Shown in pieces: positions 1 to 64,000 of a stretch of DNA of 64,000 nt. Within the stretch, counting starts at the first letter, position 1. The number at the start of each line of letters is the position of its first letter. The notes beneath the pieces were generated by a model that was not told the DNA's origin, ran no database searches, and was given only the letters and a program-made list of their open reading frames with translations. Source of the stretch: Halocalculus aciditolerans (lineage in GTDB: Archaea > Halobacteriota > Halobacteria > Halobacteriales > Halobacteriaceae); NCBI RefSeq assembly GCF_014647475.1, contig NZ_BMPG01000001.1, positions 124,001-188,000 on the forward strand. Reading direction: 5' to 3'. A program made the position numbers and the translations under genes.

Positions 1-794
1 CGGAGCGCGCCCGCGACGGGGCTCCGCGGCGACGTCATCACCGGCGGGATGTGTTCCGTCCACTCGACCTGTCCGCTCTCGACGGCGGCGTCGACGCGCG
101 CCTGCACGCTCTCGACGGTCTCGCTCGGCGGCACGCGGAAAGAGGCGTCGACGCTGGCCTCGAAGGCGAGGCCGTCGTCGGCGACGCCGCCGCGCATCGA
201 GACGGGTTTCGCCGTCACTTCCTCGAACACCGACTCCTGTGCGTCGAAGGCCGCCGAGACGCGCGCCCACCACGCCATCGCGTGTTCGAGCGCGTTCGGC
301 TCCGGGCGGCTCGTGTGCTCCGAGTCGGTCTCGGCGGTGTACGCGCCCTTCGTGAGGCCGCGGTAGCCGAGCGTGACGGCGTTCCACCCCGACGGCTCGC
401 CGTTCACGACGGCGGCCGGTTCGTCGCGGACGTCGACGAGGTGGCGCGCGCCCCGCGAGTCGGCTTCCTCGCCGACGACGGCGGCGAACGAGACGCCGGT
501 CCGCACGGCCGCGGCGGCCATCGCCGCGAGCGGTCCCTTCGCGTCCACGCTCCCGCGCCCCCAGAGCTCGCCGCTCGCTTCTCGAACGGGGATGTCGCCC
601 GGAACGGTGTCGATGTGGCTCGTCAGGAGGACGCGGTCGTCCGCGGGCGCGCGGACGTTCCCGACGTCGTCGCGGAAGACCTCGCGGTCGTGCTCCTCGA
701 AGAACTCGACGAGGCGCGCACAGCACGCGTCCTCCTCGCCGGACACCGAGGGAATCTCCACCAGGTCGCGGAGCAGGGTTCGCGCGTCGGTCAT
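1..794 (-). CDS. lysK: LysW-carrier deacetylase LysK/ArgE (partial, runs off the window)
   Basis: M20-family metallopeptidase that would release ornithine (or lysine) from the LysW carrier protein in the last step of the LysW arginine pathway. The protein starts MTDARTLLRDLVEIPSVSG. Visible metal and catalytic residues are H60/D62 (SHIDTVPG), D84 (GRGSVDAKG) and E109-E110 (GEEADSRG). The ATG at 792-794 is the only sensible start; the C-terminus lies beyond base 1. It follows argX and a short unknown ORF on the same strand, and pathway membership comes from lysW and argX nearby. An argE-type acetylornithine deacetylase would look similar, but lysW makes LysK the better name. Confidence 0.88.
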   Translation of the reverse strand, partial: MTDARTLLRDLVEIPSVSGEEDACCARLVEFFEEHDREVFRDDVGNVRAPADDRVLLTSHIDTVPGDIPVREASGELWGRGSVDAKGPLAAMAAAAVRTGVSFAAVVGEEADSRGARHLVDVRDEPAAVVNGEPSGWNAVTLGYRGLTKGAYTAETDSEHTSRPEPNALEHAMAWWARVSAAFDAQESVFEEVTAKPVSMRGGVADDGLAFEASVDASFRVPPSETVESVQARVDAAVESGQVEWTEHIPPVMTSPRSPVAGAL

Positions 795-818
795 GTGTCG
801 ATGAGTCGCGCCACCGTT

Positions 819-1148
819 TCAGACTGCGCCCCGCGCGGCGAGCGCGTCGAGCACGGGCGTCCGATGCGGCGTCTCCGCGTCCACCGTCACGAGGTCGGCG
901 TCGAGCGTCGCGGCGAGCCCCGCGCCCGACACGCCCGCGACCACGGGGACGACGCCGTCGGCGAGCGCCGCGGCCGCCTCGCCCGCGGCCGTCGCGCGAA
1001 CCGGCACACCGACCGCAGTGAGCGCCGGCACGGCGTCCTCGGCGACGACGGCGACGCGCTCGCCGTTCGCGTGCAAGTGCGCGATGTCGACGACCGCGCC
1101 CTCCGCGAGGTCGCCCGACGCCGCGACGACGGTCGTCACGCGAACCAC
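819..1148 (-). CDS. unknown ORF between argX and lysK, possibly a reduced ArgB/LysZ-like remnant
   Basis: This 109-residue ORF starts with GTG. It occupies the place where argC, argB and argD are normally found in haloarchaeal LysW arginine clusters. I do not recognise it firmly. Two stretches recall amino-acid kinases of the ArgB/LysZ type: an early EGAVVDIAHLHANGERV block and a late ALADGVVPVV...LDADLVTVD block. The glycine-rich nucleotide motif and most of the kinase core are absent. The reading frame stays open upstream past the GTG and into the end of argX, so the start is uncertain. It could be a decayed argB, a fused deletion product, or an unrelated gene. Confidence 0.4.
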   Translation of the reverse strand: MVRVTTVVAASGDLAEGAVVDIAHLHANGERVAVVAEDAVPALTAVGVPVRATAAGEAAAALADGVVPVVAGVSGAGLAATLDADLVTVDAETPHRTPVLDALAARGAV

Positions 1149-1203
1149 CCGCGGTTCGCGTGGGGCCGCGAGTCGAAGCGCGAACGCGACCGTCTCGCGA
1201 GGG

Positions 1204-2076
1204 TCACGCGACCACCTCCGCCGCGGTGTCGTCGTCGGCTCTCGCTTCGAGCCAGTCGACGACGACGCCGGGGATGTCGACGTCCGTCGCGGTGTCGAGC
1301 GCCTTGAACTCGACCGTGTGGTTCACCTCGTGGACGGTGTAGCTGTCTCCCGTCTCCATGAGGTCGACGCCGAGCAGGCCGCCGCCGACCGCCGCGGACG
1401 CGCGCTCTACGAGCGCTTCCGCCTCCGCGTCGAGGTCGAACGCCTCGACGTCCGCGCCCTTCGCGGCGTTCGTCAGCCAGTGGTCCGAACTGCGCGCCAT
1501 CGCCGCGACCGGCTCGCCGTCGAGCGCGAGCACGCGGATGTCGCGTCCCGGCTTCTCCACGAACTCCTGGACGTAGAAGACGGAGTGCTCGTAGTGGCCG
1601 AGCGTCTCCTTGTGCTCCAGGATGGCTTCGGCGGCGCTCCGCGAGTCGATCTTCGCCATCAGCCGCCCCCACGACCCGACGACGGGCTTGAGGACGCAGG
1701 GATACCCGTAGGATTCGATGGCGGAGAGCGCGGCGTCCGCGGTGAACGTCACGGTCGTGTCGGGCGTCGGAACGCCCGCCTTCTCGAGCGCGATGCTGTT
1801 CTTCGCTTTGTCCGCGCAGATCGCCGCGGTCTCCGCGGAGTTCACCACGGGGACGTCGTAGGAGTCGAGGAACTCCGTCGCGTACGTCGACCGGCTCGTC
1901 GCGAGACAGCGGTCGAGGACGACGTCGAGCCCGTCGAACGCCTCGGGGGCATCCCCTACGGTGAGTTCGAGGTCGCGCACGTCGATTTTGGCGACCTCGT
2001 GTCCGCGTTCGCGCAGCTCGCCGAGCAGGAGTTTCTCGTCCGTCCGGATGCGCGAGTAGAGGATGCCGACGTTCAT
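1204..2076 (-). CDS. argX: glutamate--LysW ligase ArgX (LysX family, ATP-grasp)
   Basis: ATP-grasp ligase of 290 residues that attaches glutamate (or alpha-aminoadipate) to the C-terminal glutamate of LysW, the entry step of carrier-protein arginine/lysine synthesis. It starts MNVGILYSRIRTDEKLLLGEL, as RimK/LysX proteins do. It has the ATP-binding core VLKPVVGSWGRLMAKID and a C-terminal metal/substrate segment EVNHTVEFKALD. The ATG is 1 nt after the lysW stop, so the two are surely cotranscribed. Family substrate choice (ArgX or LysX) cannot be settled from the sequence alone; the argG and argH neighbours favour arginine. Confidence 0.92.
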   Translation of the reverse strand: MNVGILYSRIRTDEKLLLGELRERGHEVAKIDVRDLELTVGDAPEAFDGLDVVLDRCLATSRSTYATEFLDSYDVPVVNSAETAAICADKAKNSIALEKAGVPTPDTTVTFTADAALSAIESYGYPCVLKPVVGSWGRLMAKIDSRSAAEAILEHKETLGHYEHSVFYVQEFVEKPGRDIRVLALDGEPVAAMARSSDHWLTNAAKGADVEAFDLDAEAEALVERASAAVGGGLLGVDLMETGDSYTVHEVNHTVEFKALDTATDVDIPGVVVDWLEARADDDTAAEVVA

Positions 2077-2077
2077 C

Positions 2078-2242
2078 TTATTCGCCCCAGTCCTCCGCGA
2101 GCTCGGGCGCTTCTTCGAGCGTGACGGGGTCCACTCCCGTCACTTCGAGCTCCGCGCCGCAGGTGGCGCAGTCCACGATTTCACCGGTCTCAGCGTCGTC
2201 GTGCAGCGCGACGTCCGCGCCGCATTCGGGGCATGCTGTCAT
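2078..2242 (-). CDS. lysW: amino-group carrier protein LysW
   Basis: Small 54-residue carrier protein to which ArgX ligates glutamate and on which the later arginine intermediates are held. A zinc-ribbon is formed by CPEC (residues 4-7) and CATC (residues 25-28). The C-terminus is EDWGE, the diagnostic LysW tail whose terminal Glu carries the substrate. It lies directly upstream of argX with a 1-nt gap. A TATA-like box (2268-2277, minus strand) sits about 30 nt before the ATG, so the transcript is probably leaderless. Length and tail match the family exactly. Confidence 0.95.
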   Translation of the reverse strand: MTACPECGADVALHDDAETGEIVDCATCGAELEVTGVDPVTLEEAPELAEDWGE

Positions 2243-2267
2243 ACGGACAGAGATACCCCGGACACAG

Positions 2268-2277
2268 ACTTATACCT
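2268..2277 (-). promoter_or_regulatory. TATA box of lysW-argX
   Basis: GGTATAAGTC on the minus strand is centred about 30 nt before the lysW ATG (2242), the spacing of a leaderless archaeal promoter. A second AT-rich match, TTTTTATAACTATT, lies farther upstream near 2297-2310. Confidence 0.6.
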
Positions 2278-2436
2278 TCCGGACTTGTTCGAATAGTTAT
2301 AAAAACGCGTGGCGGCTGCTACCCGGAGAAAAACCGGGAAGAAGCGTTCGGAACCGATCCGTTCTCTATGTCGGAGAGTAGTACAGTAGCCCCTGGACGG
2401 GGCGGCATTCGTCGTCGTCGCGGTCGTCGAAGCCGC

Positions 2437-3894
2437 TCACTCATACGAATCGACCCCCGCGTCGAGACGATCCGTCGCCGCGTCGAGCGCGAGGCGCTTT
2501 GCCTCCGCTTCGTCCGCGTCGGCCGCGAGGTCGCTCGCGACGACGCCGAGCGTCTGCTCCACCGCGCTCGGAGCGGGGCCGCCGCGCGAGTCGCGCATCG
2601 CGACGTTCGACGCCGGGTCGAGCGCCGCCGCCACCGCCTCGACGTCCGCGACCTCGCCCAGCGGCTTCCCGAGCACGTCCTCGCACGCCGCCGCCACGGC
2701 GTCGAGGTCGCCGCCAGCCTCGCCCGCGTCCGCGACGACCTCGTGCGCCGTCCGGAACGGGACACCGTGCATCGCCAGCACGTCCGCCACCCCGGTCGCA
2801 CAGGAAAAGCCCTTCTCCGCCTCCGCTTCGAGGGTTTCCGCGGGCCACTCCGCGGTCGCGACCGCGCCGGCCGCCACTTCCACTGCTTCGCTCACCGCGT
2901 CCACCGCCCCCCACGCGTGCGGCGTGGCGTTCTGGAGGTCGCGGTTGTAGGCTCTCGGCAAGCCCTTCAGGGTCGTCAGGAGGCCCTGGAGGCCCGCCGC
3001 CGCGTCGCCCGCGACGGAGCGGACGAGCTCCAGCGTGTCCGGGTTCTTCTTCTGCGGCATGATCGACGACGTCGACGAGTAGTCGTCCGACAGCTCGACG
3101 AGACCCTTATTCGCGAAAATCACGAGGTCTTCTGCGAGCCCGGAGAGCGTGAGGGAGAGACCGGCGAGCGCGCTCGTCGTCTCGAAGAGGAAGTCGCGCG
3201 CCGACCCCGCGTCCGTCGCGTTCTCCACCACGCCGTCGAACCCGAGCAGCTCTGCGGTGCGCTGGCGGTCGATGTCGAACGGCGTGCCCGCGAACGCCGC
3301 CCCGCCGAGCGGGGACTGGTTCACGCGCTCGTACGCGTCGAGGAGGCGCGCCGTGTCACGAGCCAGCGCGCGCTCGTAGGACAGGAGGTAGTGACCGACG
3401 GTCGTCGGCTGCGCCGGCTGTAAGTGCGTGAAGCCCGGCATCACCGTCTCCGCCTCCGCCTCCGCGGCGTCCGCGAGCACCTCGCGGAACGCGACGACCT
3501 GTTCGACCGCGTCGAGGACGTCCTCGCGCAGCCGATAGCGGATGCAGGTCGCCACCTCGTCGTTCCGCGAGCGCGCCGTGTGCATCTTCCCGCCGTCCGG
3601 CCCGACGCGCTCGATGACCGCCGTCTCGATGGCCTCGTGCACGTCCTCGCCGTCCGGCAGCGCGCCGAACCCGCTCGCCTCGACGTCGTCGAGCGCGCGC
3701 AGAATACTCGCCGCGTCGTCCTCCTCGACGATTCCCTGCTCGGCGAGCATCACGACGTGCGCGCGGTCCACCGCGAGGTCCGCCTGGAAGATGCGGTCGT
3801 CCGCGCCCATCGAGGAGAGGAAGTCGCGCGCGGGGCCGCCGCTGAAGCGGTCGCGGCGAACCGCCGTCGACGCCGGCTCCGACCCCTCGCTCAT
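2437..3894 (-). CDS. argH: argininosuccinate lyase
   Basis: Splits argininosuccinate into arginine and fumarate, the last step of arginine synthesis. It is a 485-residue member of the fumarase/aspartase superfamily with the signature SSIMPQKKNPD, the catalytic loop, and the TARSRND motif near the middle. The ATG follows the argG stop by 1 nt, so argG-argH form one transcript. The N-terminus MSEGSEPASTAVRRDRFSGG agrees with haloarchaeal homologues. Confidence 0.96.
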   Translation of the reverse strand: MSEGSEPASTAVRRDRFSGGPARDFLSSMGADDRIFQADLAVDRAHVVMLAEQGIVEEDDAASILRALDDVEASGFGALPDGEDVHEAIETAVIERVGPDGGKMHTARSRNDEVATCIRYRLREDVLDAVEQVVAFREVLADAAEAEAETVMPGFTHLQPAQPTTVGHYLLSYERALARDTARLLDAYERVNQSPLGGAAFAGTPFDIDRQRTAELLGFDGVVENATDAGSARDFLFETTSALAGLSLTLSGLAEDLVIFANKGLVELSDDYSSTSSIMPQKKNPDTLELVRSVAGDAAAGLQGLLTTLKGLPRAYNRDLQNATPHAWGAVDAVSEAVEVAAGAVATAEWPAETLEAEAEKGFSCATGVADVLAMHGVPFRTAHEVVADAGEAGGDLDAVAAACEDVLGKPLGEVADVEAVAAALDPASNVAMRDSRGGPAPSAVEQTLGVVASDLAADADEAEAKRLALDAATDRLDAGVDSYE

Positions 3895-3895
3895 C

Positions 3896-5125
3896 TCACT
3901 CGTCCTCTGCGCCGCCGTCGGTCGTCAGCGACTCTTTCTCCTGCGCCTGCTTCGCCGCCGCGTTCGCGAGGCGTCCCTGGAAGCCGTGGTACTTCGCGAC
4001 GCCCGTCGCGTCCGCCTGCTCGATGCCGTCGACGGTCTCCGTGTTGAACGACGCCGCGGACTCCGAGTACGCCGCGTACTCGCTCTCACGCGCCACCGGG
4101 CGAGCCTGCCCGCCCTCGAACTTCACCGTTACTGTTCCCGTCACCTTCTCCTGCGTCGTCTCGATGAAGCCCTCCAGCGCCTTCGTCAGCGGGTGGTCGA
4201 CCAGGCCCTCGTAGCCCTTCTCCGACCACTCCGCGTCCACCTCCTCCTTGAACGAGCGCTCGTCCTTCGTCAACACCAGCCCCTCCAGGGCCTTGTGCGC
4301 GTTCAGCAGCGTCGTCGCCGCCGGATGCTCGTAGTTCTCTCTCACCTTCAGCCCGAGCATGCGGTCCTCCATCATGTCCGTGCGGCCGACGCCGTGCTTT
4401 CCGGCCTTCTCGTTCAGGTGCTCGATGAGCGCCACGGGCGGAAGCTCCTCGCCGTCGACCGCCGTCGGAATCCCCTGCTCGAACGTGATCTCCACGAGCT
4501 CCGTCTCGTCTGTTTCCTTCGCCGTCCACTCGTAGATTTCCTCCGGCGGCACGTACCCCGGGTCTTCGAGATTGCCGCCCTCGATGCTGCGACTCCAGAG
4601 GTTCGTGTCGATACTCCACACGCCCTCCTTCCCGCCCTGCACGGGCAGGTCGTGGTCGGCGGCGTACTCGACCTCCCACTCGCGCGTCAGGCCGAGTTCG
4701 CGCACCGGCGCGATGACCTCCATATCCGAGGAGCGCCAGACGGCTTCGAAGCGCAGCTGGTCGTTCCCCTTCCCCGTGCAGCCGTGCGCGACGCCCGTAC
4801 AGCCTTCTTCTCTCGCGAGTTCGAGGATGGCTTCCGCGATGACGGGGCGCGCGAGCGCCGTCCCGAGCGGGTAGCCCTGGTAGTCGGCGTTCGCCTGCAC
4901 GCCCGTGAAGCAGAGCTCCGCGAACTCGGCTTTCGCGTCGAGGACGTGGTGTTCGAGGCCGAGCGCTTCCGCGGTCTCGTAGGCCTCCTCGAACTCCTCT
5001 TCCGGTTGGCCGACGTCGACGGTGACGCCGATAACCTCGTCGTAGCCGTACTCTTCTTTCAGCAGCGGGACGCAAACGGTCGTATCGAGCCCGCCGGAGA
5101 AGGCGAGCGCGACTTTCTCAGTCAT
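3896..5125 (-). CDS. argG: argininosuccinate synthase
   Basis: Condenses citrulline and aspartate with ATP to argininosuccinate. The 409-residue protein begins MTEKVALAFSGGLDTTVCV, containing the PP-loop SGGLDT of N-type ATP pyrophosphatases, and keeps the family blocks HGCTGKGNDQLRFE and DTNLWSRSIEGG. It is first in an argG-argH unit. The upstream 300 bases hold a strong nested inverted repeat (5256-5306) and an AT-richer patch around 5197-5208 that may contain its promoter. Confidence 0.96.
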   Translation of the reverse strand: MTEKVALAFSGGLDTTVCVPLLKEEYGYDEVIGVTVDVGQPEEEFEEAYETAEALGLEHHVLDAKAEFAELCFTGVQANADYQGYPLGTALARPVIAEAILELAREEGCTGVAHGCTGKGNDQLRFEAVWRSSDMEVIAPVRELGLTREWEVEYAADHDLPVQGGKEGVWSIDTNLWSRSIEGGNLEDPGYVPPEEIYEWTAKETDETELVEITFEQGIPTAVDGEELPPVALIEHLNEKAGKHGVGRTDMMEDRMLGLKVRENYEHPAATTLLNAHKALEGLVLTKDERSFKEEVDAEWSEKGYEGLVDHPLTKALEGFIETTQEKVTGTVTVKFEGGQARPVARESEYAAYSESAASFNTETVDGIEQADATGVAKYHGFQGRLANAAAKQAQEKESLTTDGGAEDE

Positions 5126-5255
5126 GTGTTGTGATCTGTGGGGTCGTAGTCAGCGAGCGGTGCGACGGAGACGGAACGAACCGGATGTTCGTGCGGAATA
5201 AGATGGGGTCTACTGGGACCCCGGTCGTCGTCGTCGCACCGGCGAAAAGGAAGCG

Positions 5256-5306
5256 GCAGACGCCACGCTGACCGGCGTGGCGACGCTGTGAGTAGCGGGC
5301 GTCTGC
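5256..5306 (-). promoter_or_regulatory. nested inverted repeat upstream of argG (possible structured leader)
   Basis: The outer arms GCAGACGCC and GGCGTCTGC are perfect complements (9 bp). Between them an inner hairpin CGCCACGC / GCGTGGCG (8 bp, 6-nt loop) and a small CGCT/AGCG hairpin can form, giving a three-way-junction-like fold. It lies 131 nt before the argG start, in the 309-bp gap to the 2H phosphoesterase gene. It might be an mRNA leader element, an operator pair or a terminator; direction is assigned only because argG is the nearer strong gene. Confidence 0.45.
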
Positions 5307-5434
5307 ATCGTTACCCGTTCGTATTGGCGCAGCCCACTTAGCCGTTCCGCCATCCCCAAAACCGGCCGACCGAGGTAACAATACCCACACTCTGGAGCGT
5401 CATCCTTTCAGTCGGCGAGCGCCGACACGGAAGC

Positions 5435-5944
5435 GTGTACAGCCTGAACGCCCCGCTTCCCGGCGAGGTCCGCTCCCTCGTCCGCGACCTCCGCCCCGCC
5501 CTCGTCGGCTTCGACCGCATCCGCCAACACCACTCCCTCCTCCTCAAACGCCTCGACGCCGACACCCGCCGCGACTACCTCCGCGCCGCCGAGCGAGCCA
5601 AAGCCGCCCTCCGCGACACCGCCGCCCCCTTCGAAGTCCGCATCAGCCGATGCGGCGTCTTCTCCGACCCTCATCGCGGCCCCGGCCCCCTCGTCTACCT
5701 CGCCGTCGAGAGCCCCGAACTCCTCCGCCTCCACCGCCACCTCGCCGCCGAACTCGGCACCGTCGAGCACCTCGAAGGCGACGACTACACCCCCCACGTC
5801 ACCCTCGCCCGCGACGGCCCGCAGGACGCCGTCGACCGCGTCCTCGCCGCCGACTTCGAACCCGTCACCTGGGCCGTCTCCGAACTCCAACTCTACGACG
5901 CCCGCCACCACGAACGCATCGAAGCCATCCCCCTCCCCGCCTGA
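5435..5944 (+). CDS. 2H phosphoesterase (2'-5' RNA ligase superfamily) protein
   Basis: Member of the 2H phosphoesterase superfamily, which acts on 2',3'-cyclic phosphate or 2'-5' linked nucleotides. The two histidine motifs are HSLL at residues 33-36 and HVTL at 121-124. Length is 169 residues, usual for the family, and the MYSLNAPLPGEV start resembles haloarchaeal relatives; the start codon is GTG. It is one of two 2H proteins in the window (the other is thpR at 17722). Its exact substrate is unknown. It may share the argG intergenic region for a divergent promoter. Confidence 0.82.
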   Translation: MYSLNAPLPGEVRSLVRDLRPALVGFDRIRQHHSLLLKRLDADTRRDYLRAAERAKAALRDTAAPFEVRISRCGVFSDPHRGPGPLVYLAVESPELLRLHRHLAAELGTVEHLEGDDYTPHVTLARDGPQDAVDRVLAADFEPVTWAVSELQLYDARHHERIEAIPLPA

Positions 5945-6059
5945 CCGCCGCCGCTCGTCACACCGACCCGCTCCGCGTCTCTCGCCTCCCGGCTCGTCTC
6001 GCCGCTCGACGACTGGCCGGCACTCGAACACTTTTGACGCCGGCCGCCGACCACCCGGT

Positions 6060-6959
6060 ATGTCCCGTCCCACTGTGGGTTTCGTCGGTCTCGGCATCAT
6101 GGGCCTCCCGATGGCGAAGAACCTCCTCGACGCCGGCTACGACGTCGTCGGCCACAACCGCTCGCCCGAACCCGAAGAGGAACTCGAAGCCGCCGGCGGC
6201 GACACCGCCGACACTCCCGCCGCCGTCGCCGAACAGACAGACATCGTCGTCTCCTGCCTCCCCGACACCGACGCCGTCGAACGCGTCGTCCGCGGCGACG
6301 ACGGCCTCCTCGACGGCCTCAGCGAGGGCATGGTCTACGTCGACACCTCCACCATCAGCCCGCTCGCCACCGAGGCGCTCGCCGCCGACCTCGAAACCCT
6401 CGGCGTCGACATGCTCGACGCCCCCATCTCCGGCGGCGAAGAAGGCGCGATTCAGGGCTCGCTCTCCATCATGGTCGGCGGCGACGCCGCTGTCCTCGAC
6501 GCCTGCCGCGGCGTCTTCGACGCGATGGGCGACACCGTCACGCACTGCGGGCCCAGCGGGGCCGGTCAGACGACGAAAGCCTGCAACCAGATCGTCGTCG
6601 CCGCCCAGATGGTCGGCGTCAGCGAAGCCCTCGTCTTCGCCGAGAACGCCGGCGCGGACCTCCAGGCCGTCGTCGACGCCATCTCCGGCGGCGCGGCCGG
6701 CTGCTGGACGCTCGACAACCGCGCGTCCCGCATGATTCGCGGGAACTTCGACCCCGGCTTCTTCGCCGACTACCAGTACAAGGACCTCCGCATCGCCACC
6801 GACGCCGGCCAAGCCTACGACTCACCCATGCCGCTCACCGAACTCGCCCACGAACTCTACAAGAGCATGGCCGCGAACGACATGGGCCGCGACGACAACT
6901 CCGGCGTCATGCAGGTCATCGAGCTGCTCGCCGGCACCGAAGCCCGCATCGACGAATAA
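6060..6959 (+). CDS. beta-hydroxyacid dehydrogenase (2-hydroxy-3-oxopropionate reductase / 3-hydroxyisobutyrate dehydrogenase family)
   Basis: NAD(P)-dependent dehydrogenase of 299 residues. The Rossmann motif GFVGLGIMGLPMAKNLL is at residues 6-22, the substrate-binding block DAPISGGEEGAIQGSLSIMVGG is near 120, and the catalytic lysine lies in SGAGQTTKACNQ. The family includes tartronate semialdehyde reductase, 3-hydroxyisobutyrate dehydrogenase and succinic semialdehyde reductase, and the sequence does not decide between them. An AACACTTTTGACG stretch about 30 nt before the ATG is a plausible TATA box for a leaderless mRNA. Confidence 0.88.
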   Translation: MSRPTVGFVGLGIMGLPMAKNLLDAGYDVVGHNRSPEPEEELEAAGGDTADTPAAVAEQTDIVVSCLPDTDAVERVVRGDDGLLDGLSEGMVYVDTSTISPLATEALAADLETLGVDMLDAPISGGEEGAIQGSLSIMVGGDAAVLDACRGVFDAMGDTVTHCGPSGAGQTTKACNQIVVAAQMVGVSEALVFAENAGADLQAVVDAISGGAAGCWTLDNRASRMIRGNFDPGFFADYQYKDLRIATDAGQAYDSPMPLTELAHELYKSMAANDMGRDDNSGVMQVIELLAGTEARIDE

Positions 6960-6977
6960 CGACGAATACTCGCCCGC

Positions 6978-9164
6978 TCAGGGCGTCGGCGGCCCGTTCG
7001 GTCCCCAGGCGTCCATGTCGGAGAAGAAGTTCAGCATCGCGAACTTCAGCTTCGACGGGTCGATGTCCACCATCTCCCCGCGCTCCTCCGGCGGGAAGGA
7101 CATGTTCACCGAGTATTTCTTCATCCCCGTTCGGCTCTTGGCGGTGTAGCGGCGGTCGACGAGCGCGCGCACCCCGAAGTCGTCGGGCGAGCGGATGACG
7201 CGCCCGAGCGCCTGCCGCGTCTTTCGCACTGTCGGGACTTCGACGGCGTACTTCCAGCCGGCGTCCTTCGCGTCGAACGTCTCGTCGTAGGCGTCCTGAA
7301 TCGCTTCCGCGCGCTCGTCGAGATGGGGGTAGGGGACGCCGACGACCGCGACGCTCCGGGCGTCGTCCCCGTCAAAGGAAACGCCTTCTGCGAGGGTCCC
7401 CCAGAGGCTCGTGAAGAGCACGCCGTCGTCGCCCGCGACGAACTCCTGGCGGAGGTCCTCGGCGCTCACGCCCGGCCGGTCGAGGTATCTCGTCTCCTCG
7501 ACGTCGCCGAGGAGGCCGTGGTAGCGCTCCGCCTCCGAGTAACTCGGGAAGAACAACAGGGTGTTCCCCGGCGTGAATCGCGTCATGTCGCGGAGCACGC
7601 CCGCAACTTCCTCTTGCACCGCGCGGTCCTCCCGCGCCGACGAGAACAACGGCTCCGTGTCGACGGTGAACGTTCGCCTGTGTTCCTCCGGGAACTGGAG
7701 GCCGTACGCCATCTCCACCGGGTCCTCCAGGCCGAGTAACTCGCCCACGACCTCGAACGGGCGGAGCGTCGCCGACATCAGGACGCTCGCGTGCACCGAA
7801 TCGAAGAGGTCGATGGTGACCTCCTTCGGGATGCACGTGTAGAGCTCCGCGCGCCCGTACACCTCGTTCGTCCCGGCGTCCCGCCGCACTGCGGCCGTCG
7901 GATACTGGCCGAGCGCGTCGCCGTCGGTGAGGTAGGCGTCGATGAACTCCGCCGCCTGCAGCGTCTGACAGTCCTGCCGCGTCGCCGCGTCCCCGTTCCG
8001 ATACGCGTCCTCGTACTGCTCGTCCAACTCGGAGCCGAGCGCCCGCGCGTCGTCGACGTCCTTGCTGATGCCGCGCCCCGAGTACGCCTGCAAGAAATTC
8101 AGGGTGAGGTCGTCGCGTTTCCGCTCGTTCGCCACCGGGACGTCCCGCCAGTTCTCCTCCACCTGCTCGAACTCGTACTGCGAGAGCGCCGACTCGTAGG
8201 TGTCTCTGAGCGCGTCCCGGAACGCCGACACGACGTTGCGCGCGTGGGCCGCACGCGGGTCGTCGCTCTCGTCGAGTTCGCCCACCGCCTCGTCGAGCGT
8301 ATTCTCCGTCAGCGTCTTCGACGCGTGCTCGCGCGCCGCGTCCTCCACGTTGTGCGCCTCGTCGAACACCACGACGACGTCCTCCGGGTCGCGGCCCAGC
8401 CAGCGGAAGAACTGCGCCCTGATACCCGGGTCGAGGAGGTGGTGGTAGTTACAGACCGCGAGGTCCACGCCCTCCATCCCGTCCTTGAGGAGCTCGTACC
8501 CGCAGAGCCCCGCCTGCTCCGCGTACTCGTAGACGTCCTCCGGCGTCCGCACGCCCGAGTAGAGCCACTCGTAGAACTCGTCGGTGTCCTCCCGGAGGTT
8601 GTTGTAGTACCGCTCGCACGTCGACCCCTCCCGGAGGTCCTCGACGTCCGCGCGCACGCCTTCGAGTTCGTCCATCACCGCCTGCCGCGCTTCCACCGCC
8701 GCGTCGTCGCCCTCGTTCGCCGCGTCGAGGAGCTCCTGCTGGCGCTGCTCTAAGCTCTCCAGGTCGCGCTCCGCGTCCACGAGCTCGTAGGTCTCGTCGC
8801 GCAACACCTGACACTCCTGGTAGTCGACGTCGATGTGACACATCGACCCCTTCCCCTTGAAGACGACCGCCCGGATCGGCTCTTCGTCGTTGATTTCGCG
8901 GGCCTCCCGGACGAACTGCCGCATCTGCTGGTGGACGTTCGTCGTGATGACGACCGTCTTGTCCGTCTCCCGCGCGTACTCCAGCGCGGGCGCGAGCGCC
9001 GCGAGCGTCTTCCCCGTCCCGCACGCTCCCTCGAAGAGCACGTCGCGGCCCTCGTCGAGCGCGTCGCTGATCTCCGCCATCGCCGCCGACTGATTGTCGT
9101 ACGGCGACGGCTTCGGGAAGAACCGCAGGAACTCGGGGTTCGAATCGCTCGCGGCCACAATCAC
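6978..9164 (-). CDS. XPD/Rad3-like Fe-S ATP-dependent DNA helicase
   Basis: Superfamily 2 helicase of 728 residues with an Fe-S cluster domain, predicted to unwind DNA 5'-3' in repair. Walker A is GACGTGKT (46-53) and Walker B is DEAH (269-272 region, followed by N). Four cysteines between them, near 109, 118, 183 and 221, fit the 4Fe-4S site of XPD/DinG helicases. A long charged helical segment (125-180) separates the first and second cysteine pairs. The C-terminal helicase motif VRKTRQALGRVIRSPDDFG is intact. Haloarchaea carry several paralogues, so a one-to-one match to XPD is not claimed. The end is 15 nt from the convergent dehydrogenase gene. Confidence 0.9.
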   Translation of the reverse strand: MIVAASDSNPEFLRFFPKPSPYDNQSAAMAEISDALDEGRDVLFEGACGTGKTLAALAPALEYARETDKTVVITTNVHQQMRQFVREAREINDEEPIRAVVFKGKGSMCHIDVDYQECQVLRDETYELVDAERDLESLEQRQQELLDAANEGDDAAVEARQAVMDELEGVRADVEDLREGSTCERYYNNLREDTDEFYEWLYSGVRTPEDVYEYAEQAGLCGYELLKDGMEGVDLAVCNYHHLLDPGIRAQFFRWLGRDPEDVVVVFDEAHNVEDAAREHASKTLTENTLDEAVGELDESDDPRAAHARNVVSAFRDALRDTYESALSQYEFEQVEENWRDVPVANERKRDDLTLNFLQAYSGRGISKDVDDARALGSELDEQYEDAYRNGDAATRQDCQTLQAAEFIDAYLTDGDALGQYPTAAVRRDAGTNEVYGRAELYTCIPKEVTIDLFDSVHASVLMSATLRPFEVVGELLGLEDPVEMAYGLQFPEEHRRTFTVDTEPLFSSAREDRAVQEEVAGVLRDMTRFTPGNTLLFFPSYSEAERYHGLLGDVEETRYLDRPGVSAEDLRQEFVAGDDGVLFTSLWGTLAEGVSFDGDDARSVAVVGVPYPHLDERAEAIQDAYDETFDAKDAGWKYAVEVPTVRKTRQALGRVIRSPDDFGVRALVDRRYTAKSRTGMKKYSVNMSFPPEERGEMVDIDPSKLKFAMLNFFSDMDAWGPNGPPTP

Positions 9165-9203
9165 GAACGAATTGGTCGCCTCGACGTAAAAACTCGCGGG
9201 TCG

Positions 9204-10151
9204 CTACACTTCCGGCTCGATGTAGACCTTCTTCACGGCCGGGTTCTGGTGGACGATGCGCTCTTCCATGTCGGTGATCTTCGAGTCGATACTCCCGGTG
9301 TCGAGCGCCGGGTCGAACTCGACGTCCGCGGTGACGAGTAAGCGATTCGGCCCGAAGTAGACCGTGCGGAAGTCGACGATGCGGTCGACGCCGTCCGTCC
9401 GCTCCACGACCGTTCGGAGCTTGTCCTCCTCGTCGCGCGGCAGGCTCTCGCCGAGCAGGAGGCGCTGGTTCTCCAGCGCGAGCGCCACCGCGAAGCCCAT
9501 CAGGAGGAGTCCGATGATGAGCGCCGCCGACGCGTCGTAGACCGGGTTCCCCGTGTACTCCGTGAGGAAGACGCCGACGAGCGCCGTCCCGAGCCCGAGC
9601 ACCGCGACCGTGTCCTCCGTGAACGCCGTGAGCGTCGTGACGTTGCTCGTCTTCTTGAACGCCTCCACGAGCCCGCTCCACCCGTGGCGGTCGATGTCCA
9701 GTCGCATCCCCCGGTACGCCTTCGTCAGCGCGTAGCTCTCGAAGACGATGCCGGCGAGCAACACTGTGTAGTTCACGTAGACCGCCGGGAACGTCGACCC
9801 CAGCAGGGTGACGGTGCCGCCGAGGATCTGCCCGGTCTCGCCGTGCGTGAGCGCGTGATACCCGTGGCTCGCGGACTCCCAGCCCGCGATGCCGAAGAGG
9901 AGGACGGAGACGAGGAAGGAGTAGAAGAACTGCGCTTTCCCGTACCCGAACGGATGCGAGCGCGTCGCCGTCTTCGCGCCGTGCCGGATGCCGATGAGGA
10001 GGAATATCTGGTTCCCCGTATCGCTGATAGAGTGGTAGGTCTCGGAGAGCATCGCGGGACTCCCCGTCAGGGAGAACCCGATGAACTTCACGACCGCGAT
10101 GGCCGCGTTCGCGAAGAGCGCCGCGAGCACCACGGATTTACTCTCAGCCAT
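9204..10151 (-). CDS. cation diffusion facilitator (CDF) family transporter
   Basis: Proton-coupled exporter of divalent metals (Zn, Fe, Mn or Co class) in the cytoplasmic membrane. The N-terminal half carries about six membrane segments, beginning at SVVLAALFANAAIAVVKFIGF, with the TM2 metal motif HSISD. The C-terminal cytoplasmic domain (from about residue 215) has the ferredoxin-like dimerisation fold of CDF proteins. The ATG at 10149-10151 (MAESKS) is preferred: the 39 residues obtained by starting farther upstream are arginine-rich and unlike the family. Length is 315 residues. Metal specificity is not readable here. Confidence 0.9.
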   Translation of the reverse strand: MAESKSVVLAALFANAAIAVVKFIGFSLTGSPAMLSETYHSISDTGNQIFLLIGIRHGAKTATRSHPFGYGKAQFFYSFLVSVLLFGIAGWESASHGYHALTHGETGQILGGTVTLLGSTFPAVYVNYTVLLAGIVFESYALTKAYRGMRLDIDRHGWSGLVEAFKKTSNVTTLTAFTEDTVAVLGLGTALVGVFLTEYTGNPVYDASAALIIGLLLMGFAVALALENQRLLLGESLPRDEEDKLRTVVERTDGVDRIVDFRTVYFGPNRLLVTADVEFDPALDTGSIDSKITDMEERIVHQNPAVKKVYIEPEV

Positions 10152-10245
10152 GTATCCACGCCTTCTTCGGGCGCACACTTGAACGCCCGGGGAGACCGCC
10201 CGCCGGTGGAAACGACTACAACGCCCCCGGCCGGATCTCTCGAGT

Positions 10246-10761
10246 ATGCTCGCCGTGCTCTCCGACACGCACAGCCAGAGCGGCCACGAACTCGCCGGCG
10301 CGGCGAAGACCGCCGTCGAGAACGCCGACGCCGTGATTCACGCCGGCGACTTCACCACCCCCGCCGCCCTCGACGCCTTCCACGACGCCGCCCCTGAGTT
10401 CTACCCCGTCCACGGGAACGCTGACGCCCCTGCGGTGAGAGAGCGTCTCCCGGAAGCTCGCGTCGTCACCACGCACGGCGCGACCGTCGCCGTCACCCAC
10501 CGCCAGCGGGGCGGCGCGACCGGCCTCGCACTCTTCGGCCGCGAACGCGACGCCGACCTCGTCGTCTCCGGCCACACTCACCGCGCCAGCGCGACCGAGA
10601 CCGACGACACCGTCCTCCTCAACCCCGGCAGCCACGCCGACCCCCGCGGCGGCCACCCCACTCACGCCGAACTCCGCCGGGACGGCGACGCCCTCGACGG
10701 CCGCATCGTCCACCGCAACGGCGACGTCCTCGACGAGTTCACCGTCTCCCTCGACGCCTGA
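10246..10761 (+). CDS. YfcE/MJ0936-type metallophosphoesterase
   Basis: Calcineurin-like phosphodiesterase of 171 residues. The metal ligands are seen in order: SDTH (6-9), GD (about 34), HGNAD (about 56-60), the TH in VVTTHG, and the closing SGHTHR motif. Relatives hydrolyse model phosphodiesters and their natural substrate is usually unknown. It is divergent from the CDF gene across a gap of about 95 bases, and the ATG follows CTCGAGT. Confidence 0.9.
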   Translation: MLAVLSDTHSQSGHELAGAAKTAVENADAVIHAGDFTTPAALDAFHDAAPEFYPVHGNADAPAVRERLPEARVVTTHGATVAVTHRQRGGATGLALFGRERDADLVVSGHTHRASATETDDTVLLNPGSHADPRGGHPTHAELRRDGDALDGRIVHRNGDVLDEFTVSLDA

Positions 10762-10802
10762 CCGGCGAAACTGTTACGCCGCCACGGCCGCAACCACCGG
10801 GC

Positions 10803-10922
10803 ATGGACCCCGTGGCGATCGCCCTCATCGTCGTCTTCCTCGCCTTCGTCTTCTTCTGCTACCTCATGATCCGCCGCACCCTCCTCAGCTTCCGCGAAGG
10901 GTTCGAAGATACCCAGAAATAA
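10803..10922 (+). CDS. 39-residue single-pass membrane protein (DUF7859-like)
   Basis: Short ORF too small for usual gene calling. It starts MDPVAIALIVVFLAFVFFCY, one hydrophobic segment (residues 4-22), followed by a basic stretch (RRTLLSFR) and a charged tail ending TQK. An AACTGTTACG patch lies about 32 nt upstream of the ATG. It resembles the tiny haloarchaeal DUF7859 family as I remember it, but the family assignment is from memory and unverified. Function is unknown. It is 41 nt downstream of the metallophosphoesterase and could be cotranscribed. Confidence 0.6.
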   Translation: MDPVAIALIVVFLAFVFFCYLMIRRTLLSFREGFEDTQK

Positions 10923-11050
10923 CGCGGTTCTCCCTCGCTCGCTCCGCTCGCTCAGTCCGAACCGCGGTAAGGCGAGCGGGGAGGAACGACCCGCGAGCCA
11001 GCGCGACGCGTAGAAACCGGTTGGCTGTCGGCGCGGAAAGCGGCCGGAAA
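10921..11050. repeat. GC-rich intergenic repeat element, copy 1
   Basis: CGCGGTTCTC and the inverse GAACCGCGG flank runs of CTCGCTCGCTCCGCTCGCTC, followed by GCGAGCGGGGAGGAACGACCCGCGAG. The same building blocks recur at 13338-13450, 50971-51400 and 63797-63921, always between genes. Confidence 0.6.
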
Positions 11051-11080
11051 TAGCGAGATTCGGTGCGGTGTCGCAGGCGC

Positions 11081-12097
11081 TTAGACGATCTGTTCGACGG
11101 CGTCGATGGCGGCGTCGACGTCGGTTTCGTCGACGTCGAGGTGGGTGCAGAAGCGGACGGTGTAGTCGCCGAACTCCGCGCCGAGGACGTCGCGTTCCTC
11201 GCACTCGCTGAGGAAGTCGGCGGCGGTCATGCCGGTGTTCTCGGTGTTGACGAGGACGATGTTGGTGTCGGGTTCAGGGGCCGAGAGGCCGTCGAGGCTG
11301 TCGAGGCCAGCGGCGAGGCGGCGGGCGTTGGCGTGGTCCTCGGCGAGGCGGTCGACGTTGTCGAGGGCGAGGCGGCCGGGGGCGGCGATGAGGCCGGCCT
11401 GGCGCATCCCGCCGCCGAAGTGCTTGCGCTCGCGGCGGGCGGCCTCGACGAACGCCTCGCTGCCCGCGAGCATCGACCCGACGGGCGCGCCGAGCCCCTT
11501 CGAGAGGCAGAACATCACGGAGTCGACGGGCTCGGCGAGGTCCGCGATGTCGACGCCGAGGGCGACGGCGGCGTTCCCGATACGCGCGCCGTCGACGTGC
11601 ACGGGGACGCCGTGCTCGTGAGCGGCGTCGGCGGCGGCTTCGACCTCGGCGACCGTCGCGGTGGTCCCGCCCATGCGGTTATGGGTGTTCTCCAGGCAGA
11701 GGATGCCCGTGCCGGCCTCGTGGAGGCCTTCGGGGACGACTTTCTCGTGGACTTGCGCGGGCGTCGGGACGCCGTTCCCCGCGCCGTCGTACGGCTTCGT
11801 CTGGAGGCCCGCGTGCGTCGCGAACCCGCCGAGCTCGTAGTGGTAGACGTGGCTCTCTGCCTCTACCAGCGCCTCCTGGCCGTGTTCGGTGTGGACTTTC
11901 GCCGCGATCTGGTTCCCCATCGTCCCCGACGGGACGTAGAGCGCGTCCTCCGTTCCCGCCAGTTCGGCGGCTTCCGCCTCCAGCGCGTTCACCGTCGGGT
12001 CTTCGAGGTAGACGTCGTCGCCGGTCTCCGCGTCCTTCGCGGCCGCTCGCATCGCGTCGCTCGGCTGCGTCACCGTGTCGCTTCGGAAGTCGATCAT
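11081..12097 (-). CDS. ltaE: low-specificity L-threonine aldolase
   Basis: PLP enzyme that cleaves threonine or allo-threonine to glycine and acetaldehyde. The protein starts MIDFRSDTVTQPSDAM, the family N-terminus, and carries the PLP lysine in MFCLSKGLGAPVGS (about residues 190-205) and the conserved NTHNRMGG block. The ATG at 12095-12097 gives 338 residues, normal for the family; the longer open frame upstream is arginine-rich and overlaps the promoter of the divergent aminopeptidase gene. Threonine synthase (thrC) also lies in this window. Confidence 0.9.
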   Translation of the reverse strand: MIDFRSDTVTQPSDAMRAAAKDAETGDDVYLEDPTVNALEAEAAELAGTEDALYVPSGTMGNQIAAKVHTEHGQEALVEAESHVYHYELGGFATHAGLQTKPYDGAGNGVPTPAQVHEKVVPEGLHEAGTGILCLENTHNRMGGTTATVAEVEAAADAAHEHGVPVHVDGARIGNAAVALGVDIADLAEPVDSVMFCLSKGLGAPVGSMLAGSEAFVEAARRERKHFGGGMRQAGLIAAPGRLALDNVDRLAEDHANARRLAAGLDSLDGLSAPEPDTNIVLVNTENTGMTAADFLSECEERDVLGAEFGDYTVRFCTHLDVDETDVDAAIDAVEQIV

Positions 12098-12213
12098 ACC
12101 GCTCTCTCCGACTCGCGCGCGGAAAAACGCTCTCGTCGCGGCACGCCCGCGGTATTTCTTTCGCCCGCGCGTGGTCGTAAACGGTATCCCTCGCGTCCCC
12201 GCATCTAGCGGGT

Positions 12214-13311
12214 ATGGACCCCCGCATTCGCGACCACGCCGAAGTGCTCGTCCACCACTCCGCGGACATCGGCGCCGGTGACACCGTCGTCGTCTCCGCG
12301 CCGCCCGTGGCCGAGGACCTCGCCGTCGCCATCTACGAGGAGCTCGCACAGGTCGGCGCGACCCCCGTGATGACGTACGGCGGCGATACCTCCCTCGGGG
12401 CGGACCGCGCCGCCCGCGCCTACCTCAAACACGCCGACGAGGACGACCTCGCGAACCCCGACCACCTCCAGGCGCTCTACGAAGCCAGCGACGCCACCAT
12501 CCGCGTCCGCGCTCACGAGAACGTCACCGAGCGCGCCGACGTCGCCAGCGGGAAATCCGCCGCCTACCAGAAAGCCATCCAAGAGACCCGACACGAACTC
12601 CTCTCTACCACCTGGGTGCTCACCCAGTACCCCGCGCCCGCCGACGCGCAGCTCGCCGGCATGAGCACCGCCGAGTACGCGGACTTCGTCTACGACGCGG
12701 TGAACAAGGACTGGGACGAACAGCGCGAACATCAGGCGCAGATGGTCGAAATCCTCGACCCCGCCGACGAGGTCCGTATCGTCTCCGGCGACCACACGGA
12801 CCTCACCATGTCCGTCTCGGGGATGAAGACGCTCAACGACTACGGCGAGAACAACCTCCCCGGCGGCGAAGTCTTCACCGCGCCCGTCCCCGACTCCGTC
12901 GAGGGCACCGTGCTCTTCGACCTCCCGCTCTACCACCAGTCGAAGGAGATCGAGGACGCCTACCTCGAGTTCGAGAACGGCGAAGTCACGGGGTACAGCG
13001 CGTCGAAGAACGAAGACCTCCTCGGCGAAGTCATCCACACCGACCCCGGCGCGAGGAGACTGGGAGAGCTCGGCATCGGGATGAACCGCGACATCGACCG
13101 CTTCACCTACAACATGCTCTTCGACGAGAAGATGGGCGACACCGTCCACCTCGCCGTCGGCATGGCCTACGAGGAGTGCGTCCCCGACGACGTCGAGCGC
13201 AACGACTCCGCCACCCACGTCGACATGATCGTCGACATGAGCGAGGACTCCCGCATCGAAGTCGACGGCGAGACCGTGCAGGAGGACGGGACCTTCGTGT
13301 TCGAGGAGTAG
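12214..13311 (+). CDS. M29-family aminopeptidase
   Basis: Metallo-aminopeptidase related to aminopeptidase T/PepS (365 residues). Family features are the VYDAVNKDWDEQREHQAQMVE region, the DHTDLTMSVSGM block, NLPGGEVFTAPVPDSVEG and the C-terminal metal site with EN...GEVTGYSASKNEDLL and HLAVGMAYEEC. The ATG follows GCGGGT and lies 117 bp from the divergent threonine aldolase start. A strong hairpin terminator begins directly after the stop codon. Confidence 0.9.
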   Translation: MDPRIRDHAEVLVHHSADIGAGDTVVVSAPPVAEDLAVAIYEELAQVGATPVMTYGGDTSLGADRAARAYLKHADEDDLANPDHLQALYEASDATIRVRAHENVTERADVASGKSAAYQKAIQETRHELLSTTWVLTQYPAPADAQLAGMSTAEYADFVYDAVNKDWDEQREHQAQMVEILDPADEVRIVSGDHTDLTMSVSGMKTLNDYGENNLPGGEVFTAPVPDSVEGTVLFDLPLYHQSKEIEDAYLEFENGEVTGYSASKNEDLLGEVIHTDPGARRLGELGIGMNRDIDRFTYNMLFDEKMGDTVHLAVGMAYEECVPDDVERNDSATHVDMIVDMSEDSRIEVDGETVQEDGTFVFEE

Positions 13312-13337
13312 GTTGTCCCGACCACGGTCGGGACAAC
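13312..13337 (+). terminator. hairpin terminator after the aminopeptidase gene
   Basis: GTTGTCCCGACC and GGTCGGGACAAC form perfect 12-bp arms separated by 2 nt (AC; in practice a 4-6-nt loop). It starts on the base after the TAG stop. There is no T-tract, so it may act as an mRNA 3'-end or processing hairpin. Confidence 0.65.
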
Positions 13338-13450
13338 TACCAGTCCGAACGGGGAGCAGAGCGACCCGCGAGGAGTGAGTCGCGCCGACCGATAGGGAGG
13401 CCCGACTGAATAGCCGAACGGGGAACGGAGTGACCCGTGAGGCCCCGGGC
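13338..13450. repeat. GC-rich intergenic repeat element, copy 2
   Basis: Two related units, CGAACGGGGAGCAGAGCGAC and CGAACGGGGAACGGAGTGAC, each continue into CCCG(C/T)GAG, about 69 bp apart. The remainder up to 13651 shows no convincing gene. Confidence 0.5.
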
Positions 13451-13651
13451 GTGCGGAGTGATTCGCTGTTCGGTCCGTTGGTGGGCGTTCACGCCGGCAC
13501 TCGTCGGGTTCGGGGCCGCGCGCCGGCGGGGTTTCGCGGTCGGCCCCGAAGCGGCCGTCAGGTCACGGGTCGAGCTGGCCGCGTTCTCGTACTTGAACCC
13601 TCAGTTGGTTCGGCCTGAACGGCTTAGTGGGGCGGCGGTGAAGCCGGGCGT

Positions 13652-14074
13652 ATGGGGCATCGGGACCGGCTGGCGCGGACGCTGCTCGACGAGTCGTGGG
13701 CGTACGGGTACACGCTCACGATCTGGGGGAGTGGGGCGTTCCTCATCGCGGAGTTCGGCGTGCCGACGCACGTCGACGTCGTCGCGTACATCACGGGGTC
13801 GCTTCTCGGGTTCGCGGCGCTCGCCTGGTACAGCTATGGTGGGCTCACGGTGTCGGTCGACCGCGAGCCGCGGCAGGTCGAGACGGTGGCGGAGATGGTG
13901 CATCTCGCCGCGACGCTCCTCAACCTCCTCCTCGTGCTCGGCGTCCTCGTCGCGCTCAATCGCGCGGACGTCACACCGCCGCTCGTCTTCGCGCTCGCCG
14001 GCGTCCAAGCGACCGTCGGCTACAGTGTCTTCCTCCTCGTCGAAGGCTACCTCGGCGAAGAGCTACGCACCTGA
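13652..14074 (+). CDS. four-TM hypothetical membrane protein
   Basis: 140-residue protein with four predicted membrane segments: YTLTIWGSGAFLIAEF, VVAYITGSLLGFAALAWY, MVHLAATLLNLLLVLGVLVAL and LVFALAGVQATVGYSVFLLV. The N-terminus is short and charged. I do not recognise the family. It stands alone between the repeat-rich gap after the aminopeptidase gene and a decayed insertion sequence, and the start at 13652 is the only ATG before the first membrane segment. Confidence 0.65.
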   Translation: MGHRDRLARTLLDESWAYGYTLTIWGSGAFLIAEFGVPTHVDVVAYITGSLLGFAALAWYSYGGLTVSVDREPRQVETVAEMVHLAATLLNLLLVLGVLVALNRADVTPPLVFALAGVQATVGYSVFLLVEGYLGEELRT

Positions 14075-14651
14075 AACGTACCACTGACCGGCGTCCGACG
14101 GCCGAGCGGCTCGGAGAGCCCGGTAGGTTCGCGATTCACTCGCCTGAAGGGCGAGGCCCAAGCGCGAGCGAAGTGTAGCGAAGGGAGCGAGTAGGCCGGA
14201 GAGGAAACCGACACACTGCGACCGACCGACTCGCGAATCTATAAGTACCGTCGCCCCATCTCTGATGTCTGGATGTGCGTCGAACTGCCGTCGTGAAACT
14301 CGCCGTTTCCGACGAGCAACGCGACGCACTCCACCGAACCGCCGAGCAATACCTGTACTGCGCGAACCGAACCGCCGACTACTGTTGGTCCGACACTTCA
14401 TACAGCGAGTGCAAGACCAACAAACGGCAGGTCCGGGACGCGCTCTACGCCGAACTCCGAGAGGAGACGGATCTACAGGCACAACTCGTCTAAGCTGCCA
14501 TTCGTCGCGCCGTCGAACCCGTCACAGGCGTTGTCGAACGGTGGGAGAAGGGACAGCGCGTCTCTTGCCCCACGTTCTCCGCCGAGACGATGGACTACGA
14601 CACGCGGAGCGCGACCGTCTACCGTAACAAGGCATCGCTGGCAACTGTTGA

Positions 14652-14746
14652 GGGTCGGGTCGAACCCTCGTTCGTTCTCCCGTGTCGTCGCCGCAGCGTG
14701 GACACACGCCCTCCGGGGTCGGGTCGAACCCTCGTTCGTTCTCCCG
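14652..14746 (+). repeat. 31-bp direct repeat with 64-bp period in the tnpB relic
   Basis: Identical 31-bp copies at 14652-14682 and 14716-14746 (coding GRVEPSFVLP in two frames), separated by 33 unrelated bases. It shifts the tnpB frame by +1. Confidence 0.85.
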
Positions 14747-14820
14747 GCAAACAGCCCGACGCCCTACGACCAGTACGTTCTCTCGGAGGACTACGAGTTC
14801 CGCGAGAGTACGCTTCGGTA

Positions 14821-14900
14821 CGACGCGGCGACCGACGAGTTCTACCTTAACATCTCGACGCGGCGACCGACGAGTTCTACCTTAACATCTCGACGCGGCG
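14821..14900 (+). repeat. 35-bp perfect tandem duplication in the tnpB relic
   Basis: 14821-14855 and 14856-14890 are identical, and 14891-14900 repeats the first 10 bases (CGACGCGGCG). The single-copy arrangement would already carry this 10-mer on both sides of 25 bp, so slippage between the two short repeats explains the duplication. Confidence 0.9.
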
Positions 14901-15119
14901 GATAGACGGCGTTGACGAGACCTCCGTCTCGTCCGCACACCAGAACGCTCCGCGTTCTGGGGACGACGACGAGGTTCCGGAAGATACCGGGCACCCCGAC
15001 CAAACGGTCCTCGGTATCGACCTCGGCGTCAACAGTCTCGCCGTCTCATCGACCGGCACATTCTGGAACGGGGACGACTACGACCACTGGTGCCGCGAGT
15101 TCGAGAAGCGACGCGGTGA

Positions 15120-15295
15120 ATTCCTCGCCCACGCCGGGGAGCGGAGACGCAGAAGTAGACCTGCGTATAACTGGTGGGGCGTTGAACGGCGACGGGCACC
15201 GACGTATTGTCGAAGCCTGATTGCCGGGAGTCCACATCAAAGCCCCCCTCAACGAAGCGAGGTCCGTATGGACCGAGCGAGTAGGGTGGGGTAGT
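15120..15295 (+). ncRNA. possible omega-RNA (guide RNA) 3' segment of the IS1341 relic
   Basis: In IS605-group elements the guide RNA of TnpB is encoded by the 3' end of tnpB plus the right end. Here the last ~100 bp of tnpB and the right end with its hairpins survive although the nuclease core is gone. Whether it is transcribed cannot be seen. Confidence 0.35.
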
Positions 15296-16543
15296 TTACT
15301 TGAAGATGCTGATGGCGTCGTCGATGCCGTCGAGGAGGGCGTCGACCTCTTCTCTCGTGTTGTAGAGGTAGAAGGAGGCGCGGACGCTGGCGGCGATGTC
15401 CATCTTCTGGTGGAGGGGTTGGGTGCAGTGGTCGCCGGCGCGGATGGCGACGCCGTGGTCGTTGAGGATGCTGGAGAGGTCGTGGGCGTGGATGCCGTCG
15501 ACGTTGAAGGCGACGAGGCCGCCGCGCTCTTCGCCGAGGGGCGGGCCGTAGACCTCGACGTCGTCGTATTCGGCGAGGCGTTCGTAGGCGTACTCGGTGA
15601 CGTGGGTTTCGTGCTCGGCGATGCGCTCTAACCCTATTTCGTCGAGGTAGTCGGCGGCTTCGGCGAACGCGATGCCCTGGCTGATGACGGGCGTGCCGGC
15701 TTCGAACTTCCAGGGGACGTCCGCCCAGGTGGCGTCCTCGTAGGTGACGCGGTTGATCATCTCGCCCCCGTAGGTGAAGGGCTCCATGTCCGCGAGGAGG
15801 TGTTTCTTCCCGTAGAGCGCGCCGACGCCGGTGGGGCCGGCCATCTTGTGCGCGCTGAACGCGTAGAAGTCGGCGTCGATGGCCTCCACATCGACCGGGC
15901 GGTTCGGGACGGCCTGCGCGCCGTCGACGAAGATGAGCGCGTCCTGCTCGTGTGCGAGGTCGGCGAGTTCGCTCACGGGGTTGATCGCGCCGAGGACGTT
16001 GGAGACGTGGACGACGGAGACGAGCGCGGTATCGGGACCAATGATGTCCTTCGCGGCGTCCATGTCGAGGGTCTGGTCGTCGTCGATGGGGATGTAGCGC
16101 ACCGTCGCGCCCGTCTTCTTCGCGATCTGCTGCCAGGTGACGAGGCTGGCGTGGTGCTCCATCTCCGTGAGCACGACTTCGTCGCCGGGGCCGAGTTCGT
16201 TCAGCCCCCACGAGTACGCGACGAGGTTCTCGCTCTCCGTGGTGTTCTTCGTGAAGACGAGTTCCTCGCGCCCGCCGGACGCGCCGACGAACTCCGCGAT
16301 GCGGTCGTGCGCCTCTTCGTACGCCACCGACGCCTCCTGACTCAGCTGGTGGATGCCGCGGTGAACGTTCGAGTTGTAGTTGTAGTAGTAGTCGACGATG
16401 CTGTCGACGACCTGTTTCGGGGTCTGCGTCGTCGCCGCGTTGTCGAAGTAGACGAGCGGGACGCCGTCAGAAACCTCCCGGTCGAGCACGGGATAGTCCT
16501 CGCGGAGCGCCGCCACGTCGAGCGCGCTCGAACTCTGACTCAT
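15296..16543 (-). CDS. sufS: SufS-type cysteine desulfurase
   Basis: PLP enzyme (415 residues) that removes sulfur from cysteine for Fe-S cluster assembly. The N-terminus holds YFDNAATTQTPKQV. The PLP lysine is in SAHKMAGPTGVGALYG and the active-site cysteine is in RAGDHCTQPLHQ, the group II (SufS) arrangement. The ATG at 16543 (MSQSSSALDVAALRED) matches homologues. No sufU/sufE-like partner gene is adjacent. A perfect 16-bp palindrome lies 42-57 nt upstream of the start. Its stop is within a few bases of the right end of the IS1341 relic. Confidence 0.94.
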   Translation of the reverse strand: MSQSSSALDVAALREDYPVLDREVSDGVPLVYFDNAATTQTPKQVVDSIVDYYYNYNSNVHRGIHQLSQEASVAYEEAHDRIAEFVGASGGREELVFTKNTTESENLVAYSWGLNELGPGDEVVLTEMEHHASLVTWQQIAKKTGATVRYIPIDDDQTLDMDAAKDIIGPDTALVSVVHVSNVLGAINPVSELADLAHEQDALIFVDGAQAVPNRPVDVEAIDADFYAFSAHKMAGPTGVGALYGKKHLLADMEPFTYGGEMINRVTYEDATWADVPWKFEAGTPVISQGIAFAEAADYLDEIGLERIAEHETHVTEYAYERLAEYDDVEVYGPPLGEERGGLVAFNVDGIHAHDLSSILNDHGVAIRAGDHCTQPLHQKMDIAASVRASFYLYNTREEVDALLDGIDDAISIFK

Positions 16544-16584
16544 TGCCTAACGAGAGGGGACGAAGGGTCTACAGTGCTTCGATA

Positions 16585-16600
16585 CGGGGAGTACTCCCCG
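16585..16600. promoter_or_regulatory. 16-bp perfect palindrome upstream of sufS
   Basis: CGGGGAGTACTCCCCG reads the same on both strands. It is in the 94-bp gap between DUF424 and sufS. It could be an operator for sufS or a hairpin ending the DUF424 transcript. Confidence 0.45.
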
Positions 16601-16637
16601 GTGTTACGGTTCCGCGTCGCGGGTCTCCGGAGCGCAG

Positions 16638-16928
16638 TTAGACCGCGAGGAGTTGGGCGTGCCGCGTGCCGTCGACGTCGAGGACGACGTTCTCGTCAAC
16701 GAACCCCTCCTCGATGGCGAACTCCACGGTGTGGGTTCCGACGAGATTCGCGACGCTCGCGCGGGTGAGCGCGTCCGTGACGGCGTCGGTCGTGGCGGCG
16801 TCGCCGCCGTAGAACTCCTCGGTGACGTCGATGGTGACGCCGTCCTCCTCGAAGGTCTCGCCGAGGATGTCGGCGTCGCAGACCGTGACGAGGAGGCCCT
16901 CGTTCGTCTCGCGCTCCGTCAGTATCAT
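16638..16928 (-). CDS. DUF424 family protein
   Basis: 96-residue archaeal protein beginning MILTERETNEGLLVTVCDADILGETFEE, the conserved core of DUF424, and ending in an IEEGFVDENVVLDVDG segment. Function is unknown; archaeal members are often near translation or tRNA genes. Its ATG overlaps the stop codon of the upstream TPR gene by ATGA (16925-16928), so the two are translationally coupled. Confidence 0.88.
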   Translation of the reverse strand: MILTERETNEGLLVTVCDADILGETFEEDGVTIDVTEEFYGGDAATTDAVTDALTRASVANLVGTHTVEFAIEEGFVDENVVLDVDGTRHAQLLAV

Positions 16929-17668
16929 TGGTCGACGAGGCGTTCTTCTTGCTGCTGACGCATCTCCTCGGCCTGCTTGCGGGCCTCCTCAGCTTCTTCT
17001 TCTCTCCCGAGCTCGTCGAGCGCGCGGGTCTTCTCCTCGTAGACGTCCGCCTGCCGGAAGCCGAGGCGGATGGCGTTGTCGAAGCACTCCAGCGCGTCCT
17101 CGTGTTGGCCGCGCTCGTTCTGGATGTAGCCGAGGTTGTACCAGGCGTGCGGCAGGCGGTCGTCGACGCGCACCGCGTTCTCCGCGTGCTCGAAGGCTTC
17201 CTCGTCCTCACCGAACTCCCAGAGCGCATAGGCAAGATTCGTCTCCGCCTCCGCCGCGAACTCGCCGTCGGAGTCGACGTAGAGGGCTTCGCGGTACGCG
17301 CCGATGGCGTCGTCCCACTCCTCCATCTGGCCGTGCGCGACGCCCTTGTTCACCCACGCCTCTTGCTCTTCGTTCTCCGTGTCGGCGTAGCGCGCCGCGC
17401 GCTCGAAGGCGTCCGCGGCCTGCTCGAAGCGATTGATACCCATGTAGTTCAGGCCGACGTCGAGGAGCGCGTCCGAGTCGACGTCCTCCGCGCGGACGTT
17501 CCGCTCGTCGAGCGTGTCGGTGACCACGCGGCTGTCCACCGGGTCGACCGTCGACGGGTCGACGTCGAGCTCCGGCGGGTCGAAGTCGAACCCCTCGTAC
17601 GGCTCCTCGAACCCCTCACCCTCCGAGAAGCGGTGGTCTCGCCGCTCCGGCTGGTCTCGCTCAGTCAT
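16925..17668 (-). CDS. TPR-repeat protein
   Basis: 247-residue acidic protein. After an extended charged N-terminus (residues 1-60) there are four to five tetratricopeptide repeats, e.g. ALLDVGLNYMGINRFEQAAD, EAWVNKGVAHGQMEEWDDAI, AWYNLGYIQNERGQHEDALE. The C-terminus is a charged coiled-coil-like stretch (EEEAEEARKQAEEMRQQQEE). It is expected to be a cytoplasmic scaffold; the partner is unknown. A GTG one codon upstream is a possible alternative start. It is coupled to DUF424 by ATGA. Confidence 0.85.
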   Translation of the reverse strand: MTERDQPERRDHRFSEGEGFEEPYEGFDFDPPELDVDPSTVDPVDSRVVTDTLDERNVRAEDVDSDALLDVGLNYMGINRFEQAADAFERAARYADTENEEQEAWVNKGVAHGQMEEWDDAIGAYREALYVDSDGEFAAEAETNLAYALWEFGEDEEAFEHAENAVRVDDRLPHAWYNLGYIQNERGQHEDALECFDNAIRLGFRQADVYEEKTRALDELGREEEAEEARKQAEEMRQQQEERLVDQ

Positions 17669-17721
17669 CACTCTCCTTAGCGCGGCGAGTTGGTTAAGGG
17701 CTACGCACGAAAAACACGTCC

Positions 17722-18282
17722 GTGCGACTATTCGTCTCTCTCGACCTCTCGCCCGACCTCCGCGACGCCGTCGCCACCGTGCAGGAGTCCTTCGCCGACG
17801 CCGGCGGCCTCTCCTTCACCGACCCCACACAGGCGCACGTCACGGTGAAGTTCCTCGGCGACGTCGACGCCGACCGCGCCGACACCGTCAGCGAAACCGT
17901 CGCCGACGCCGTCGAAGCCATCGATGTCGGCGCGTTCGACGCGTCGTTCGAGGGGCTCGGCGTCTTCCCCAGCCTCGACTACATCAGCGTCGTCTGGCTC
18001 GGCGTCGACGACGGCAGCCGCGAACTCACTCGGCTCCACGAAGCCATCGACGACGCGCTCGCCGCGGAGGGGTTCGAGCGCGAAGACCACGAGTTCACGC
18101 CACACGTCACGCTCGCACGCATGCAGGACGCCCGCGGGAAAGCCCGCGTCGTCGACCGCGTCGAGAACACGCACCCCGTCGCCGGCCGGATGCGCGTCAC
18201 CGAACTCACGCTCACGGAGAGCACGCTCACCGCGGACGGCGCGGTCCACGAGACGAAGGAATCCTTCCCGCTCACGGAGTGA
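17722..18282 (+). CDS. thpR: RNA 2',3'-cyclic phosphodiesterase ThpR
   Basis: 2H phosphoesterase of 186 residues that opens 2',3'-cyclic phosphate on RNA ends. The two HxT motifs are AHVTVKF (H39) and PHVTLAR (H128). The start MRLFVSLDLSPDLRDAV (GTG codon) is that of ThpR/LigT proteins. It is divergent from the TPR gene over 53 bp and 66 bp before rpl39e on the same strand. Confidence 0.92.
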   Translation: MRLFVSLDLSPDLRDAVATVQESFADAGGLSFTDPTQAHVTVKFLGDVDADRADTVSETVADAVEAIDVGAFDASFEGLGVFPSLDYISVVWLGVDDGSRELTRLHEAIDDALAAEGFEREDHEFTPHVTLARMQDARGKARVVDRVENTHPVAGRMRVTELTLTESTLTADGAVHETKESFPLTE

Positions 18283-18314
18283 ACCCGCCGCGTCTCGCGG
18301 GACGAGAAGAACAA

Positions 18315-18323
18315 GGTTTTAAG
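18315..18323 (+). promoter_or_regulatory. TATA box of rpl39e-rpl31e-eif6
   Basis: GGTTTTAAG is centred 30 nt before the rpl39e ATG, fitting a leaderless mRNA for the ribosomal operon. Confidence 0.6.
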
Positions 18324-18348
18324 CCCGGCAGGGGTAGTGGCGGGCACT

Positions 18349-18501
18349 ATGGGTAAGAAGTCGAAGGCGAAGAAGAAGCGTCTCGCGAAGCTCGAGCGCC
18401 AGAACAGCCGCGTCCCCGCGTGGGTCATGATGAAGACCGACCGCGACGTGCAGCGCAACCCCAAACGCCGCAACTGGCGGCGTAGCGACACGGACGAATA
18501 A
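18349..18501 (+). CDS. rpl39e: 50S ribosomal protein L39e
   Basis: 50-residue basic protein [20 protein letters not shown]... with the family core [12 protein letters not shown] and [14 protein letters not shown]. It lines the ribosomal exit tunnel. The stop is followed 2 nt later by the rpl31e start, so they are cotranscribed. Confidence 0.97.
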
Positions 18502-18503
18502 CG

Positions 18504-18785
18504 ATGAGTGCAAGCGACTTCGAAGAACGAATCGTCACCGTCCCGCTCCGCGACGTCAAGGCGGAGCCGAAACACAAACGCGCCGGCAAAGCGACGACGC
18601 TCATCCGCGAGCACCTCGCCAAGAACTTCGCCGTCGACGAGGACGAAGTCCGCCTCGACCCCTCCATCAACGAGGCCGTCTGGGCGCGCGGGAACAAGAA
18701 CCCGCCGAGCAAGGTCCGCGTCCGAGCCGCCCGATTCACCGAAGAGGGCGAAACGGTCGTCGAAGCCGAGTACGCAGACGAGTAA
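18504..18785 (+). CDS. rpl31e: 50S ribosomal protein L31e
   Basis: 93-residue large-subunit protein. It has the family core [12 protein letters not shown] (8-19), [20 protein letters not shown], and [17 protein letters not shown] near the C-terminus. It lies between rpl39e and eif6, the usual archaeal order L39e-L31e-aIF6. Confidence 0.97.
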
Positions 18786-18792
18786 TCCACTC

Positions 18793-19458
18793 TTGCTTCG
18801 CGCGTCGTTCTCCGGTTCGCCGTACGTCGGTGTGTTCGCCCGAGCGACCGACGGCGTCGTCGTCGCCCGCTCGGACCTCTCCGATAGCCTCGCCGCCGAC
18901 GTCGAAGACGAACTCGACGCTCCCGTCGTCCGCACCACCATCGGCGGCTCTTCGACCGTCGGCAGCCTCATCACCGGGAACTCCACCGGCCTCCTCGCCA
19001 CCAGCCGCCTCCGCGACCGGGAACGCGACCGCCTCACGGACGCCACCGACCTCACCGTCGGCACCCTCCCCGGCCGCGTGAACGCCGCCGGCAACGTCGT
19101 CCTCGCCAACGACACCGGCGCGTACGTCCACCCCGACCTCTCCCGGGACGCCCTTCAGGCCGTCGAGGACGCCCTCGGCGTCCCCGCCACCCGCGGCCGC
19201 CTCGGCGACTCCCGCACCGTCGGTGCCGCCGCCGTCGCCAACAACCGCGGCGTCCTCTGCCACCCCAAGACCACCGACGACCAACTCGACGCCGTCGAGG
19301 ACGCCCTCGGCGTCCCCGCCGACATCGGCACCATAAATTATGGTGCCCCCCTCGTCGGCTCCGGCCTCGTCGCCAACGACAACGGCTACATCGTCGGCGA
19401 AGACACGACTGGCCCCGAACTCGGCCGCATCGAAGACGCCCTAGGCTATATAGACTGA
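18793..19458 (+). CDS. eif6: translation initiation factor aIF6
   Basis: Binds the 50S subunit and prevents premature joining to 30S. The protein is built of five pseudo-repeats, visible as [50 protein letters not shown] and [18 protein letters not shown] codon at 18793 is taken as start because [19 protein letters not shown] is the family N-terminus; no ATG lies close by. That gives 221 residues, the normal length. It is 7 nt after rpl31e and surely in the same transcript. In many archaea rplX (L18a/LX) and prefoldin alpha follow; here a convergent small gene follows instead. Confidence 0.93.
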
Positions 19459-19547
19459 GCCGTCTCCTCGGGACGCCTTCTCGCTGGCCGTCTCACCGAC
19501 TGGAGAGAGATCGTCGTCTTCGACGGTTCTGTTGTCGACGTCGCTTC

Positions 19548-19826
19548 CTAGACGCCTTCGACGGTCTCTCTGTAGGCGACGACTTCCGCGCGGGCTTCCT
19601 CGATGGCTTGCTGGACGCCGGATTCGCCGTCGGTCTGGTCTTCGAGTTCGTCGAGGACGTGGGTGAGGCGGGCGAGGCGGCCGTGGTCGAGGCCGCGGTC
19701 TTTCTCGCTGGCTTTGTCGACGGCGTCGGCCTGCGTCTGGAGGCGCGCGCGGGCGTCGTCGTCCTCGGTGAGGTCGGCGGCTTCGCGGAGGAATTCGGCG
19801 GCGGTGGCGAGGTGTTCGTGCGTCAT
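19548..19826 (-). CDS. small helical haloarchaeal protein (DUF7553-like)
   Basis: 92-residue protein starting MTHEHLATAAEFLREAADLT, mostly amphipathic helix with KDRGLDHGRLARLTHVLDEL in the middle and YRETVEGV at the end. This layout resembles a haloarchaeal family I recall as DUF7553; the label was not checked. Function is unknown. The ATG at 19826 is chosen because the sequence upstream is arginine-rich shadow. It is convergent with eif6 and divergent from uvrB. Confidence 0.7.
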   Translation of the reverse strand: MTHEHLATAAEFLREAADLTEDDDARARLQTQADAVDKASEKDRGLDHGRLARLTHVLDELEDQTDGESGVQQAIEEARAEVVAYRETVEGV

Positions 19827-19957
19827 ACCCGTGGAGTCGCAGAGCGAGGTGGAAAAGGCTTCGCCGGTGGTCAGTGTCGCCGGCGTCGCGGTCGGCTTCG
19901 GATTGTGAGGGTCGGTAGGCGGTCCGCTCAAGTGTCCGCGCGCCCACCTAGAAGACA

Positions 19958-22015
19958 ATGAGTGACGCCGACTCCGGACCCTTACAGCCGGACGAGCCGG
20001 AGGCCGAACGGCCGTTCCGAGTGGACGCGCCGTTCGAGCCGGCGGGCGACCAGCCCGAAGCCATCGAGGGGCTCGCAAACGGGTTTCTCGAGGGCTTACA
20101 GGACCAGACGCTCCTCGGCGTGACCGGGTCGGGGAAGACGAACACGGTGTCGTGGGTCGTCGAGGAGATTCAGAAACCCACGCTCGTCATCGCGCACAAC
20201 AAGACGCTCGCCGCGCAGCTCTACGACGAGTTCAAATCCCTCTTCCCGGACAACGCCGTCGAATACTTCGTCTCCTACTACGACTACTACCAGCCGGAGG
20301 CGTACGTCGAGCAGACCGACACCTACATCGACAAGGACGCGTCCGTGAACGAGGAGATCGACCGGCTACGCCACTCGGCGACGCGCTCCCTCCTGACCCG
20401 GGACGACGTCATCGTCGTCGCGTCGGTGTCCGCCATCTACGGGCTCGGTGACCCGAAGAACTACGTCGAGCAGGCGTTCCGCGTCGAACGCGGCCAGGAG
20501 CTCAACCGCGACGAGCTCTTGAAGCAGCTCGTCGACCTCAACTACGAGCGCAACGACGTCGACTTCACGCAGGGCACGTTCCGGGTGCGCGGCGACACCG
20601 TCGAGATCTTCCCGATGTACGGCCGATACGCGGTCCGCGTGGAGTTCTGGGGCGACGAAGTCGACACCCTCCGAAAACTCGACCCCCTAGAGGGCGAGGT
20701 GAAGTCGGAGGAGCCCGCGGTGCTCGTCCACCCCGCCGAACACTACTCCATCCCCGAAGACCTCCTCGAGTCGGCGACCGAGCGGATCGAGGACGACATG
20801 CACGAGCGCGTCCAGCAGTTCGAGCGGCAGGGCGACCTCCTCGCCGCCCAGCGCATCGAGGAGCGCACGACCTTCGACCTCGAAATGCTCGAAGAAGCCG
20901 GCTACTGCAGCGGCATCGAGAACTACACGCTCTACTTCTCCGACCGCGAACGCGGCGACGCCCCCTACACCCTCCTCGACTACTTCCCCGACGACTTCCT
21001 CACCGTCATCGACGAATCCCACCGTACTGTCCCGCAGATTAAGGGCCAGCTCGCCGGCGACAAATCCCGGAAGGAGAGCCTCGTCGAGAACGGCTTCCGC
21101 CTCCCGACCGCCTACGAGAACCGCCCGCTCTCCTTCGAGGAGTTCCAGGAGAAGACGGACCAGACCCTCTACGTCTCCGCGACGCCCGGCGACTACGAGC
21201 GCGAGGTCTCCGAGAACATCGTCGAGCAGATCGTTCGCCCGACACACCTCGTCGACCCGGAGGTGGAAATCTCGCCCGCCGACGGTCAGATCGACGACCT
21301 CATGGAGCGCATCCGCGAGCGCACCGAGAACGACGAACGCACGCTCGTCACCACGCTCACGAAGCGGATGGCCGAAGACCTCACTGAGTATCTGGAGGAA
21401 GCGGGCGTCGCCGTCGAGTACATGCACGACGAGACGGACACCCTAGAGCGCCACGAACTCGTCCGCGGCCTCAGGCTGGGCGAGTTCGACGTCCTCGTGG
21501 GTATCAACCTCCTCCGCGAGGGCCTCGACATCCCCGAGGTCTCACTCGTCGCCATCCTCGACGCCGACCAGCAGGGCTTCCTGCGGAGTCGGAACAGCCT
21601 CATCCAGACGATGGGGCGCGCCGCGCGGAACGTGCACGGCGAAGTCGTCCTCTACGCCGACGAGACGACGGACGCGATGGCGGACGCTATCGAGGAGACG
21701 CAGCGCCGCCGCCGCATCCAACAGGAGTTCAACGAGGCGCACGGCGTCACGCCGACGACCATCGAGAAGGCGGTCTCGGAGACGACGCTCCCCGGCGCGA
21801 GCGGCGAGGAGTCGGCGTCCACCGGCGGCGACGTCACGAGCGAGGCCGAGGCTCGCGCGCGCATCGCGGAACTCGAAGAGCGCATGGACGACGCCGCCGG
21901 AAACCTCGAGTTCGAACTCGCCGCCGACATCCGCGACCGAATCCGCGACCTCCGCGAGGAGTGGGACTTCGAGACGAAAGACCGCGGCGTCGAACCGGAG
22001 ACGGACGGCTTCTAG
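19958..22015 (+). CDS. uvrB: excinuclease ABC subunit B
   Basis: Bacterial-type nucleotide excision repair helicase/damage verifier of 685 residues. Walker [11 protein letters not shown] is near residue 53, the beta-hairpin [20 protein letters not shown] near 108, the DESH box near 350 ([12 protein letters not shown]), motif [11 protein letters not shown] near 550, and the C-terminal UVR domain ([19 protein letters not shown]), which contacts UvrC, near 630-670. uvrC lies 2.4 kb downstream on the other strand. The last codon overlaps the stop of the convergent SPFH gene in CTAG. Confidence 0.97.
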
Positions 22016-23202
22016 TCGATCTCGATCTCGACGGCGGCGTCGTCCGGGTCGACGCCCGCGACGTCCTCGGGGTCGACCTCCTCGACGAGGTCGCCGATGT
22101 CGTCCATCCCGATGAACTCCCGCGCCGCCGCCTCCAACGCCTTCCCCTCTAGTGGCGACCCGCCGCCGCCCCCGCCCGAGATGTGCTCGCCGTAGCGGCC
22201 GAGGAGGGTCGTGAGCTCCTGCGGAATCACGTAGGTCGTCGCCGCGCCCTGGCCGATGCGTTCGAGGGTTTCCATGCCGCGTTCGATGATGGCGCGCTCG
22301 CCCATCGACTCCGCGGCGCGCGCACGCAGGACTCTCGCGACCGCCGCGCCCTGCGCTTCGAGCACCGTCGCCTGCTTCGCGCCCTCGGCCGCCGTGACGT
22401 TCGACGTTTTGTCGCCCATCGCGCGCTCGACCATGCTCTGGCGTTCGCCCTGCGCTTCCAGAATCATCGCGCGACGCCGGCGCTCCGCGGACGACTGTTG
22501 CTCCATCGCGTGCTTCACGGTGTCGCTCGGCATCACTTCCTGGACTTCGACGGCTTCGACGCGGACGCCCCACGGGTCCGTCGGCTCGTCGAGCTCCTCC
22601 CTGATGCGGCGGTTAATCTCGTCCCGGCGGGAGAGCGTCTCGTCGAGCGTCATGTCGCCGATGACGGCGCGGAGCGCGGTCTGCGCGAGCAGGCCGACCG
22701 CGCGCTCGTAATCCTCGACCTCCAGGAAGGCCTTCTTCGCGTCCATCACGTGGAGGTAGACGACGGCGTTCGCGGTCACGGGCGAGTTGTCCTCCGTGAT
22801 GGCTTCCTGCTTGGGGACGTCGAGCATCGTCGTCCGCATGTCGAAGCGCTGCGTTCCGGAGACGAACGGCGGCACGAAGTTGATGCCGGGCTCCAGGACG
22901 CCGACGAACGCCCCGAGGACGGTGTACGTCTGGCGCTCGTAAGCCTGGACGATGACGACGGAGTGCGAGACGACGAAGACCGCGCCCGCGAGCGCGAACA
23001 GCGCGATAGCCGTCGACACGGAGGCGAAGGAGACGCCGAGACCGACGACGAAGAGCAGGCCAGCGATGACCGTTCCCGGCCCGATTGCGGAGTTCTCGCG
23101 GTCCTCGCGCTGCATCGTCGGCGTCGAGTCGGCGTCGTCGCCGAGCTCGCCGGCGAGCCGCCCGAGCCGGTAGAAGATGCTCTCCCCGCCGCGAGATGAC
23201 AT
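22012..23202 (-). CDS. SPFH/band 7 (stomatin/prohibitin-like) membrane protein
   Basis: 396-residue protein. Two close hydrophobic segments ([20 protein letters not shown] and [20 protein letters not shown], about residues 42-85) precede the band 7 domain ([28 protein letters not shown] to about 250). A long coiled-coil follows ([22 protein letters not shown]), then [20 protein letters not shown]-like and a glycine-rich linker (SGGGGGGS). It forms oligomers on the membrane; partners such as NfeD are not adjacent. The ATG at 23202 is chosen because farther upstream the frame is antisense to the neighbouring oxidoreductase gene. Confidence 0.9.
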
Positions 23203-23283
23203 ACGTCGTACTCCTTCGCGACACCTGATAAACGCTCGGGTGACAACCACCCCTTGAAGGGGGTCGCCGTCGACCGCTCGGGT

Positions 23284-24411
23284 ATGGAACCCGTCTCCAC
23301 CGACTCGGCGGGCGCACTCGACGTCGCCTTCCTCGGCTACGGCTTCATGGGGAAGGCGCACGCGAACGCGCTCGCCCGCCTCCCGATGTTCTTCCCGGAC
23401 GCGCCCGCGACGAACCGCCACACGCTCGTCGGCCGCGACGAGGCCGCGCTCGCCGACGCCGCCGCCCGCCTCGGCTTCGACCACGTCGCGACCGACTGGC
23501 GCGAGGTCGTCGCCGACGTCGACGTCTTCTACAACCTCGGCCCGAACCACCTCCACGTCGACCCGACCGTCGCCGCCCTCGAAGCGGGAACGCACGTCCT
23601 CTGCGAGAAGCCGCTCGCGCCCACTATCGAGGGCGCAGCGCGCGTCGCCGACGCGGCCGCCGCCTCGGACGCGGTCGCCGGCACGGCGTTCAACTACCGC
23701 TTCCTCCCCGCCATCCAGTACGCGAAACGCCTCCTCGACGCCGGCGAACTCGGCGATATTCGACAGGTCAAAGGGAGCTACCGGCAGGACTGGCTCGCGG
23801 ACGCGGACGCGCCGTGGTCGTGGCGGCTCGACGCGGACCTCGCGGGGAGCGGCGCGCTCGGCGACCTCGGCGCGCACACCGTCGACCTCGTCCAGTACCT
23901 CGTCGACGACGTCGTCGCCGTCTCCGGGAACCTCACCACGTTCGTCGACGAGCGCGAGACGCCCGCGGGCGAGACGAAGCCCGTCACGGTCGACGACGCA
24001 TACTCGGCGCAGGCCGAACTCGCGAACGGCGCGACCGCGACCCTCGACGCCTCCCGGGTCGCCGCCGGCCACGAGAACGACCACGCCATCGAGATTCACG
24101 GCACCGAGGGCAGCCTCCGCTTCCGCATGGAGCGACTGAACGAACTCGACGTGAAACGCCCCGGGAGCCGCGGCTACGAGACCGTGCTCGTCACGGGCGA
24201 CGACGACCCCTACGGCGACCACTGGTGGCCGCCCGGCCACGTCCTCGGCTGGGAGCACACCTTCATCCACGAGAACGACGCCTTCCTCCGCGCCGTCGCG
24301 GGCGACGAGCCCTTCCGGCCGAGCGCCGCGGACGGCCTCGACGTCCAGCGCGTCCTCGCCGCCATCGAGGACTCGGACGCCCGCCGCGCGTGGGTGGACG
24401 TCGACCGCTGA
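23284..24411 (+). CDS. Gfo/Idh/MocA family oxidoreductase
   Basis: NAD(P)-dependent sugar or inositol dehydrogenase type protein of 375 residues. The Rossmann fold is AFLGYGFMGKAHANALARL (residues 15-33), the family motif is CEKPLAPT (near 108-115), and the C-terminal beta-sheet domain with GALGDLGAHTVDLVQYL (near 200) carries the D and H expected in the active site. Substrate is unknown. The start ATG follows GCTCGGGT. It is divergent from the SPFH gene across 81 bp that hold a CCCCTTGAAGGGG palindrome. Confidence 0.9.
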   Translation: MEPVSTDSAGALDVAFLGYGFMGKAHANALARLPMFFPDAPATNRHTLVGRDEAALADAAARLGFDHVATDWREVVADVDVFYNLGPNHLHVDPTVAALEAGTHVLCEKPLAPTIEGAARVADAAAASDAVAGTAFNYRFLPAIQYAKRLLDAGELGDIRQVKGSYRQDWLADADAPWSWRLDADLAGSGALGDLGAHTVDLVQYLVDDVVAVSGNLTTFVDERETPAGETKPVTVDDAYSAQAELANGATATLDASRVAAGHENDHAIEIHGTEGSLRFRMERLNELDVKRPGSRGYETVLVTGDDDPYGDHWWPPGHVLGWEHTFIHENDAFLRAVAGDEPFRPSAADGLDVQRVLAAIEDSDARRAWVDVDR

Positions 24412-24429
24412 ACCGGCCCGCTGGGCGGG

Positions 24430-26169
24430 TCAGAGGCGACCGGCGATGGTTTCTGCCGTCTCCTCGCCGACGCCCGTCACGCTCCGGAGTTCCTCCACGC
24501 TCGCCGCCCGCACGTTCTCCACGCTCCCGAACCGCCGCAGGAGGCGCTTCCTGAGTTCCGGGCCGACGCCGTCGACGTCGTCGAGCGCCGTCGACACCTC
24601 GTCGCGGAGCGTCTGGTGGTACTGCACGGCGAACCGGTGGGCTTCGTCGCGCACGCGCTGGAGCACGTGAAGCTCCGGGGCGTCGCTCGCCCAGTCGTAC
24701 TCGCTCGCCGCCGTCACCACGGTCTCCTCCTGCTTCGCCAGGCCGACCGCGGGAACGTCCCATCCCACCCCGTCCAGTGCTTCTTGCGCCGCCGTCAGCT
24801 GGCCGCGCCCGCCGTCGATGAGCAGGAGGTCGGGGTCCGGACGGTCGTCCTCGCCGGAGACGGCGCGCTCCGCGCGCCACCGCAGCAGCCGCTTCATGTT
24901 CGCGTAATCGTCGTTCTCCTCCCCGAGCTTCTTCCGCCGGTAGTCGGATTTCTCCGGGGTGCCTTCGACGAACGTCACGTCGCTCCCCACCACGGCCTTC
25001 CCCTGCGCGTGACTCACGTCGAACCCCTCGATGCGCGTCGGCCGGCGGTCGAGGCCGAGCGCGTCCCGGAGCGCGCCGAGCTCGTCCCGACTCCCCGCCC
25101 GCCGGTGCGCGTTCTTCAACGCCAAATCCACGAGCTTCGCCTCTCTCCCCGCGCCCGGCACCCGCACGGCGACGCCTTCGGCTTCGAGCCAGTTCGCGAG
25201 GTCCGCGTCCCCCGGGTCCTCCGGCAGCAGCAGCGCGTCCGGCAGGTCGCGCTCCGCGTAGTACTGCGGGACGAACGCCGCGAGCACGGCCGCGACGCGC
25301 TCCTCGCCCTCGGGCGCGGCGAGCCGGTGCTGGTCGCGCTCCACCAACTGCCCGCCCTCGCTGTGCAGGCGCGCGACTACCGCCGCGTCGCCCTCGATAG
25401 CGACACCGAGCACGTCCACGTGCCGCTCGTGACTCCCACCCGAGACCGCCTCCCCGCCGCCGCCGTGGAACGCCCGCACCGCTTCGAGCCGGTCACGGAA
25501 GTTCGCCGCCCGCTCGAACTCCTCGCGCTCTGCCGCCGCCGCCATCCGCCGCTCCAGCGGATCCGCCAGCGCGCCCGTCTCCCCCTCGAAGAACCGCTTC
25601 ACTGATTCGACGTCGTCGAGATACGCCTCCGCGCCGATTTCGCCCGTACACGGCGCGGTACAGAGCCCGATGTCGTGGTCGAGGCACGGCCGGTCGCGCC
25701 CCGAGAACTTGTGGTCCGAACACCCCCGGAGGCCGTACACCTCCCGCGCCGCCTTCACCACCGTCTCCACCCGCCCGAGGTCCGTGTACGGCCCGAACGC
25801 CGTCGCCCCGTCGTCGGGGTCTCGCGTCACCTCGATACGCGGGAAGTCGTGGCCCGTCAACTGCACGAGCGGATACGACTTATCGTCCCGCAGCCGCACG
25901 TTGTACCGCGGCTGATGGCGCTTGATGAGGTTCGCCTCGAGCAACAGGGCCTGCGTCTCCGTGTCCGTCACCGTGAAGTCGAGCGCCGCCGCGCGCTCGA
26001 CCATCTGCCCGATACGCGCCGACCGCGGGTCCGCGTACGACCGCACCCGCGACCGCAGGTCCACCGCCTTCCCCACGTAGAGCGTCCGCCCCTCCCCGTC
26101 CAGGAACTGATAGACGCCGGGCTCTCTCGGTACCTCCCCGGCGCGCCCCCGCAACCCAGCCGCGTCCAT
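24430..26169 (-). CDS. uvrC: excinuclease ABC subunit C
   Basis: Dual-incision nuclease of nucleotide excision repair (579 residues). Domains in order: GIY-YIG nuclease ([25 protein letters not shown], residues 18-42), a cysteine-containing region ([26 protein letters not shown], about 150-175), UVR domain (about 195-235), RNase H-like nuclease with FDVSHAQGK and [10 protein letters not shown], and two helix-hairpin-helix motifs at the end ([17 protein letters not shown] and [16 protein letters not shown]). Together with uvrB in this window it supplies two of the three UvrABC parts; uvrA is not here. Confidence 0.96.
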
Positions 26170-26261
26170 TACCTCCTCTTACTCTCTCTGCGGCTTTCAA
26201 CTCCGCGGAACCCGCGAACGCAACCCCGACACCTAACCCGCTCCCGCTCCACGCACCGCCT

Positions 26262-26540
26262 ATGACCGACGACGACGAGAAGAACTCTGACACGCAGCAG
26301 GTCTGGCTCGTCCACCGCGAGTACACGCCCCGCGACCTCATCGTCCTCGAATACGCGACGCTCGACGGCGAACGATACGTCCGCAAGGAGAAGGCCGCGC
26401 GCGCCGCACAGTCCGGCGTCACCGCCGCTATCGACGTCCCCGACGACAAACTCGCACCCACCGACGACGCCGACGTCGACCGCTACCGCGACGAAGCCCG
26501 CCGGATGCAGGAGCAACACGACCCCGACGACGAAATCTGA
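26262..26540 (+). CDS. conserved haloarchaeal hypothetical protein
   Basis: 92-residue acidic protein (MTDDDEKNSDTQQVWLVHRE). The middle has a beta-rich stretch VWLVHREYTPRDLIVLEYATLDGERYVRKE; the end is charged helix (RYRDEARRMQEQHDPDDEI). I do not recognise a named family. It is divergent from uvrC with 92 bp between starts and precedes the ABC exporter genes by about 150 bp. Function unknown. Confidence 0.7.
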   Translation: MTDDDEKNSDTQQVWLVHREYTPRDLIVLEYATLDGERYVRKEKAARAAQSGVTAAIDVPDDKLAPTDDADVDRYRDEARRMQEQHDPDDEI

Positions 26541-26657
26541 CGGCGACACGCTCTCCCGCCGCGGACGCGCGGACAGGTCGCTCACGAGCAACGAGCGACA
26601 CGAGCCCGGTTCACGACGCCACGACCGGCCGATGCGCTCTAAGCACGAAGGCCGAAG

Positions 26658-26667
26658 CTCTTTACGC
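26658..26667 (+). promoter_or_regulatory. TATA box of the ABC exporter operon
   Basis: CTCTTTACGC is centred about 27 nt before the ATG at 26689, which suits a leaderless transcript. Confidence 0.5.
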
Positions 26668-26688
26668 GAAGCCGCGGAACCCCTGTTC

Positions 26689-27672
26689 ATGACCGCTATC
26701 GAACTCGACGGCGTCCGGAAGGAGTACGGGGACGTCGTCGCCCTCCAGGGTCTCGACCTCGAAGTCGACGAGGGCGAAGTCTTCGGCTTCTTGGGGCCGA
26801 ACGGCGCGGGGAAGTCGACGACCATCAACGTCCTCCTCGACTTCGTCCGGCCGACCGACGGGTCGGCGACGGTGTTCGGGCTGGACGCACAAGCGGAGAG
26901 CGTCGCCGTCCGCGAGCGAACCGGCGTGCTCCCCGAGGGCTTCTCCACCTACGACCGCTTGACGGGCCGCCAACACGTCTCGTTCGCCGTGGAGTCGAAG
27001 GGCGCGGACGACGACCCGGACGCCCTCTTAGAGCGCGTCGGCCTCGGAGACGCCGGCGACCGGAAGGCCGGCGGCTACTCGAAGGGGATGCGTCAGCGCC
27101 TCGCGCTCGCGATGGCGCTCTCCGGCGACCCCGACCTCCTCGTCCTCGACGAGCCCTCCTCGGGGCTCGACCCCGCCGGCGCGAAGGAGATGCGGGACAT
27201 CGTCCGCGCGGAAGCCGACTCGGGGACGACCGTCTTCTTCTCCAGCCACGTCCTCGGCCAGGTCGAAGCCATCTGCGACCGCGTCGGCATCCTCCAGGAG
27301 GGCGAAGTCGTCGCCGTCGACACCATCGAGAACCTCCGCGAGAGCGTCGCCGCCGACGCCGCCCTCCACGTCACCGGCGACATCCCCGACGCCGCGCTCG
27401 ACGCCGCCCGCGCCGCGCCCGGCGTCACCGCCGCCACCCGAACCGACCACGGCGTCACCGTCTCCTGCGACGACGACACCAAAATCGACGCGCTCGTCGC
27501 GCTCCGCGACGCCGGCGCGACCGTCGCCTCCTTCCGCACCGAGGAAGCCAGCCTCGAAGACCTCTTCCTCACCCTCACCGAGAACGCCGACGACGCCGAC
27601 GACGCCGACAGTGCTGACGGCGCTGCTGCCGCCGACGCGCCCGACGCGACCGCCGGAGGTGAGTCCGCATGA
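26689..27672 (+). CDS. ABC transporter ATP-binding protein (DrrA/CcmA type)
   Basis: 327-residue nucleotide-binding subunit. Walker A GPNGAGKST (about 40-48), the ABC signature YSKGMRQRLALAMAL (about 130-145), Walker B LLVLDEPSSGLDP, and the switch histidine in FFSSHVLGQVE are all present. After the ABC fold there is a C-terminal ligand-like domain and an alanine/aspartate-rich tail (DDADDADSADGAAAADAPDA). ATGA overlap with the permease gene shows coupling. Substrate is unknown; such pairs export drugs, lipids or peptides. Confidence 0.93.
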   Translation: MTAIELDGVRKEYGDVVALQGLDLEVDEGEVFGFLGPNGAGKSTTINVLLDFVRPTDGSATVFGLDAQAESVAVRERTGVLPEGFSTYDRLTGRQHVSFAVESKGADDDPDALLERVGLGDAGDRKAGGYSKGMRQRLALAMALSGDPDLLVLDEPSSGLDPAGAKEMRDIVRAEADSGTTVFFSSHVLGQVEAICDRVGILQEGEVVAVDTIENLRESVAADAALHVTGDIPDAALDAARAAPGVTAATRTDHGVTVSCDDDTKIDALVALRDAGATVASFRTEEASLEDLFLTLTENADDADDADSADGAAAADAPDATAGGESA

Positions 27673-28451
27673 GCTGGGACGCCGTCGCCCGGAAGGATTA
27701 CGCCGACGCCGTCCGCTCGAAGTGGGTCTGGGGCGTCGCCGTCTTCCTCACCCTCATCGTCACGCTCGTCGCCTACTTCGTCGGCGCTGACTCCTCCAAT
27801 CAGGTCCTCAACCCCCTCCTCTCCTTCGTCGTCACCCCGCTCATCCCGCTCGTCTCACTCATCGTCGCCTACAGCGCCATCGTCGGCGAGCGCGAATCCG
27901 GGAGCCTCAAACTCCTCCTCTCCCTCCCGAACTCCCGCGCCGACGTCGTCGTCGGGAAGCTCGTCGGCCGCACCGCCGCCGTCGCCACCCCCATCGTCCT
28001 CGGCCTCCTCGTCCCCTTCCTCGCCTTCCTCATCGCCCCGACCAGACTCGACGCCCCCGCCTACGTCGGCTTCGTCGCCCTCACCGTCGTCCTCGCCACC
28101 GCCTACGTCTCCATCGCCGTCGGCGCGTCCGCCGCCGTCTCCTCCCGCATCCGCGCCATGGCGCTCGCCGTCGTCCTCTACTTCATCTTCGTCCCCCTCT
28201 GGAACGCCGTCCAACTCCCCCTCCGCTTCTACCTCCTCTTCAGCGGCGGGAACTTCCCCGTCGACCCCCAGCTCGTCTACCAGCTCCTCGGCACCCTCAA
28301 CCCCGGCGGCGCGTACAAACAGCTCACCAACGCCGTCCTCGCCGGCGACTTCTCCGGGCAGTGGCTCCCGCTCTCCGCCGCCGTCCTCCTCGCCTGGATC
28401 ATCGTCCCGCCCGCCCTCGGCCTCCTCGCGTTCGAACGCGCCGATCTCTAG
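27669..28451 (+). CDS. ABC-2 type permease
   Basis: 260-residue integral membrane protein with six predicted membrane segments, the first VWGVAVFLTLIVTLVAYFVG and the second and third around LLSFVVTPLIPLVSLIVAYSAIVGERESGSLKLLLSLP. The GERESGSLKLLLSLPNSR block is the typical cytoplasmic motif of ABC-2 permeases (NosY/CcmB-like). It starts inside the stop of the ATPase gene (ATGA), so the pair forms one exporter. Confidence 0.92.
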   Translation: MSWDAVARKDYADAVRSKWVWGVAVFLTLIVTLVAYFVGADSSNQVLNPLLSFVVTPLIPLVSLIVAYSAIVGERESGSLKLLLSLPNSRADVVVGKLVGRTAAVATPIVLGLLVPFLAFLIAPTRLDAPAYVGFVALTVVLATAYVSIAVGASAAVSSRIRAMALAVVLYFIFVPLWNAVQLPLRFYLLFSGGNFPVDPQLVYQLLGTLNPGGAYKQLTNAVLAGDFSGQWLPLSAAVLLAWIIVPPALGLLAFERADL

Positions 28452-28714
28452 AACCGACCTTTTACGCTGCGGCGCGCTTCGCGCGCCTCGGCAAAAGCTC
28501 GACCAAAAGCACTCCTCGCTCCCTGTGGTCGCTCGTCGGCCCGAGCGCTCCCGTTGGTCGCGCTCGGTGAACCGGCGACCCTCCGGGTCCTTCGGACCGC
28601 TCGGTCGCCGGATGCTCGCCAATCGCTCGTCCGACTGGCTATCGCTCCACTCACACCTCAATCTTGCTTCGCCGTGTTCGACACGTTGGCGGCGCGGTGG
28701 CCGCGCGGCGGCCG
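28452..28714. other. 263-bp gap without a gene
   Basis: GC-rich sequence with CTCGCTC and TCGGTC-type runs similar in flavour to the dispersed intergenic repeats, between the convergent ABC permease and ligA genes. No ORF with plausible composition was found on either strand. Confidence 0.5.
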
Positions 28715-30919
<2,205 letters not shown>

Positions 30920-30963
30920 TCACGGCCGCGTGAGCGAGGATTCGGCGGTCGCGTCACCTCTCC

Positions 30964-32355
30964 CTATCGTCGTTCGACGCGCATCTCGACCGCCCCGTCC
31001 GGGCGGAGAGTGATGGAGGGCGCGAAGGAGAGGTCGTGCTGGGGGCGCGTCCGCCAGTCGCGGGCGATGGTGGCGAGCGCGAGGCGCGCCTCCAGGAGGG
31101 CGAAGCGGTCGCCGATACAGCGCCGCGGCCCGCCGCCGAACGGGAAGTACGCGTAGCTCGGGAGGTTCCGTTTGAAGTCGTCCGTCCAGCGGTCCGGGCG
31201 GAAGTCCCAGGGGTCGTCGTAGTAGCGGTCGTCGTGGTGGAGCACCCACTGCTGGACGCCGACCGTCGCGCCTTCCGGGATGCGGTAGCCGCCGATTTCG
31301 TCCGGCTCGCTGGCTTCGCGGAGGAGCTGCCAGACGGGCGGATAGAGCCGCATCCCCTCCGTGACGGCGCGGTCGGTGTAGTCGAGCGCGTCGAGGTCGC
31401 CGAACCCGGGTGCGCCGTCGAGGCCGTCGACTTCGGCGTGCAGGAGGTCTTCCTGCGTGGGGTTCTCGCCGAGCGCGTGGAGCGTGTAGGTGAGCGCGAG
31501 CGCCGTCGTCTCGTGGCCGGCGAGCAGGATGGTGACGATTTCGTCTCGAATCTGCTCGTCCGAGAGGCCGTCGCCGTCCGGCCCGTCCGCCCGCAGCAGG
31601 AGACTCACCACGTCGTCAGAACGCGATGCGTTCTGACTGGCAGACGGATCGCTGCGCGATTCGTCGACGTCATCTGTCCCCCGTGGTTCGCCGTTCCGGT
31701 AGTCGTGGACGATGCGGTCGACGACGTCGTTCAGGTCGTCGAGCGCGCGTTCGAACCGCCGGTTTTCCTTCGTCGGTATCCAGTCCGGCACGGAGATGGG
31801 GCGGCGGAGGTTGTTCGAGGAGTGGTCCATCACGGCCGCCAGCGCGTCCCCGATGGCTTCCTCTTCTTCGCGGATGTCGACGTCGAACAGCGTCTTCGCC
31901 GCGATTTCGACGGTGAGCTGCATCATCTCCTCGTGGACGTCGATGACGTCGCCGTCCGTCCAGTCGTCGAGCATCCGCTCGGTGTAGGCGACCATCGTGT
32001 CCGCGTAGGACTGAATCATCCGCGGGTGGAAGGCGGGCTGCATGGTGTGGCGCTGCTCGCGCCAGAACTCGCCTTCGCTGGTGAGGAGGCCGTTCCCGAG
32101 CGTCGGCCGGAGGGAGTTGTTGAAGACCTCGCCTTTCTCGTAGGCCTGGTTGTTGTGGACGAGGACGTGCTCGACGAGGTCGGGGTCGGAGACCTGGTAG
32201 ATGGGTTCGCCGCCGAGTTCGTAGTAGGCGACGGGACCGTAGTCGGCGGCGGCGTCCTCGATGAAGGTGAGCGGGTCGTCGGCGAACTGGAGGGTGTTCC
32301 CGACGAACGGCCGGCCGTCGGGGCCGGGCGGCGTCTCGCGGGCCTGCTGTGACAT
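30964..32355 (-). CDS. cytochrome P450
   Basis: Haem monooxygenase of 463 residues. The I-helix AGHETTALALTYTL, the K-helix ExxR as EGMR (in TEGMRLYPPVWQLLRE) and the haem loop FPFGGGPRRCIGDRF (Cys 413) are all intact, so it should be active. No membrane anchor is seen, hence it is soluble. A variable insert near residue 235-245 (SASQNASRSDD) is encoded by a perfect 10-bp palindrome. The natural substrate is unknown; relatives in haloarchaea are annotated only as P450. A 3Fe-4S-type ferredoxin 21 kb away (53901) is a possible electron donor. Confidence 0.95.
   Translation of the reverse strand: MSQQARETPPGPDGRPFVGNTLQFADDPLTFIEDAAADYGPVAYYELGGEPIYQVSDPDLVEHVLVHNNQAYEKGEVFNNSLRPTLGNGLLTSEGEFWREQRHTMQPAFHPRMIQSYADTMVAYTERMLDDWTDGDVIDVHEEMMQLTVEIAAKTLFDVDIREEEEAIGDALAAVMDHSSNNLRRPISVPDWIPTKENRRFERALDDLNDVVDRIVHDYRNGEPRGTDDVDESRSDPSASQNASRSDDVVSLLLRADGPDGDGLSDEQIRDEIVTILLAGHETTALALTYTLHALGENPTQEDLLHAEVDGLDGAPGFGDLDALDYTDRAVTEGMRLYPPVWQLLREASEPDEIGGYRIPEGATVGVQQWVLHHDDRYYDDPWDFRPDRWTDDFKRNLPSYAYFPFGGGPRRCIGDRFALLEARLALATIARDWRTRPQHDLSFAPSITLRPDGAVEMRVERR
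31615..31637. repeat. palindrome inside the P450 gene
   Basis: GTCAGAACGC and GCGTTCTGAC flank a 3-nt loop. The core CAGAACGC-3-GCGTTCTG also occurs in the tnpB relic at 14941-14959. Confidence 0.7.
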
Positions 32356-32399
32356 ACCCGTCTCTTGGCCCGGTGAGCGAGTGTGGTTTCCGCCGGCGT

Positions 32400-33164
32400 T
32401 TACCGGTCGTTTAAGAGCGCGCGGAAGACGGTGGCCTCGGCCTTCCGGAGGTGTTCGGACGCCGTCGACGGCGCGCAGTCGGCTTCGGCGGCGACGTCCT
32501 CGATAGTCGCGCGCCGCGGCGTGGCGTAGTAGCCGACGGCGACGGCGGCCGCGGCGACCTCGCGTTGTCGGGCGGTGAGCCGGTCGAGCGGCCCGCCCTC
32601 GGGCGTGTAGCCGCCGAGGTGTTCGACGGTGACGGTCTCGCGGACGCGCGCGGGAAGCGCGTCCGCGGCGGCGTGGATGCCGGCGGCCGTTCCGACGACG
32701 TCGACGGTGACGGCGTCCGCGCCGAGGTCCACCGGCGTGTCCAAGAGGAGGCCGTGCTCGGAGAGCAGGGAGAGGAGTTCGGTGATGGTCGCGTCGGGTT
32801 CGACACGGACGTACGCGTAGCCACCAGTACGAGCCGACGCGTCAGCGGGCGAGGTACCAGTACGAGCCGGTTCGGCGGGCGAGTCGGGACCGTCGGTGTC
32901 GGCGTCGTCGTTCGGGTGTCGCCGGTCGGTCGCTCGGACGGGTTCGCCGCCGGCGGTGACGACGTCGGCGGTTCGGATGGCGTCGTCGGCTGCGAGGGCG
33001 GCGGCGACGGCGTGGGGGTCGCCGTCGAAGGCGCAGAGCTCGACGACGGCGTCGTCGTGGAGGTGGAGGGCGAGGAGGCGGCCGCGGGTGCGGGCGGTGC
33101 GGAGCGCGGCGTGCGTGCGGCCGAACGCCTCCTCGGCGGCGATGCGGAGCGTGAGGCGTTTCAC
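32400..33164 (-). CDS. Bat-type helix-turn-helix transcriptional regulator (HTH-10 family)
   Basis: 254-residue regulator with the C-terminal bacterio-opsin activator HTH: LTARQREVAAAAVAVGYYATPRRATIEDVAAEADCAPSTASEHLRKAE (about residues 195-243). The N-terminal part is a sensor-like beta domain. A proline/threonine-rich linker (residues about 100-122) contains a 14-bp DNA repeat (32823-32836 and 32856-32869, 33 bp apart), i.e. an in-frame expansion. The GTG at 33164 (VKRLTLRIAAEEAFG) is chosen because the sequence beyond it is arginine/proline-rich shadow and covers the metY promoter. It ends 45 bp before the P450 start on the same strand and could regulate P450 or the divergent metY. Confidence 0.85.
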   Translation of the reverse strand: MKRLTLRIAAEEAFGRTHAALRTARTRGRLLALHLHDDAVVELCAFDGDPHAVAAALAADDAIRTADVVTAGGEPVRATDRRHPNDDADTDGPDSPAEPARTGTSPADASARTGGYAYVRVEPDATITELLSLLSEHGLLLDTPVDLGADAVTVDVVGTAAGIHAAADALPARVRETVTVEHLGGYTPEGGPLDRLTARQREVAAAAVAVGYYATPRRATIEDVAAEADCAPSTASEHLRKAEATVFRALLNDR

Positions 33165-33237
33165 GGGCGGCCTACGGTATGCGTTCCTATGAGCGGCGGG
33201 GGTCGCGGCCCGCTCCAGCGAGTATTGCCGTAACTGC

Positions 33238-33248
33238 TGGTTATAGAT
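33238..33248 (+). promoter_or_regulatory. TATA box of metY
   Basis: GGTTATAGATT is centred about 30 nt before the metY ATG (33274); a second AT-rich patch AAATATAAC lies nearer the start. Confidence 0.55.
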
Positions 33249-33273
33249 TCGTGGAGAAATATAACTAGAGCAT

Positions 33274-34611
33274 ATGACCGACGAGGACGCTCGCGGGTTC
33301 GACACGGACGCCATCCACGCCGGGTACGGCGGCGACCCCGCCTCCGGCGCGCCCGTGCCGCCCATCCACCAGACCACCTCCTACGCCTTCGAGGACGCCG
33401 ACGACGCCGCCGCCCGCTACGCCCTCGAGAGCGACGAGAACATCTACTCCCGCATCAGCAACCCCACGGTGAAAGCCTTAGAGGACCGACTCGCCGCGCT
33501 CTCGAACGCCGCGGGCGCGGTCGCCACCGCGAGCGGGATGGCCGCGTTCGACGCCGCGACCTTCGTGCTCGCCGCCGCCGGCGACAACGTCGTCTCCGCG
33601 GAGAGCATCTACGGCGGCACCCGCGCCTACCTCTCGCACAACGCCAGTCGCCGCGGTATCGAGGCGCGCTTCGTCGACACTCTCGACCTCGACGCGTACC
33701 GGGAGGCCATCGACGAGGACACCGCGTTCGTCCACCTCGAAACAATCGGCAACCCGAGCCTCGTCGTCCCCGACATCGAGGCCGTCGCCGACGTGGCGCA
33801 CGAGCACGGCGTCCCGCTCGTCGTCGACAACACCTTTGCGACTCCCGCGCTCTGCCGCCCCCTGGAGCACGGCGCGGACGTCGTCTGGCACTCCACGACC
33901 AAGTGGCTCCACGGCTCCGGCACCACGCTCGGCGGCGTCCTCCTCGACGGGGGCGACTTCGACTGGGACGGCTACGCGGAGATCTCCGAGCCGAACCCCG
34001 CCTACCACGGGATGGTGCTCGGCGAGCGCTTCCCCGACGCGCCGTTCGCCGCCGCCGTCCGCCACCGCGCGACGCGGAGCCTCGGAAACGCCCAGAAACC
34101 CTTCGACGCCTGGCAGACCATCCAGGGCCTCGAAACCCTCCCGCTCCGCATCGACCGTCACTGCGAGAACGCCCGCATCGTCGCGGACTACCTCGACGAC
34201 CACGACGACGTCGCCTGGGTCAACTATCCCGGCCTCGACGACCACGCGACCCACGGGAACGCCGAGCGATACCTCGACGGCGGCTACGGCGGCATGGTCT
34301 CCTTCGGTCTGGAAGGCGTTCGCGGGAGCGACGCCCCCGCGAGCGAGGAGGAAGGCTCGGCTTCCGACAGTGGGTTCGACGCCGGCCGCCGCCTCTGCGA
34401 ATCCGCCGACCTCGCGTCCTTCCTCGCGAACGTCGGCGACGCGAAGACGCTCGTCATCCACCCCGCGTCGACCACTCACGCCCAGCTCAGCGAGGAGGAA
34501 CAGCTCGCCGCGGGCGTCCCCCGCGACCTCGTCCGACTCTCCGTCGGTATCGAAGACCCCGAAGACATCCTCGCCGACCTCGACCGCGCCATCGCGGAGG
34601 CCACACGATGA
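33274..34611 (+). CDS. metY: O-acetylhomoserine aminocarboxypropyltransferase (sulfhydrylase)
   Basis: PLP enzyme of the Cys/Met metabolism family (445 residues) that makes homocysteine from O-acetylhomoserine and sulfide. It begins with FDTDAIHAGYGGDPASGAPVPPIHQTTSYAF, contains the YSRISNPTVKALEDRLAAL block, VVDNTFATPALCRPLEHGAD and the PLP lysine in HSTTKWLHGSG. A serine/glutamate insert near 355-370 is halophile-typical. The next gene is metX, so both enzymes of direct sulfhydrylation are together. Its stop TGA overlaps the ATG of a micro-ORF. Confidence 0.94.
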   Translation: MTDEDARGFDTDAIHAGYGGDPASGAPVPPIHQTTSYAFEDADDAAARYALESDENIYSRISNPTVKALEDRLAALSNAAGAVATASGMAAFDAATFVLAAAGDNVVSAESIYGGTRAYLSHNASRRGIEARFVDTLDLDAYREAIDEDTAFVHLETIGNPSLVVPDIEAVADVAHEHGVPLVVDNTFATPALCRPLEHGADVVWHSTTKWLHGSGTTLGGVLLDGGDFDWDGYAEISEPNPAYHGMVLGERFPDAPFAAAVRHRATRSLGNAQKPFDAWQTIQGLETLPLRIDRHCENARIVADYLDDHDDVAWVNYPGLDDHATHGNAERYLDGGYGGMVSFGLEGVRGSDAPASEEEGSASDSGFDAGRRLCESADLASFLANVGDAKTLVIHPASTTHAQLSEEEQLAAGVPRDLVRLSVGIEDPEDILADLDRAIAEATR

Positions 34612-34643
34612 CGCGCGATACAGCGAGGGGGTGGACGCGATGA
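34608..34643 (+). CDS. 11-residue micro-ORF between metY and metX (1)
   Basis: [11 protein letters not shown]. Its ATG overlaps the metY stop (ATGA 34608-34611) and its own stop overlaps the ATG of the second micro-ORF (34640-34643). It likely relays ribosomes rather than making a functional peptide; translation is inferred. Confidence 0.4.
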
Positions 34644-34672
34644 CCCGCGTTACGGCGGGGTGGCGGCGATGA
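34640..34672 (+). CDS. 10-residue micro-ORF between metY and metX (2)
   Basis: [10 protein letters not shown], a near copy of the preceding micro-ORF. Its stop overlaps the metX ATG (34669-34672). The two look like a duplication of one linker. Confidence 0.4.
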
Positions 34673-35802
34673 ACCACGACACCGTCACCGTCGAGGGGTT
34701 CCGCTTCGAGCACGGCGGCGAACTCGACCTCGACGTCGCCTACGCCGAATGGGGGTCCCGCGAGGACCCGACCGTCCTCGTCTGCCACGCGCTCACCGGC
34801 AGCCAGTACGTCACCGGCCGCGCGCCCGACGGAGTTTCCGGGCAGGCCGCCGGCTGGTGGGACGCCGTCGTCGGCCCCGGGAACGCCATCGACACTCGCC
34901 GGTTCCACGTCGTCTGCGCGAACGTTCCTGGGTCTTGCTACGGGACTACCGGTCCCGCGAGCACGGACGAGAACGGCGACCGCTACGGCCTCGACTTCCC
35001 CCGCGTCACCGTCGGCGACTGGACGCGCTCGCAGGCCGCCGTCCTCGACCACCTCGGCGTCGACACCCTCCACGCCGTCGTCGGCGGGAGCGTCGGCGGC
35101 ATGAACGCCGTCGACTGGGCGAAACGCTACCCCGAGCGCGTCGAACGCGTCGTCGGCGTCGCCACCGCCGCCCGCCTCGACGCCCAGTGCCTCGCCCTCA
35201 ACACCGTCGCCCGACGCGCGATTACGGGCGACCCCGACTTCCAGGACGGCGACTACTACGGCGACGCCTCCCCGACTCACGGCCTCGCGCAGGCCCGCCG
35301 CGTCGGCCACGTCATGTACCTCTCCAAGGACTCGATGCGCGACCGCTTCGGCCGCCGCACCGCCACCCGCAGCAGCCCCGACGAACACGACGAACCCGTC
35401 TACCGCGAGGTCGCCTCCTACCTCGACTACAACGCCGAGCGCTTCACCGAGCGCTTCGACGCCAACGCCTACCTCCGCCTCCTCGACGCCATGGACGACT
35501 ACGACCTCGCCAGCGGCTTTCCCACGACCGCCGACGCCCTCGCCGGCTTCGACGGCGACGCCCTCCTCCTCTCCATCCGCGGCGACTGGCACTTCACCGT
35601 CGAGGACTCCGAGCACCTCGCCGACGCCTTCGACGACGCCGGCGTCCCGACGACGCACCGCGTCCTCGACTCCGACTACGGCCACGACGCCTTCCTCGTC
35701 GAACCCGACCGCGTCTCACCGCCCGTCCGCGCCTTCCTCCGCGACGACGACACCGAACCCGACTACCCCCGCGTCTGCACCGGCCTCATCTCCGCGCCCT
35801 GA
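34669..35802 (+). CDS. metX: homoserine O-acetyltransferase
   Basis: Alpha/beta-hydrolase of 377 residues that acetylates homoserine with acetyl-CoA, the step before MetY. Visible features: [11 protein letters not shown] (oxyanion region), the nucleophile elbow [13 protein letters not shown] (about residue 140), and the C-terminal catalytic Asp/His in [12 protein letters not shown]. The ATG at 34669 overlaps the stop of the micro-ORF, giving a chain of ATGA couplings from metY. A GTG nine bases upstream is a weaker alternative. Confidence 0.94.
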
Positions 35803-35941
35803 CGCCCACGTGACTCCTCGCTCGTCTTCTGCCCGCGCGCCGCTCTTACACGTCCCATTTGGCCACGGGGGTACTCACTCGCATACCACCGGCGAACGGA
35901 AACCACACATATTTCTTGTGGCCGTTCTTTGCGTGTGGCAC

Positions 35942-36796
35942 ATGGCAATCCGCGGTGAGCGCGTCGACGAGGACGTCGCACACGCGCCACAGGTCCCGCT
36001 CGACGGCCGGGACGCCGCGCTCCTCCTCGTCCCCCTTCTCGCGCTCACCGCTCTCTACTGCCTCCCGGACGCGCTCGTCCGCCCGCTCGCCCTCTCCCAC
36101 CTCAACCCCGAACCGTGGTCGTTCTACACCGCGCACTTCGTCCACTTCTCCCGCGGCCACTTCCTCAACGACGCCGCCGCCTACCTCCTCCTCGCCCCCA
36201 CCGCCTACCTCCTCTTCACGTGGGCCGACGACCGCGCGTTCTTCCGCCGCGCCTTCCTCACCGTCCTCCTCGCCTTCCCCGTCGCCCTCTCCGCCGTCGG
36301 CCTCGCCCTCCCCCGCCGCGTCGTCACCTACGGGTTCTCCGGGCTCGCGATGGCGCTCTTCGGCCTCGTCGGCGTCGCCGCCTTCCGCTACCTCGAAACC
36401 TGTCCCGGCGACATCGACCTCGGGCACGCCCCCGGCCTCTTCTTCGCCGCCACCACCGCCATCCCCCTCCTCGTCCTCCCGCACACGCCGACGGCGATGG
36501 CGCTCACCGCGGCGAGCGCGCTCCCCACCGCCTACTACACTCGCAGCACCGTCCGCGCCCTCCCCCGGGACGCCCGCCAGTCCATCGTCCACCGCCCCGG
36601 CGCGGCCGAACTCCCCGGGTTCGCCGCGTTCCTCGTCCTCGCCTCCCCCTTCGCCGCCTTCCCCCCGAACCCGTTCGCCGGCGCGGTCACTGTCGACATC
36701 TTCCTCCACTTCGTCGGATTCGCGCTCGGCTTCCTCGTACCCTACACCGCCCTCGTCACCCGCAAGTGCGCGCGACTCAGTCGCGAATCCGGTTGA
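35942..36796 (+). CDS. rhomboid-like intramembrane protein, paralogue 1
   Basis: 284-residue membrane protein with six to seven hydrophobic segments. Rhomboid landmarks are the TM2 histidines YTAHFVHFSRGHFLND, the serine motif YGFSGLAMALFG and the last histidine FLHFVGFALGF. At the position of the usual oxyanion Asn (HxxxN) it has Asp, with an Asn one residue earlier, so activity may be altered. It is clearly paralogous to the gene at 43715. The ATG at 35942 is chosen from the family-like beginning MAIRGERVDED; an AT-rich ACATATTTCTTG lies about 35 nt before. It overlaps the convergent DUF7344-like gene by 20 bp. Confidence 0.72.
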   Translation: MAIRGERVDEDVAHAPQVPLDGRDAALLLVPLLALTALYCLPDALVRPLALSHLNPEPWSFYTAHFVHFSRGHFLNDAAAYLLLAPTAYLLFTWADDRAFFRRAFLTVLLAFPVALSAVGLALPRRVVTYGFSGLAMALFGLVGVAAFRYLETCPGDIDLGHAPGLFFAATTAIPLLVLPHTPTAMALTAASALPTAYYTRSTVRALPRDARQSIVHRPGAAELPGFAAFLVLASPFAAFPPNPFAGAVTVDIFLHFVGFALGFLVPYTALVTRKCARLSRESG

Positions 36797-37322
36797 GAAT
36801 ACTCGAACCCTGCGTGTACGTCTGATAGACCGCGGACGCGAGGATGACCGCGAAGATGCAGACCGCCCACAGCTCGGCGGCGAGGCGCGTGATGCCGACG
36901 ACGTCGAGACTCGCCGCGGCGACGAGGAGGCTCCCGAGCACCGCGAGGCTTCCGTAGTACTCGCTCCACGCCAGCCCGTACTTCGGGACGACCTCCATGT
37001 AGACGTTCAGGTCGCCCGCGCGCTCCGCGAGCCGAATCTCGCCGTCCGTATCCTCCTCGACGACGTCCAGCGACTCCAGTTTGGGGATGTGCGTCTGCTG
37101 GAGGCTCACGTAGACGGACTGCCGGACGTCGCGCGGCGCGGGCGTCGCGCCCGACTCCCGGGACGCGATGCGCTCTGAGAGCTCGCGGAGCGTCACGCCC
37201 CCGCTCGCCTGGAGGATTTCGAGCGTCATCCGCCGTCGGTCGTTCCGCAGGACGTCGTGGATGTCGGACTGCTCCAGTCCCGTCCTCGACTCCTCGGCGT
37301 CGAGTGTCCCCAACCCACTCAT
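36777..37322 (-). CDS. DUF7344-like winged-helix regulator with C-terminal membrane segments
   Basis: 181-residue protein. The N-terminal part is a winged HTH (IHDVLRNDRRRMTLEILQASGGVTLRELSERIAS, about residues 22-60, then QTHIPKLESLDVVEED as wing). Two membrane segments follow near residues 125-165 (SLAVLGSLLVAAASL and LWAVCIFAVILASAVY). This wHTH-plus-TM layout is common in haloarchaea. The ATG at 37322 (MSGLGTLDAEE) is preferred over the upstream GTG/ATG. It is divergent from the surface-protein operon, so it may control it. Confidence 0.8.
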   Translation of the reverse strand: MSGLGTLDAEESRTGLEQSDIHDVLRNDRRRMTLEILQASGGVTLRELSERIASRESGATPAPRDVRQSVYVSLQQTHIPKLESLDVVEEDTDGEIRLAERAGDLNVYMEVVPKYGLAWSEYYGSLAVLGSLLVAAASLDVVGITRLAAELWAVCIFAVILASAVYQTYTQGSSILNRIRD

Positions 37323-37485
37323 CTGGTGATTACCTCGGTAGACTACCATTTCAACCTATCTGATTATTCCACTCGCGTTATCTCTCGTCGAGAGTAGTCA
37401 ACGAGACGGCCAAAACCCATTTAACCACTCGTTTAACGTGAAAACGGGACGTTAAGTAAGCCCTTCTGACTCGTTGGCCGAGTCG
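37323..37485. promoter_or_regulatory. shared control region between the DUF7344-like gene and the surface operon
   Basis: Holds an interrupted palindrome CTCTCG-T-CGAGAG (37382-37394), repeated TTTAAC/GTTAAG motifs (about 37421-37457) and a TATA-like CGTTAAGTAAG at 37450-37460, about 30 nt before the ATG at 37486. This is the AT-richest stretch of the locus and looks like an operator region. Confidence 0.5.
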
Positions 37486-40400
37486 ATGCACCGACCATCG
37501 ACACCGACGCGACGGACGACCGCCGTCCTGTTGAGCGCACTCGTCGTGCTCTCGACGTTCGGCATCGCCACCCCCGTCGCCGCCGACGCCGGCGGCGCGG
37601 GTAACGTCGCGTTCATCGGCGACACCGGATACAGTTCTGTCTCTGCCGCAATCGACGCCGCAGAGGCCGGAGATACAGTCGAAGTCGCGGACGGCAGCTA
37701 CGACGGCGTCCGCATCACGAAGGACGTCACCCTTCAGCCGCACGGCGACTACCGGCCGACGCTCACGAGCGACGGCGCGGCCGTCGTCCAACTCGAAGGA
37801 AGTGCGGATGGCGCGACCGTCCGCGGGTTCGAACTCGCGGGGAGCGCGACGCTCGGCGTCGAAATCCGCGCGAACGACGTCACCGTCGAGAACAACCACA
37901 TCACACTCGACGGCGGGAAGACCGGCGTCCAAGTGCAAGACGACGCTGACGCCGACACCGACACCGCGGCGATCGGCACCGAGATCATCGGGAACGAAAT
38001 CACGCTCACTGACGCGCTCGTTGGCGTCTCCGTCAACGGCGACGACACCGTGAAGGGAAACACCATCACGGGCGCGAGCCTCGAAGGCATCGGCTTCACC
38101 GGACGTGCGAACACCATCCAATCGAACACGTTCGAGGAGCTTGGTGACACACCGAGCATTCAGCTCTACAACGACCCCGCCTCCGCCAACGGCGCGTCCG
38201 GCGAGGTCGCTATCGCTAACGCACTCCTCGCCGACAACCCCGACGCGAGCAGTGTCGCGGTCTACGACACCGACCGCACGTACACGGGCGCAATCGTCTC
38301 CGACGGGACGACGTACGGCTCGCTCCAGCAGGCCGTGAACGCGGTCCCCGAGGAAGCCACGGTCACGATTACGGAAACCGGGACCTACGGCGGCTTCCTG
38401 CTCAGCACGCCGGGTGTCACGGTCACGAACGCCTCCGACGTCACGGCGACTATCGACCCGTCGCTCGGCACGGCGACTGACAGCCGCGTCGTCGACGTGC
38501 GCGCGGCCGACGCGACGATTCACGGCCTCACCGTCAAAGCCGGCGGCTACGGGAACGGGATCTCCGTGACGGCCGACGGCGTCACCGTCTCGAACAACGT
38601 CGTCACCGGCGACGACGCCACGACCGGCGTTCAGACGCACACCGGCACGACCGGCGCGACCATCGAACACAACCACGTCGACACGGTCAACGTCGGCGTC
38701 TCCCTCATCGGCGAGGGCCACACGGTGACGAACAACGTCATCGCCGGCGTCGAAACCGAAGGCGTCGGCATCACGAACACCGGCCACAGCCTCACGGAGA
38801 ACACGATTTCTACTGACGGCGTGCCCGGAATCGCCGTCTACAACGCCGTCCCCGCGACGCTGAACGAGGAAACGACGGCGAACGCGCAGGCCAAAGCGCT
38901 CCTCGACGCGAACGAGGTCGCCACGGTCGCGTTCAAGCAGGCCGGCGACACCTACGACGGCCGCATCGCCATCGACGGCACGTACTACCCGTCCGTTCAG
39001 GCCGCGCTCGACGCCGCCGAGGACGGCGACACCGTCGAACTCGCGCCCGGAGCGTACACGCTCGACTCCAGTCTCGAGATGGAGACGGCGGGCGTGACGC
39101 TCTCCGGCGCGGGCGAGGGCGAGACGACTATCGACGCGAGCGGTCTCGACCACTACGGCATCGACGTCCGCGAGAGCGTCACCATCGAGGACCTCACCGT
39201 CCTCGGCCCGAAAGCCGAGGAGGGCGACAGCAAGTGGGATAACTTCGGTATTCACGCCGGCAACGGCGAGGAGTACATCGACGTCACCGTCCGCGGCGTC
39301 ACGGTCACGGGCTCCGCCCTCACCGAACTCGACCTCATCGGTGTCGAGGGCGCGACCGTCGAGGACGTCACGCTCGACGGCCGGGACACGGCCGGCTCCG
39401 GCCTCGGGCTCAGCGACGCGAAGAACGTCTCTGTCTCCGGCATCGAAGTGACCGGGAACCAGTGGGGCGGCATCGCCGTCATGACGAACGGGCAGTACGA
39501 CCAGCCCGCGCTCACGAAGAACGTCTCCGTCTCCGGCGTCACGTTCTCCGGACCGGGCGCACCCATCTACCTCGACCCGAAGAAGGACAACGCACGCACG
39601 AACATCAAGGACCTCGACCTCGGACCGTACACGACGCAGGTCACCGCGAGCGACTACCGCGACGGTGACTTCGCGTGGTACTTCGCCGACACGCAGAACG
39701 CGTTCGACTTCTCGACCGCGCTCGTCTCCGACGACTTCGACGGCGAAGCGGTCCCGAACCACCCCGTCGTGAAGGACACCGAGAGCGGCGACTACCTCGT
39801 CACGCCCGGACTCAGCGTTCAGTCCGCCGTCGACGCGGCCGACGAGGGCGACACGGTCGACGTCCGTGCGGGCACGTACGACGAGCACGTCTCCGTCGAC
39901 GTCGCGAACCTCAACCTCACGACGAGCGCGGACGCCACCATCACGCGGGGCGTCTCGCTCGCGGCCGACGGGGCGACGCTCGCCGGGTTCACGGTCGAGC
40001 CCTCGAACTTCCACGGCGTCAGCCAGCCCGTCGGCGTCTACGTCCCCGCCGACGCGGGCGACGTCACCGTGAAGAACACCGTCTTCTCGGGCCCCGGCGT
40101 CGAGACGACCGCACGCGGCCTCCTCTTCGCCACGAACGGCGAGGGCACCGCGACGGTCTCCGGGAACGAGTTCACGGAGTGGTCCTCGGCGGTGTACGCT
40201 CCCGTGCAGGAGCTCACCGTCACCGGGAACGACTTCCACGACAACGCGTTCGCGCTCGGCGGCCTCGAAGCCGGCACGCCGACCGTGACCGCGAACGCCT
40301 TCACGAACAACGTCGAGGCGGTCGGCATCGGTCAGGCGACCGGCGTCGACCTCACTGAGAACACCTTCGAGAACAACGACCGCCACGTCAGGGACTACTC

Positions 40401-41976
40401 CGAACAGCCCGTCGACGTCCGCGCGGTCGCCGAGACCAACGACTTCGACGGCTGGGCCGCCGTCGCCGTCGACGACTCGGTCCAGCAGACGCTCTACGGC
40501 GACCTTCAAGCCGCCGTGGACGAAGCGAGCGCCGGGAACGCCGTCATCGTCGGCGGCACGCACACCACCGACGTCACGCTCGACGAGTCGCTGACGCTCG
40601 CGGGCGTCGACGACGCGACCATCGAGGGGTCGGTCGGCTTCCAGAAGAACTCCTTCGTCGACGACGCGACCGTCACCGGCCTCACCTTCACGGGCGACGG
40701 CACGGCGATTAACGCGAACAGCGCGGGTGACGACCTCACCGTGACGCACAACGACTTCGAGGGCGTCGCGAACGCGATGATTCACGGCGGCGAGGACAGC
40801 GGCCAGGACCACGTCAAGACGGGGTGGACGGTCTCGGAGAACACCGTCACTGACGCGGGGACGGCCTTCCGCCTCTGGAACCTCGGCGACCTCACCGTGG
40901 CGCAGAACGACTTCGAGCGGCTGTCCGGCGCGGGGGTCTCCCTCGTCGCCGTCGACGGCGCGCTCGTCGCGAACAACACCGTGACGGACACGACGAAGTC
41001 CGGCGTCTACGTCGACGGGCCGTTCATGGACGCCTTCGACACGGAGACGCGGGACGTCACGGTCAAGCACAACGTCTTCGACGCGGCCGGCGACGCGGAC
41101 ACGGAGTACGCGCAGGCCGCAGTGAGCACGGGCGCGAACCTCGCCGAGCGCGGCGAGGTCGGCGTCCACGCGAACAGCTTCCTGAACACGGAGACGTACG
41201 CGGTCTACGCCGACACCGGCGAGGGCGCGAGCGGCGCGCTGGACGCGACGCTGAACTGGTTCGGGCAGGCGTCCGGCCCGACGGCCGAACAGGTCGCCGG
41301 ACCGGTCTCCTACGACCCGTTCCTGACGAACACGCCGGAGAACGTCCCGGCGGACGTCGATGAGACCCAGCAGTTCGGTCACGACGTCGTGATTCCGGGC
41401 GACGGCGAGTTCCACTCCGTCGCCTTCCCGGCCGGCACCGAGCGGACGTTCGGTGAGGTCTTCGGGAACTTCGACGGCACGGTCTGGGCGTACGACGCCG
41501 AGAGCGGCGAGTGGGTGAACCCCGCCGCCGACGACCGTATCGACGCGCTCGACGCGGTGCTCGTGAAGTCTGACGACCGCGTCGAGGTCGACTTCGACTT
41601 CGCGGACGCGAACGGCGACGCGCCGGTCGCGCCCGCGGAAACCGACCTCCACGAGGGCTGGAACTTCGTCGGCGCGCCGATGACCGGCAGCGCGGAGTCG
41701 GCGTTCGCGGCGTCCACCGCGAGTCCCGCTCGCGTCGTCCAGGTCTACGCCGGCGCGACGAGCCTCCCGGACGGCTCCGGGACAGCGTTCGGCCAGTACA
41801 CCTTCGGGAGCGCGGCCGACAGCCCGGCTGTCAGCGGCTACACGGGCTACTGGGTCTACGTGAACGAGAACGGCACGCTCGCGGCGAACGGCCACCCGGG
41901 CATGACCGCGAGCGACGACGACCCCGCGCTCTCCACGCAGCACGGCGCGTTCACGACGGCGGAGGCGTCGGTCTGA
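37486..41976 (+). CDS. large secreted parallel beta-helix surface protein
   Basis: 1,496 residues. A Sec-type signal peptide is MHRPSTPTRRTTAVLLSALV... cut near VAADA. Five modules each open with a (L/V)QxAxDAAExGDTVEV-like pattern near residues 51, 279, 502, 778 and 1006 and run into NosD/PbH1-type right-handed beta-helix turns (many N/T/V rungs such as VENNHI, VSNNVV). The first modules look duplicated (ALLADNPDASSVAVYDTD / ALLDANEVATVAFKQAGD). The final 195 residues (from GDGEFHSVAFPAG) form a separate beta domain, with LHEGWNFVGAPMTG, common at the end of haloarchaeal surface proteins. There is no C-terminal membrane anchor. The ATG at 37486 is preferred to the TTG at 37474. A 4-nt gap leads to the anchored partner gene. 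Confidence 0.85.
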   Translation: MHRPSTPTRRTTAVLLSALVVLSTFGIATPVAADAGGAGNVAFIGDTGYSSVSAAIDAAEAGDTVEVADGSYDGVRITKDVTLQPHGDYRPTLTSDGAAVVQLEGSADGATVRGFELAGSATLGVEIRANDVTVENNHITLDGGKTGVQVQDDADADTDTAAIGTEIIGNEITLTDALVGVSVNGDDTVKGNTITGASLEGIGFTGRANTIQSNTFEELGDTPSIQLYNDPASANGASGEVAIANALLADNPDASSVAVYDTDRTYTGAIVSDGTTYGSLQQAVNAVPEEATVTITETGTYGGFLLSTPGVTVTNASDVTATIDPSLGTATDSRVVDVRAADATIHGLTVKAGGYGNGISVTADGVTVSNNVVTGDDATTGVQTHTGTTGATIEHNHVDTVNVGVSLIGEGHTVTNNVIAGVETEGVGITNTGHSLTENTISTDGVPGIAVYNAVPATLNEETTANAQAKALLDANEVATVAFKQAGDTYDGRIAIDGTYYPSVQAALDAAEDGDTVELAPGAYTLDSSLEMETAGVTLSGAGEGETTIDASGLDHYGIDVRESVTIEDLTVLGPKAEEGDSKWDNFGIHAGNGEEYIDVTVRGVTVTGSALTELDLIGVEGATVEDVTLDGRDTAGSGLGLSDAKNVSVSGIEVTGNQWGGIAVMTNGQYDQPALTKNVSVSGVTFSGPGAPIYLDPKKDNARTNIKDLDLGPYTTQVTASDYRDGDFAWYFADTQNAFDFSTALVSDDFDGEAVPNHPVVKDTESGDYLVTPGLSVQSAVDAADEGDTVDVRAGTYDEHVSVDVANLNLTTSADATITRGVSLAADGATLAGFTVEPSNFHGVSQPVGVYVPADAGDVTVKNTVFSGPGVETTARGLLFATNGEGTATVSGNEFTEWSSAVYAPVQELTVTGNDFHDNAFALGGLEAGTPTVTANAFTNNVEAVGIGQATGVDLTENTFENNDRHVRDYSEQPVDVRAVAETNDFDGWAAVAVDDSVQQTLYGDLQAAVDEASAGNAVIVGGTHTTDVTLDESLTLAGVDDATIEGSVGFQKNSFVDDATVTGLTFTGDGTAINANSAGDDLTVTHNDFEGVANAMIHGGEDSGQDHVKTGWTVSENTVTDAGTAFRLWNLGDLTVAQNDFERLSGAGVSLVAVDGALVANNTVTDTTKSGVYVDGPFMDAFDTETRDVTVKHNVFDAAGDADTEYAQAAVSTGANLAERGEVGVHANSFLNTETYAVYADTGEGASGALDATLNWFGQASGPTAEQVAGPVSYDPFLTNTPENVPADVDETQQFGHDVVIPGDGEFHSVAFPAGTERTFGEVFGNFDGTVWAYDAESGEWVNPAADDRIDALDAVLVKSDDRVEVDFDFADANGDAPVAPAETDLHEGWNFVGAPMTGSAESAFAASTASPARVVQVYAGATSLPDGSGTAFGQYTFGSAADSPAVSGYTGYWVYVNENGTLAANGHPGMTASDDDPALSTQHGAFTTAEASV

Positions 41977-41980
41977 GCCG

Positions 41981-43663
41981 ATGTCGGTCACCACACCCCG
42001 CGCGGCGCTCGTCGTCGCGCTCGTCGCCGTGGTCGTCGCCGGTCCGGTCGTCGGCACGGCGGCCGCGGCACCGCCGGAGCCGCCGGCGGCCTACCACGGG
42101 CAGGTCACCGTGAACGGCGACCCCGCGCCCGCGGGGCTGACGGTGGCCGCGCACTTCCACGGCGAGACGACGGACACGCTCGAAACGACGAGTGACGGCG
42201 CGTTCGGCGGGCCGGGCGCGTTCGACGGGAAGCTGAAGGTCCCCGGGAACGCCTCGACCGACGGCGATTCGGTGTCGTTCACGGTGAACGGCGTCGACGC
42301 CGACACCACGGTCTCGTGGTCGTCGGGCGCGAACGAGCAGGTCACGCTGAACGTCGAGGACTCGACCGCCCCCGACGCCGCGGTCTCGAACCCCGTCTCC
42401 GCGCCGGTTCCGGCGGGGACGACGGTGACGCTCGACGCGTCCGGCTCCACTGACGCGCTCGGCGTCGACGCCTACGCGTGGTCGCTCCCCGACGGCTCCA
42501 CGGCCAGCGGGCCGACCGCCGCGTACACGTTCGAGGACGCCGGCGAACACACGGTGGCCGTGACGGTCACGGACATCGCCGGGAACACCGCGACCGCCGA
42601 GACGACCGTCACCGTCGAGGCCGCCGACACCGGCAACGATGGCGGCGGTTCGGGCGGGAGCGACGACGGGCCGTCGACGCAGCCCGACGACTCGACGACG
42701 AACGAATCCGCGGCGAACGAATCCGAGGCGTCCGCGGGCGACGTCTCGCTCGCGGTCGACGCGAACGAGACGACGATTTCGGTGACGAACGCGTCCGCGA
42801 ACGCGGCGACGCGCATCGACATTCCGGAATCGAACGCGACCAGCACGGAGAACGCCTCGCTCACCGGGCTGAACGTCTCCACGACGACCGGCGCGAACGT
42901 CTCGCTCTCCGTCAGCGTCTCCGACCGCGCGCCCGCCGAGAACGGCTCGGCGGCCGACAGCGGCGGCGGGGACGCCCTCTCCTACATCTCCGTCGAGCAC
43001 GACGTCCCCGACGAGGAAATCGGCACCGTCGACTTCCGGTTCACCGTCTCCGAATCCCGGATGGCGGACCGCGGGACGGACGCCGACCGCGTGGTCCTCT
43101 ACCGGAACCACGACGACGCGTGGCAGCGCCTCGACACCCGACACGTCGGCACGGCGGACGGCACCGCGACCTTCGTCGCGACCAGCCCCGGTCTCTCCGT
43201 GTTCGCCGTGCGCTCCGGCCAACCCGACATCTCCGTGACTGACGCCGCGCTCGACGCGACGAACGTCACGGTCGGCGAGGCGGCGTCCGTCGCCGTCACC
43301 GTCACGAACGACGGGAGCGGCGCCGGGAACGCCACGCTCGCCCTCACCGCGAACGGCGACGCCGTCACCACGCGCACGGTGTCGGTCGACGCCGACGCGA
43401 CGACGAACGTCACGCTCGCCTTCACGCCCGAGAGCGCCGGCGAGTACGACGTCGCCGTCAACGGTACGGACGCCGGGACGCTCACCGCGAGCGCGCCCGC
43501 CACGACAACGACCGAATCGCCGTCCACCGACGACGCCGGGAACGCCGTCGGCGGCGACGCCCCGCGCGAGCAGTCCGGCTTCGACCTCTCCACGGTCGCC
43601 GTCACCGCGCTCGTCGCCGTCCTCGTCGTCGGCCTCTTCGCGCTCGCCCGCCGGCGAGTCTGA
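41981..43663 (+). CDS. anchored surface protein with PKD, PGF-pre-PGF and CARDB-like domains
   Basis: 560 residues. Signal peptide 1-30 (ALVVALVAVVVAGPVVGTAAAA). A small beta domain (GQVTVNGDPAPAGLTVAA), then a PKD domain about 130-213 (AGTTVTLDASGSTDA...YTFEDAGEHTVAVTVTD), a linker rich in Asn-glycosylation sequons (NES, NAT, NAS), a PGF-pre-PGF domain about 264-410 (VDFRFTVSESRMADRGTDADRV...SPGLSVFAVRSG), a CARDB-like domain about 415-506, and a tail SGFDLSTVAVTALVAVL...ARRRV. The tail is a GF motif, one TM and arginines, close to the PGF-CTERM sorting signal but with SGF in place of PGF. It is predicted to hold or display the beta-helix protein made just upstream. It precedes a rhomboid gene by 51 bp. 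Confidence 0.87.
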   Translation: MSVTTPRAALVVALVAVVVAGPVVGTAAAAPPEPPAAYHGQVTVNGDPAPAGLTVAAHFHGETTDTLETTSDGAFGGPGAFDGKLKVPGNASTDGDSVSFTVNGVDADTTVSWSSGANEQVTLNVEDSTAPDAAVSNPVSAPVPAGTTVTLDASGSTDALGVDAYAWSLPDGSTASGPTAAYTFEDAGEHTVAVTVTDIAGNTATAETTVTVEAADTGNDGGGSGGSDDGPSTQPDDSTTNESAANESEASAGDVSLAVDANETTISVTNASANAATRIDIPESNATSTENASLTGLNVSTTTGANVSLSVSVSDRAPAENGSAADSGGGDALSYISVEHDVPDEEIGTVDFRFTVSESRMADRGTDADRVVLYRNHDDAWQRLDTRHVGTADGTATFVATSPGLSVFAVRSGQPDISVTDAALDATNVTVGEAASVAVTVTNDGSGAGNATLALTANGDAVTTRTVSVDADATTNVTLAFTPESAGEYDVAVNGTDAGTLTASAPATTTTESPSTDDAGNAVGGDAPREQSGFDLSTVAVTALVAVLVVGLFALARRRV

Positions 43664-43714
43664 GACGCGATTCGGCCACCACTACTTATTCGCTCTCCCG
43701 AGTAGCGGGAGGCG

Positions 43715-44548
43715 ATGGACGACCGCCCGCACTCGTTTCTCACCGCCGTCCGCCGCCACACGCGGCCAGCGGACGCGCTCGCGCTCTCCGTCGTCCCACT
43801 CGTCCTCCTCGCCGTCTACGCCCTCCCCGCCGCGACGAAGGAACGCCTCGCGCTCTCCTACGCCGACCCCTCCGCGCTCTCCCTCTACACGATGCACTTC
43901 GTGCACTTCCGCCTCACACACCTCCTCACGAACCTCGTCAGCTACGCCATCGCCGCCTCCGTCGTCTTCCTCCTCTGCGCGCTCTCACGTCGCCGGAAGC
44001 GCTTCTACGCGACGCTCTGCGTCTTCCTCTTCGCCTTCCCGCTCGTCGTCTCCCTCCTGAACGTCGCGCTCGTCCGTCCCCGCCTCGGCTACGGCTTCTC
44101 CGGGCTCAACGTGGCCTTCTTCGGCTTCCTCCCCGTCGCCCTCCTCGGCTACGTCGGCGACCGCTTCACGACCGACGTCACGCTCGACCACGCCCCGCTC
44201 CTCTTCTTCCTCGGCGCGGGCACCATCGCCCTCTTCGCCGCCCCGAGGACGCTCCCCGGCTACACCGCCAGCAGCCTCGCCGGCGTCTCCTGTGCGCTCT
44301 ACGGCCGCTCCCTCCTCGACGACCTCACCGAACTCTCCCTCGCGGGCTTCCGCCGCGCGCTCGACCCCGCCGGCTACCTCGAACTCGCCGCGTTCGCCCT
44401 CACCGTCTTCGTCCTCTTCCCCTTCGCCGCCTTCCCCAACGACGTCCTCCACGAGGGCGTGCTCGTCAACGTCTACGTTCACCTCCTCGGCTACTGCCTC
44501 GGCTACATCGCGCCGTGGGTGACGTTCCGGGTCGTCGACCTCGACTGA
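43715..44548 (+). CDS. rhomboid-like intramembrane serine protease, paralogue 2
   Basis: 277 residues, six to seven membrane segments. The rhomboid catalytic set is complete: HFVHFRLTHLLTN (H and the HxxxN oxyanion Asn), YGFSGLNVAFFG (nucleophile Ser in GxSG) and YVHLLGYCLGY (catalytic His). It shares with paralogue 1 (35942) the blocks DHAPLLFFL and FPFAAFP. It is third in the surface operon, so its likely substrates are the TM tails of surface proteins such as the one encoded upstream. The ATG follows GGGAGGCG. It is convergent with serB. Confidence 0.8.
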   Translation: MDDRPHSFLTAVRRHTRPADALALSVVPLVLLAVYALPAATKERLALSYADPSALSLYTMHFVHFRLTHLLTNLVSYAIAASVVFLLCALSRRRKRFYATLCVFLFAFPLVVSLLNVALVRPRLGYGFSGLNVAFFGFLPVALLGYVGDRFTTDVTLDHAPLLFFLGAGTIALFAAPRTLPGYTASSLAGVSCALYGRSLLDDLTELSLAGFRRALDPAGYLELAAFALTVFVLFPFAAFPNDVLHEGVLVNVYVHLLGYCLGYIAPWVTFRVVDLD

Positions 44549-44552
44549 CCCC

Positions 44553-45200
44553 CTACTCGCGGCCCGGGAGGACGCCGGCTTCCGCGAACACCATCGCGAG
44601 GCGGTCCATGCGGGAGACGACGACGTCGCAGTGCGGGCGCACCGCGTCCTTCGGCACGAACCCGACGGCGTGCCCGGCGACCTTGAGCATCGGGAGGTCG
44701 TTCGCGCCGTCACCGATAGCCCACGCGTCCGCGAGGTCCACGCCCTCGCGCTCGCAGAGCGCCTCCAGCGCGTCGTCCTTCGTCCCCTCGATGAGCGGGC
44801 CGTCCGCCTCCCCCGTCAGCGCGCCGTCCTCGACGAGCAGGCGGTTCGCCACGATCTCGTCCACCTCGACGCCCTCCTTCGCGAGCGCCGCCTCGACGCC
44901 GCGGTCGAACCCGCCGGTGAGGATGGCCGTCGTGTGGCCGGCGTCGTTCAGCGCGCCGATGAGGTCGGCCGCGCCCGTCCGGAGTTCGACCTCGTCGAAC
45001 GCCGCCTGCGCGACGTCGTCGGAGAGCCCGTCCAGCATCGCGGCGCGCTCGTAGAGCGACTCCGCGTAGGAGAGTTCGCCGCGCATCGCGCGCGCCGTGA
45101 TGTCGCCGATCTCCTCGGCGACGCCGTACTTCTCGCCGAGCAGGACGAGCATCTCCGAATCCGAGAGCGTACCGTCGAAGTCGAACGCGACCAGCGCCAT
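44553..45200 (-). CDS. serB: phosphoserine phosphatase
   Basis: HAD-superfamily phosphatase (215 residues) that gives serine from phosphoserine. The catalytic DFDGTLSD is at residues 6-13, followed by the SerB-like cap, ILTGGFDRG and the metal motif AIGDGANDLPML. It is divergent from serA, which begins 194 bp away, so both serine-synthesis enzymes share one control region. The ATG at 45200 (MALVAFDFDG) is the family start. Confidence 0.94.
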   Translation of the reverse strand: MALVAFDFDGTLSDSEMLVLLGEKYGVAEEIGDITARAMRGELSYAESLYERAAMLDGLSDDVAQAAFDEVELRTGAADLIGALNDAGHTTAILTGGFDRGVEAALAKEGVEVDEIVANRLLVEDGALTGEADGPLIEGTKDDALEALCEREGVDLADAWAIGDGANDLPMLKVAGHAVGFVPKDAVRPHCDVVVSRMDRLAMVFAEAGVLPGRE

Positions 45201-45302
45201 TCTGTGTCGCCCTACGCGCGCCGTGGTTTCAAGGTTCGCGGTTCGCGCAACCCGCGGCCGCACGTCCGCGGCTACATCCGCCCACCGACCGCGAGATGTA
45301 TG

Positions 45303-45314
45303 CGTATATATGGG
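45303..45314 (-). promoter_or_regulatory. TATA-like box on the serB side
   Basis: CCATATATACGC on the minus strand, about 105 nt before the serB ATG, implies a leader if used. Confidence 0.35.
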
Positions 45315-45361
45315 TATGTTCGGGGTTCGGGCGGCCGTGACAATACGCGCCTCTGCGGGAA

Positions 45362-45370
45362 GGTTTATCC
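45362..45370 (+). promoter_or_regulatory. TATA box of serA
   Basis: GGTTTATCC is centred 28 nt before the serA ATG (45394), suiting a leaderless transcript. Confidence 0.6.
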
Positions 45371-45393
45371 TCGCGGCCCGTCCCGAATGAAGT

Positions 45394-46974
45394 ATGAAGG
45401 TACTCGTAACGGACCCCATCGCGGACGCGGGTCTCGCCGTCCTCCACGACGCCGGCTACACCGTCGTCGAGGCCTACGACGTCGAAGGTGACGCGCTCCT
45501 CGAAGCTGTCTCGGACGCGAACGCGCTCGTCGTCCGCTCCGGGACGCAGGTCACCGAAGCCGTGTTCGAAGCCGCCGACGACCTCCGCATCGTCGCGCGC
45601 GCCGGCATCGGCGTGGACAACATCGACATCGACGCCGCCACCGAACACGGCGTCATCGTCGCGAACGCGCCCGAAGGCAACGTCCGCGCCGCCGCCGAGC
45701 ACACCGTCGCGATGGCGTTCGCCGCCGCGCGCTCCATCCCGCAAGCCCACGGCCGCCTCAAGCAGGGCGAGTGGGCGAAAGGCGACTTCGTCGGCCACGA
45801 AGTCAACGACAAGACGCTCGGCGTCGTCGGCCTCGGCCGCGTCGGCCAAGAAGTGGCAAAGCGCCTCGGCGCGCTCGGCATGGACCTCGTCGCCTACGAC
45901 CCCTACATCGGCGAGGACCGCGCGAACCAGCTCGGTGCCGAACTCGTCGACTTAGACGACTGCATCGCCCGCGCCGACTTCCTCACCATCCACGTCCCCC
46001 TCACCCCCGAGACGGAGGGCCTCATCGGCGCGGAAGAGCTCGCCCAGCTCGAAGACGGCTACGTCGTGAACTGCGCGCGCGGCGGCGTCGTCGACGAATC
46101 CGCGCTCGCCGAAGCCGTCGAAGACGGCGTCGTCGCCGGCGCGGCCCTCGACGTCTTCGCCGACGAACCACTCCCCGAGAACTCGCCGCTCCTCGACGTC
46201 GACGACATCGTCGTCACCCCGCACCTCGGCGCGAGCACCACCGAGGCCCAGGAGCACGTCGCGACGACCACCGCCGACCAGGTCGTCGCCGCCTTCGAGG
46301 ACGAACCCGTCCTCAACGCGCTCAACGCGCCGAGCGTCGACGCCGCCGCCTTCGACCGCATCCGCCCCTACGTCGACCTCGCCGAAACCGCAGGCAGAGT
46401 CGCCGCCCAGCTCTTCGACGGCCGCGTCGAACGCATCGAAATCGCCTACGCCGGCGACATCGCCGGCGAAGACGTCGACCTCGTCACCGCCAGCGCCCAA
46501 CAGGGCGTCTTCGACCCGCTCGAGTGGCAGGTGAACGCCGTCAACGCCCCGCGCGTCGCCGAAGAACGCGGCATCGACGTCACCGAAACCAAGACCCGCG
46601 CCAGCGAGGACTTCCAGAGCCTCCTCACCGTCACCGTCGGCGGCGACGGCGAGGAGCTCAGCGTCTCCGGGACGCTCTTCGCCGGCGACGACCCCCGCCT
46701 CGTCTCCGTCGACGGCTACCGCGTCGACGCCATCCCCGCCGGCCACATGCTCGTCGCCCGCAACTACGACGAACCCGGCGTCATCGGCCTCATCGGGACC
46801 GTCCTCGGCGACCACGACGTCAACATCGCCGGCATGTTCAACGCCCGCGGCAAACACGGCGGCGAAGCCCTCACCGTGTATAACCTCGACGCCGCCGTCC
46901 CCGACGACGCCGTCGACGACCTCCTCGCCGACGACCGCATCATCTCCGTCACCGAAATCGAACTCGACGACTGA
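45394..46974 (+). CDS. serA: D-3-phosphoglycerate dehydrogenase
   Basis: First enzyme of serine synthesis, 526 residues, the long form with a C-terminal ACT domain for serine feedback. The NAD fold GVVGLGRVGQEVAKRLGALG is near residue 145, the catalytic Arg/Glu/His are in VVNCARGGVVDESAL, FADEPLPE and PHLGASTTEAQEHV, the intervening ASB domain is about 320-445, and the ACT domain is at the end (NYDEPGVIGLIGTVLGDHDVNIAGM). Divergent with serB. Confidence 0.96.
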   Translation: MKVLVTDPIADAGLAVLHDAGYTVVEAYDVEGDALLEAVSDANALVVRSGTQVTEAVFEAADDLRIVARAGIGVDNIDIDAATEHGVIVANAPEGNVRAAAEHTVAMAFAAARSIPQAHGRLKQGEWAKGDFVGHEVNDKTLGVVGLGRVGQEVAKRLGALGMDLVAYDPYIGEDRANQLGAELVDLDDCIARADFLTIHVPLTPETEGLIGAEELAQLEDGYVVNCARGGVVDESALAEAVEDGVVAGAALDVFADEPLPENSPLLDVDDIVVTPHLGASTTEAQEHVATTTADQVVAAFEDEPVLNALNAPSVDAAAFDRIRPYVDLAETAGRVAAQLFDGRVERIEIAYAGDIAGEDVDLVTASAQQGVFDPLEWQVNAVNAPRVAEERGIDVTETKTRASEDFQSLLTVTVGGDGEELSVSGTLFAGDDPRLVSVDGYRVDAIPAGHMLVARNYDEPGVIGLIGTVLGDHDVNIAGMFNARGKHGGEALTVYNLDAAVPDDAVDDLLADDRIISVTEIELDD

Positions 46975-47013
46975 CGCTCCGCACGCGTTTTCCGACCCGC
47001 TTTCGCTCTACTG

Positions 47014-48180
47014 CTACGCGACTCGTTCCGCCAGCAGGCCGAGCGCCGCGAGCGCCAGCACGGCCGCGAGCAGCGCGACGGCGACGCCCCAGCCGGCCTT
47101 CGCGGCGGTCGTGCCGACGACGACGCTCCCGAGCGAGCCGACGGCGAGGTAGCCCGTGCGGTACGCGCCGAAGCCGGCACCGCGCTCCCCGTCTTCGAGC
47201 GCGTTCAGCACGCGCGATTGGAGCGGCGCGCTCCACCCCATCGAGAGCCCGACGAGCGCGGCACCGACCGGGAGCGCGACCGCCGGGCCGCCGAGGAGCA
47301 CGAGGAAGCCGGCGACGCCCGCCGTCATCGTCGCCGTCGCCGCGGCGTTCGCCGAGTAGCGGTCCGCGAGCCAGCCCGCGACCGGGCCGACCGCCGCCGC
47401 CGCGACGAACGTCACCGCGAACAGCGCGCCCGCCGTCCCGAGGCTCACCCCCCGGTAGGCGGCCAGGAACGTCGGTAGGAAGGAGAGGACGGCCTGCTCG
47501 ACGAACTCGCCGCCGGCCGTCAGGACGGTCGTCCCCGCGACCTCCGGGCGGCGGAGCGCCTCGACCGCGCTCCAGACGCCCGCGCGAACCGAAGGCGTCG
47601 CACCCCCCGGAGCTGGCGTCGCGCCCACGACACCGACCGTTCCGACGACGCCGAGAACCGCGACCCCCGTGGCCGCCGCCGGGACCGCTCGCCAGCCCGC
47701 GACCGCCAGCAGTCCCGCGGCCGCGACCGGTGTCACCACGCCCGCGGCGCGACTCCCGAGCTTGTGCAGGCCGATGGGCGCGCCCACCGCGTCGAACGCC
47801 GACGCGAGCAGGCTCGCCCCCGCGTTGTAGTAGAGTCCCGCCGCGCCGCCGACCACCACGACTGCCGCGACGAACGCGACCGGCGACCCCGCGACCGCGA
47901 CGAGCGCCGCCCCGACCGCCACCCCACCGAGCGCCAGCAGGACGGTCTGCCGCCCGCCCAGCCGGCCCGCGAGCAGGCCGCTCGGCAGCTGCGCCGCCGC
48001 GTACGCCAGCCACATCACCGTCAACGCCAGCCCCGCCGTCGCCGTCGACACGTGGAGGTCGTCGACGACCGCCGGCAGGACGGGGCTGAGCGCGAGCTGG
48101 CCGACGCGAACCGCGAAGTACGCGCCCGTGCACGCCGCCAACACTCGTCTCCCTGACTGGTTCACTCGGTAATCGTTCAC
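47014..48180 (-). CDS. MFS transporter
   Basis: About 388 residues with twelve hydrophobic segments in the MFS pattern; a motif-A-like loop is GLLAGRLGGRQTVLLALGG after TM2. The start is uncertain: GTG at 48180 (VNDYRV) or 48165 (VNQSGRR) place only a short tail before the first membrane segment, while the longest frame reaches 48222. Substrate is unknown. It lies back to back with another MFS gene (48320), and they share the segment SALxxTMW-A-AQxPSGxLA/S. Confidence 0.85.
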   Translation of the reverse strand: MNDYRVNQSGRRVLAACTGAYFAVRVGQLALSPVLPAVVDDLHVSTATAGLALTVMWLAYAAAQLPSGLLAGRLGGRQTVLLALGGVAVGAALVAVAGSPVAFVAAVVVVGGAAGLYYNAGASLLASAFDAVGAPIGLHKLGSRAAGVVTPVAAAGLLAVAGWRAVPAAATGVAVLGVVGTVGVVGATPAPGGATPSVRAGVWSAVEALRRPEVAGTTVLTAGGEFVEQAVLSFLPTFLAAYRGVSLGTAGALFAVTFVAAAAVGPVAGWLADRYSANAAATATMTAGVAGFLVLLGGPAVALPVGAALVGLSMGWSAPLQSRVLNALEDGERGAGFGAYRTGYLAVGSLGSVVVGTTAAKAGWGVAVALLAAVLALAALGLLAERVA

Positions 48181-48319
48181 GCCTGCGCTGAAAAATCTTC
48201 GCGTCTCTCGCGACGCCGTCACCCTCCAGCGTCGCGCCCGTAGAGCGCTCTACGGATAGTTCCGACCCCCGATTCCGCTTCCGCGCCCGTCAAGTCACTC
48301 CCCCGTCAACGACCGTTCA

Positions 48320-49501
48320 GTGACGGAATCCGCCCCCGCCGAACGCCTCTTCCGCGGCCACTCCGGCCGCCTCCTCCTCGTCGTCTCGCTCGGCTGGTTC
48401 GCCATCCAGACCGGCCGCCTCGTCGTCTCCCCGCTCCTCCCCGACATCCAGAACGCCCTCCGCATCACGAGCGCCGAAGCCGGGTTCGCGCTCACCGCGA
48501 TGTGGGGGCTGTACGCGCTCGCCCAATACCCATCCGGGCGGCTCTCCGACCAGCTCAGCAGGAAGACGCTCCTCCTCACCGGCCTCGTCGCCATCCTCGT
48601 CGGCTTCCTCGCGCTCGCCGCCGCCCCCGTCTACGCGCTCTTCGTGCTCGCGGCCGCGGCGGTCGGCCTCGGCGCTGGCTGCTACCCGGTCGCCGCCCGC
48701 GCGCTCGTCTCCGACCTCTTCGTCGAGAAACGCGGCCGCGCGTTCGGCCTCCACTCCGGCGCGGGCGACCTCGGCGGCGTCGCCGCCGCCGGCCTCGCCA
48801 CCCTCGTCCTCGCCTACGCCACGTGGCGCGCCGCCTTCCTCCCCATCGCCGCCGTCCTCGCCGTCGTCGTCGTCACCTACGCCCTCTGGAGCGCCGAATC
48901 CCTCACCGTCGCCCGCACCGACCTCGCCGTCGCCGCGACCGCGCGCCGCATCCTCGGCGACGCACAGCTCCGCTGGCTCCTCCTCACCTACGCCCTCTAC
49001 GCCTTCACCTGGCAGTCCGCCGCCGGCTTCCTCCCCACCTACCTCCGCGCGAAGGACTTCTCCCCGCTCGTCGCGAACGCCGCCTTCGCCGTCCTCTTCG
49101 GCGTCGGCACCCTCGTCAAACCCGCCGCCGGAACCCTCTCCGACCGCGTCCCCCGCGACCACCTCACTCCCGTCACGCTCGCCCTCGCCGCCCTCTCACT
49201 CGCCGGAATCGTCCTCGCCCAGACCCCCATCGTCGCCGTCGCCGCCGTCGTCGCCTTCGCCGTCGGCCTCATGGCCTACCCGCCCATCATGCAGGCCTAC
49301 CTCATGGACTCCTTCCCCGACGAATCTGCCGGTGGCGACCTCGGCGCGATGCGCACCGTCTACCTCGCCATCGGCGCGACCGGCCCCACCTTCGTCGGCG
49401 TCGTCCACACCCAGGCGAGCTACGACCTCGCCTTCGCCTGCCTCGTCGCCGCGCTCGCGACCGGCGCAGTCATCCTCGTCGCCCTCGCCCGGAAACAGTA
49501 G
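48320..49501 (+). CDS. MFS transporter
   Basis: 393 residues, twelve membrane segments, motif-A-like loop SGRLSDQLSRKTLLLTGL (residues about 74-92). GTG start. Divergent from the other MFS gene with about 140 bp between starts; the paralogy suggests an inverted duplication. Substrate not readable. A small open frame and thrC follow on the opposite strand. Confidence 0.88.
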   Translation: MTESAPAERLFRGHSGRLLLVVSLGWFAIQTGRLVVSPLLPDIQNALRITSAEAGFALTAMWGLYALAQYPSGRLSDQLSRKTLLLTGLVAILVGFLALAAAPVYALFVLAAAAVGLGAGCYPVAARALVSDLFVEKRGRAFGLHSGAGDLGGVAAAGLATLVLAYATWRAAFLPIAAVLAVVVVTYALWSAESLTVARTDLAVAATARRILGDAQLRWLLLTYALYAFTWQSAAGFLPTYLRAKDFSPLVANAAFAVLFGVGTLVKPAAGTLSDRVPRDHLTPVTLALAALSLAGIVLAQTPIVAVAAVVAFAVGLMAYPPIMQAYLMDSFPDESAGGDLGAMRTVYLAIGATGPTFVGVVHTQASYDLAFACLVAALATGAVILVALARKQ

Positions 49502-49542
49502 AGAAAGACGCGTCTCGATGACGGCCGCCGCCACGAAGCGAC

Positions 49543-49665
49543 CTACCCGTAGAGAACGTCGTCGACGTCTTCTTCGGTGGTTTCGACGCCCGATGCACCC
49601 ACCCCACGGTGAACCGCCGCGGGGTCGATATCGAACGCGTCGACGTCGTCCCGGTTCGAACCCAT
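49543..49665 (-). CDS. 40-residue acidic small protein downstream of thrC
   Basis: MGSNRDDVDAFDIDPAAVHR... ending DDVLYG, a 40-residue acidic ORF with natural amino-acid composition. Its ATG is 5 nt after the thrC stop on the same strand, so it would be translated from the thrC message. Unknown function; not verified as conserved. Confidence 0.5.
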   Translation of the reverse strand: MGSNRDDVDAFDIDPAAVHRGVGASGVETTEEDVDDVLYG

Positions 49666-49669
49666 CGGT

Positions 49670-50917
49670 TCAGATGGCGTCGAGGACGCCGTCGACGTCG
49701 TTCGGCACCGGAATCGGTTCACTCCCCGCGGCCGCCGCCGCGTCCGGGTCCTTCAACAGGTGGCCCGTAGTGAGGCAGACGACGCGCTCGTCGCTCTCGA
49801 TCTCGCCGTCGTCGACGAGCTTCCGGAGGCCCGCGACCGACGCCGCCGACGCCGGCTCGACGCCGACGCCGTCGCGCGCGAGGTCGCGTTGCGCCTGCGT
49901 GATCTCCTCGTCCTCGACCGCCACGGCGGTCCCGCCCGTCGCGCGAATTCCGGGAAGCGCCTTCGGCGCGTTCACCGGCATCCCGATTCTGATCGCCGTC
50001 GCGATGGTCTCCACCTCGTCCCACCGCCGCACCTCGTCCCGGCCTTCGCGCACGGCCTCCACCATCGGCGCAGCCCCCGCAGCCTGCACGCCCGTCAACG
50101 CCGGCATCTCGTCCTCCCTCATCTCGCCCGCCGCCACGAGCTCGCGGAAGCACTTGTAGAGCGCCGCCGTGTTCCCGGCGTTCCCGACCGGAAGCACGAC
50201 GCGGTCCGGCCACTCCCCGTGTTCTTCCCTGTGGGCTTCGAGGATTTCGAGGCCGATGGTCTTCTGCCCCTCGAGCCGGAAGGGGTTGATGGAGTTCAGG
50301 AGGTAGGCGTCGCCGCGCGTCGCGAGCTCCGCGACGATGTCGAGGCAGGCGTCGAAGTTCCCGTCCACTTCGAGGATTTTCGCGCCGTGCAGGCTCGCCT
50401 GCGCGACCTTCCCCGCCGCGACTTTCCCCGCCGGGAGGAGGACGAGGACGTCGAGGTCGGCGCGCGCGCCGTAGCACGCCAGCGCCGCGCTCGTGTTCCC
50501 CGTCGACGCACACGCCAACCGACCCACGCCCAACTCCTGGGCCACCCGCACGCCCACCGTCATTCCGCGGTCCTTGAACGCCCCCGTCGGATTCGCGCCC
50601 TCGTGTTTCACGCGGACGCTCTCCACGTCGACGGCCGCCTCGATCCCCGGCACCGAGTACAGCGGCGTATCCCCCTCCTCGATGCTCACGCCCTCGGGGA
50701 ACGGCAGCGAGTCCGCGTACCGCCACACCCCGCGGCCCTCGAAGTCCTCGAACGTCGGATACTCGTCGTACCGCGCCTCCAAGAGCCCGTCGCAGTCCGG
50801 ACACCGATAGATCACGTCGTCGAACGGCGCGTGCGTCTCCCCACACTCGATACACGCCAACCACACCCCGCGGTCCGCCACCGACGGCGTCTCGCCGCCG
50901 AGGTCAAGAGCAGCCAT
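49670..50917 (-). CDS. thrC: threonine synthase
   Basis: PLP enzyme (415 residues) converting O-phosphohomoserine to threonine. An N-terminal rubredoxin-like zinc site is CIECGETHAPFDDVIYRCPDC (C23-C44 region); the PLP lysine is in GANPTGAFKDRGM; the phosphate loop is SGNTSAAL-like STGNTSAALACYG. The ATG at 50917 sits 28 nt from a TATA box. The longer upstream frame is not typical of the family. Confidence 0.95.
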   Translation of the reverse strand: MAALDLGGETPSVADRGVWLACIECGETHAPFDDVIYRCPDCDGLLEARYDEYPTFEDFEGRGVWRYADSLPFPEGVSIEEGDTPLYSVPGIEAAVDVESVRVKHEGANPTGAFKDRGMTVGVRVAQELGVGRLACASTGNTSAALACYGARADLDVLVLLPAGKVAAGKVAQASLHGAKILEVDGNFDACLDIVAELATRGDAYLLNSINPFRLEGQKTIGLEILEAHREEHGEWPDRVVLPVGNAGNTAALYKCFRELVAAGEMREDEMPALTGVQAAGAAPMVEAVREGRDEVRRWDEVETIATAIRIGMPVNAPKALPGIRATGGTAVAVEDEEITQAQRDLARDGVGVEPASAASVAGLRKLVDDGEIESDERVVCLTTGHLLKDPDAAAAAGSEPIPVPNDVDGVLDAI

Positions 50918-50938
50918 ACACCCGACTCGGACGCGCAC

Positions 50939-50950
50939 GCCCTTATAGGG
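50939..50950 (-). promoter_or_regulatory. TATA box of thrC
   Basis: CCCTATAAGGGC on the minus strand, centred about 28 nt before the thrC ATG (50917); leaderless spacing. Confidence 0.65.
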
Positions 50951-50970
50951 GGTGGAGGCCGCCGATGTTG

Positions 50971-51200
50971 CCAACGCGGTTCGGAACGAGGCGCGAAGCG
51001 CCGAGTGAGAACCGCGGACTAGCGAGCGGGGAGCGACTGCGACCCGCGAGCCGCGCGTTCGGCGATTAGGCTGTGCGCGAAGCGCCGAGTGAGAACCGCG
51101 GACTAGCGAGCGGGGAGCGACTGCGACCCGCGAGCCGCGCGTTCGGCGGTTGGCTGTGCGCGAAGCGCCGGGTGAGAGCCGCGAGCCCCGCAGCGGTCGA
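50971..51200. repeat. 74-bp tandem repeat, two full copies and a partial third
   Basis: 50991-51064 and 51075-51148 are identical over 74 bp (period 84 bp); a third copy starts at 51158 (GCGCGAAGCGCCG) and diverges after 13 bases. The unit carries GCGAGCGGGGAGCGACTGCG. This is the clearest array of the dispersed intergenic repeat family. Confidence 0.85.
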
Positions 51201-51214
51201 GGCGTGTACTCCCC

Positions 51215-51400
51215 CGCGCGGGCTCGCGTGTCGTGTTGCTCTCCATTCGCCTTTCTGCAGTTCTTGCGCGGCGGTTGAGTGGCTTTCTCTCCGCGTCGCG
51301 CGGGCTCGCGTGTCGCTCACGGTCGTTCGCTCCCGCTCGCCTTCTCGCGGTTCTCGCTCGGCCGCGAAGCGGCCTCGCTCCGAACCGCATGCTTCCCGAA
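51215..51400. repeat. GC-rich intergenic repeat element, copy 4
   Basis: A 19-bp unit CGCGCGGGCTCGCGTGTCG occurs at 51215-51233 and 51297-51315, and CGCGGTTCTC with the inverse GAACCGC frame 51349-51390. Together with the tandem array it fills the 515-bp gap before the next gene. No gene is seen in the gap. Confidence 0.6.
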
Positions 51401-51432
51401 ACTTCCTTCCGCCCCCCTCACGGAGTGCGGGC

Positions 51433-51807
51433 ATGGACATTCGGCGCTTTCTCGAAACCTGGGGGTTCCTCGTCATCGGCGTCGTCGGCGTGTTGTACGC
51501 GGACGCGGCGCTGACGGGGAGTGTCGTCTATCCGTTGTTGTTCGCGGCGCTCGCGGCGTCGGGGCTCGCGGCGCTCTTCGACTACGGGCGGCTCTCCGGC
51601 GGCCTGTTCGTGGCTGCGGGGCTGCTCGCGCTCGTGCAGGCGTTCCTGCTCGCGCTCGGCGGGGGGTCGCTCCTGCTCACCGTCGAGCTCGGGGCGCTCG
51701 GGTTCGTCGGCATCGTCGGCGGGTTCCGGCGCATGAAGGAACTGGGCGACGAGGCGGAGTTCGGCGACGACGAGCAGGGCGACGAAGGGAAGCGCGAGGC
51801 GGAGTGA
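51433..51807 (+). CDS. small hypothetical membrane protein
   Basis: 124 residues with four hydrophobic segments (FLVIGVVGVLYADAALTG, VYPLLFAALAASGLAALF, GLFVAAGLLALVQAFLLAL, LLLTVELGALGFVGIVGG), then an acidic cytoplasmic tail. No known family recognised. It precedes the DUF5806 gene by 48 bp and may share its transcript. Confidence 0.7.
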   Translation: MDIRRFLETWGFLVIGVVGVLYADAALTGSVVYPLLFAALAASGLAALFDYGRLSGGLFVAAGLLALVQAFLLALGGGSLLLTVELGALGFVGIVGGFRRMKELGDEAEFGDDEQGDEGKREAE

Positions 51808-51855
51808 GCCGGCGGCGGCGATACGTTTTTCCGGGGGTGTCGGGTAGGAGTGGGC

Positions 51856-52494
51856 ATGAGTCAGGAGGGCGAGGAGCAAACTCGCCAGTCGACGACGGAC
51901 GCCGAATCCGAAGCGGAATCGGCGAGCCCCGGGGTGCCGGACGCCGAGCGCGAGGAGGCGTCGGACGTGCCGGAGGACGTCCAGAAGTACGCGCGGTTCC
52001 AGAAGATGGACGGCGCGCAGTACGACCGCGTGAACGAGTTCCTCCGCGAGCGCACGTACGTCACCGCGAGGGAGTGGGCGATTGCGCGGCTCTGCGCGGA
52101 CTTCCGCACGGAGACGGGCGTGGAGATGACGAAAATCGGTGAGAACCTCCCGGAGCTCGTGCCGTTCATGACGGATACGTACACGCCGCAGGCGGTGAAC
52201 CAGGCGCGCTCGGCGTTCGAGGAGAAGGTTCGGAAGGCGGGCGCGACGTTCCTCTACGGCGCGATGTGCGATTTCTTCACGGCCGACGAACTCGACGACG
52301 TGATGTACGAGACCACGGAAATCGCGAAGTTCCTCCTCGAAGTCGAAGGCGTCGACCTGACCGTCGACGAGGAGCTCGACGCGGAGGAACGCATCTCCAG
52401 CGTGATGCGTGACGTCCGTCGGGCGAGCGACGACCTCCGCCACCACACGGAGGAGTGCCCGCACTGCGGCGGCGACCTCACCGCCGACGACTAA
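51856..52494 (+). CDS. DUF5806 family protein
   Basis: 212 residues. After an acidic N-terminus the conserved core is KYARFQKMDGAQYDRVNEFLRERTYVTAREWAIARLC (residues 45-80) and TGVEMTKIGENLPELVPFMTD. A C-terminal CPHC pair (EECPHCGG) is half of a possible zinc site. Widespread and highly conserved in haloarchaea, function unknown. Start ATG at 51856 is preferred over the GTG two codons earlier; a TATA-like ATACGTTTTTC lies about 31 nt before. Confidence 0.85.
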   Translation: MSQEGEEQTRQSTTDAESEAESASPGVPDAEREEASDVPEDVQKYARFQKMDGAQYDRVNEFLRERTYVTAREWAIARLCADFRTETGVEMTKIGENLPELVPFMTDTYTPQAVNQARSAFEEKVRKAGATFLYGAMCDFFTADELDDVMYETTEIAKFLLEVEGVDLTVDEELDAEERISSVMRDVRRASDDLRHHTEECPHCGGDLTADD

Positions 52495-52542
52495 CACTCA
52501 GCGACCCGACACACTTTTTCGTCGGCGGTCTACCACTTCGGT

Positions 52543-53325
52543 ATGGTCGTCTTCAGCGCCCTCCGCGACGCCGTCGGCGTGTTCCGCCGCCGGCCCGTCC
52601 TCCTCCCGGTCGTCGCCGCGCTCTTACTCGTCCCGCAACTCCTCTCGCTCGCCAGAGTCGTCCCGGCGACGAGCGACCTCGGCCCCCTCCTCCAGGTCGT
52701 CCAGTTCGTCGCCGGCCCGTTCTTCGTCGTTCCCGCGCTCGGCCTTCTCGACGACGCCACAGCCGACACCGAACCCGGCGGCGAGACGCGCCTCGACCTC
52801 GACGCTGCGACGGACGGGTTCGCCGCGAACGTCGTCTCTCTCGTCGGCGCGAACGCCATCCTCCTCCTCGGCGCGGTCGCGTGGGCCATCGCCACCGTCG
52901 TCGTCAGCGCGCTCCTCAGCGTCCTCGGCCTAGCGCTCGGCTTCCTCGTTCTCGTCGCCGCTATCCCGCTCGTCCAGTTCGTCGACGTCGCCGTCGTCGT
53001 CGGCGACTCCCGCGCCGTCGACGCCGTCAAAGAGAGCGTCGGTCTCGCCACCGACCACTTCGGCGCGGCCGTCGGCTTCCTCGTCGTCCGACTCGGCATC
53101 TCCGCGCTCGCCGCCGCGCCGTTCTTCCTCGTCTCGAACGCGCTCCCGCCGCGCATCGTCGCCGACGGTCCCCTCCACCTCACGCCGCTCGCCGTCGCCA
53201 CCGGCGTCTTCGCGCTCGCCGTCACCGCCGTCCTCGTCGGCTACCGCGTCTGCGTCTACCGCGCCCTCACCGCGGCTGACGGCACAGTCGAAACGGCCGG
53301 TTACACGTCGCGAGCGGGCGATTGA
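52543..53325 (+). CDS. six-TM haloarchaeal membrane protein (DUF7847-like)
   Basis: 260 residues, about six membrane segments (PVLLPVVAALLLVPQLLSL first). The pattern resembles the haloarchaeal DUF7847/glycerophosphodiester phosphodiesterase-membrane-domain type, unverified. A TATA-like CACTTTTTCG lies about 29 nt upstream. Convergent with the next gene, ends 1 bp apart. Function unknown. Confidence 0.7.
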   Translation: MVVFSALRDAVGVFRRRPVLLPVVAALLLVPQLLSLARVVPATSDLGPLLQVVQFVAGPFFVVPALGLLDDATADTEPGGETRLDLDAATDGFAANVVSLVGANAILLLGAVAWAIATVVVSALLSVLGLALGFLVLVAAIPLVQFVDVAVVVGDSRAVDAVKESVGLATDHFGAAVGFLVVRLGISALAAAPFFLVSNALPPRIVADGPLHLTPLAVATGVFALAVTAVLVGYRVCVYRALTAADGTVETAGYTSRAGD

Positions 53326-53326
53326 G

Positions 53327-53809
53327 CTACTCGTCCGGCTCGAAGAACTCGGGGCGCTCGTGGACGAGCTCGACGTAGTCGTCGTCGAGCCGGCGGAGGT
53401 AGACGTGGAGACCGTCCGCGTCCGCGGTGTCGAGGAGCTTCTCGGCGTCTGGGACGCCGTAGTACGCGGGGTAGAGGAGCGCCTGTTCGCGCTCCGGGTC
53501 CTCCATCACGACGACGACGTAGACCGTGTCCGCCTCGACGGCCTGGAGGACTTCGTACTCGGTGAACGCCACGCCGTCCTCGAAGAGGCTCTCGACGGTC
53601 TCGTACTCGTCGTCGGGGAGGACGACGTCTAGCCCCGTGCGGTCGCCCTCCGTGAGGACTGCGACGTCGCCGGGGTGGCACTTCACGACGCCCCAGTCGG
53701 CGTCCTCGTAGGCGTCCGCGGTCGCGTCCATGTCGGCGACGACGTCCCGCCACGCCGCGGGGTTCGGCGCGTTCACGCCACTCGGCACTCCGTCGGCTTC
53801 CTCGGTCAT
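53327..53809 (-). CDS. DUF7529-like protein
   Basis: 160-residue soluble acidic protein: WRDVVADMDATADAYEDADW, VVKCHPGDVAVLTEGDRTGL, VYVVVVMEDPEREQALLYPAYY, LHVYLRRLDDDYVELVHERP. This layout fits a haloarchaeal family I recall as DUF7529. Function unknown. The ATG at 53809 is preferred; upstream the frame is arginine-rich. Confidence 0.72.
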   Translation of the reverse strand: MTEEADGVPSGVNAPNPAAWRDVVADMDATADAYEDADWGVVKCHPGDVAVLTEGDRTGLDVVLPDDEYETVESLFEDGVAFTEYEVLQAVEADTVYVVVVMEDPEREQALLYPAYYGVPDAEKLLDTADADGLHVYLRRLDDDYVELVHERPEFFEPDE

Positions 53810-53900
53810 ACTCCGGTCTCGCGCGGCCAGCCCCGAAAAACACCCGGGTTCGACGGGTCGCGTCGGTGGCGTTAAGCCCGCCCGGCCGCCACCTCCGGGT

Positions 53901-54143
53901 ATGCGCATCGAGTTCGACCGCGACGTCTGCATCGGGATGTTCCAGTGTGTCGCCGAGTGGGAGGGGGGCTTCGAACGCGACTCGAACGCCGGGAAAGCCG
54001 TCCTCGTCGACAGCGAGGAAGTCGAGGAGGGTGTGTTCAGCCGCGACGTCCCCGAGGACGCCGAACTCGACGCGAAGTTCGCCGCGCGCTCCTGCCCCGT
54101 CGACGCCATCCGCGTCTACGAGGACGGCGAACAGGTCGTGTAG
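53901..54143 (+). CDS. single-cluster 3Fe-4S-type ferredoxin
   Basis: 80 residues. The cysteine pattern is Cx5C (CIGMFQC, residues 10-16) and, near the end, SCPVDAI. The middle cysteine of the usual CxxCxxC is missing, giving the three-cysteine signature of the 3Fe-4S ferredoxins that often serve cytochrome P450s. A P450 is encoded at 30964 in this window. The ATG follows GGGT. It is divergent from the DUF7529-like gene. Confidence 0.85.
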   Translation: MRIEFDRDVCIGMFQCVAEWEGGFERDSNAGKAVLVDSEEVEEGVFSRDVPEDAELDAKFAARSCPVDAIRVYEDGEQVV

Positions 54144-54180
54144 CGCGAAGGACTTTTCACGCTCCACCGCCTCGTGTCGT

Positions 54181-54282
54181 GTGACCGTGTGCCACTCGTG
54201 GGAGGAAGTGCTCGACTGGGAGTCGAACGAGAGCGCCGACGCCGCGACCGAGAACCGCGACCGCGCTCACGCCGACCGATAG
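54181..54282 (+). CDS. 33-residue small ORF with its own TATA box
   Basis: GTG start, MTVCHSWEEVLDWESNESAD... ending in AHADR. A GACTTTTCAC box lies about 27 nt before the GTG, fitting a leaderless message. Acidic, hydrophilic; family unknown. Not verified. Confidence 0.42.
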   Translation: MTVCHSWEEVLDWESNESADAATENRDRAHADR

Positions 54283-54462
54283 CGCGACTCACTCGCGGAC
54301 GCCGAGTTCGACCAGCCTGCGGCTCGTGGTGAACCGGTCCGTGACCGGGACGTGCCATATTTCCGCGGCTCGGGGCCTCTATCGCCGCGAACCGCGTATT
54401 CTCGTGCCGGCGGACGAAACGGTTAAGAGGATACCGGGAGAACTCTCGTGGTAAGTGGTATC

Positions 54463-54609
54463 ATGACTCACTACCTGATGTACGCCGCGCCGTGGTACGG
54501 GGACGCCGAAGCGCGGGCGCGAGAGGTCGCCGAAGACCTCGGCCTCGTCGACGCCGACGCGAACGACCCCGAGACCGCCGCGGCCGACGTCGAACGACCG
54601 AGCATCTAG
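54463..54609 (+). CDS. 48-residue small protein
   Basis: MTHYLMYAAPWYGDAEARAREVAEDL... ending VERPSI, with an amphipathic helix in the middle. A GGTTAAGAG box lies about 40 nt upstream. It converges with mdh, stops 6 bp apart. Unknown function; natural-looking composition supports a real gene. Confidence 0.55.
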   Translation: MTHYLMYAAPWYGDAEARAREVAEDLGLVDADANDPETAAADVERPSI

Positions 54610-54614
54610 GCCGC

Positions 54615-55529
54615 TCAGGAGATCTGCTCGTACTGCTCGGAGAGCTTTTCGGCCGCCTCGCCGAGCTGGTCGCGTTCGTACTCCGTCAGGTCCCACTCGA
54701 CGACCTCTTCCACGCCGTTCTTCCCGAGTTTCACCGGCACGCCGAACGCGGCGTCCTCGTGGCCGTACTCGCCGTCGAGCACGACGCTCCCCGGGAGGAC
54801 CTCCTTCGTGTCGCGGACGATGGCTTCGACCATGTGCGCGACGCCCGTCGCCGGCCCCCACTGCGTCGCGCCCTTCCGCTCGATGACGTCCATCGCGGAC
54901 TCCTGGAGGTCGCCGAGAATCTCCTCTTTCTCCGCGTCGTCGAAGACGGGGTCGTGGCCGTCGACGCGCACCTTCGAGAACACCGGCACCTGCGCGTCGC
55001 CGTGCTCGCCGAGGATGGTCGCGTCCACGTTCTGCACCGGCACGTCGAAGCGCTCGCTCAGCACGTAGCGGAACCGCGCGGAGTCGAGGCGGCCGCCGAA
55101 CCCGACGACCTTGTAGCGGTCGCGGTCGCCCGTCTCGTAGAGATGGCGGTTCAGGAGGTCCACGGGATTCGACGTCGTCACCGACACGAAGTCGTCGTTG
55201 TACTGCGCGAGCGACGTCCCGATGTCCTCCATGATGGGCGCGTTGTCGCCCGCGAGGTCGAGGCGGGACTGCCCGGGCTTCCGCGGGATTCCCGCCGTGA
55301 TGACGACCACGTCTGACCCCTCGGTCGCCGAGTAGTCGCCCTGCACGACCGTCGTGTTCGAGTCGTACGCGACGCCGTGGTTCGCGTCCGCGGCCTGCCC
55401 GACCGCTTTGTCCTCCATATCCGGGATGTCCACGAACACGAGCTCGTCGACGACGTCGCGCAGCGCCAGATTGTAGCCCGCCGCCGCACCGACCGTCCCT
55501 GCCGCACCGACGATGCTCACTTTCGTCAT
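54615..55529 (-). CDS. mdh: malate dehydrogenase
   Basis: Interconverts malate and oxaloacetate with NAD (LDH-like haloarchaeal type), 304 residues, the length of the Haloarcula enzyme. NAD motif [18 protein letters not shown] (8-25), catalytic motif with [12 protein letters not shown] and the catalytic His in [20 protein letters not shown]-like GACTTTAGGG is centred about 32 nt before the ATG at 55529. Highly acidic surface as in extreme halophiles. Confidence 0.96.
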
Positions 55530-55653
55530 AATCACGTCAACACGTGCGGGGAATCCCCCTAAAGTCTTCGACCCGGGCGACCGCCGCCCGAACCGCAACG
55601 CCGCTATCGGTCCCTCCGTGGCGTTTTTGCCGGTCGCGCGCCTCCACTCCGCC

Positions 55654-56286
55654 ATGAGCGAGAGCGAAAACGAGGAGTTCGATAAGGAGGCCGAGAAACG
55701 ACGCCTCCGCGAGAAGTACGAGAAGGACCGCCAGCAGCGCGAAGCCACCTCGCGCATGAGCGACCTCCTCCTCCAGGGCGCGACGATGACGAACAAACAC
55801 TGCGACACCTGCGGCGACCCGCTCTTCCGCCATCAGGGCGAGGAGTTCTGTGCGACCTGCCAGGCCGACGCCCGAGCCGTCGACGCCCAGCCCGCTGAAC
55901 AGACCGCGTCCGAAGGAGCCGACGCTGAACAGGTCGAGGCGGCTTCACGTACCGAGGCCCCGGCCGAATCCGCGACGGACGCCCAGTCGGCGACGGCCGA
56001 CCGGACGCCGACCCAGCAGCGAACGCGGCCGCGGCCGGCCACCGACTCACAGTCGGAGTCCGCGCCGCGACCGGCCGACGCAGCCGGCCGCCCCGCCGGC
56101 TCCGAACCCCAGCGCTCCGATGACTCCCCCGTCACCTCTACTGGCGTCGCCGCCGCCCGTGACGACCTCGCGCAGACCGTCTCCACGCTCGCCCGCCGCG
56201 CCGCCGCCGCAGACGACCCCCGACAGGCCCGCGAACTCGCCGAAGCCGCCCGCGAAGCCGCCGACGCCCTCGACGCCCTCCGCTGA
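55654..56286 (+). CDS. UPF0148/Sjogren autoantigen-1-like zinc-ribbon protein
   Basis: 210 residues. N-terminal charged helix ([22 protein letters not shown]), then the family core [25 protein letters not shown] with a zinc ribbon CDTC...CATC (about 50-72). The long remainder is low-complexity, rich in A, T, P and D, ending in a helix. The ATG at 55654 matches the family start. Function unknown. Confidence 0.88.
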
Positions 56287-56363
56287 CACGGCCGCCGCGT
56301 CGGTCGCCGTGCCCGACCGCGTCTCCCTCAACCCTTAACACCACCCCGGCCGACGGTTCGGAT

Positions 56364-56756
56364 ATGCAGATACTCGCGCCTATCGACGGGTCGGACTGCA
56401 GTTTCCGCGCGCTCACGTTCGCCTGCGGGATGGCGAAAGCGTACGGGGGCGACCTCCACGTGGTTCACATCACGGACGTGCAGAACGAGGCGACCGAGGA
56501 AATCCTGGACCGCGCCCGAGGCGTCCTCGACGCGGAGGGCGTCGACGGCGACCCGGAGGTCACGACGGACCTCAATCTCTCGTCGCGGCCGTCGAAGCGC
56601 GTCGGCGAGGACATCCTCGAACTCGTCGAGGAGGAAGGCTACGACCACATCGTGATGGGTCACCACGGACAGGGCCGCGTCGAACGCCTCGTCCTCGGGA
56701 GCGCCGCGTCGACGGTGCTCGAATCGAACAAGATCCCGGCGACGATCATCCCCTGA
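56364..56756 (+). CDS. universal stress protein (UspA)
   Basis: 130-residue UspA-fold protein. It starts MQILAPIDGSDCSFRALTFAC and carries the ATP-binding motif GHHGQGRVERLVLGSAAS near 100-117, so it is of the ATP-binding class. A CCCTTAACACC box lies about 27 nt before the ATG. The stop abuts that of the convergent hef gene. Confidence 0.93.
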   Translation: MQILAPIDGSDCSFRALTFACGMAKAYGGDLHVVHITDVQNEATEEILDRARGVLDAEGVDGDPEVTTDLNLSSRPSKRVGEDILELVEEEGYDHIVMGHHGQGRVERLVLGSAASTVLESNKIPATIIP

Positions 56757-59270
56757 CTACTCGGGGGCGTAGTCGCTCCCGACGACCTCGCGGACGCGTT
56801 CTGCGGTCACCGCGCCGACGCCCGCGACGTCCTGTAACTCCTCGTCGTCCGCCGTCATCACGGCCTCGACGCTCCCGAAGTGCGAGAGGAGCGAGCGCGC
56901 CGTCACCGGGCCGATGTCCGCGATGGACGACACGACGTACTCCTGTTGCTCGTCGAGCGTCTTCGCGGCCTTCTCGCCGTGCGCGTTCACCTCGCGGTCG
57001 CGCTTCAACTGCTCGCGCTGTGCGATGGTGAGGAGGAGCTCCGCCGTGTCCTCCTCGCCCGTCGAACGCATCAGGCTGATGCCGTAATCCACCGCGAGAC
57101 TCGACAGCGCGCCGCGGATGGCGTTCGGGTGGACGTTCCGCGCCTCGTAGACGCTCCCGCCTTCGAGGACGAGCACCGGCCGGTCGTAGTGTCTGACGAG
57201 CGCCTTCGCCTGCTCGAAGAGCGAGCGGTCCCCGCCGAGGAGGGTGTCGAGGAAGTCGTCGACGCTCTTTCGCTCCACCGCCACGCGGTCGGAGAGCACG
57301 TAGTCCCCGACCTCCAGCGTCTCCAGTCGCGTGTTCACGCCCTCGCGTTTCGAGAGGTCGCGCGCGATGGAGGACTCCAACTCCCGCTGGTCCACGACGA
57401 CCTCCACGCGCTCTTCGCCCGGCGGCTCCGCCCGCGCCACCGACCCCTCACCGACCGCACTCTCGCCGCCGTCGTCTCCCTCGCTCGCTCCGCCCTCACC
57501 GCCGTCGCCCCCCTCGGTGCTCTCGCTCCCGTTCCCTGCGTCGGCGTCGACGTCGTCGGGTTCGGGCGCGGAGAAATCCGCCAACCCCGCCTGCCCCTCC
57601 GACTCCCCCGCTTCTGCGCTCCCGCCGTCGCTCGCCGCCGCCGCGCTCGCACGCTCACCGCCGCCGTCGCCGCCGCTCGCGTCCGCGTCGGCGAACGCGT
57701 CCAGCGCCTCCTGGCCGTCGTCGAGGTCCTCCTCTAACTCCTCGGCGATTCCCTTCAGGTCCTGGAGCTGGTCGCGCATCTCCTTCTCCCGCCGCCGGCT
57801 GATCCAGAAGTACGCCTCGTCGCGCGTGTCCTCCGCCATCAACACGACGACGCGCCCCTTCGCCTGCCGGCCCGTCCGGCCTTTCCTTTGCACTGACCGG
57901 ATCGCCGTCGGCACCGGCTCGAAGAAGAGCACGAGGTCGACCTCCGGCACGTCCAGGCCCTCCTCGGCGACGCTCGTCGAGACGAGCACCTCGAACTCGC
58001 CGGCCTTGAACTCGTCTAAGCGCTCCTTCTGCTCTTTCTGCGTCATCCCCTCGGAGGCCTCCTTGTCGCCTTGGCCGACGAACCGCCGCGTCTCGAAGTG
58101 CTGCCCGAGGAAGTCCGTGAGCGCCTCCGCCGTGTCCCGCGACTCGGTAAAGACGATGACGCGCTCGCCCTGCTCGATACCGAGGGTCTCCGCGAGCAGC
58201 ATGCGCGCGCGCCGGAACTTGGGGTGCAGGCCGTCGAAGTTCTCCGCGATTCGCATCGCCTGCTTCACCTTCGGGTCGGAGACGAGGCGTTGACTCGCCT
58301 TCGACGCCCCCGACGACCGCGCCGCGTTCCGCTGTCGCTCGAAGTATCGTCGCACCGACTCGACGCTCTGCGTCTCCACGAGCTCGACCGCCCGCCGGAG
58401 CTTCATCACCTCCGCGTGAACGCTCATCCCCGAGTAGCCGTCCGAGTTGTCGTTGTCGATGAGGCGCTGGAGCTGCGCGCGCATCTCGTTCAGGTCCTTC
58501 TGCGAAACCTCGGGACTCGTCGAGTTCGTCACCCCGAGGTCTTTGAGCTTCTCCAGTCGGTCCCGAATGACCTCGTTCAGGGCGTCCCGGACTTCGACGA
58601 CGTCGTCGGGGAGGTCGATGCGCTCCCACTCGACGTCCGTGTCGAAGGTGTAGTCGCCGACGTCCTCGTCGTGCTCCGTGCGGACTTCGACGGCTTCGAT
58701 GCCGAGGTTCTCGCAGACGATCTGGATGTCCTCCTCGTTCCCGCCGGGGCTGGCGCTCATCCCGGTGACGAGCGGGTCGGCGGCGTCGGCGAGGTAGCGC
58801 TCCGCGATGTAGGTGTAGGCGTAGTCGCCGGTCGCGCGGTGACACTCGTCGAACGTGCAGTGGACGACGTCTCGGAGGCTCACGCGCCCGCCGATGAGGT
58901 CGTTTTCCACCACTTGCGGCGTGGCGATGACGACGCGCGCGGACTCCCAGAGCTCGGCGCGGTCGTCCGGCCGCACCTCGCCGGTGAAGACGACGATTTC
59001 GTCGTCGGGGATTTCGAGCGCCATCCGGTAGAAGTCGGCGTGCTGCTCGACGAGCGGCTTCGTCGGCGCGAGCAGCAGGGATTTCCCGCCCGCGTCGCCC
59101 GCCAGCCGCTCCGCGGTGACGAGCAGGCTCACGGTCGTCTTCCCCAGCCCCGTCGGGAGGCAGACGAGGGTGTTCGCCCGCTCCGCCGTGGCCGCCAGCG
59201 ACACCTGATACTGGCGTTCCTCGATGACGTTCGGGGCGAGTAGCGGGTGGTCGACGTACGACTCGGCCAT
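56757..59270 (-). CDS. hef: Hef helicase/nuclease (FANCM/XPF-like)
   Basis: Acts on stalled replication forks. 837 residues. The N-terminal SF2 helicase has Walker A PTGLGKTT (about 42-49), DECHRAT (about 139) and the motif VI QRKGRTGRQAKG (about 460). An acidic serine/glutamate-rich linker (about 560-640) is followed by the ERCC4 nuclease with ERKSVDDFLDTL (ERKxxxD) and a tandem helix-hairpin-helix end (ADIGPVTARSLLSHFG, VAGVGAVTAERVREVV). A minus-strand CCTTAACCG lies about 28 nt before the ATG. Confidence 0.96.
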   Translation of the reverse strand: MAESYVDHPLLAPNVIEERQYQVSLAATAERANTLVCLPTGLGKTTVSLLVTAERLAGDAGGKSLLLAPTKPLVEQHADFYRMALEIPDDEIVVFTGEVRPDDRAELWESARVVIATPQVVENDLIGGRVSLRDVVHCTFDECHRATGDYAYTYIAERYLADAADPLVTGMSASPGGNEEDIQIVCENLGIEAVEVRTEHDEDVGDYTFDTDVEWERIDLPDDVVEVRDALNEVIRDRLEKLKDLGVTNSTSPEVSQKDLNEMRAQLQRLIDNDNSDGYSGMSVHAEVMKLRRAVELVETQSVESVRRYFERQRNAARSSGASKASQRLVSDPKVKQAMRIAENFDGLHPKFRRARMLLAETLGIEQGERVIVFTESRDTAEALTDFLGQHFETRRFVGQGDKEASEGMTQKEQKERLDEFKAGEFEVLVSTSVAEEGLDVPEVDLVLFFEPVPTAIRSVQRKGRTGRQAKGRVVVLMAEDTRDEAYFWISRRREKEMRDQLQDLKGIAEELEEDLDDGQEALDAFADADASGGDGGGERASAAAASDGGSAEAGESEGQAGLADFSAPEPDDVDADAGNGSESTEGGDGGEGGASEGDDGGESAVGEGSVARAEPPGEERVEVVVDQRELESSIARDLSKREGVNTRLETLEVGDYVLSDRVAVERKSVDDFLDTLLGGDRSLFEQAKALVRHYDRPVLVLEGGSVYEARNVHPNAIRGALSSLAVDYGISLMRSTGEEDTAELLLTIAQREQLKRDREVNAHGEKAAKTLDEQQEYVVSSIADIGPVTARSLLSHFGSVEAVMTADDEELQDVAGVGAVTAERVREVVGSDYAPE

Positions 59271-59564
59271 TTCCCGGAGATTGGTCGCTCCGACGGTTAA
59301 GGCTTCGCGTACCGGGGTGAAAGTGAAACTCGCATCGCCCGCGGCCGCTCGTTCGATTCAGATTCTTCGACGCACGCTCTCTGTGATGTCGAAACGTTCG
59401 AGCGCTTCCCGGCGACGACGTTCGCCGCTGAGGGTGGCGACACTCTCGCCGTGTCCGGCGTCGTCGGCCGGGGCGGCTATCTCTCGACGCCCGCTCGCCC
59501 GAATTAATTTCACAACTCTCCATCGGGCAGAATATTTTTTACAGTGGATGTCGATTGTGAATAT
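59271..59564. other. 294-bp gap with hef and DUF2182 promoters
   Basis: The hef TATA is at 59294-59302 (minus). A GC-rich stretch of about 190 bp follows with no credible ORF, then an AT-rich patch AATTAATTTCACAA (59503-59516) and GAATATTTTTTAC (59530-59542), the latter about 30 nt before an ATG at 59565. Confidence 0.55.
59530..59542 (+). promoter_or_regulatory. TATA box upstream of the DUF2182 gene
   Basis: GAATATTTTTTAC, the most AT-rich box in the window, is centred about 29 nt before the ATG of an 18-residue leader ORF. Confidence 0.6.
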
Positions 59565-59621
59565 ATGTTGCTCGTACCCAGCGTTGGTGACGCGGTCAAC
59601 CCCGGAGCGTGGTCGCAGTGA
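59565..59621 (+). CDS. 18-residue leader ORF overlapping the DUF2182 start
   Basis: MLLVPSVGDAVNPGAWSQ. Its ATG falls at leaderless distance from the TATA box and its TGA overlaps the GTG at 59618 (GTGA), so the downstream gene may be translated by coupling. Confidence 0.35.
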   Translation: MLLVPSVGDAVNPGAWSQ

Positions 59622-60502
59622 GCTTCGAGAACAGAGAGCAAAACGACTTCTCTCTGGCGAGTCTCACGCACATGAAACTCGACCGGGGCACCACTGTCGT
59701 CGTCGCGATGATCCTCACGGACATCGTCTGGTGGTGGCTCACCTGGGCCGGCGAGACGCCGATGCCCGGCATGATGTGGGTCATGAAGAAGGCCGCCGAC
59801 GGCATGGTGCCGATGGCCGCCCCCGGCTTCATGGAACTCGGCGTCTTCCACGTCGGCACCCCACAGGCGATCTTCGGCTACGTCGTCATGTGGGGCGTTA
59901 TGATGTGGGCGATGATGCATCCCGCAATGACGCGGTTCACCCGTGACTACGCGAAAGCCTACCAGGGCGGCCCCGTCGGTGCCGCCATCACGCTCGTCGC
60001 GTTCCTCGTCACGTACCACCTCGTCTGGGCGCTCTCCGCCCTCCTCCCGCTCCTCTGGCACGGCCTCCTCGTCCTCGCCGGCTTCGAACAGGGCATCTTC
60101 GGCTTCACCCGCGCCTTCCCGCACGCCTCCATCGGCGGCATCCTCGTCCTCTGTGGCATCTACCAGCTCACCGGATTCAAGGGCGCGATGCTCCGCTCCT
60201 GCTGTGCGAACGTCCCCCTCCACTCCCACACCGTCCCCGAAGCGCTCCGCGAAGGCCTCTCCCACGGCGTCCGCTGCTGCGCCATCTCCTTCGGCGTCTT
60301 CTTCCTCGTCATGCCGTTCTTCGGCGAGATGAACTTCTTCTGGATGGCGATGCTCACCCTCGTCATCACCGCCGAACGCCTCCCGAGCTGGGGTCGCGAG
60401 ATCGCCGCCGCGACCGGCGTCGCCGCGCTCCTCGCCGGTCTCTACGTCCTCTTCGTCCAGCCCGACCTGGGTATCACCTGGGTCACGTCGATGTCGATGT
60501 AA
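59618..60502 (+). CDS. DUF2182 integral membrane protein
   Basis: 294 residues with about seven hydrophobic segments. DUF2182 features are the methionine-rich W-x-x-M-M segments: TPMPGMMWVMKKA, YVVMWGVMMWAMMHPAM, and FKGAMLRSCCANVP and EGLSHGVRCCAISFG, which together suggest metal handling. Family described as predicted metal-binding integral membrane proteins; often encoded near DUF1326, not seen here. Start uncertain: GTG at 59618 (overlapping the leader ORF), GTG at 59609 or ATG at 59672. Confidence 0.85.
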   Translation: MSFENREQNDFSLASLTHMKLDRGTTVVVAMILTDIVWWWLTWAGETPMPGMMWVMKKAADGMVPMAAPGFMELGVFHVGTPQAIFGYVVMWGVMMWAMMHPAMTRFTRDYAKAYQGGPVGAAITLVAFLVTYHLVWALSALLPLLWHGLLVLAGFEQGIFGFTRAFPHASIGGILVLCGIYQLTGFKGAMLRSCCANVPLHSHTVPEALREGLSHGVRCCAISFGVFFLVMPFFGEMNFFWMAMLTLVITAERLPSWGREIAAATGVAALLAGLYVLFVQPDLGITWVTSMSM

Positions 60503-60582
60503 CGTCGACGCGACAGAAACACAACTCCCGCTGCCGACTCCCCTCCTCGCTCCTCCGTCGACGCCGACTGCGAGCGACGTCC

Positions 60583-61146
60583 CTACCAGACGACGCCGGC
60601 GAGCGAGAGCGTCAGCGCACTGAGGATCGGAATGGTGAGGTTGTCGTCGACGAAGTAGCCGCGGACTTGGACGTTCAGTCCGTCGGTGAGTGCGACGACG
60701 GCACCCGCGAGGACGGACGCGGGGAGCGTCGCGCCGAACGTCACGCCGAGGATGGTGCAGACCCCCGCGACCGCCGCCATCACCCAGACCGGCTTCCGGT
60801 CGCCGTCGCCCGTGTCGAGCATCCCGCCGACCGGGTCGCCGATGGTGAGAAAGAGGAGCGCGGGAATCGCGACCGCCTCCGGGAAGACGACGGCCGTCGC
60901 CGTCATCCCGACGACGTAGAGGACGTAGCCCGCGACGCCGTCCTGCTCGTAGTCGCGCGTCAGCTTCTCGAACACCCACCAGTGCGCGATGTCGCCGCGC
61001 AGCCGGAAGTATTCGAGGACGAAACACACCCCGGTGAGCGTCACGAGCACGGCCTGCACGAACCACCACGGGAAGACGTCGAAGGCCGCCGTGAGCGGGC
61101 CGAGCGCGCCGCTCACGTGCACCGCTCGCCGGGGGAGCTCGCTCAC
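60583..61146 (-). CDS. dolichol kinase / CDP-alcohol-type lipid kinase-like membrane protein
   Basis: 187 residues, about six membrane segments, starting MSELPRRAVHVSGALGPLTA, like SEC59/DGK1/VTE5-type CTP-dependent kinases (RR-H-GG near the start and FLTIGDPVGGMLD near 100 are family motifs). Acceptor lipid unknown; a role in dolichol or polyprenol recycling is inferred. ATGA overlap with glyS (61143-61146) makes it coupled. Confidence 0.8.
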   Translation of the reverse strand: MSELPRRAVHVSGALGPLTAAFDVFPWWFVQAVLVTLTGVCFVLEYFRLRGDIAHWWVFEKLTRDYEQDGVAGYVLYVVGMTATAVVFPEAVAIPALLFLTIGDPVGGMLDTGDGDRKPVWVMAAVAGVCTILGVTFGATLPASVLAGAVVALTDGLNVQVRGYFVDDNLTIPILSALTLSLAGVVW

Positions 61147-62888
61147 AGCTCGTCGAAGGAGCGCGTGCCGGCGCGGATGTCCGCGAGGATGCCCGGGAGG
61201 GCGTCGGCGTCCACGCGCTTCTGTTCCGTCGAGTCGCGCTCGCGGAGCGTCACCGTCCCGTCCTCTACGGCCTCGTAGTCGACCGTGACGCAGAACGGCG
61301 TGCCGACCTCGTCCTGCCGGCGGTACCGCCGGCCGATGTTCCCGGCGTCGTCGTACGTCACGTCGAACCCGGCCTGCCGCAGGGTCTCGGCGAGCTCCCG
61401 CGCCGTCTCACCCATCCCGTCCTTATCCATCAGCGGGAAGACGCCGACCGTCGTCGGGGCGACGCTGGGGGGCAGGCGGAGCACGCTCCGCGTCTCGCCG
61501 TCCACTTCGTCCTCGTCGTACGCGTGCGCGAGCACCGTGTAGACCGCGCGACCGACGCCGAACGCCGGCTCGACGACGTGCGGGACGATGTGCCGCCCCG
61601 CCTCCGTCTCCTCGGTGACTTCGAAGCCGGTGAGCTCCTTCTCGACCGTGTACGTCTCGCCGTCGACCTCGACGGTCACCTCGTCGCCGTCGAACGCCGA
61701 GCGGTCGCGCGCCGCGAGGTCCGCGAGCGCGCTCGCGATGTCCGCCGCCGCGCTCCCGTACTCCGGGCCGAGCGCCGCCATATCGGGCTCGACAGTCGCC
61801 CGCTCGACCGTTTTCGGCTCGTCGTACTGCTTGAAGACGGTGAAGGTGTCGTCGGCGTGCTTCGCGTGCTTCGAGAGGTCGTAGTCCGAGCGGGACGCGA
61901 CGCCCTCCAGCTCGATCCAGTCGCCGCCGACCTCGGCCTCGGCGTCCCAGCAGTCCGCCGCGTAGTGCGCGAGCTCGCCGGGGAGATGCTGGCGGAACCG
62001 GAACCGCTCCATGTCCACGCCGACCGACTCGAACCACGCCTTCGAGCGCGCGAGGAAGTACGCCACCCACTCGCCCGCGACGAGCCCCTCCTCGACGGCC
62101 TCCTTCGGGCCGAGCTCGACGTACTCCTCGCCGTCCTCGGCCTGCGCGCTCGCCGGATAGAGCGGGAGAGAGACGTCCGCGACCGCGTCGAGGTCCGGGC
62201 CGCCCGCCTCGGGGTCGACGAAGAACTCTAACTCCGCCATCGTGAACTCCCGCGTCCGCAGCAGGGCGTTCCGCGGCGAGATCTCGTTGCGATAGCCCGT
62301 CCCGATCTGCGCCACGCCGAACGGGAGCTGCTCGCGCGCGTACTCCTTCAGCCGCGGGAACTCCGTGAACATCCCCTGCGCCGTCTCCGGCCGCAGGTAG
62401 CCCGGCTGCCCCGACCCGGGACCGATGGTCGTCTCGAACATGAGGTTGAACTCCTCGACCCGCTGGCCTTCCAGCGGCGCGCCGCAGTTCGGACACGTGA
62501 TGTCGTGCGCCGCGATGAGCTCCTCGACCTCGTCAGTCGGGTAGGTCTCCGCGTCCTCGATGTCCGTCGCGTCCTCCACGAGGTGGTCCGCGCGGTGGCT
62601 CTCCCCGCAGCCCGCACACTCCACGAGCATGTCGTCGAACCCGTCGAGGTGGCCGGACGCCTCGAAGACGTCCTCCGGCGTCACCGTCGGCGCGTCGATC
62701 TCCATGTTCCCCTCGCGAGTCACGAAGCGCTCGCGCCACGACTCCTCCACGTTCCGCTTCAGGCTCGCGCCCGACGGCCCGTAGGTGTAGAACCCCGCGA
62801 CGCCGCCGTACGACTCGTTCGCCTGGAAGTAGAACCCGCGGCGACGCGCCAGCTCGTCCAGCGCCTCCGTCTCTGACTCCCCGCTCAT
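61143..62888 (-). CDS. glyS: glycyl-tRNA synthetase
   Basis: Class II alpha2-type enzyme, 581 residues. Motif 2 region FGVAQIGTGYRNEISPR, the GlyRS start ELARRRGFYFQANESYGGVAGFYTYGP, a four-cysteine zinc site (CAGC...CPNC) near 90-140, motif 3 EPAFGVGRAVYTVL and a C-terminal anticodon-binding domain. ATG at 62888 (MSGESETEALDEL) overlaps the upstream CBS gene by ATGA (62885-62888). Confidence 0.96.
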   Translation of the reverse strand: MSGESETEALDELARRRGFYFQANESYGGVAGFYTYGPSGASLKRNVEESWRERFVTREGNMEIDAPTVTPEDVFEASGHLDGFDDMLVECAGCGESHRADHLVEDATDIEDAETYPTDEVEELIAAHDITCPNCGAPLEGQRVEEFNLMFETTIGPGSGQPGYLRPETAQGMFTEFPRLKEYAREQLPFGVAQIGTGYRNEISPRNALLRTREFTMAELEFFVDPEAGGPDLDAVADVSLPLYPASAQAEDGEEYVELGPKEAVEEGLVAGEWVAYFLARSKAWFESVGVDMERFRFRQHLPGELAHYAADCWDAEAEVGGDWIELEGVASRSDYDLSKHAKHADDTFTVFKQYDEPKTVERATVEPDMAALGPEYGSAAADIASALADLAARDRSAFDGDEVTVEVDGETYTVEKELTGFEVTEETEAGRHIVPHVVEPAFGVGRAVYTVLAHAYDEDEVDGETRSVLRLPPSVAPTTVGVFPLMDKDGMGETARELAETLRQAGFDVTYDDAGNIGRRYRRQDEVGTPFCVTVDYEAVEDGTVTLRERDSTEQKRVDADALPGILADIRAGTRSFDEL

Positions 62889-63733
62889 AGCGCAGAGAGC
62901 AGGTCGACGTCGCGGACGATACCCACGAGCTCGTTGCCATCGACGAGCGGGAGCTGTTCCACGTCGAGTTCGAGCATCCGCTGTGCGGCCTCCCGCGCCG
63001 TCCGCCGACCCGGCACCGTCTCCGGGTTCTCCGTCATGAACGCCGACACCGGCTCCGCCGGGAGTTCGACGTTCCGCGTCGGCAGATAGCGGTTCCCCGT
63101 CCCCTTGATGCTCTCCCACTTCCACCCGTCGTCCTCGTCCGCGAGGGAGTTCCCGAGCGCCTCCTCGCCTTCGACGACGCGCGCCACGTCGATGACGTCC
63201 GCCTCGGTCACGATACCCGACATCTCCGCCTCGTCGTCGAGCACGACCGCGTACGGCACCTGCGCGAACGCGATTTCGCGCTCCGCCACCGTCAGCGGCG
63301 TCGCCTCGAACGTCGCGTTCACGTCACGCCGCGCCAACTCGCCGACGGGCGAATCCCCGTCCTCGTCGCCCTCCGCGATGGCGCGCACGACGTCCGTCAC
63401 CGTCACGATACCCGCCAGCTCGCCGCCGTGCACGACCGGCACGCGGCGCGCCCGCTCCGACACCATCAACCGCGCCACGTCCGTCAGCGACGCGTCGTCC
63501 TCCACCGTCGGCACCTCCCGCATCAGGAGCGCCAACTGGTCCTCGTCCGGGTCCGCGATGAGGTCGCCCCGCGAGATCAGCCCGCGGTACTCCTCACCCG
63601 CATCCGTCTCCTTCACCACCGGCACCGACGTGAACTCCCGCTCCTGTAGGTACGTGAGCACGTCCTCGCGGGTCCCCGGCAGGGACACCGTCACGACGTC
63701 CTCTCGCGGCGTCATCGCGTCAACAACCTTCAT
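62885..63733 (-). CDS. protein with four CBS domains
   Basis: 282 residues, two Bateman modules (CBS pairs), e.g. MTPREDVVTVSLPGTREDVL, REVPTVEDDASLTDVARLMV, and MTENPETVPGRRTAREAAQRML. No other domain is attached. Predicted nucleotide-sensing protein. It leads a CBS-glyS-lipid-kinase operon joined by ATGA overlaps. Confidence 0.92.
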   Translation of the reverse strand: MKVVDAMTPREDVVTVSLPGTREDVLTYLQEREFTSVPVVKETDAGEEYRGLISRGDLIADPDEDQLALLMREVPTVEDDASLTDVARLMVSERARRVPVVHGGELAGIVTVTDVVRAIAEGDEDGDSPVGELARRDVNATFEATPLTVAEREIAFAQVPYAVVLDDEAEMSGIVTEADVIDVARVVEGEEALGNSLADEDDGWKWESIKGTGNRYLPTRNVELPAEPVSAFMTENPETVPGRRTAREAAQRMLELDVEQLPLVDGNELVGIVRDVDLLSAL

Positions 63734-63796
63734 ACCCGCCAGCTACAACCGCCGCGCATTTGTAGGCTACGACACCACGCGACCCACGCCGATCCG

Positions 63797-63921
63797 GCGA
63801 ACGCGGTTCTCGCGCCTCGCGCTGCTCGCGTGTCGCTCGCTCGTCGGCGCACCGTCTCGCTTGCCGTCTCGCGGTTCTCGCTCGCTGCCTCTCTCGCTCG
63901 CTCCTCTCGAACCGCGTTCGG
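63797..63921. repeat. GC-rich intergenic repeat element, copy 5
   Basis: Perfect 12-bp inverted arms CGAACGCGGTTC (63798-63809) and GAACCGCGTTCG (63909-63920) enclose CTCGCTC-type runs and an internal CGCGGTTCTCGC. Same family as the copies at 10921, 13338 and 50971-51400. Nothing else is seen in this gap. Confidence 0.65.
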
Positions 63922-63959
63922 CCCGAACCCCTTTCGGAAAGCCGACCGACGGGTCACGC

Positions 63960-64000
63960 ATGAAGTTCGGGTTCTTCTGTCCGCACGAGCAGCACGCGCC
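63960..64000 (+). CDS. partial gene at the right edge
   Basis: ATG at 63960, MKFGFFCPHEQHA, then the window ends. The short start recalls flavin-dependent luciferase-like monooxygenases but 13 residues cannot decide. Confidence 0.4.
   Translation, partial: MKFGFFCPHEQHA

Follow-up and report, generated by a model that had tools for sequence, protein, structure and literature searches.

We describe here a locus of the haloarchaeon Halocalculus aciditolerans that is probably a dedicated surface-display module, in which a co-encoded rhomboid would serve as a sortase-like processor of the C-terminal tail of a secreted partner protein; cleavage of this tail and re-anchoring on lipid are inferred. 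The tail belongs to a class that was found only in rhomboid-bearing genomes among the 391 searched, which points to an undescribed form of archaeal surface-protein processing.

Organization of the locus and its rhomboids

In the window (the whole stretch of 64,000 nucleotides analysed), genes for a beta-helix surface protein, an anchored partner and the rhomboid RH2 follow one another with gaps of 4 nt and 51 nt (Table 1). The original prediction had given this order, and its coordinates and both gaps are exact. The three genes that it grouped as one unit are present, but it overlooked a second rhomboid of the same family, RH1, and a gene for a DUF7344 protein. A single scan of the genome contigs yielded one locus.

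Table 1. Features of the surface-protein locus, in window positions
Feature	Position	Strand	Description
RH1, second family rhomboid	35942-36796	+	ORF open from 35810; HxxxD replaces HxxxN
DUF7344 winged-helix protein	36777-37349	-	PF24035 89.3 bits; two C-terminal TM segments; divergent from beta-helix gene
Beta-helix surface protein	37486-41976	+	1496 aa; signal peptide; Beta_helix/NosD
Anchored partner	41981-43663	+	560 aa; signal peptide, PKD, TIGR04213, Ig/CARDB-like domain, E-x-x-G-F tail
C-terminal sorting tail APREQSGFDLSTVAVTALVAVLVVGLFALARRRV	43559-43660	+	Proposed rhomboid substrate; tail-profile match
RH2 rhomboid	43715-44548	+	277 aa, multi-TM; HxxxN, GFSG, HLLG motifs

The first protein is a right-handed beta-helix protein by its Pfam matches (Beta_helix, 7.7e-38; NosD, 4.6e-23) and has no C-terminal transmembrane (TM) segment, as had been claimed when it was described as unanchored. 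Its partner matches TIGR04213 (PGF-pre-PGF) with 43.7 bits, the cut-off being 28, and ends in ...REQSGFDLSTVAVTALVAVLVVGLFALARRRV, with a TM segment and then RRR. The C-terminal 'GWNFVGAP...GYWVY' domain of the beta-helix protein recurs at L049, L231, L196, L176 and L180, with an anchored partner adjoining or near, and the partner N-terminal domain ('AYHGQVTVNGDPAPAG') is common to the partners at L049, L231, L196, L176 and L167; at L049, L231, L196 and L176 the two domains recur together in neighbouring genes. The full combination of beta-helix protein, anchored partner and rhomboid is found again at L049, L167 and L176, and weakly at L086. At L049, which comes from another family, genes of metY-metX and serB-serA type flank the module as they do in the window. 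Two anchored proteins with an identical EPAGLG tail lie beside one rhomboid at both L167 and L176, and at L043 the beta-helix and an EPGGFD tail are fused in one polypeptide, encoded convergently with the rhomboid.

Judged by its motifs and its predicted structure, RH2 is a real rhomboid with a conserved catalytic dyad. In an alignment of the family (57 rows, one of them truncated), the Ser of GxSG is present in 56/57, the TM6 His in 57/57, the TM2 His in 55/57 and the Asn in 54/57. An AF2 model of RH2 (pLDDT 82.2, pTM 0.83) retrieved GlpG as all of its top 29 matches in a fold search of the PDB, at probabilities of 0.93-1.00 but with E values of only 0.03 or weaker; searching the PDB by sequence, with the family profile as query, retrieved no rhomboid. 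Scores against the Pfam Rhomboid model (PF01694) were 11 (RH2) and 19.7 bits, under the gathering score of 22.6. The original prediction had likened the enzyme to rhombosortase and looked to the model TIGR03902 for a check, but neither enzyme reaches its cut-off of 84 bits: RH2 scores 18.9-20.3 and RH1 35-35.5 bits. Rhombosortases are marked by a His at position +4 of the catalytic Ser (SGMLH), where GlpG has Tyr (Haft and Varghese, PMC3237569). This position is Val in RH2 (SGLNV) and mostly Met, also Ala, in the family. Given the conserved motifs and the GlpG fold, yet a low TIGR03902 score and no diagnostic His, we regard RH2 as a rhomboid and rule it out as a TIGR03902 rhombosortase.

In a sample spanning the phylum, strong members of the family (above about 140 bits) were confined to Halobacteria, and matches outside the class stayed below 90 bits. 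RH2 is basal in the tree of this haloarchaeal family. RH1, which is 34% identical to RH2 and keeps the catalytic Ser and His, groups with the rhomboid of L086 (support 97/84) and not with RH2, and it is therefore not a recent duplicate of RH2. It sits downstream of a metX-like gene, and no anchored surface protein adjoins it. The genome encodes two other rhomboids over the Pfam cut-off, at C2:848845 (108 bits) and C2:101358 (37 bits); together with RH1 these could also act on the tail, which speaks against a reading specific to RH2.

A tail class that accompanies the rhomboid family

An adjacent C-terminally anchored secreted protein is found at 40/51 family rhomboid loci compared with 6/479 control genes, based on gene calls made in this analysis; two or three of the 40 are not surface proteins, an example being the DUF7344 neighbour of RH1. 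The neighbours of the rhomboid thus do not vary freely; free variation is the outcome that the original prediction had named as refuting it. Convergent pairs of rhomboid and anchored-protein genes (L043, L061, L073, L075 and L035) indicate that adjacency does not reflect operon inheritance alone. The adjacent anchored protein is missing at about 11/51 family rhomboids, for example at the Halobacterium loci L004 and L037. At three Halobacterium loci (L004, L036 and L037) the family rhomboid lies beside a DUF7344 gene without an adjacent surface protein, in a similar serB synteny; these rhomboids are possibly remnants or possibly have another substrate.

The tails linked to rhomboids consist of E-x-[SAG]-G-[FIL] (EQSGF in the window), a hydrophobic stretch and R. 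The motif is free of gaps in the alignment of adjacent tails, where E is invariant and G and R almost so, and many tails have GI or GL at the motif end. The motif E..G[FILV] is present in 33/45 adjacent anchored proteins versus 15/102 others (Fisher 7e-12), and PGF in 1/45 versus 27/102. Adjacent tails at L034, L035, L061 and L086 lack the E-x-x-G motif; those at L034, L035 and L061 belong to giant surface proteins that adjoin the rhomboid.

Using a profile built from 27 rhomboid-adjacent tails, we searched 391 Halobacteria genomes and scored the best 19 candidates in each. All 93 tail matches at E<=1e-6 among these candidates (93/93) fell in the 126/391 genomes that carry a strong family rhomboid, so the co-occurrence of rhomboid and GF-type tails that had been put forward for examination in other haloarchaea is borne out. 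Most matches (75/93) lie within 2.5 kb of a family rhomboid, and the window tail is matched at 43562-43657 (E=6.6e-10). Among the 18 distant matches, those with retrieved neighbourhoods have no nearby rhomboid except a truncated one at a contig end (L217); these distant tails, too, occur in genomes with a family rhomboid, in a many-to-one relation. At L231 and L235, a large unanchored surface protein adjoins an anchored partner with an E-x-x-G tail, and the rhomboid is encoded only elsewhere in the genome. A weaker profile match in a rhomboid-free genome (L234) is a PGF tail. Some caution is needed: the profile was trained on rhomboid-adjacent tails, and the informative part of the result is the absence of the tail from the other 265 genomes. 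Moreover, genus g9 contributes many matches, so that the tests of co-occurrence are not phylogenetically independent. The single 36-aa tail used as a query found only itself.

What may process the tail

The tail had been described as a near-miss PGF-CTERM, and it is indeed not a PGF-CTERM: it is absent from the TIGR04126 list of its own whole genome even at E<=10. The description nevertheless understates what we find, which is a separate and recurrent tail class. No PGF-CTERM match was obtained for any of 39 rhomboid-adjacent proteins (0/39), although 29 of them carry PGF-pre-PGF (TIGR04213). GlyGly-CTERM did not match the window tail protein at E<=10, nor the 39 adjacent proteins at E<=0.01. 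The genome does encode archaeosortase A (ArtA; C4:100671-101504, 274.9 bits), together with 14 PGF-CTERM proteins over the cut-off for it to serve, and its presence makes the specificity directly testable. Among the best 19 candidates scored in this genome, no E-x-x-G tail other than that of the window reached E<=1e-6. The window tail can be set against that of one of these 14 proteins, which is TafF-like (C2:263463-264530, L249): it combines TIGR04213 with a PGF-CTERM tail, and its locus, a fimbria-like cluster with a SipW-type peptidase and DUF5305-like and DUF7344-like genes, encodes no rhomboid. TIGR04213 itself was rejected as a rhomboid-specific mark, as it occurs in many proteins that end in a PGF tail and lack a rhomboid; of about 60 TIGR04213 proteins sampled elsewhere, the PGF-tailed ones had none nearby. 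The original proposal that the rhomboid, rather than archaeosortase, handles the tail is thus supported by the missing TIGR04126 match, by neighbour conservation and by co-occurrence; cleavage has not been shown.

In the arrangement that we favour, a large secreted protein, here the beta-helix protein, would be made together with an anchored partner ending in a tripartite tail, which would insert into the membrane N-out/C-in. The co-encoded rhomboid may then recognise E-x-x-G-[FIL] at the outer membrane face and cut at or just after the Gly. After the cut, the partner would be either transferred to lipid, as rhombosortase appears to do, or released, and the unanchored beta-helix protein would stay on the cell by way of the partner. 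The divergently encoded, membrane-attached DUF7344 protein is probably a regulator of module expression, regulation again being inferred. Cleavage, the cut site, the fate of the product and partner binding are likewise inferences made without biochemistry. By analogy to VesB, we propose that the cut would fall behind the Gly of EQSG; in VesB, rhombosortase uncovers the second of the two Gly residues of GG, and attachment of a glycerophosphoethanolamine moiety follows (PMC6219818).

Rhomboids classically release the ectodomains of type I membrane proteins. It is possible, if on balance unlikely, that the rhomboid sheds the partner and the beta-helix protein into the medium or biofilm by cutting the tail, without any lipid attachment, and no lipid-modifying gene is seen at the locus. 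However, with its three conserved parts and its near-invariant Glu and Gly, the tail looks like a sorting signal of the GlyGly-CTERM kind, in which the Gly is lipid-conjugated after exposure by rhombosortase (PMC6219818). That the tail is a relaxed form of PGF handled by ArtA, the rhomboid being incidental, appears very unlikely to us: ArtA is present and the window tail retains G-F, but neither this tail nor those of the 39 adjacent proteins are recognised as PGF-CTERM, many tails have GI or GL, and the tails track the rhomboid. According to the title of a paper cited in PMC7157517, permutation of PGF blocks processing by ArtA.

We also see little room for the DUF7344 protein as the true substrate, with regulated intramembrane proteolysis of this membrane-bound winged-helix protein controlling the module. 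A DUF7344 gene does lie within 4 genes of 31/54 family rhomboids, always on the opposite strand (3/578 genes in control loci without a rhomboid), and the Halobacterium loci L004 and L037 pair it with a rhomboid in the absence of a surface gene. Yet the DNA-binding domain precedes the two TM segments, which makes the protein a less likely substrate; from its sequence, only the second segment is predicted to be N-out, and a cut there would not free the DNA-binding domain. Nor would this reading predict the co-occurrence of tail and rhomboid. Hardly better placed is the idea of a rhomboid that serves as a quality-control protease of the membrane or as an assembly factor and has no more than its regulation in common with surface proteins. 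According to PMC11985538, loss of a rhomboid in Haloferax volcanii alters the cell surface broadly and some bacterial rhomboids clear orphan membrane proteins, which would fit; that a specific tail motif is restricted to genomes with a rhomboid, and that some gene pairs are convergent, would be left unexplained.

Building on the preferred reading of a rhomboid that processes the tail of its anchored neighbour, we tentatively put forward a second haloarchaeal sortase system, based on a rhomboid, whose evolution would have run parallel to that of archaeosortase A and of bacterial rhombosortase. E-x-x-G-[FIL] tails would be cut, and the new C-terminal Gly would be moved to an archaeal lipid, for the display of fimbrial anchors and two-partner surface proteins; the type of tail, and not the genome, would determine which enzyme acts. 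If true, archaea would have a second way of processing surface proteins at the C-terminus, and it would be linked to fimbriae of the Taf-like kind and to large beta-helix proteins. Which proteins archaeal rhomboids cleave in nature is not settled, and PMC11985538 lists the identification of these substrates as future work. Enzyme, substrate and motif are here named from co-occurrence.

Comparison with known systems

The original prediction knew of no described haloarchaeal system of this composition, and our literature searches found no account of a pairing between a rhomboid and an E-x-x-G tail. Rho1 and Rho2 of Haloferax volcanii are likewise haloarchaeal rhomboids that affect the cell surface, but no C-terminal tail substrate is described for them in those parts of the source that we could consult. 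Many family rhomboids lie in clusters that resemble Taf fimbrial clusters (NCBIfam NF052520-NF052523), with a TafF-like or DUF1102 anchored protein, a SipW-type signal peptidase and DUF5305. The window locus differs in having no fimbrial subunits, SipW or DUF5305, and Taf models are not among the NCBIfam matches of the window proteins. Curated TafF, which comes from genus g11, was rejected as a general substrate because the g11 tails lack the motif; most of these proteins have neither an E-x-x-G tail nor an intact rhomboid.

With the rhombosortase/GlyGly-CTERM system (TIGR03902; Vibrio, Shewanella), the haloarchaeal family shares the rhomboid fold and Ser/His dyad, a dedicated tripartite tail with Gly directly before the hydrophobic helix, and co-occurrence of enzyme and tail, many-to-one in some genomes. 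Rhombosortase differs in the His at +4 and the GG motif, for which the haloarchaeal family has Met, Val or Ala and E-x-x-G-[FIL]; the archaeal enzyme, moreover, is usually encoded adjacent to the tail protein and has no link to type II secretion. Archaeosortase A and PGF-CTERM, also haloarchaeal, similarly combine secreted proteins with a tripartite C-terminal tail, sometimes with TIGR04213 upstream, but the enzyme is unrelated, and the rhomboid-linked tails are distinguished by a Glu at -3 and often by GI or GL.
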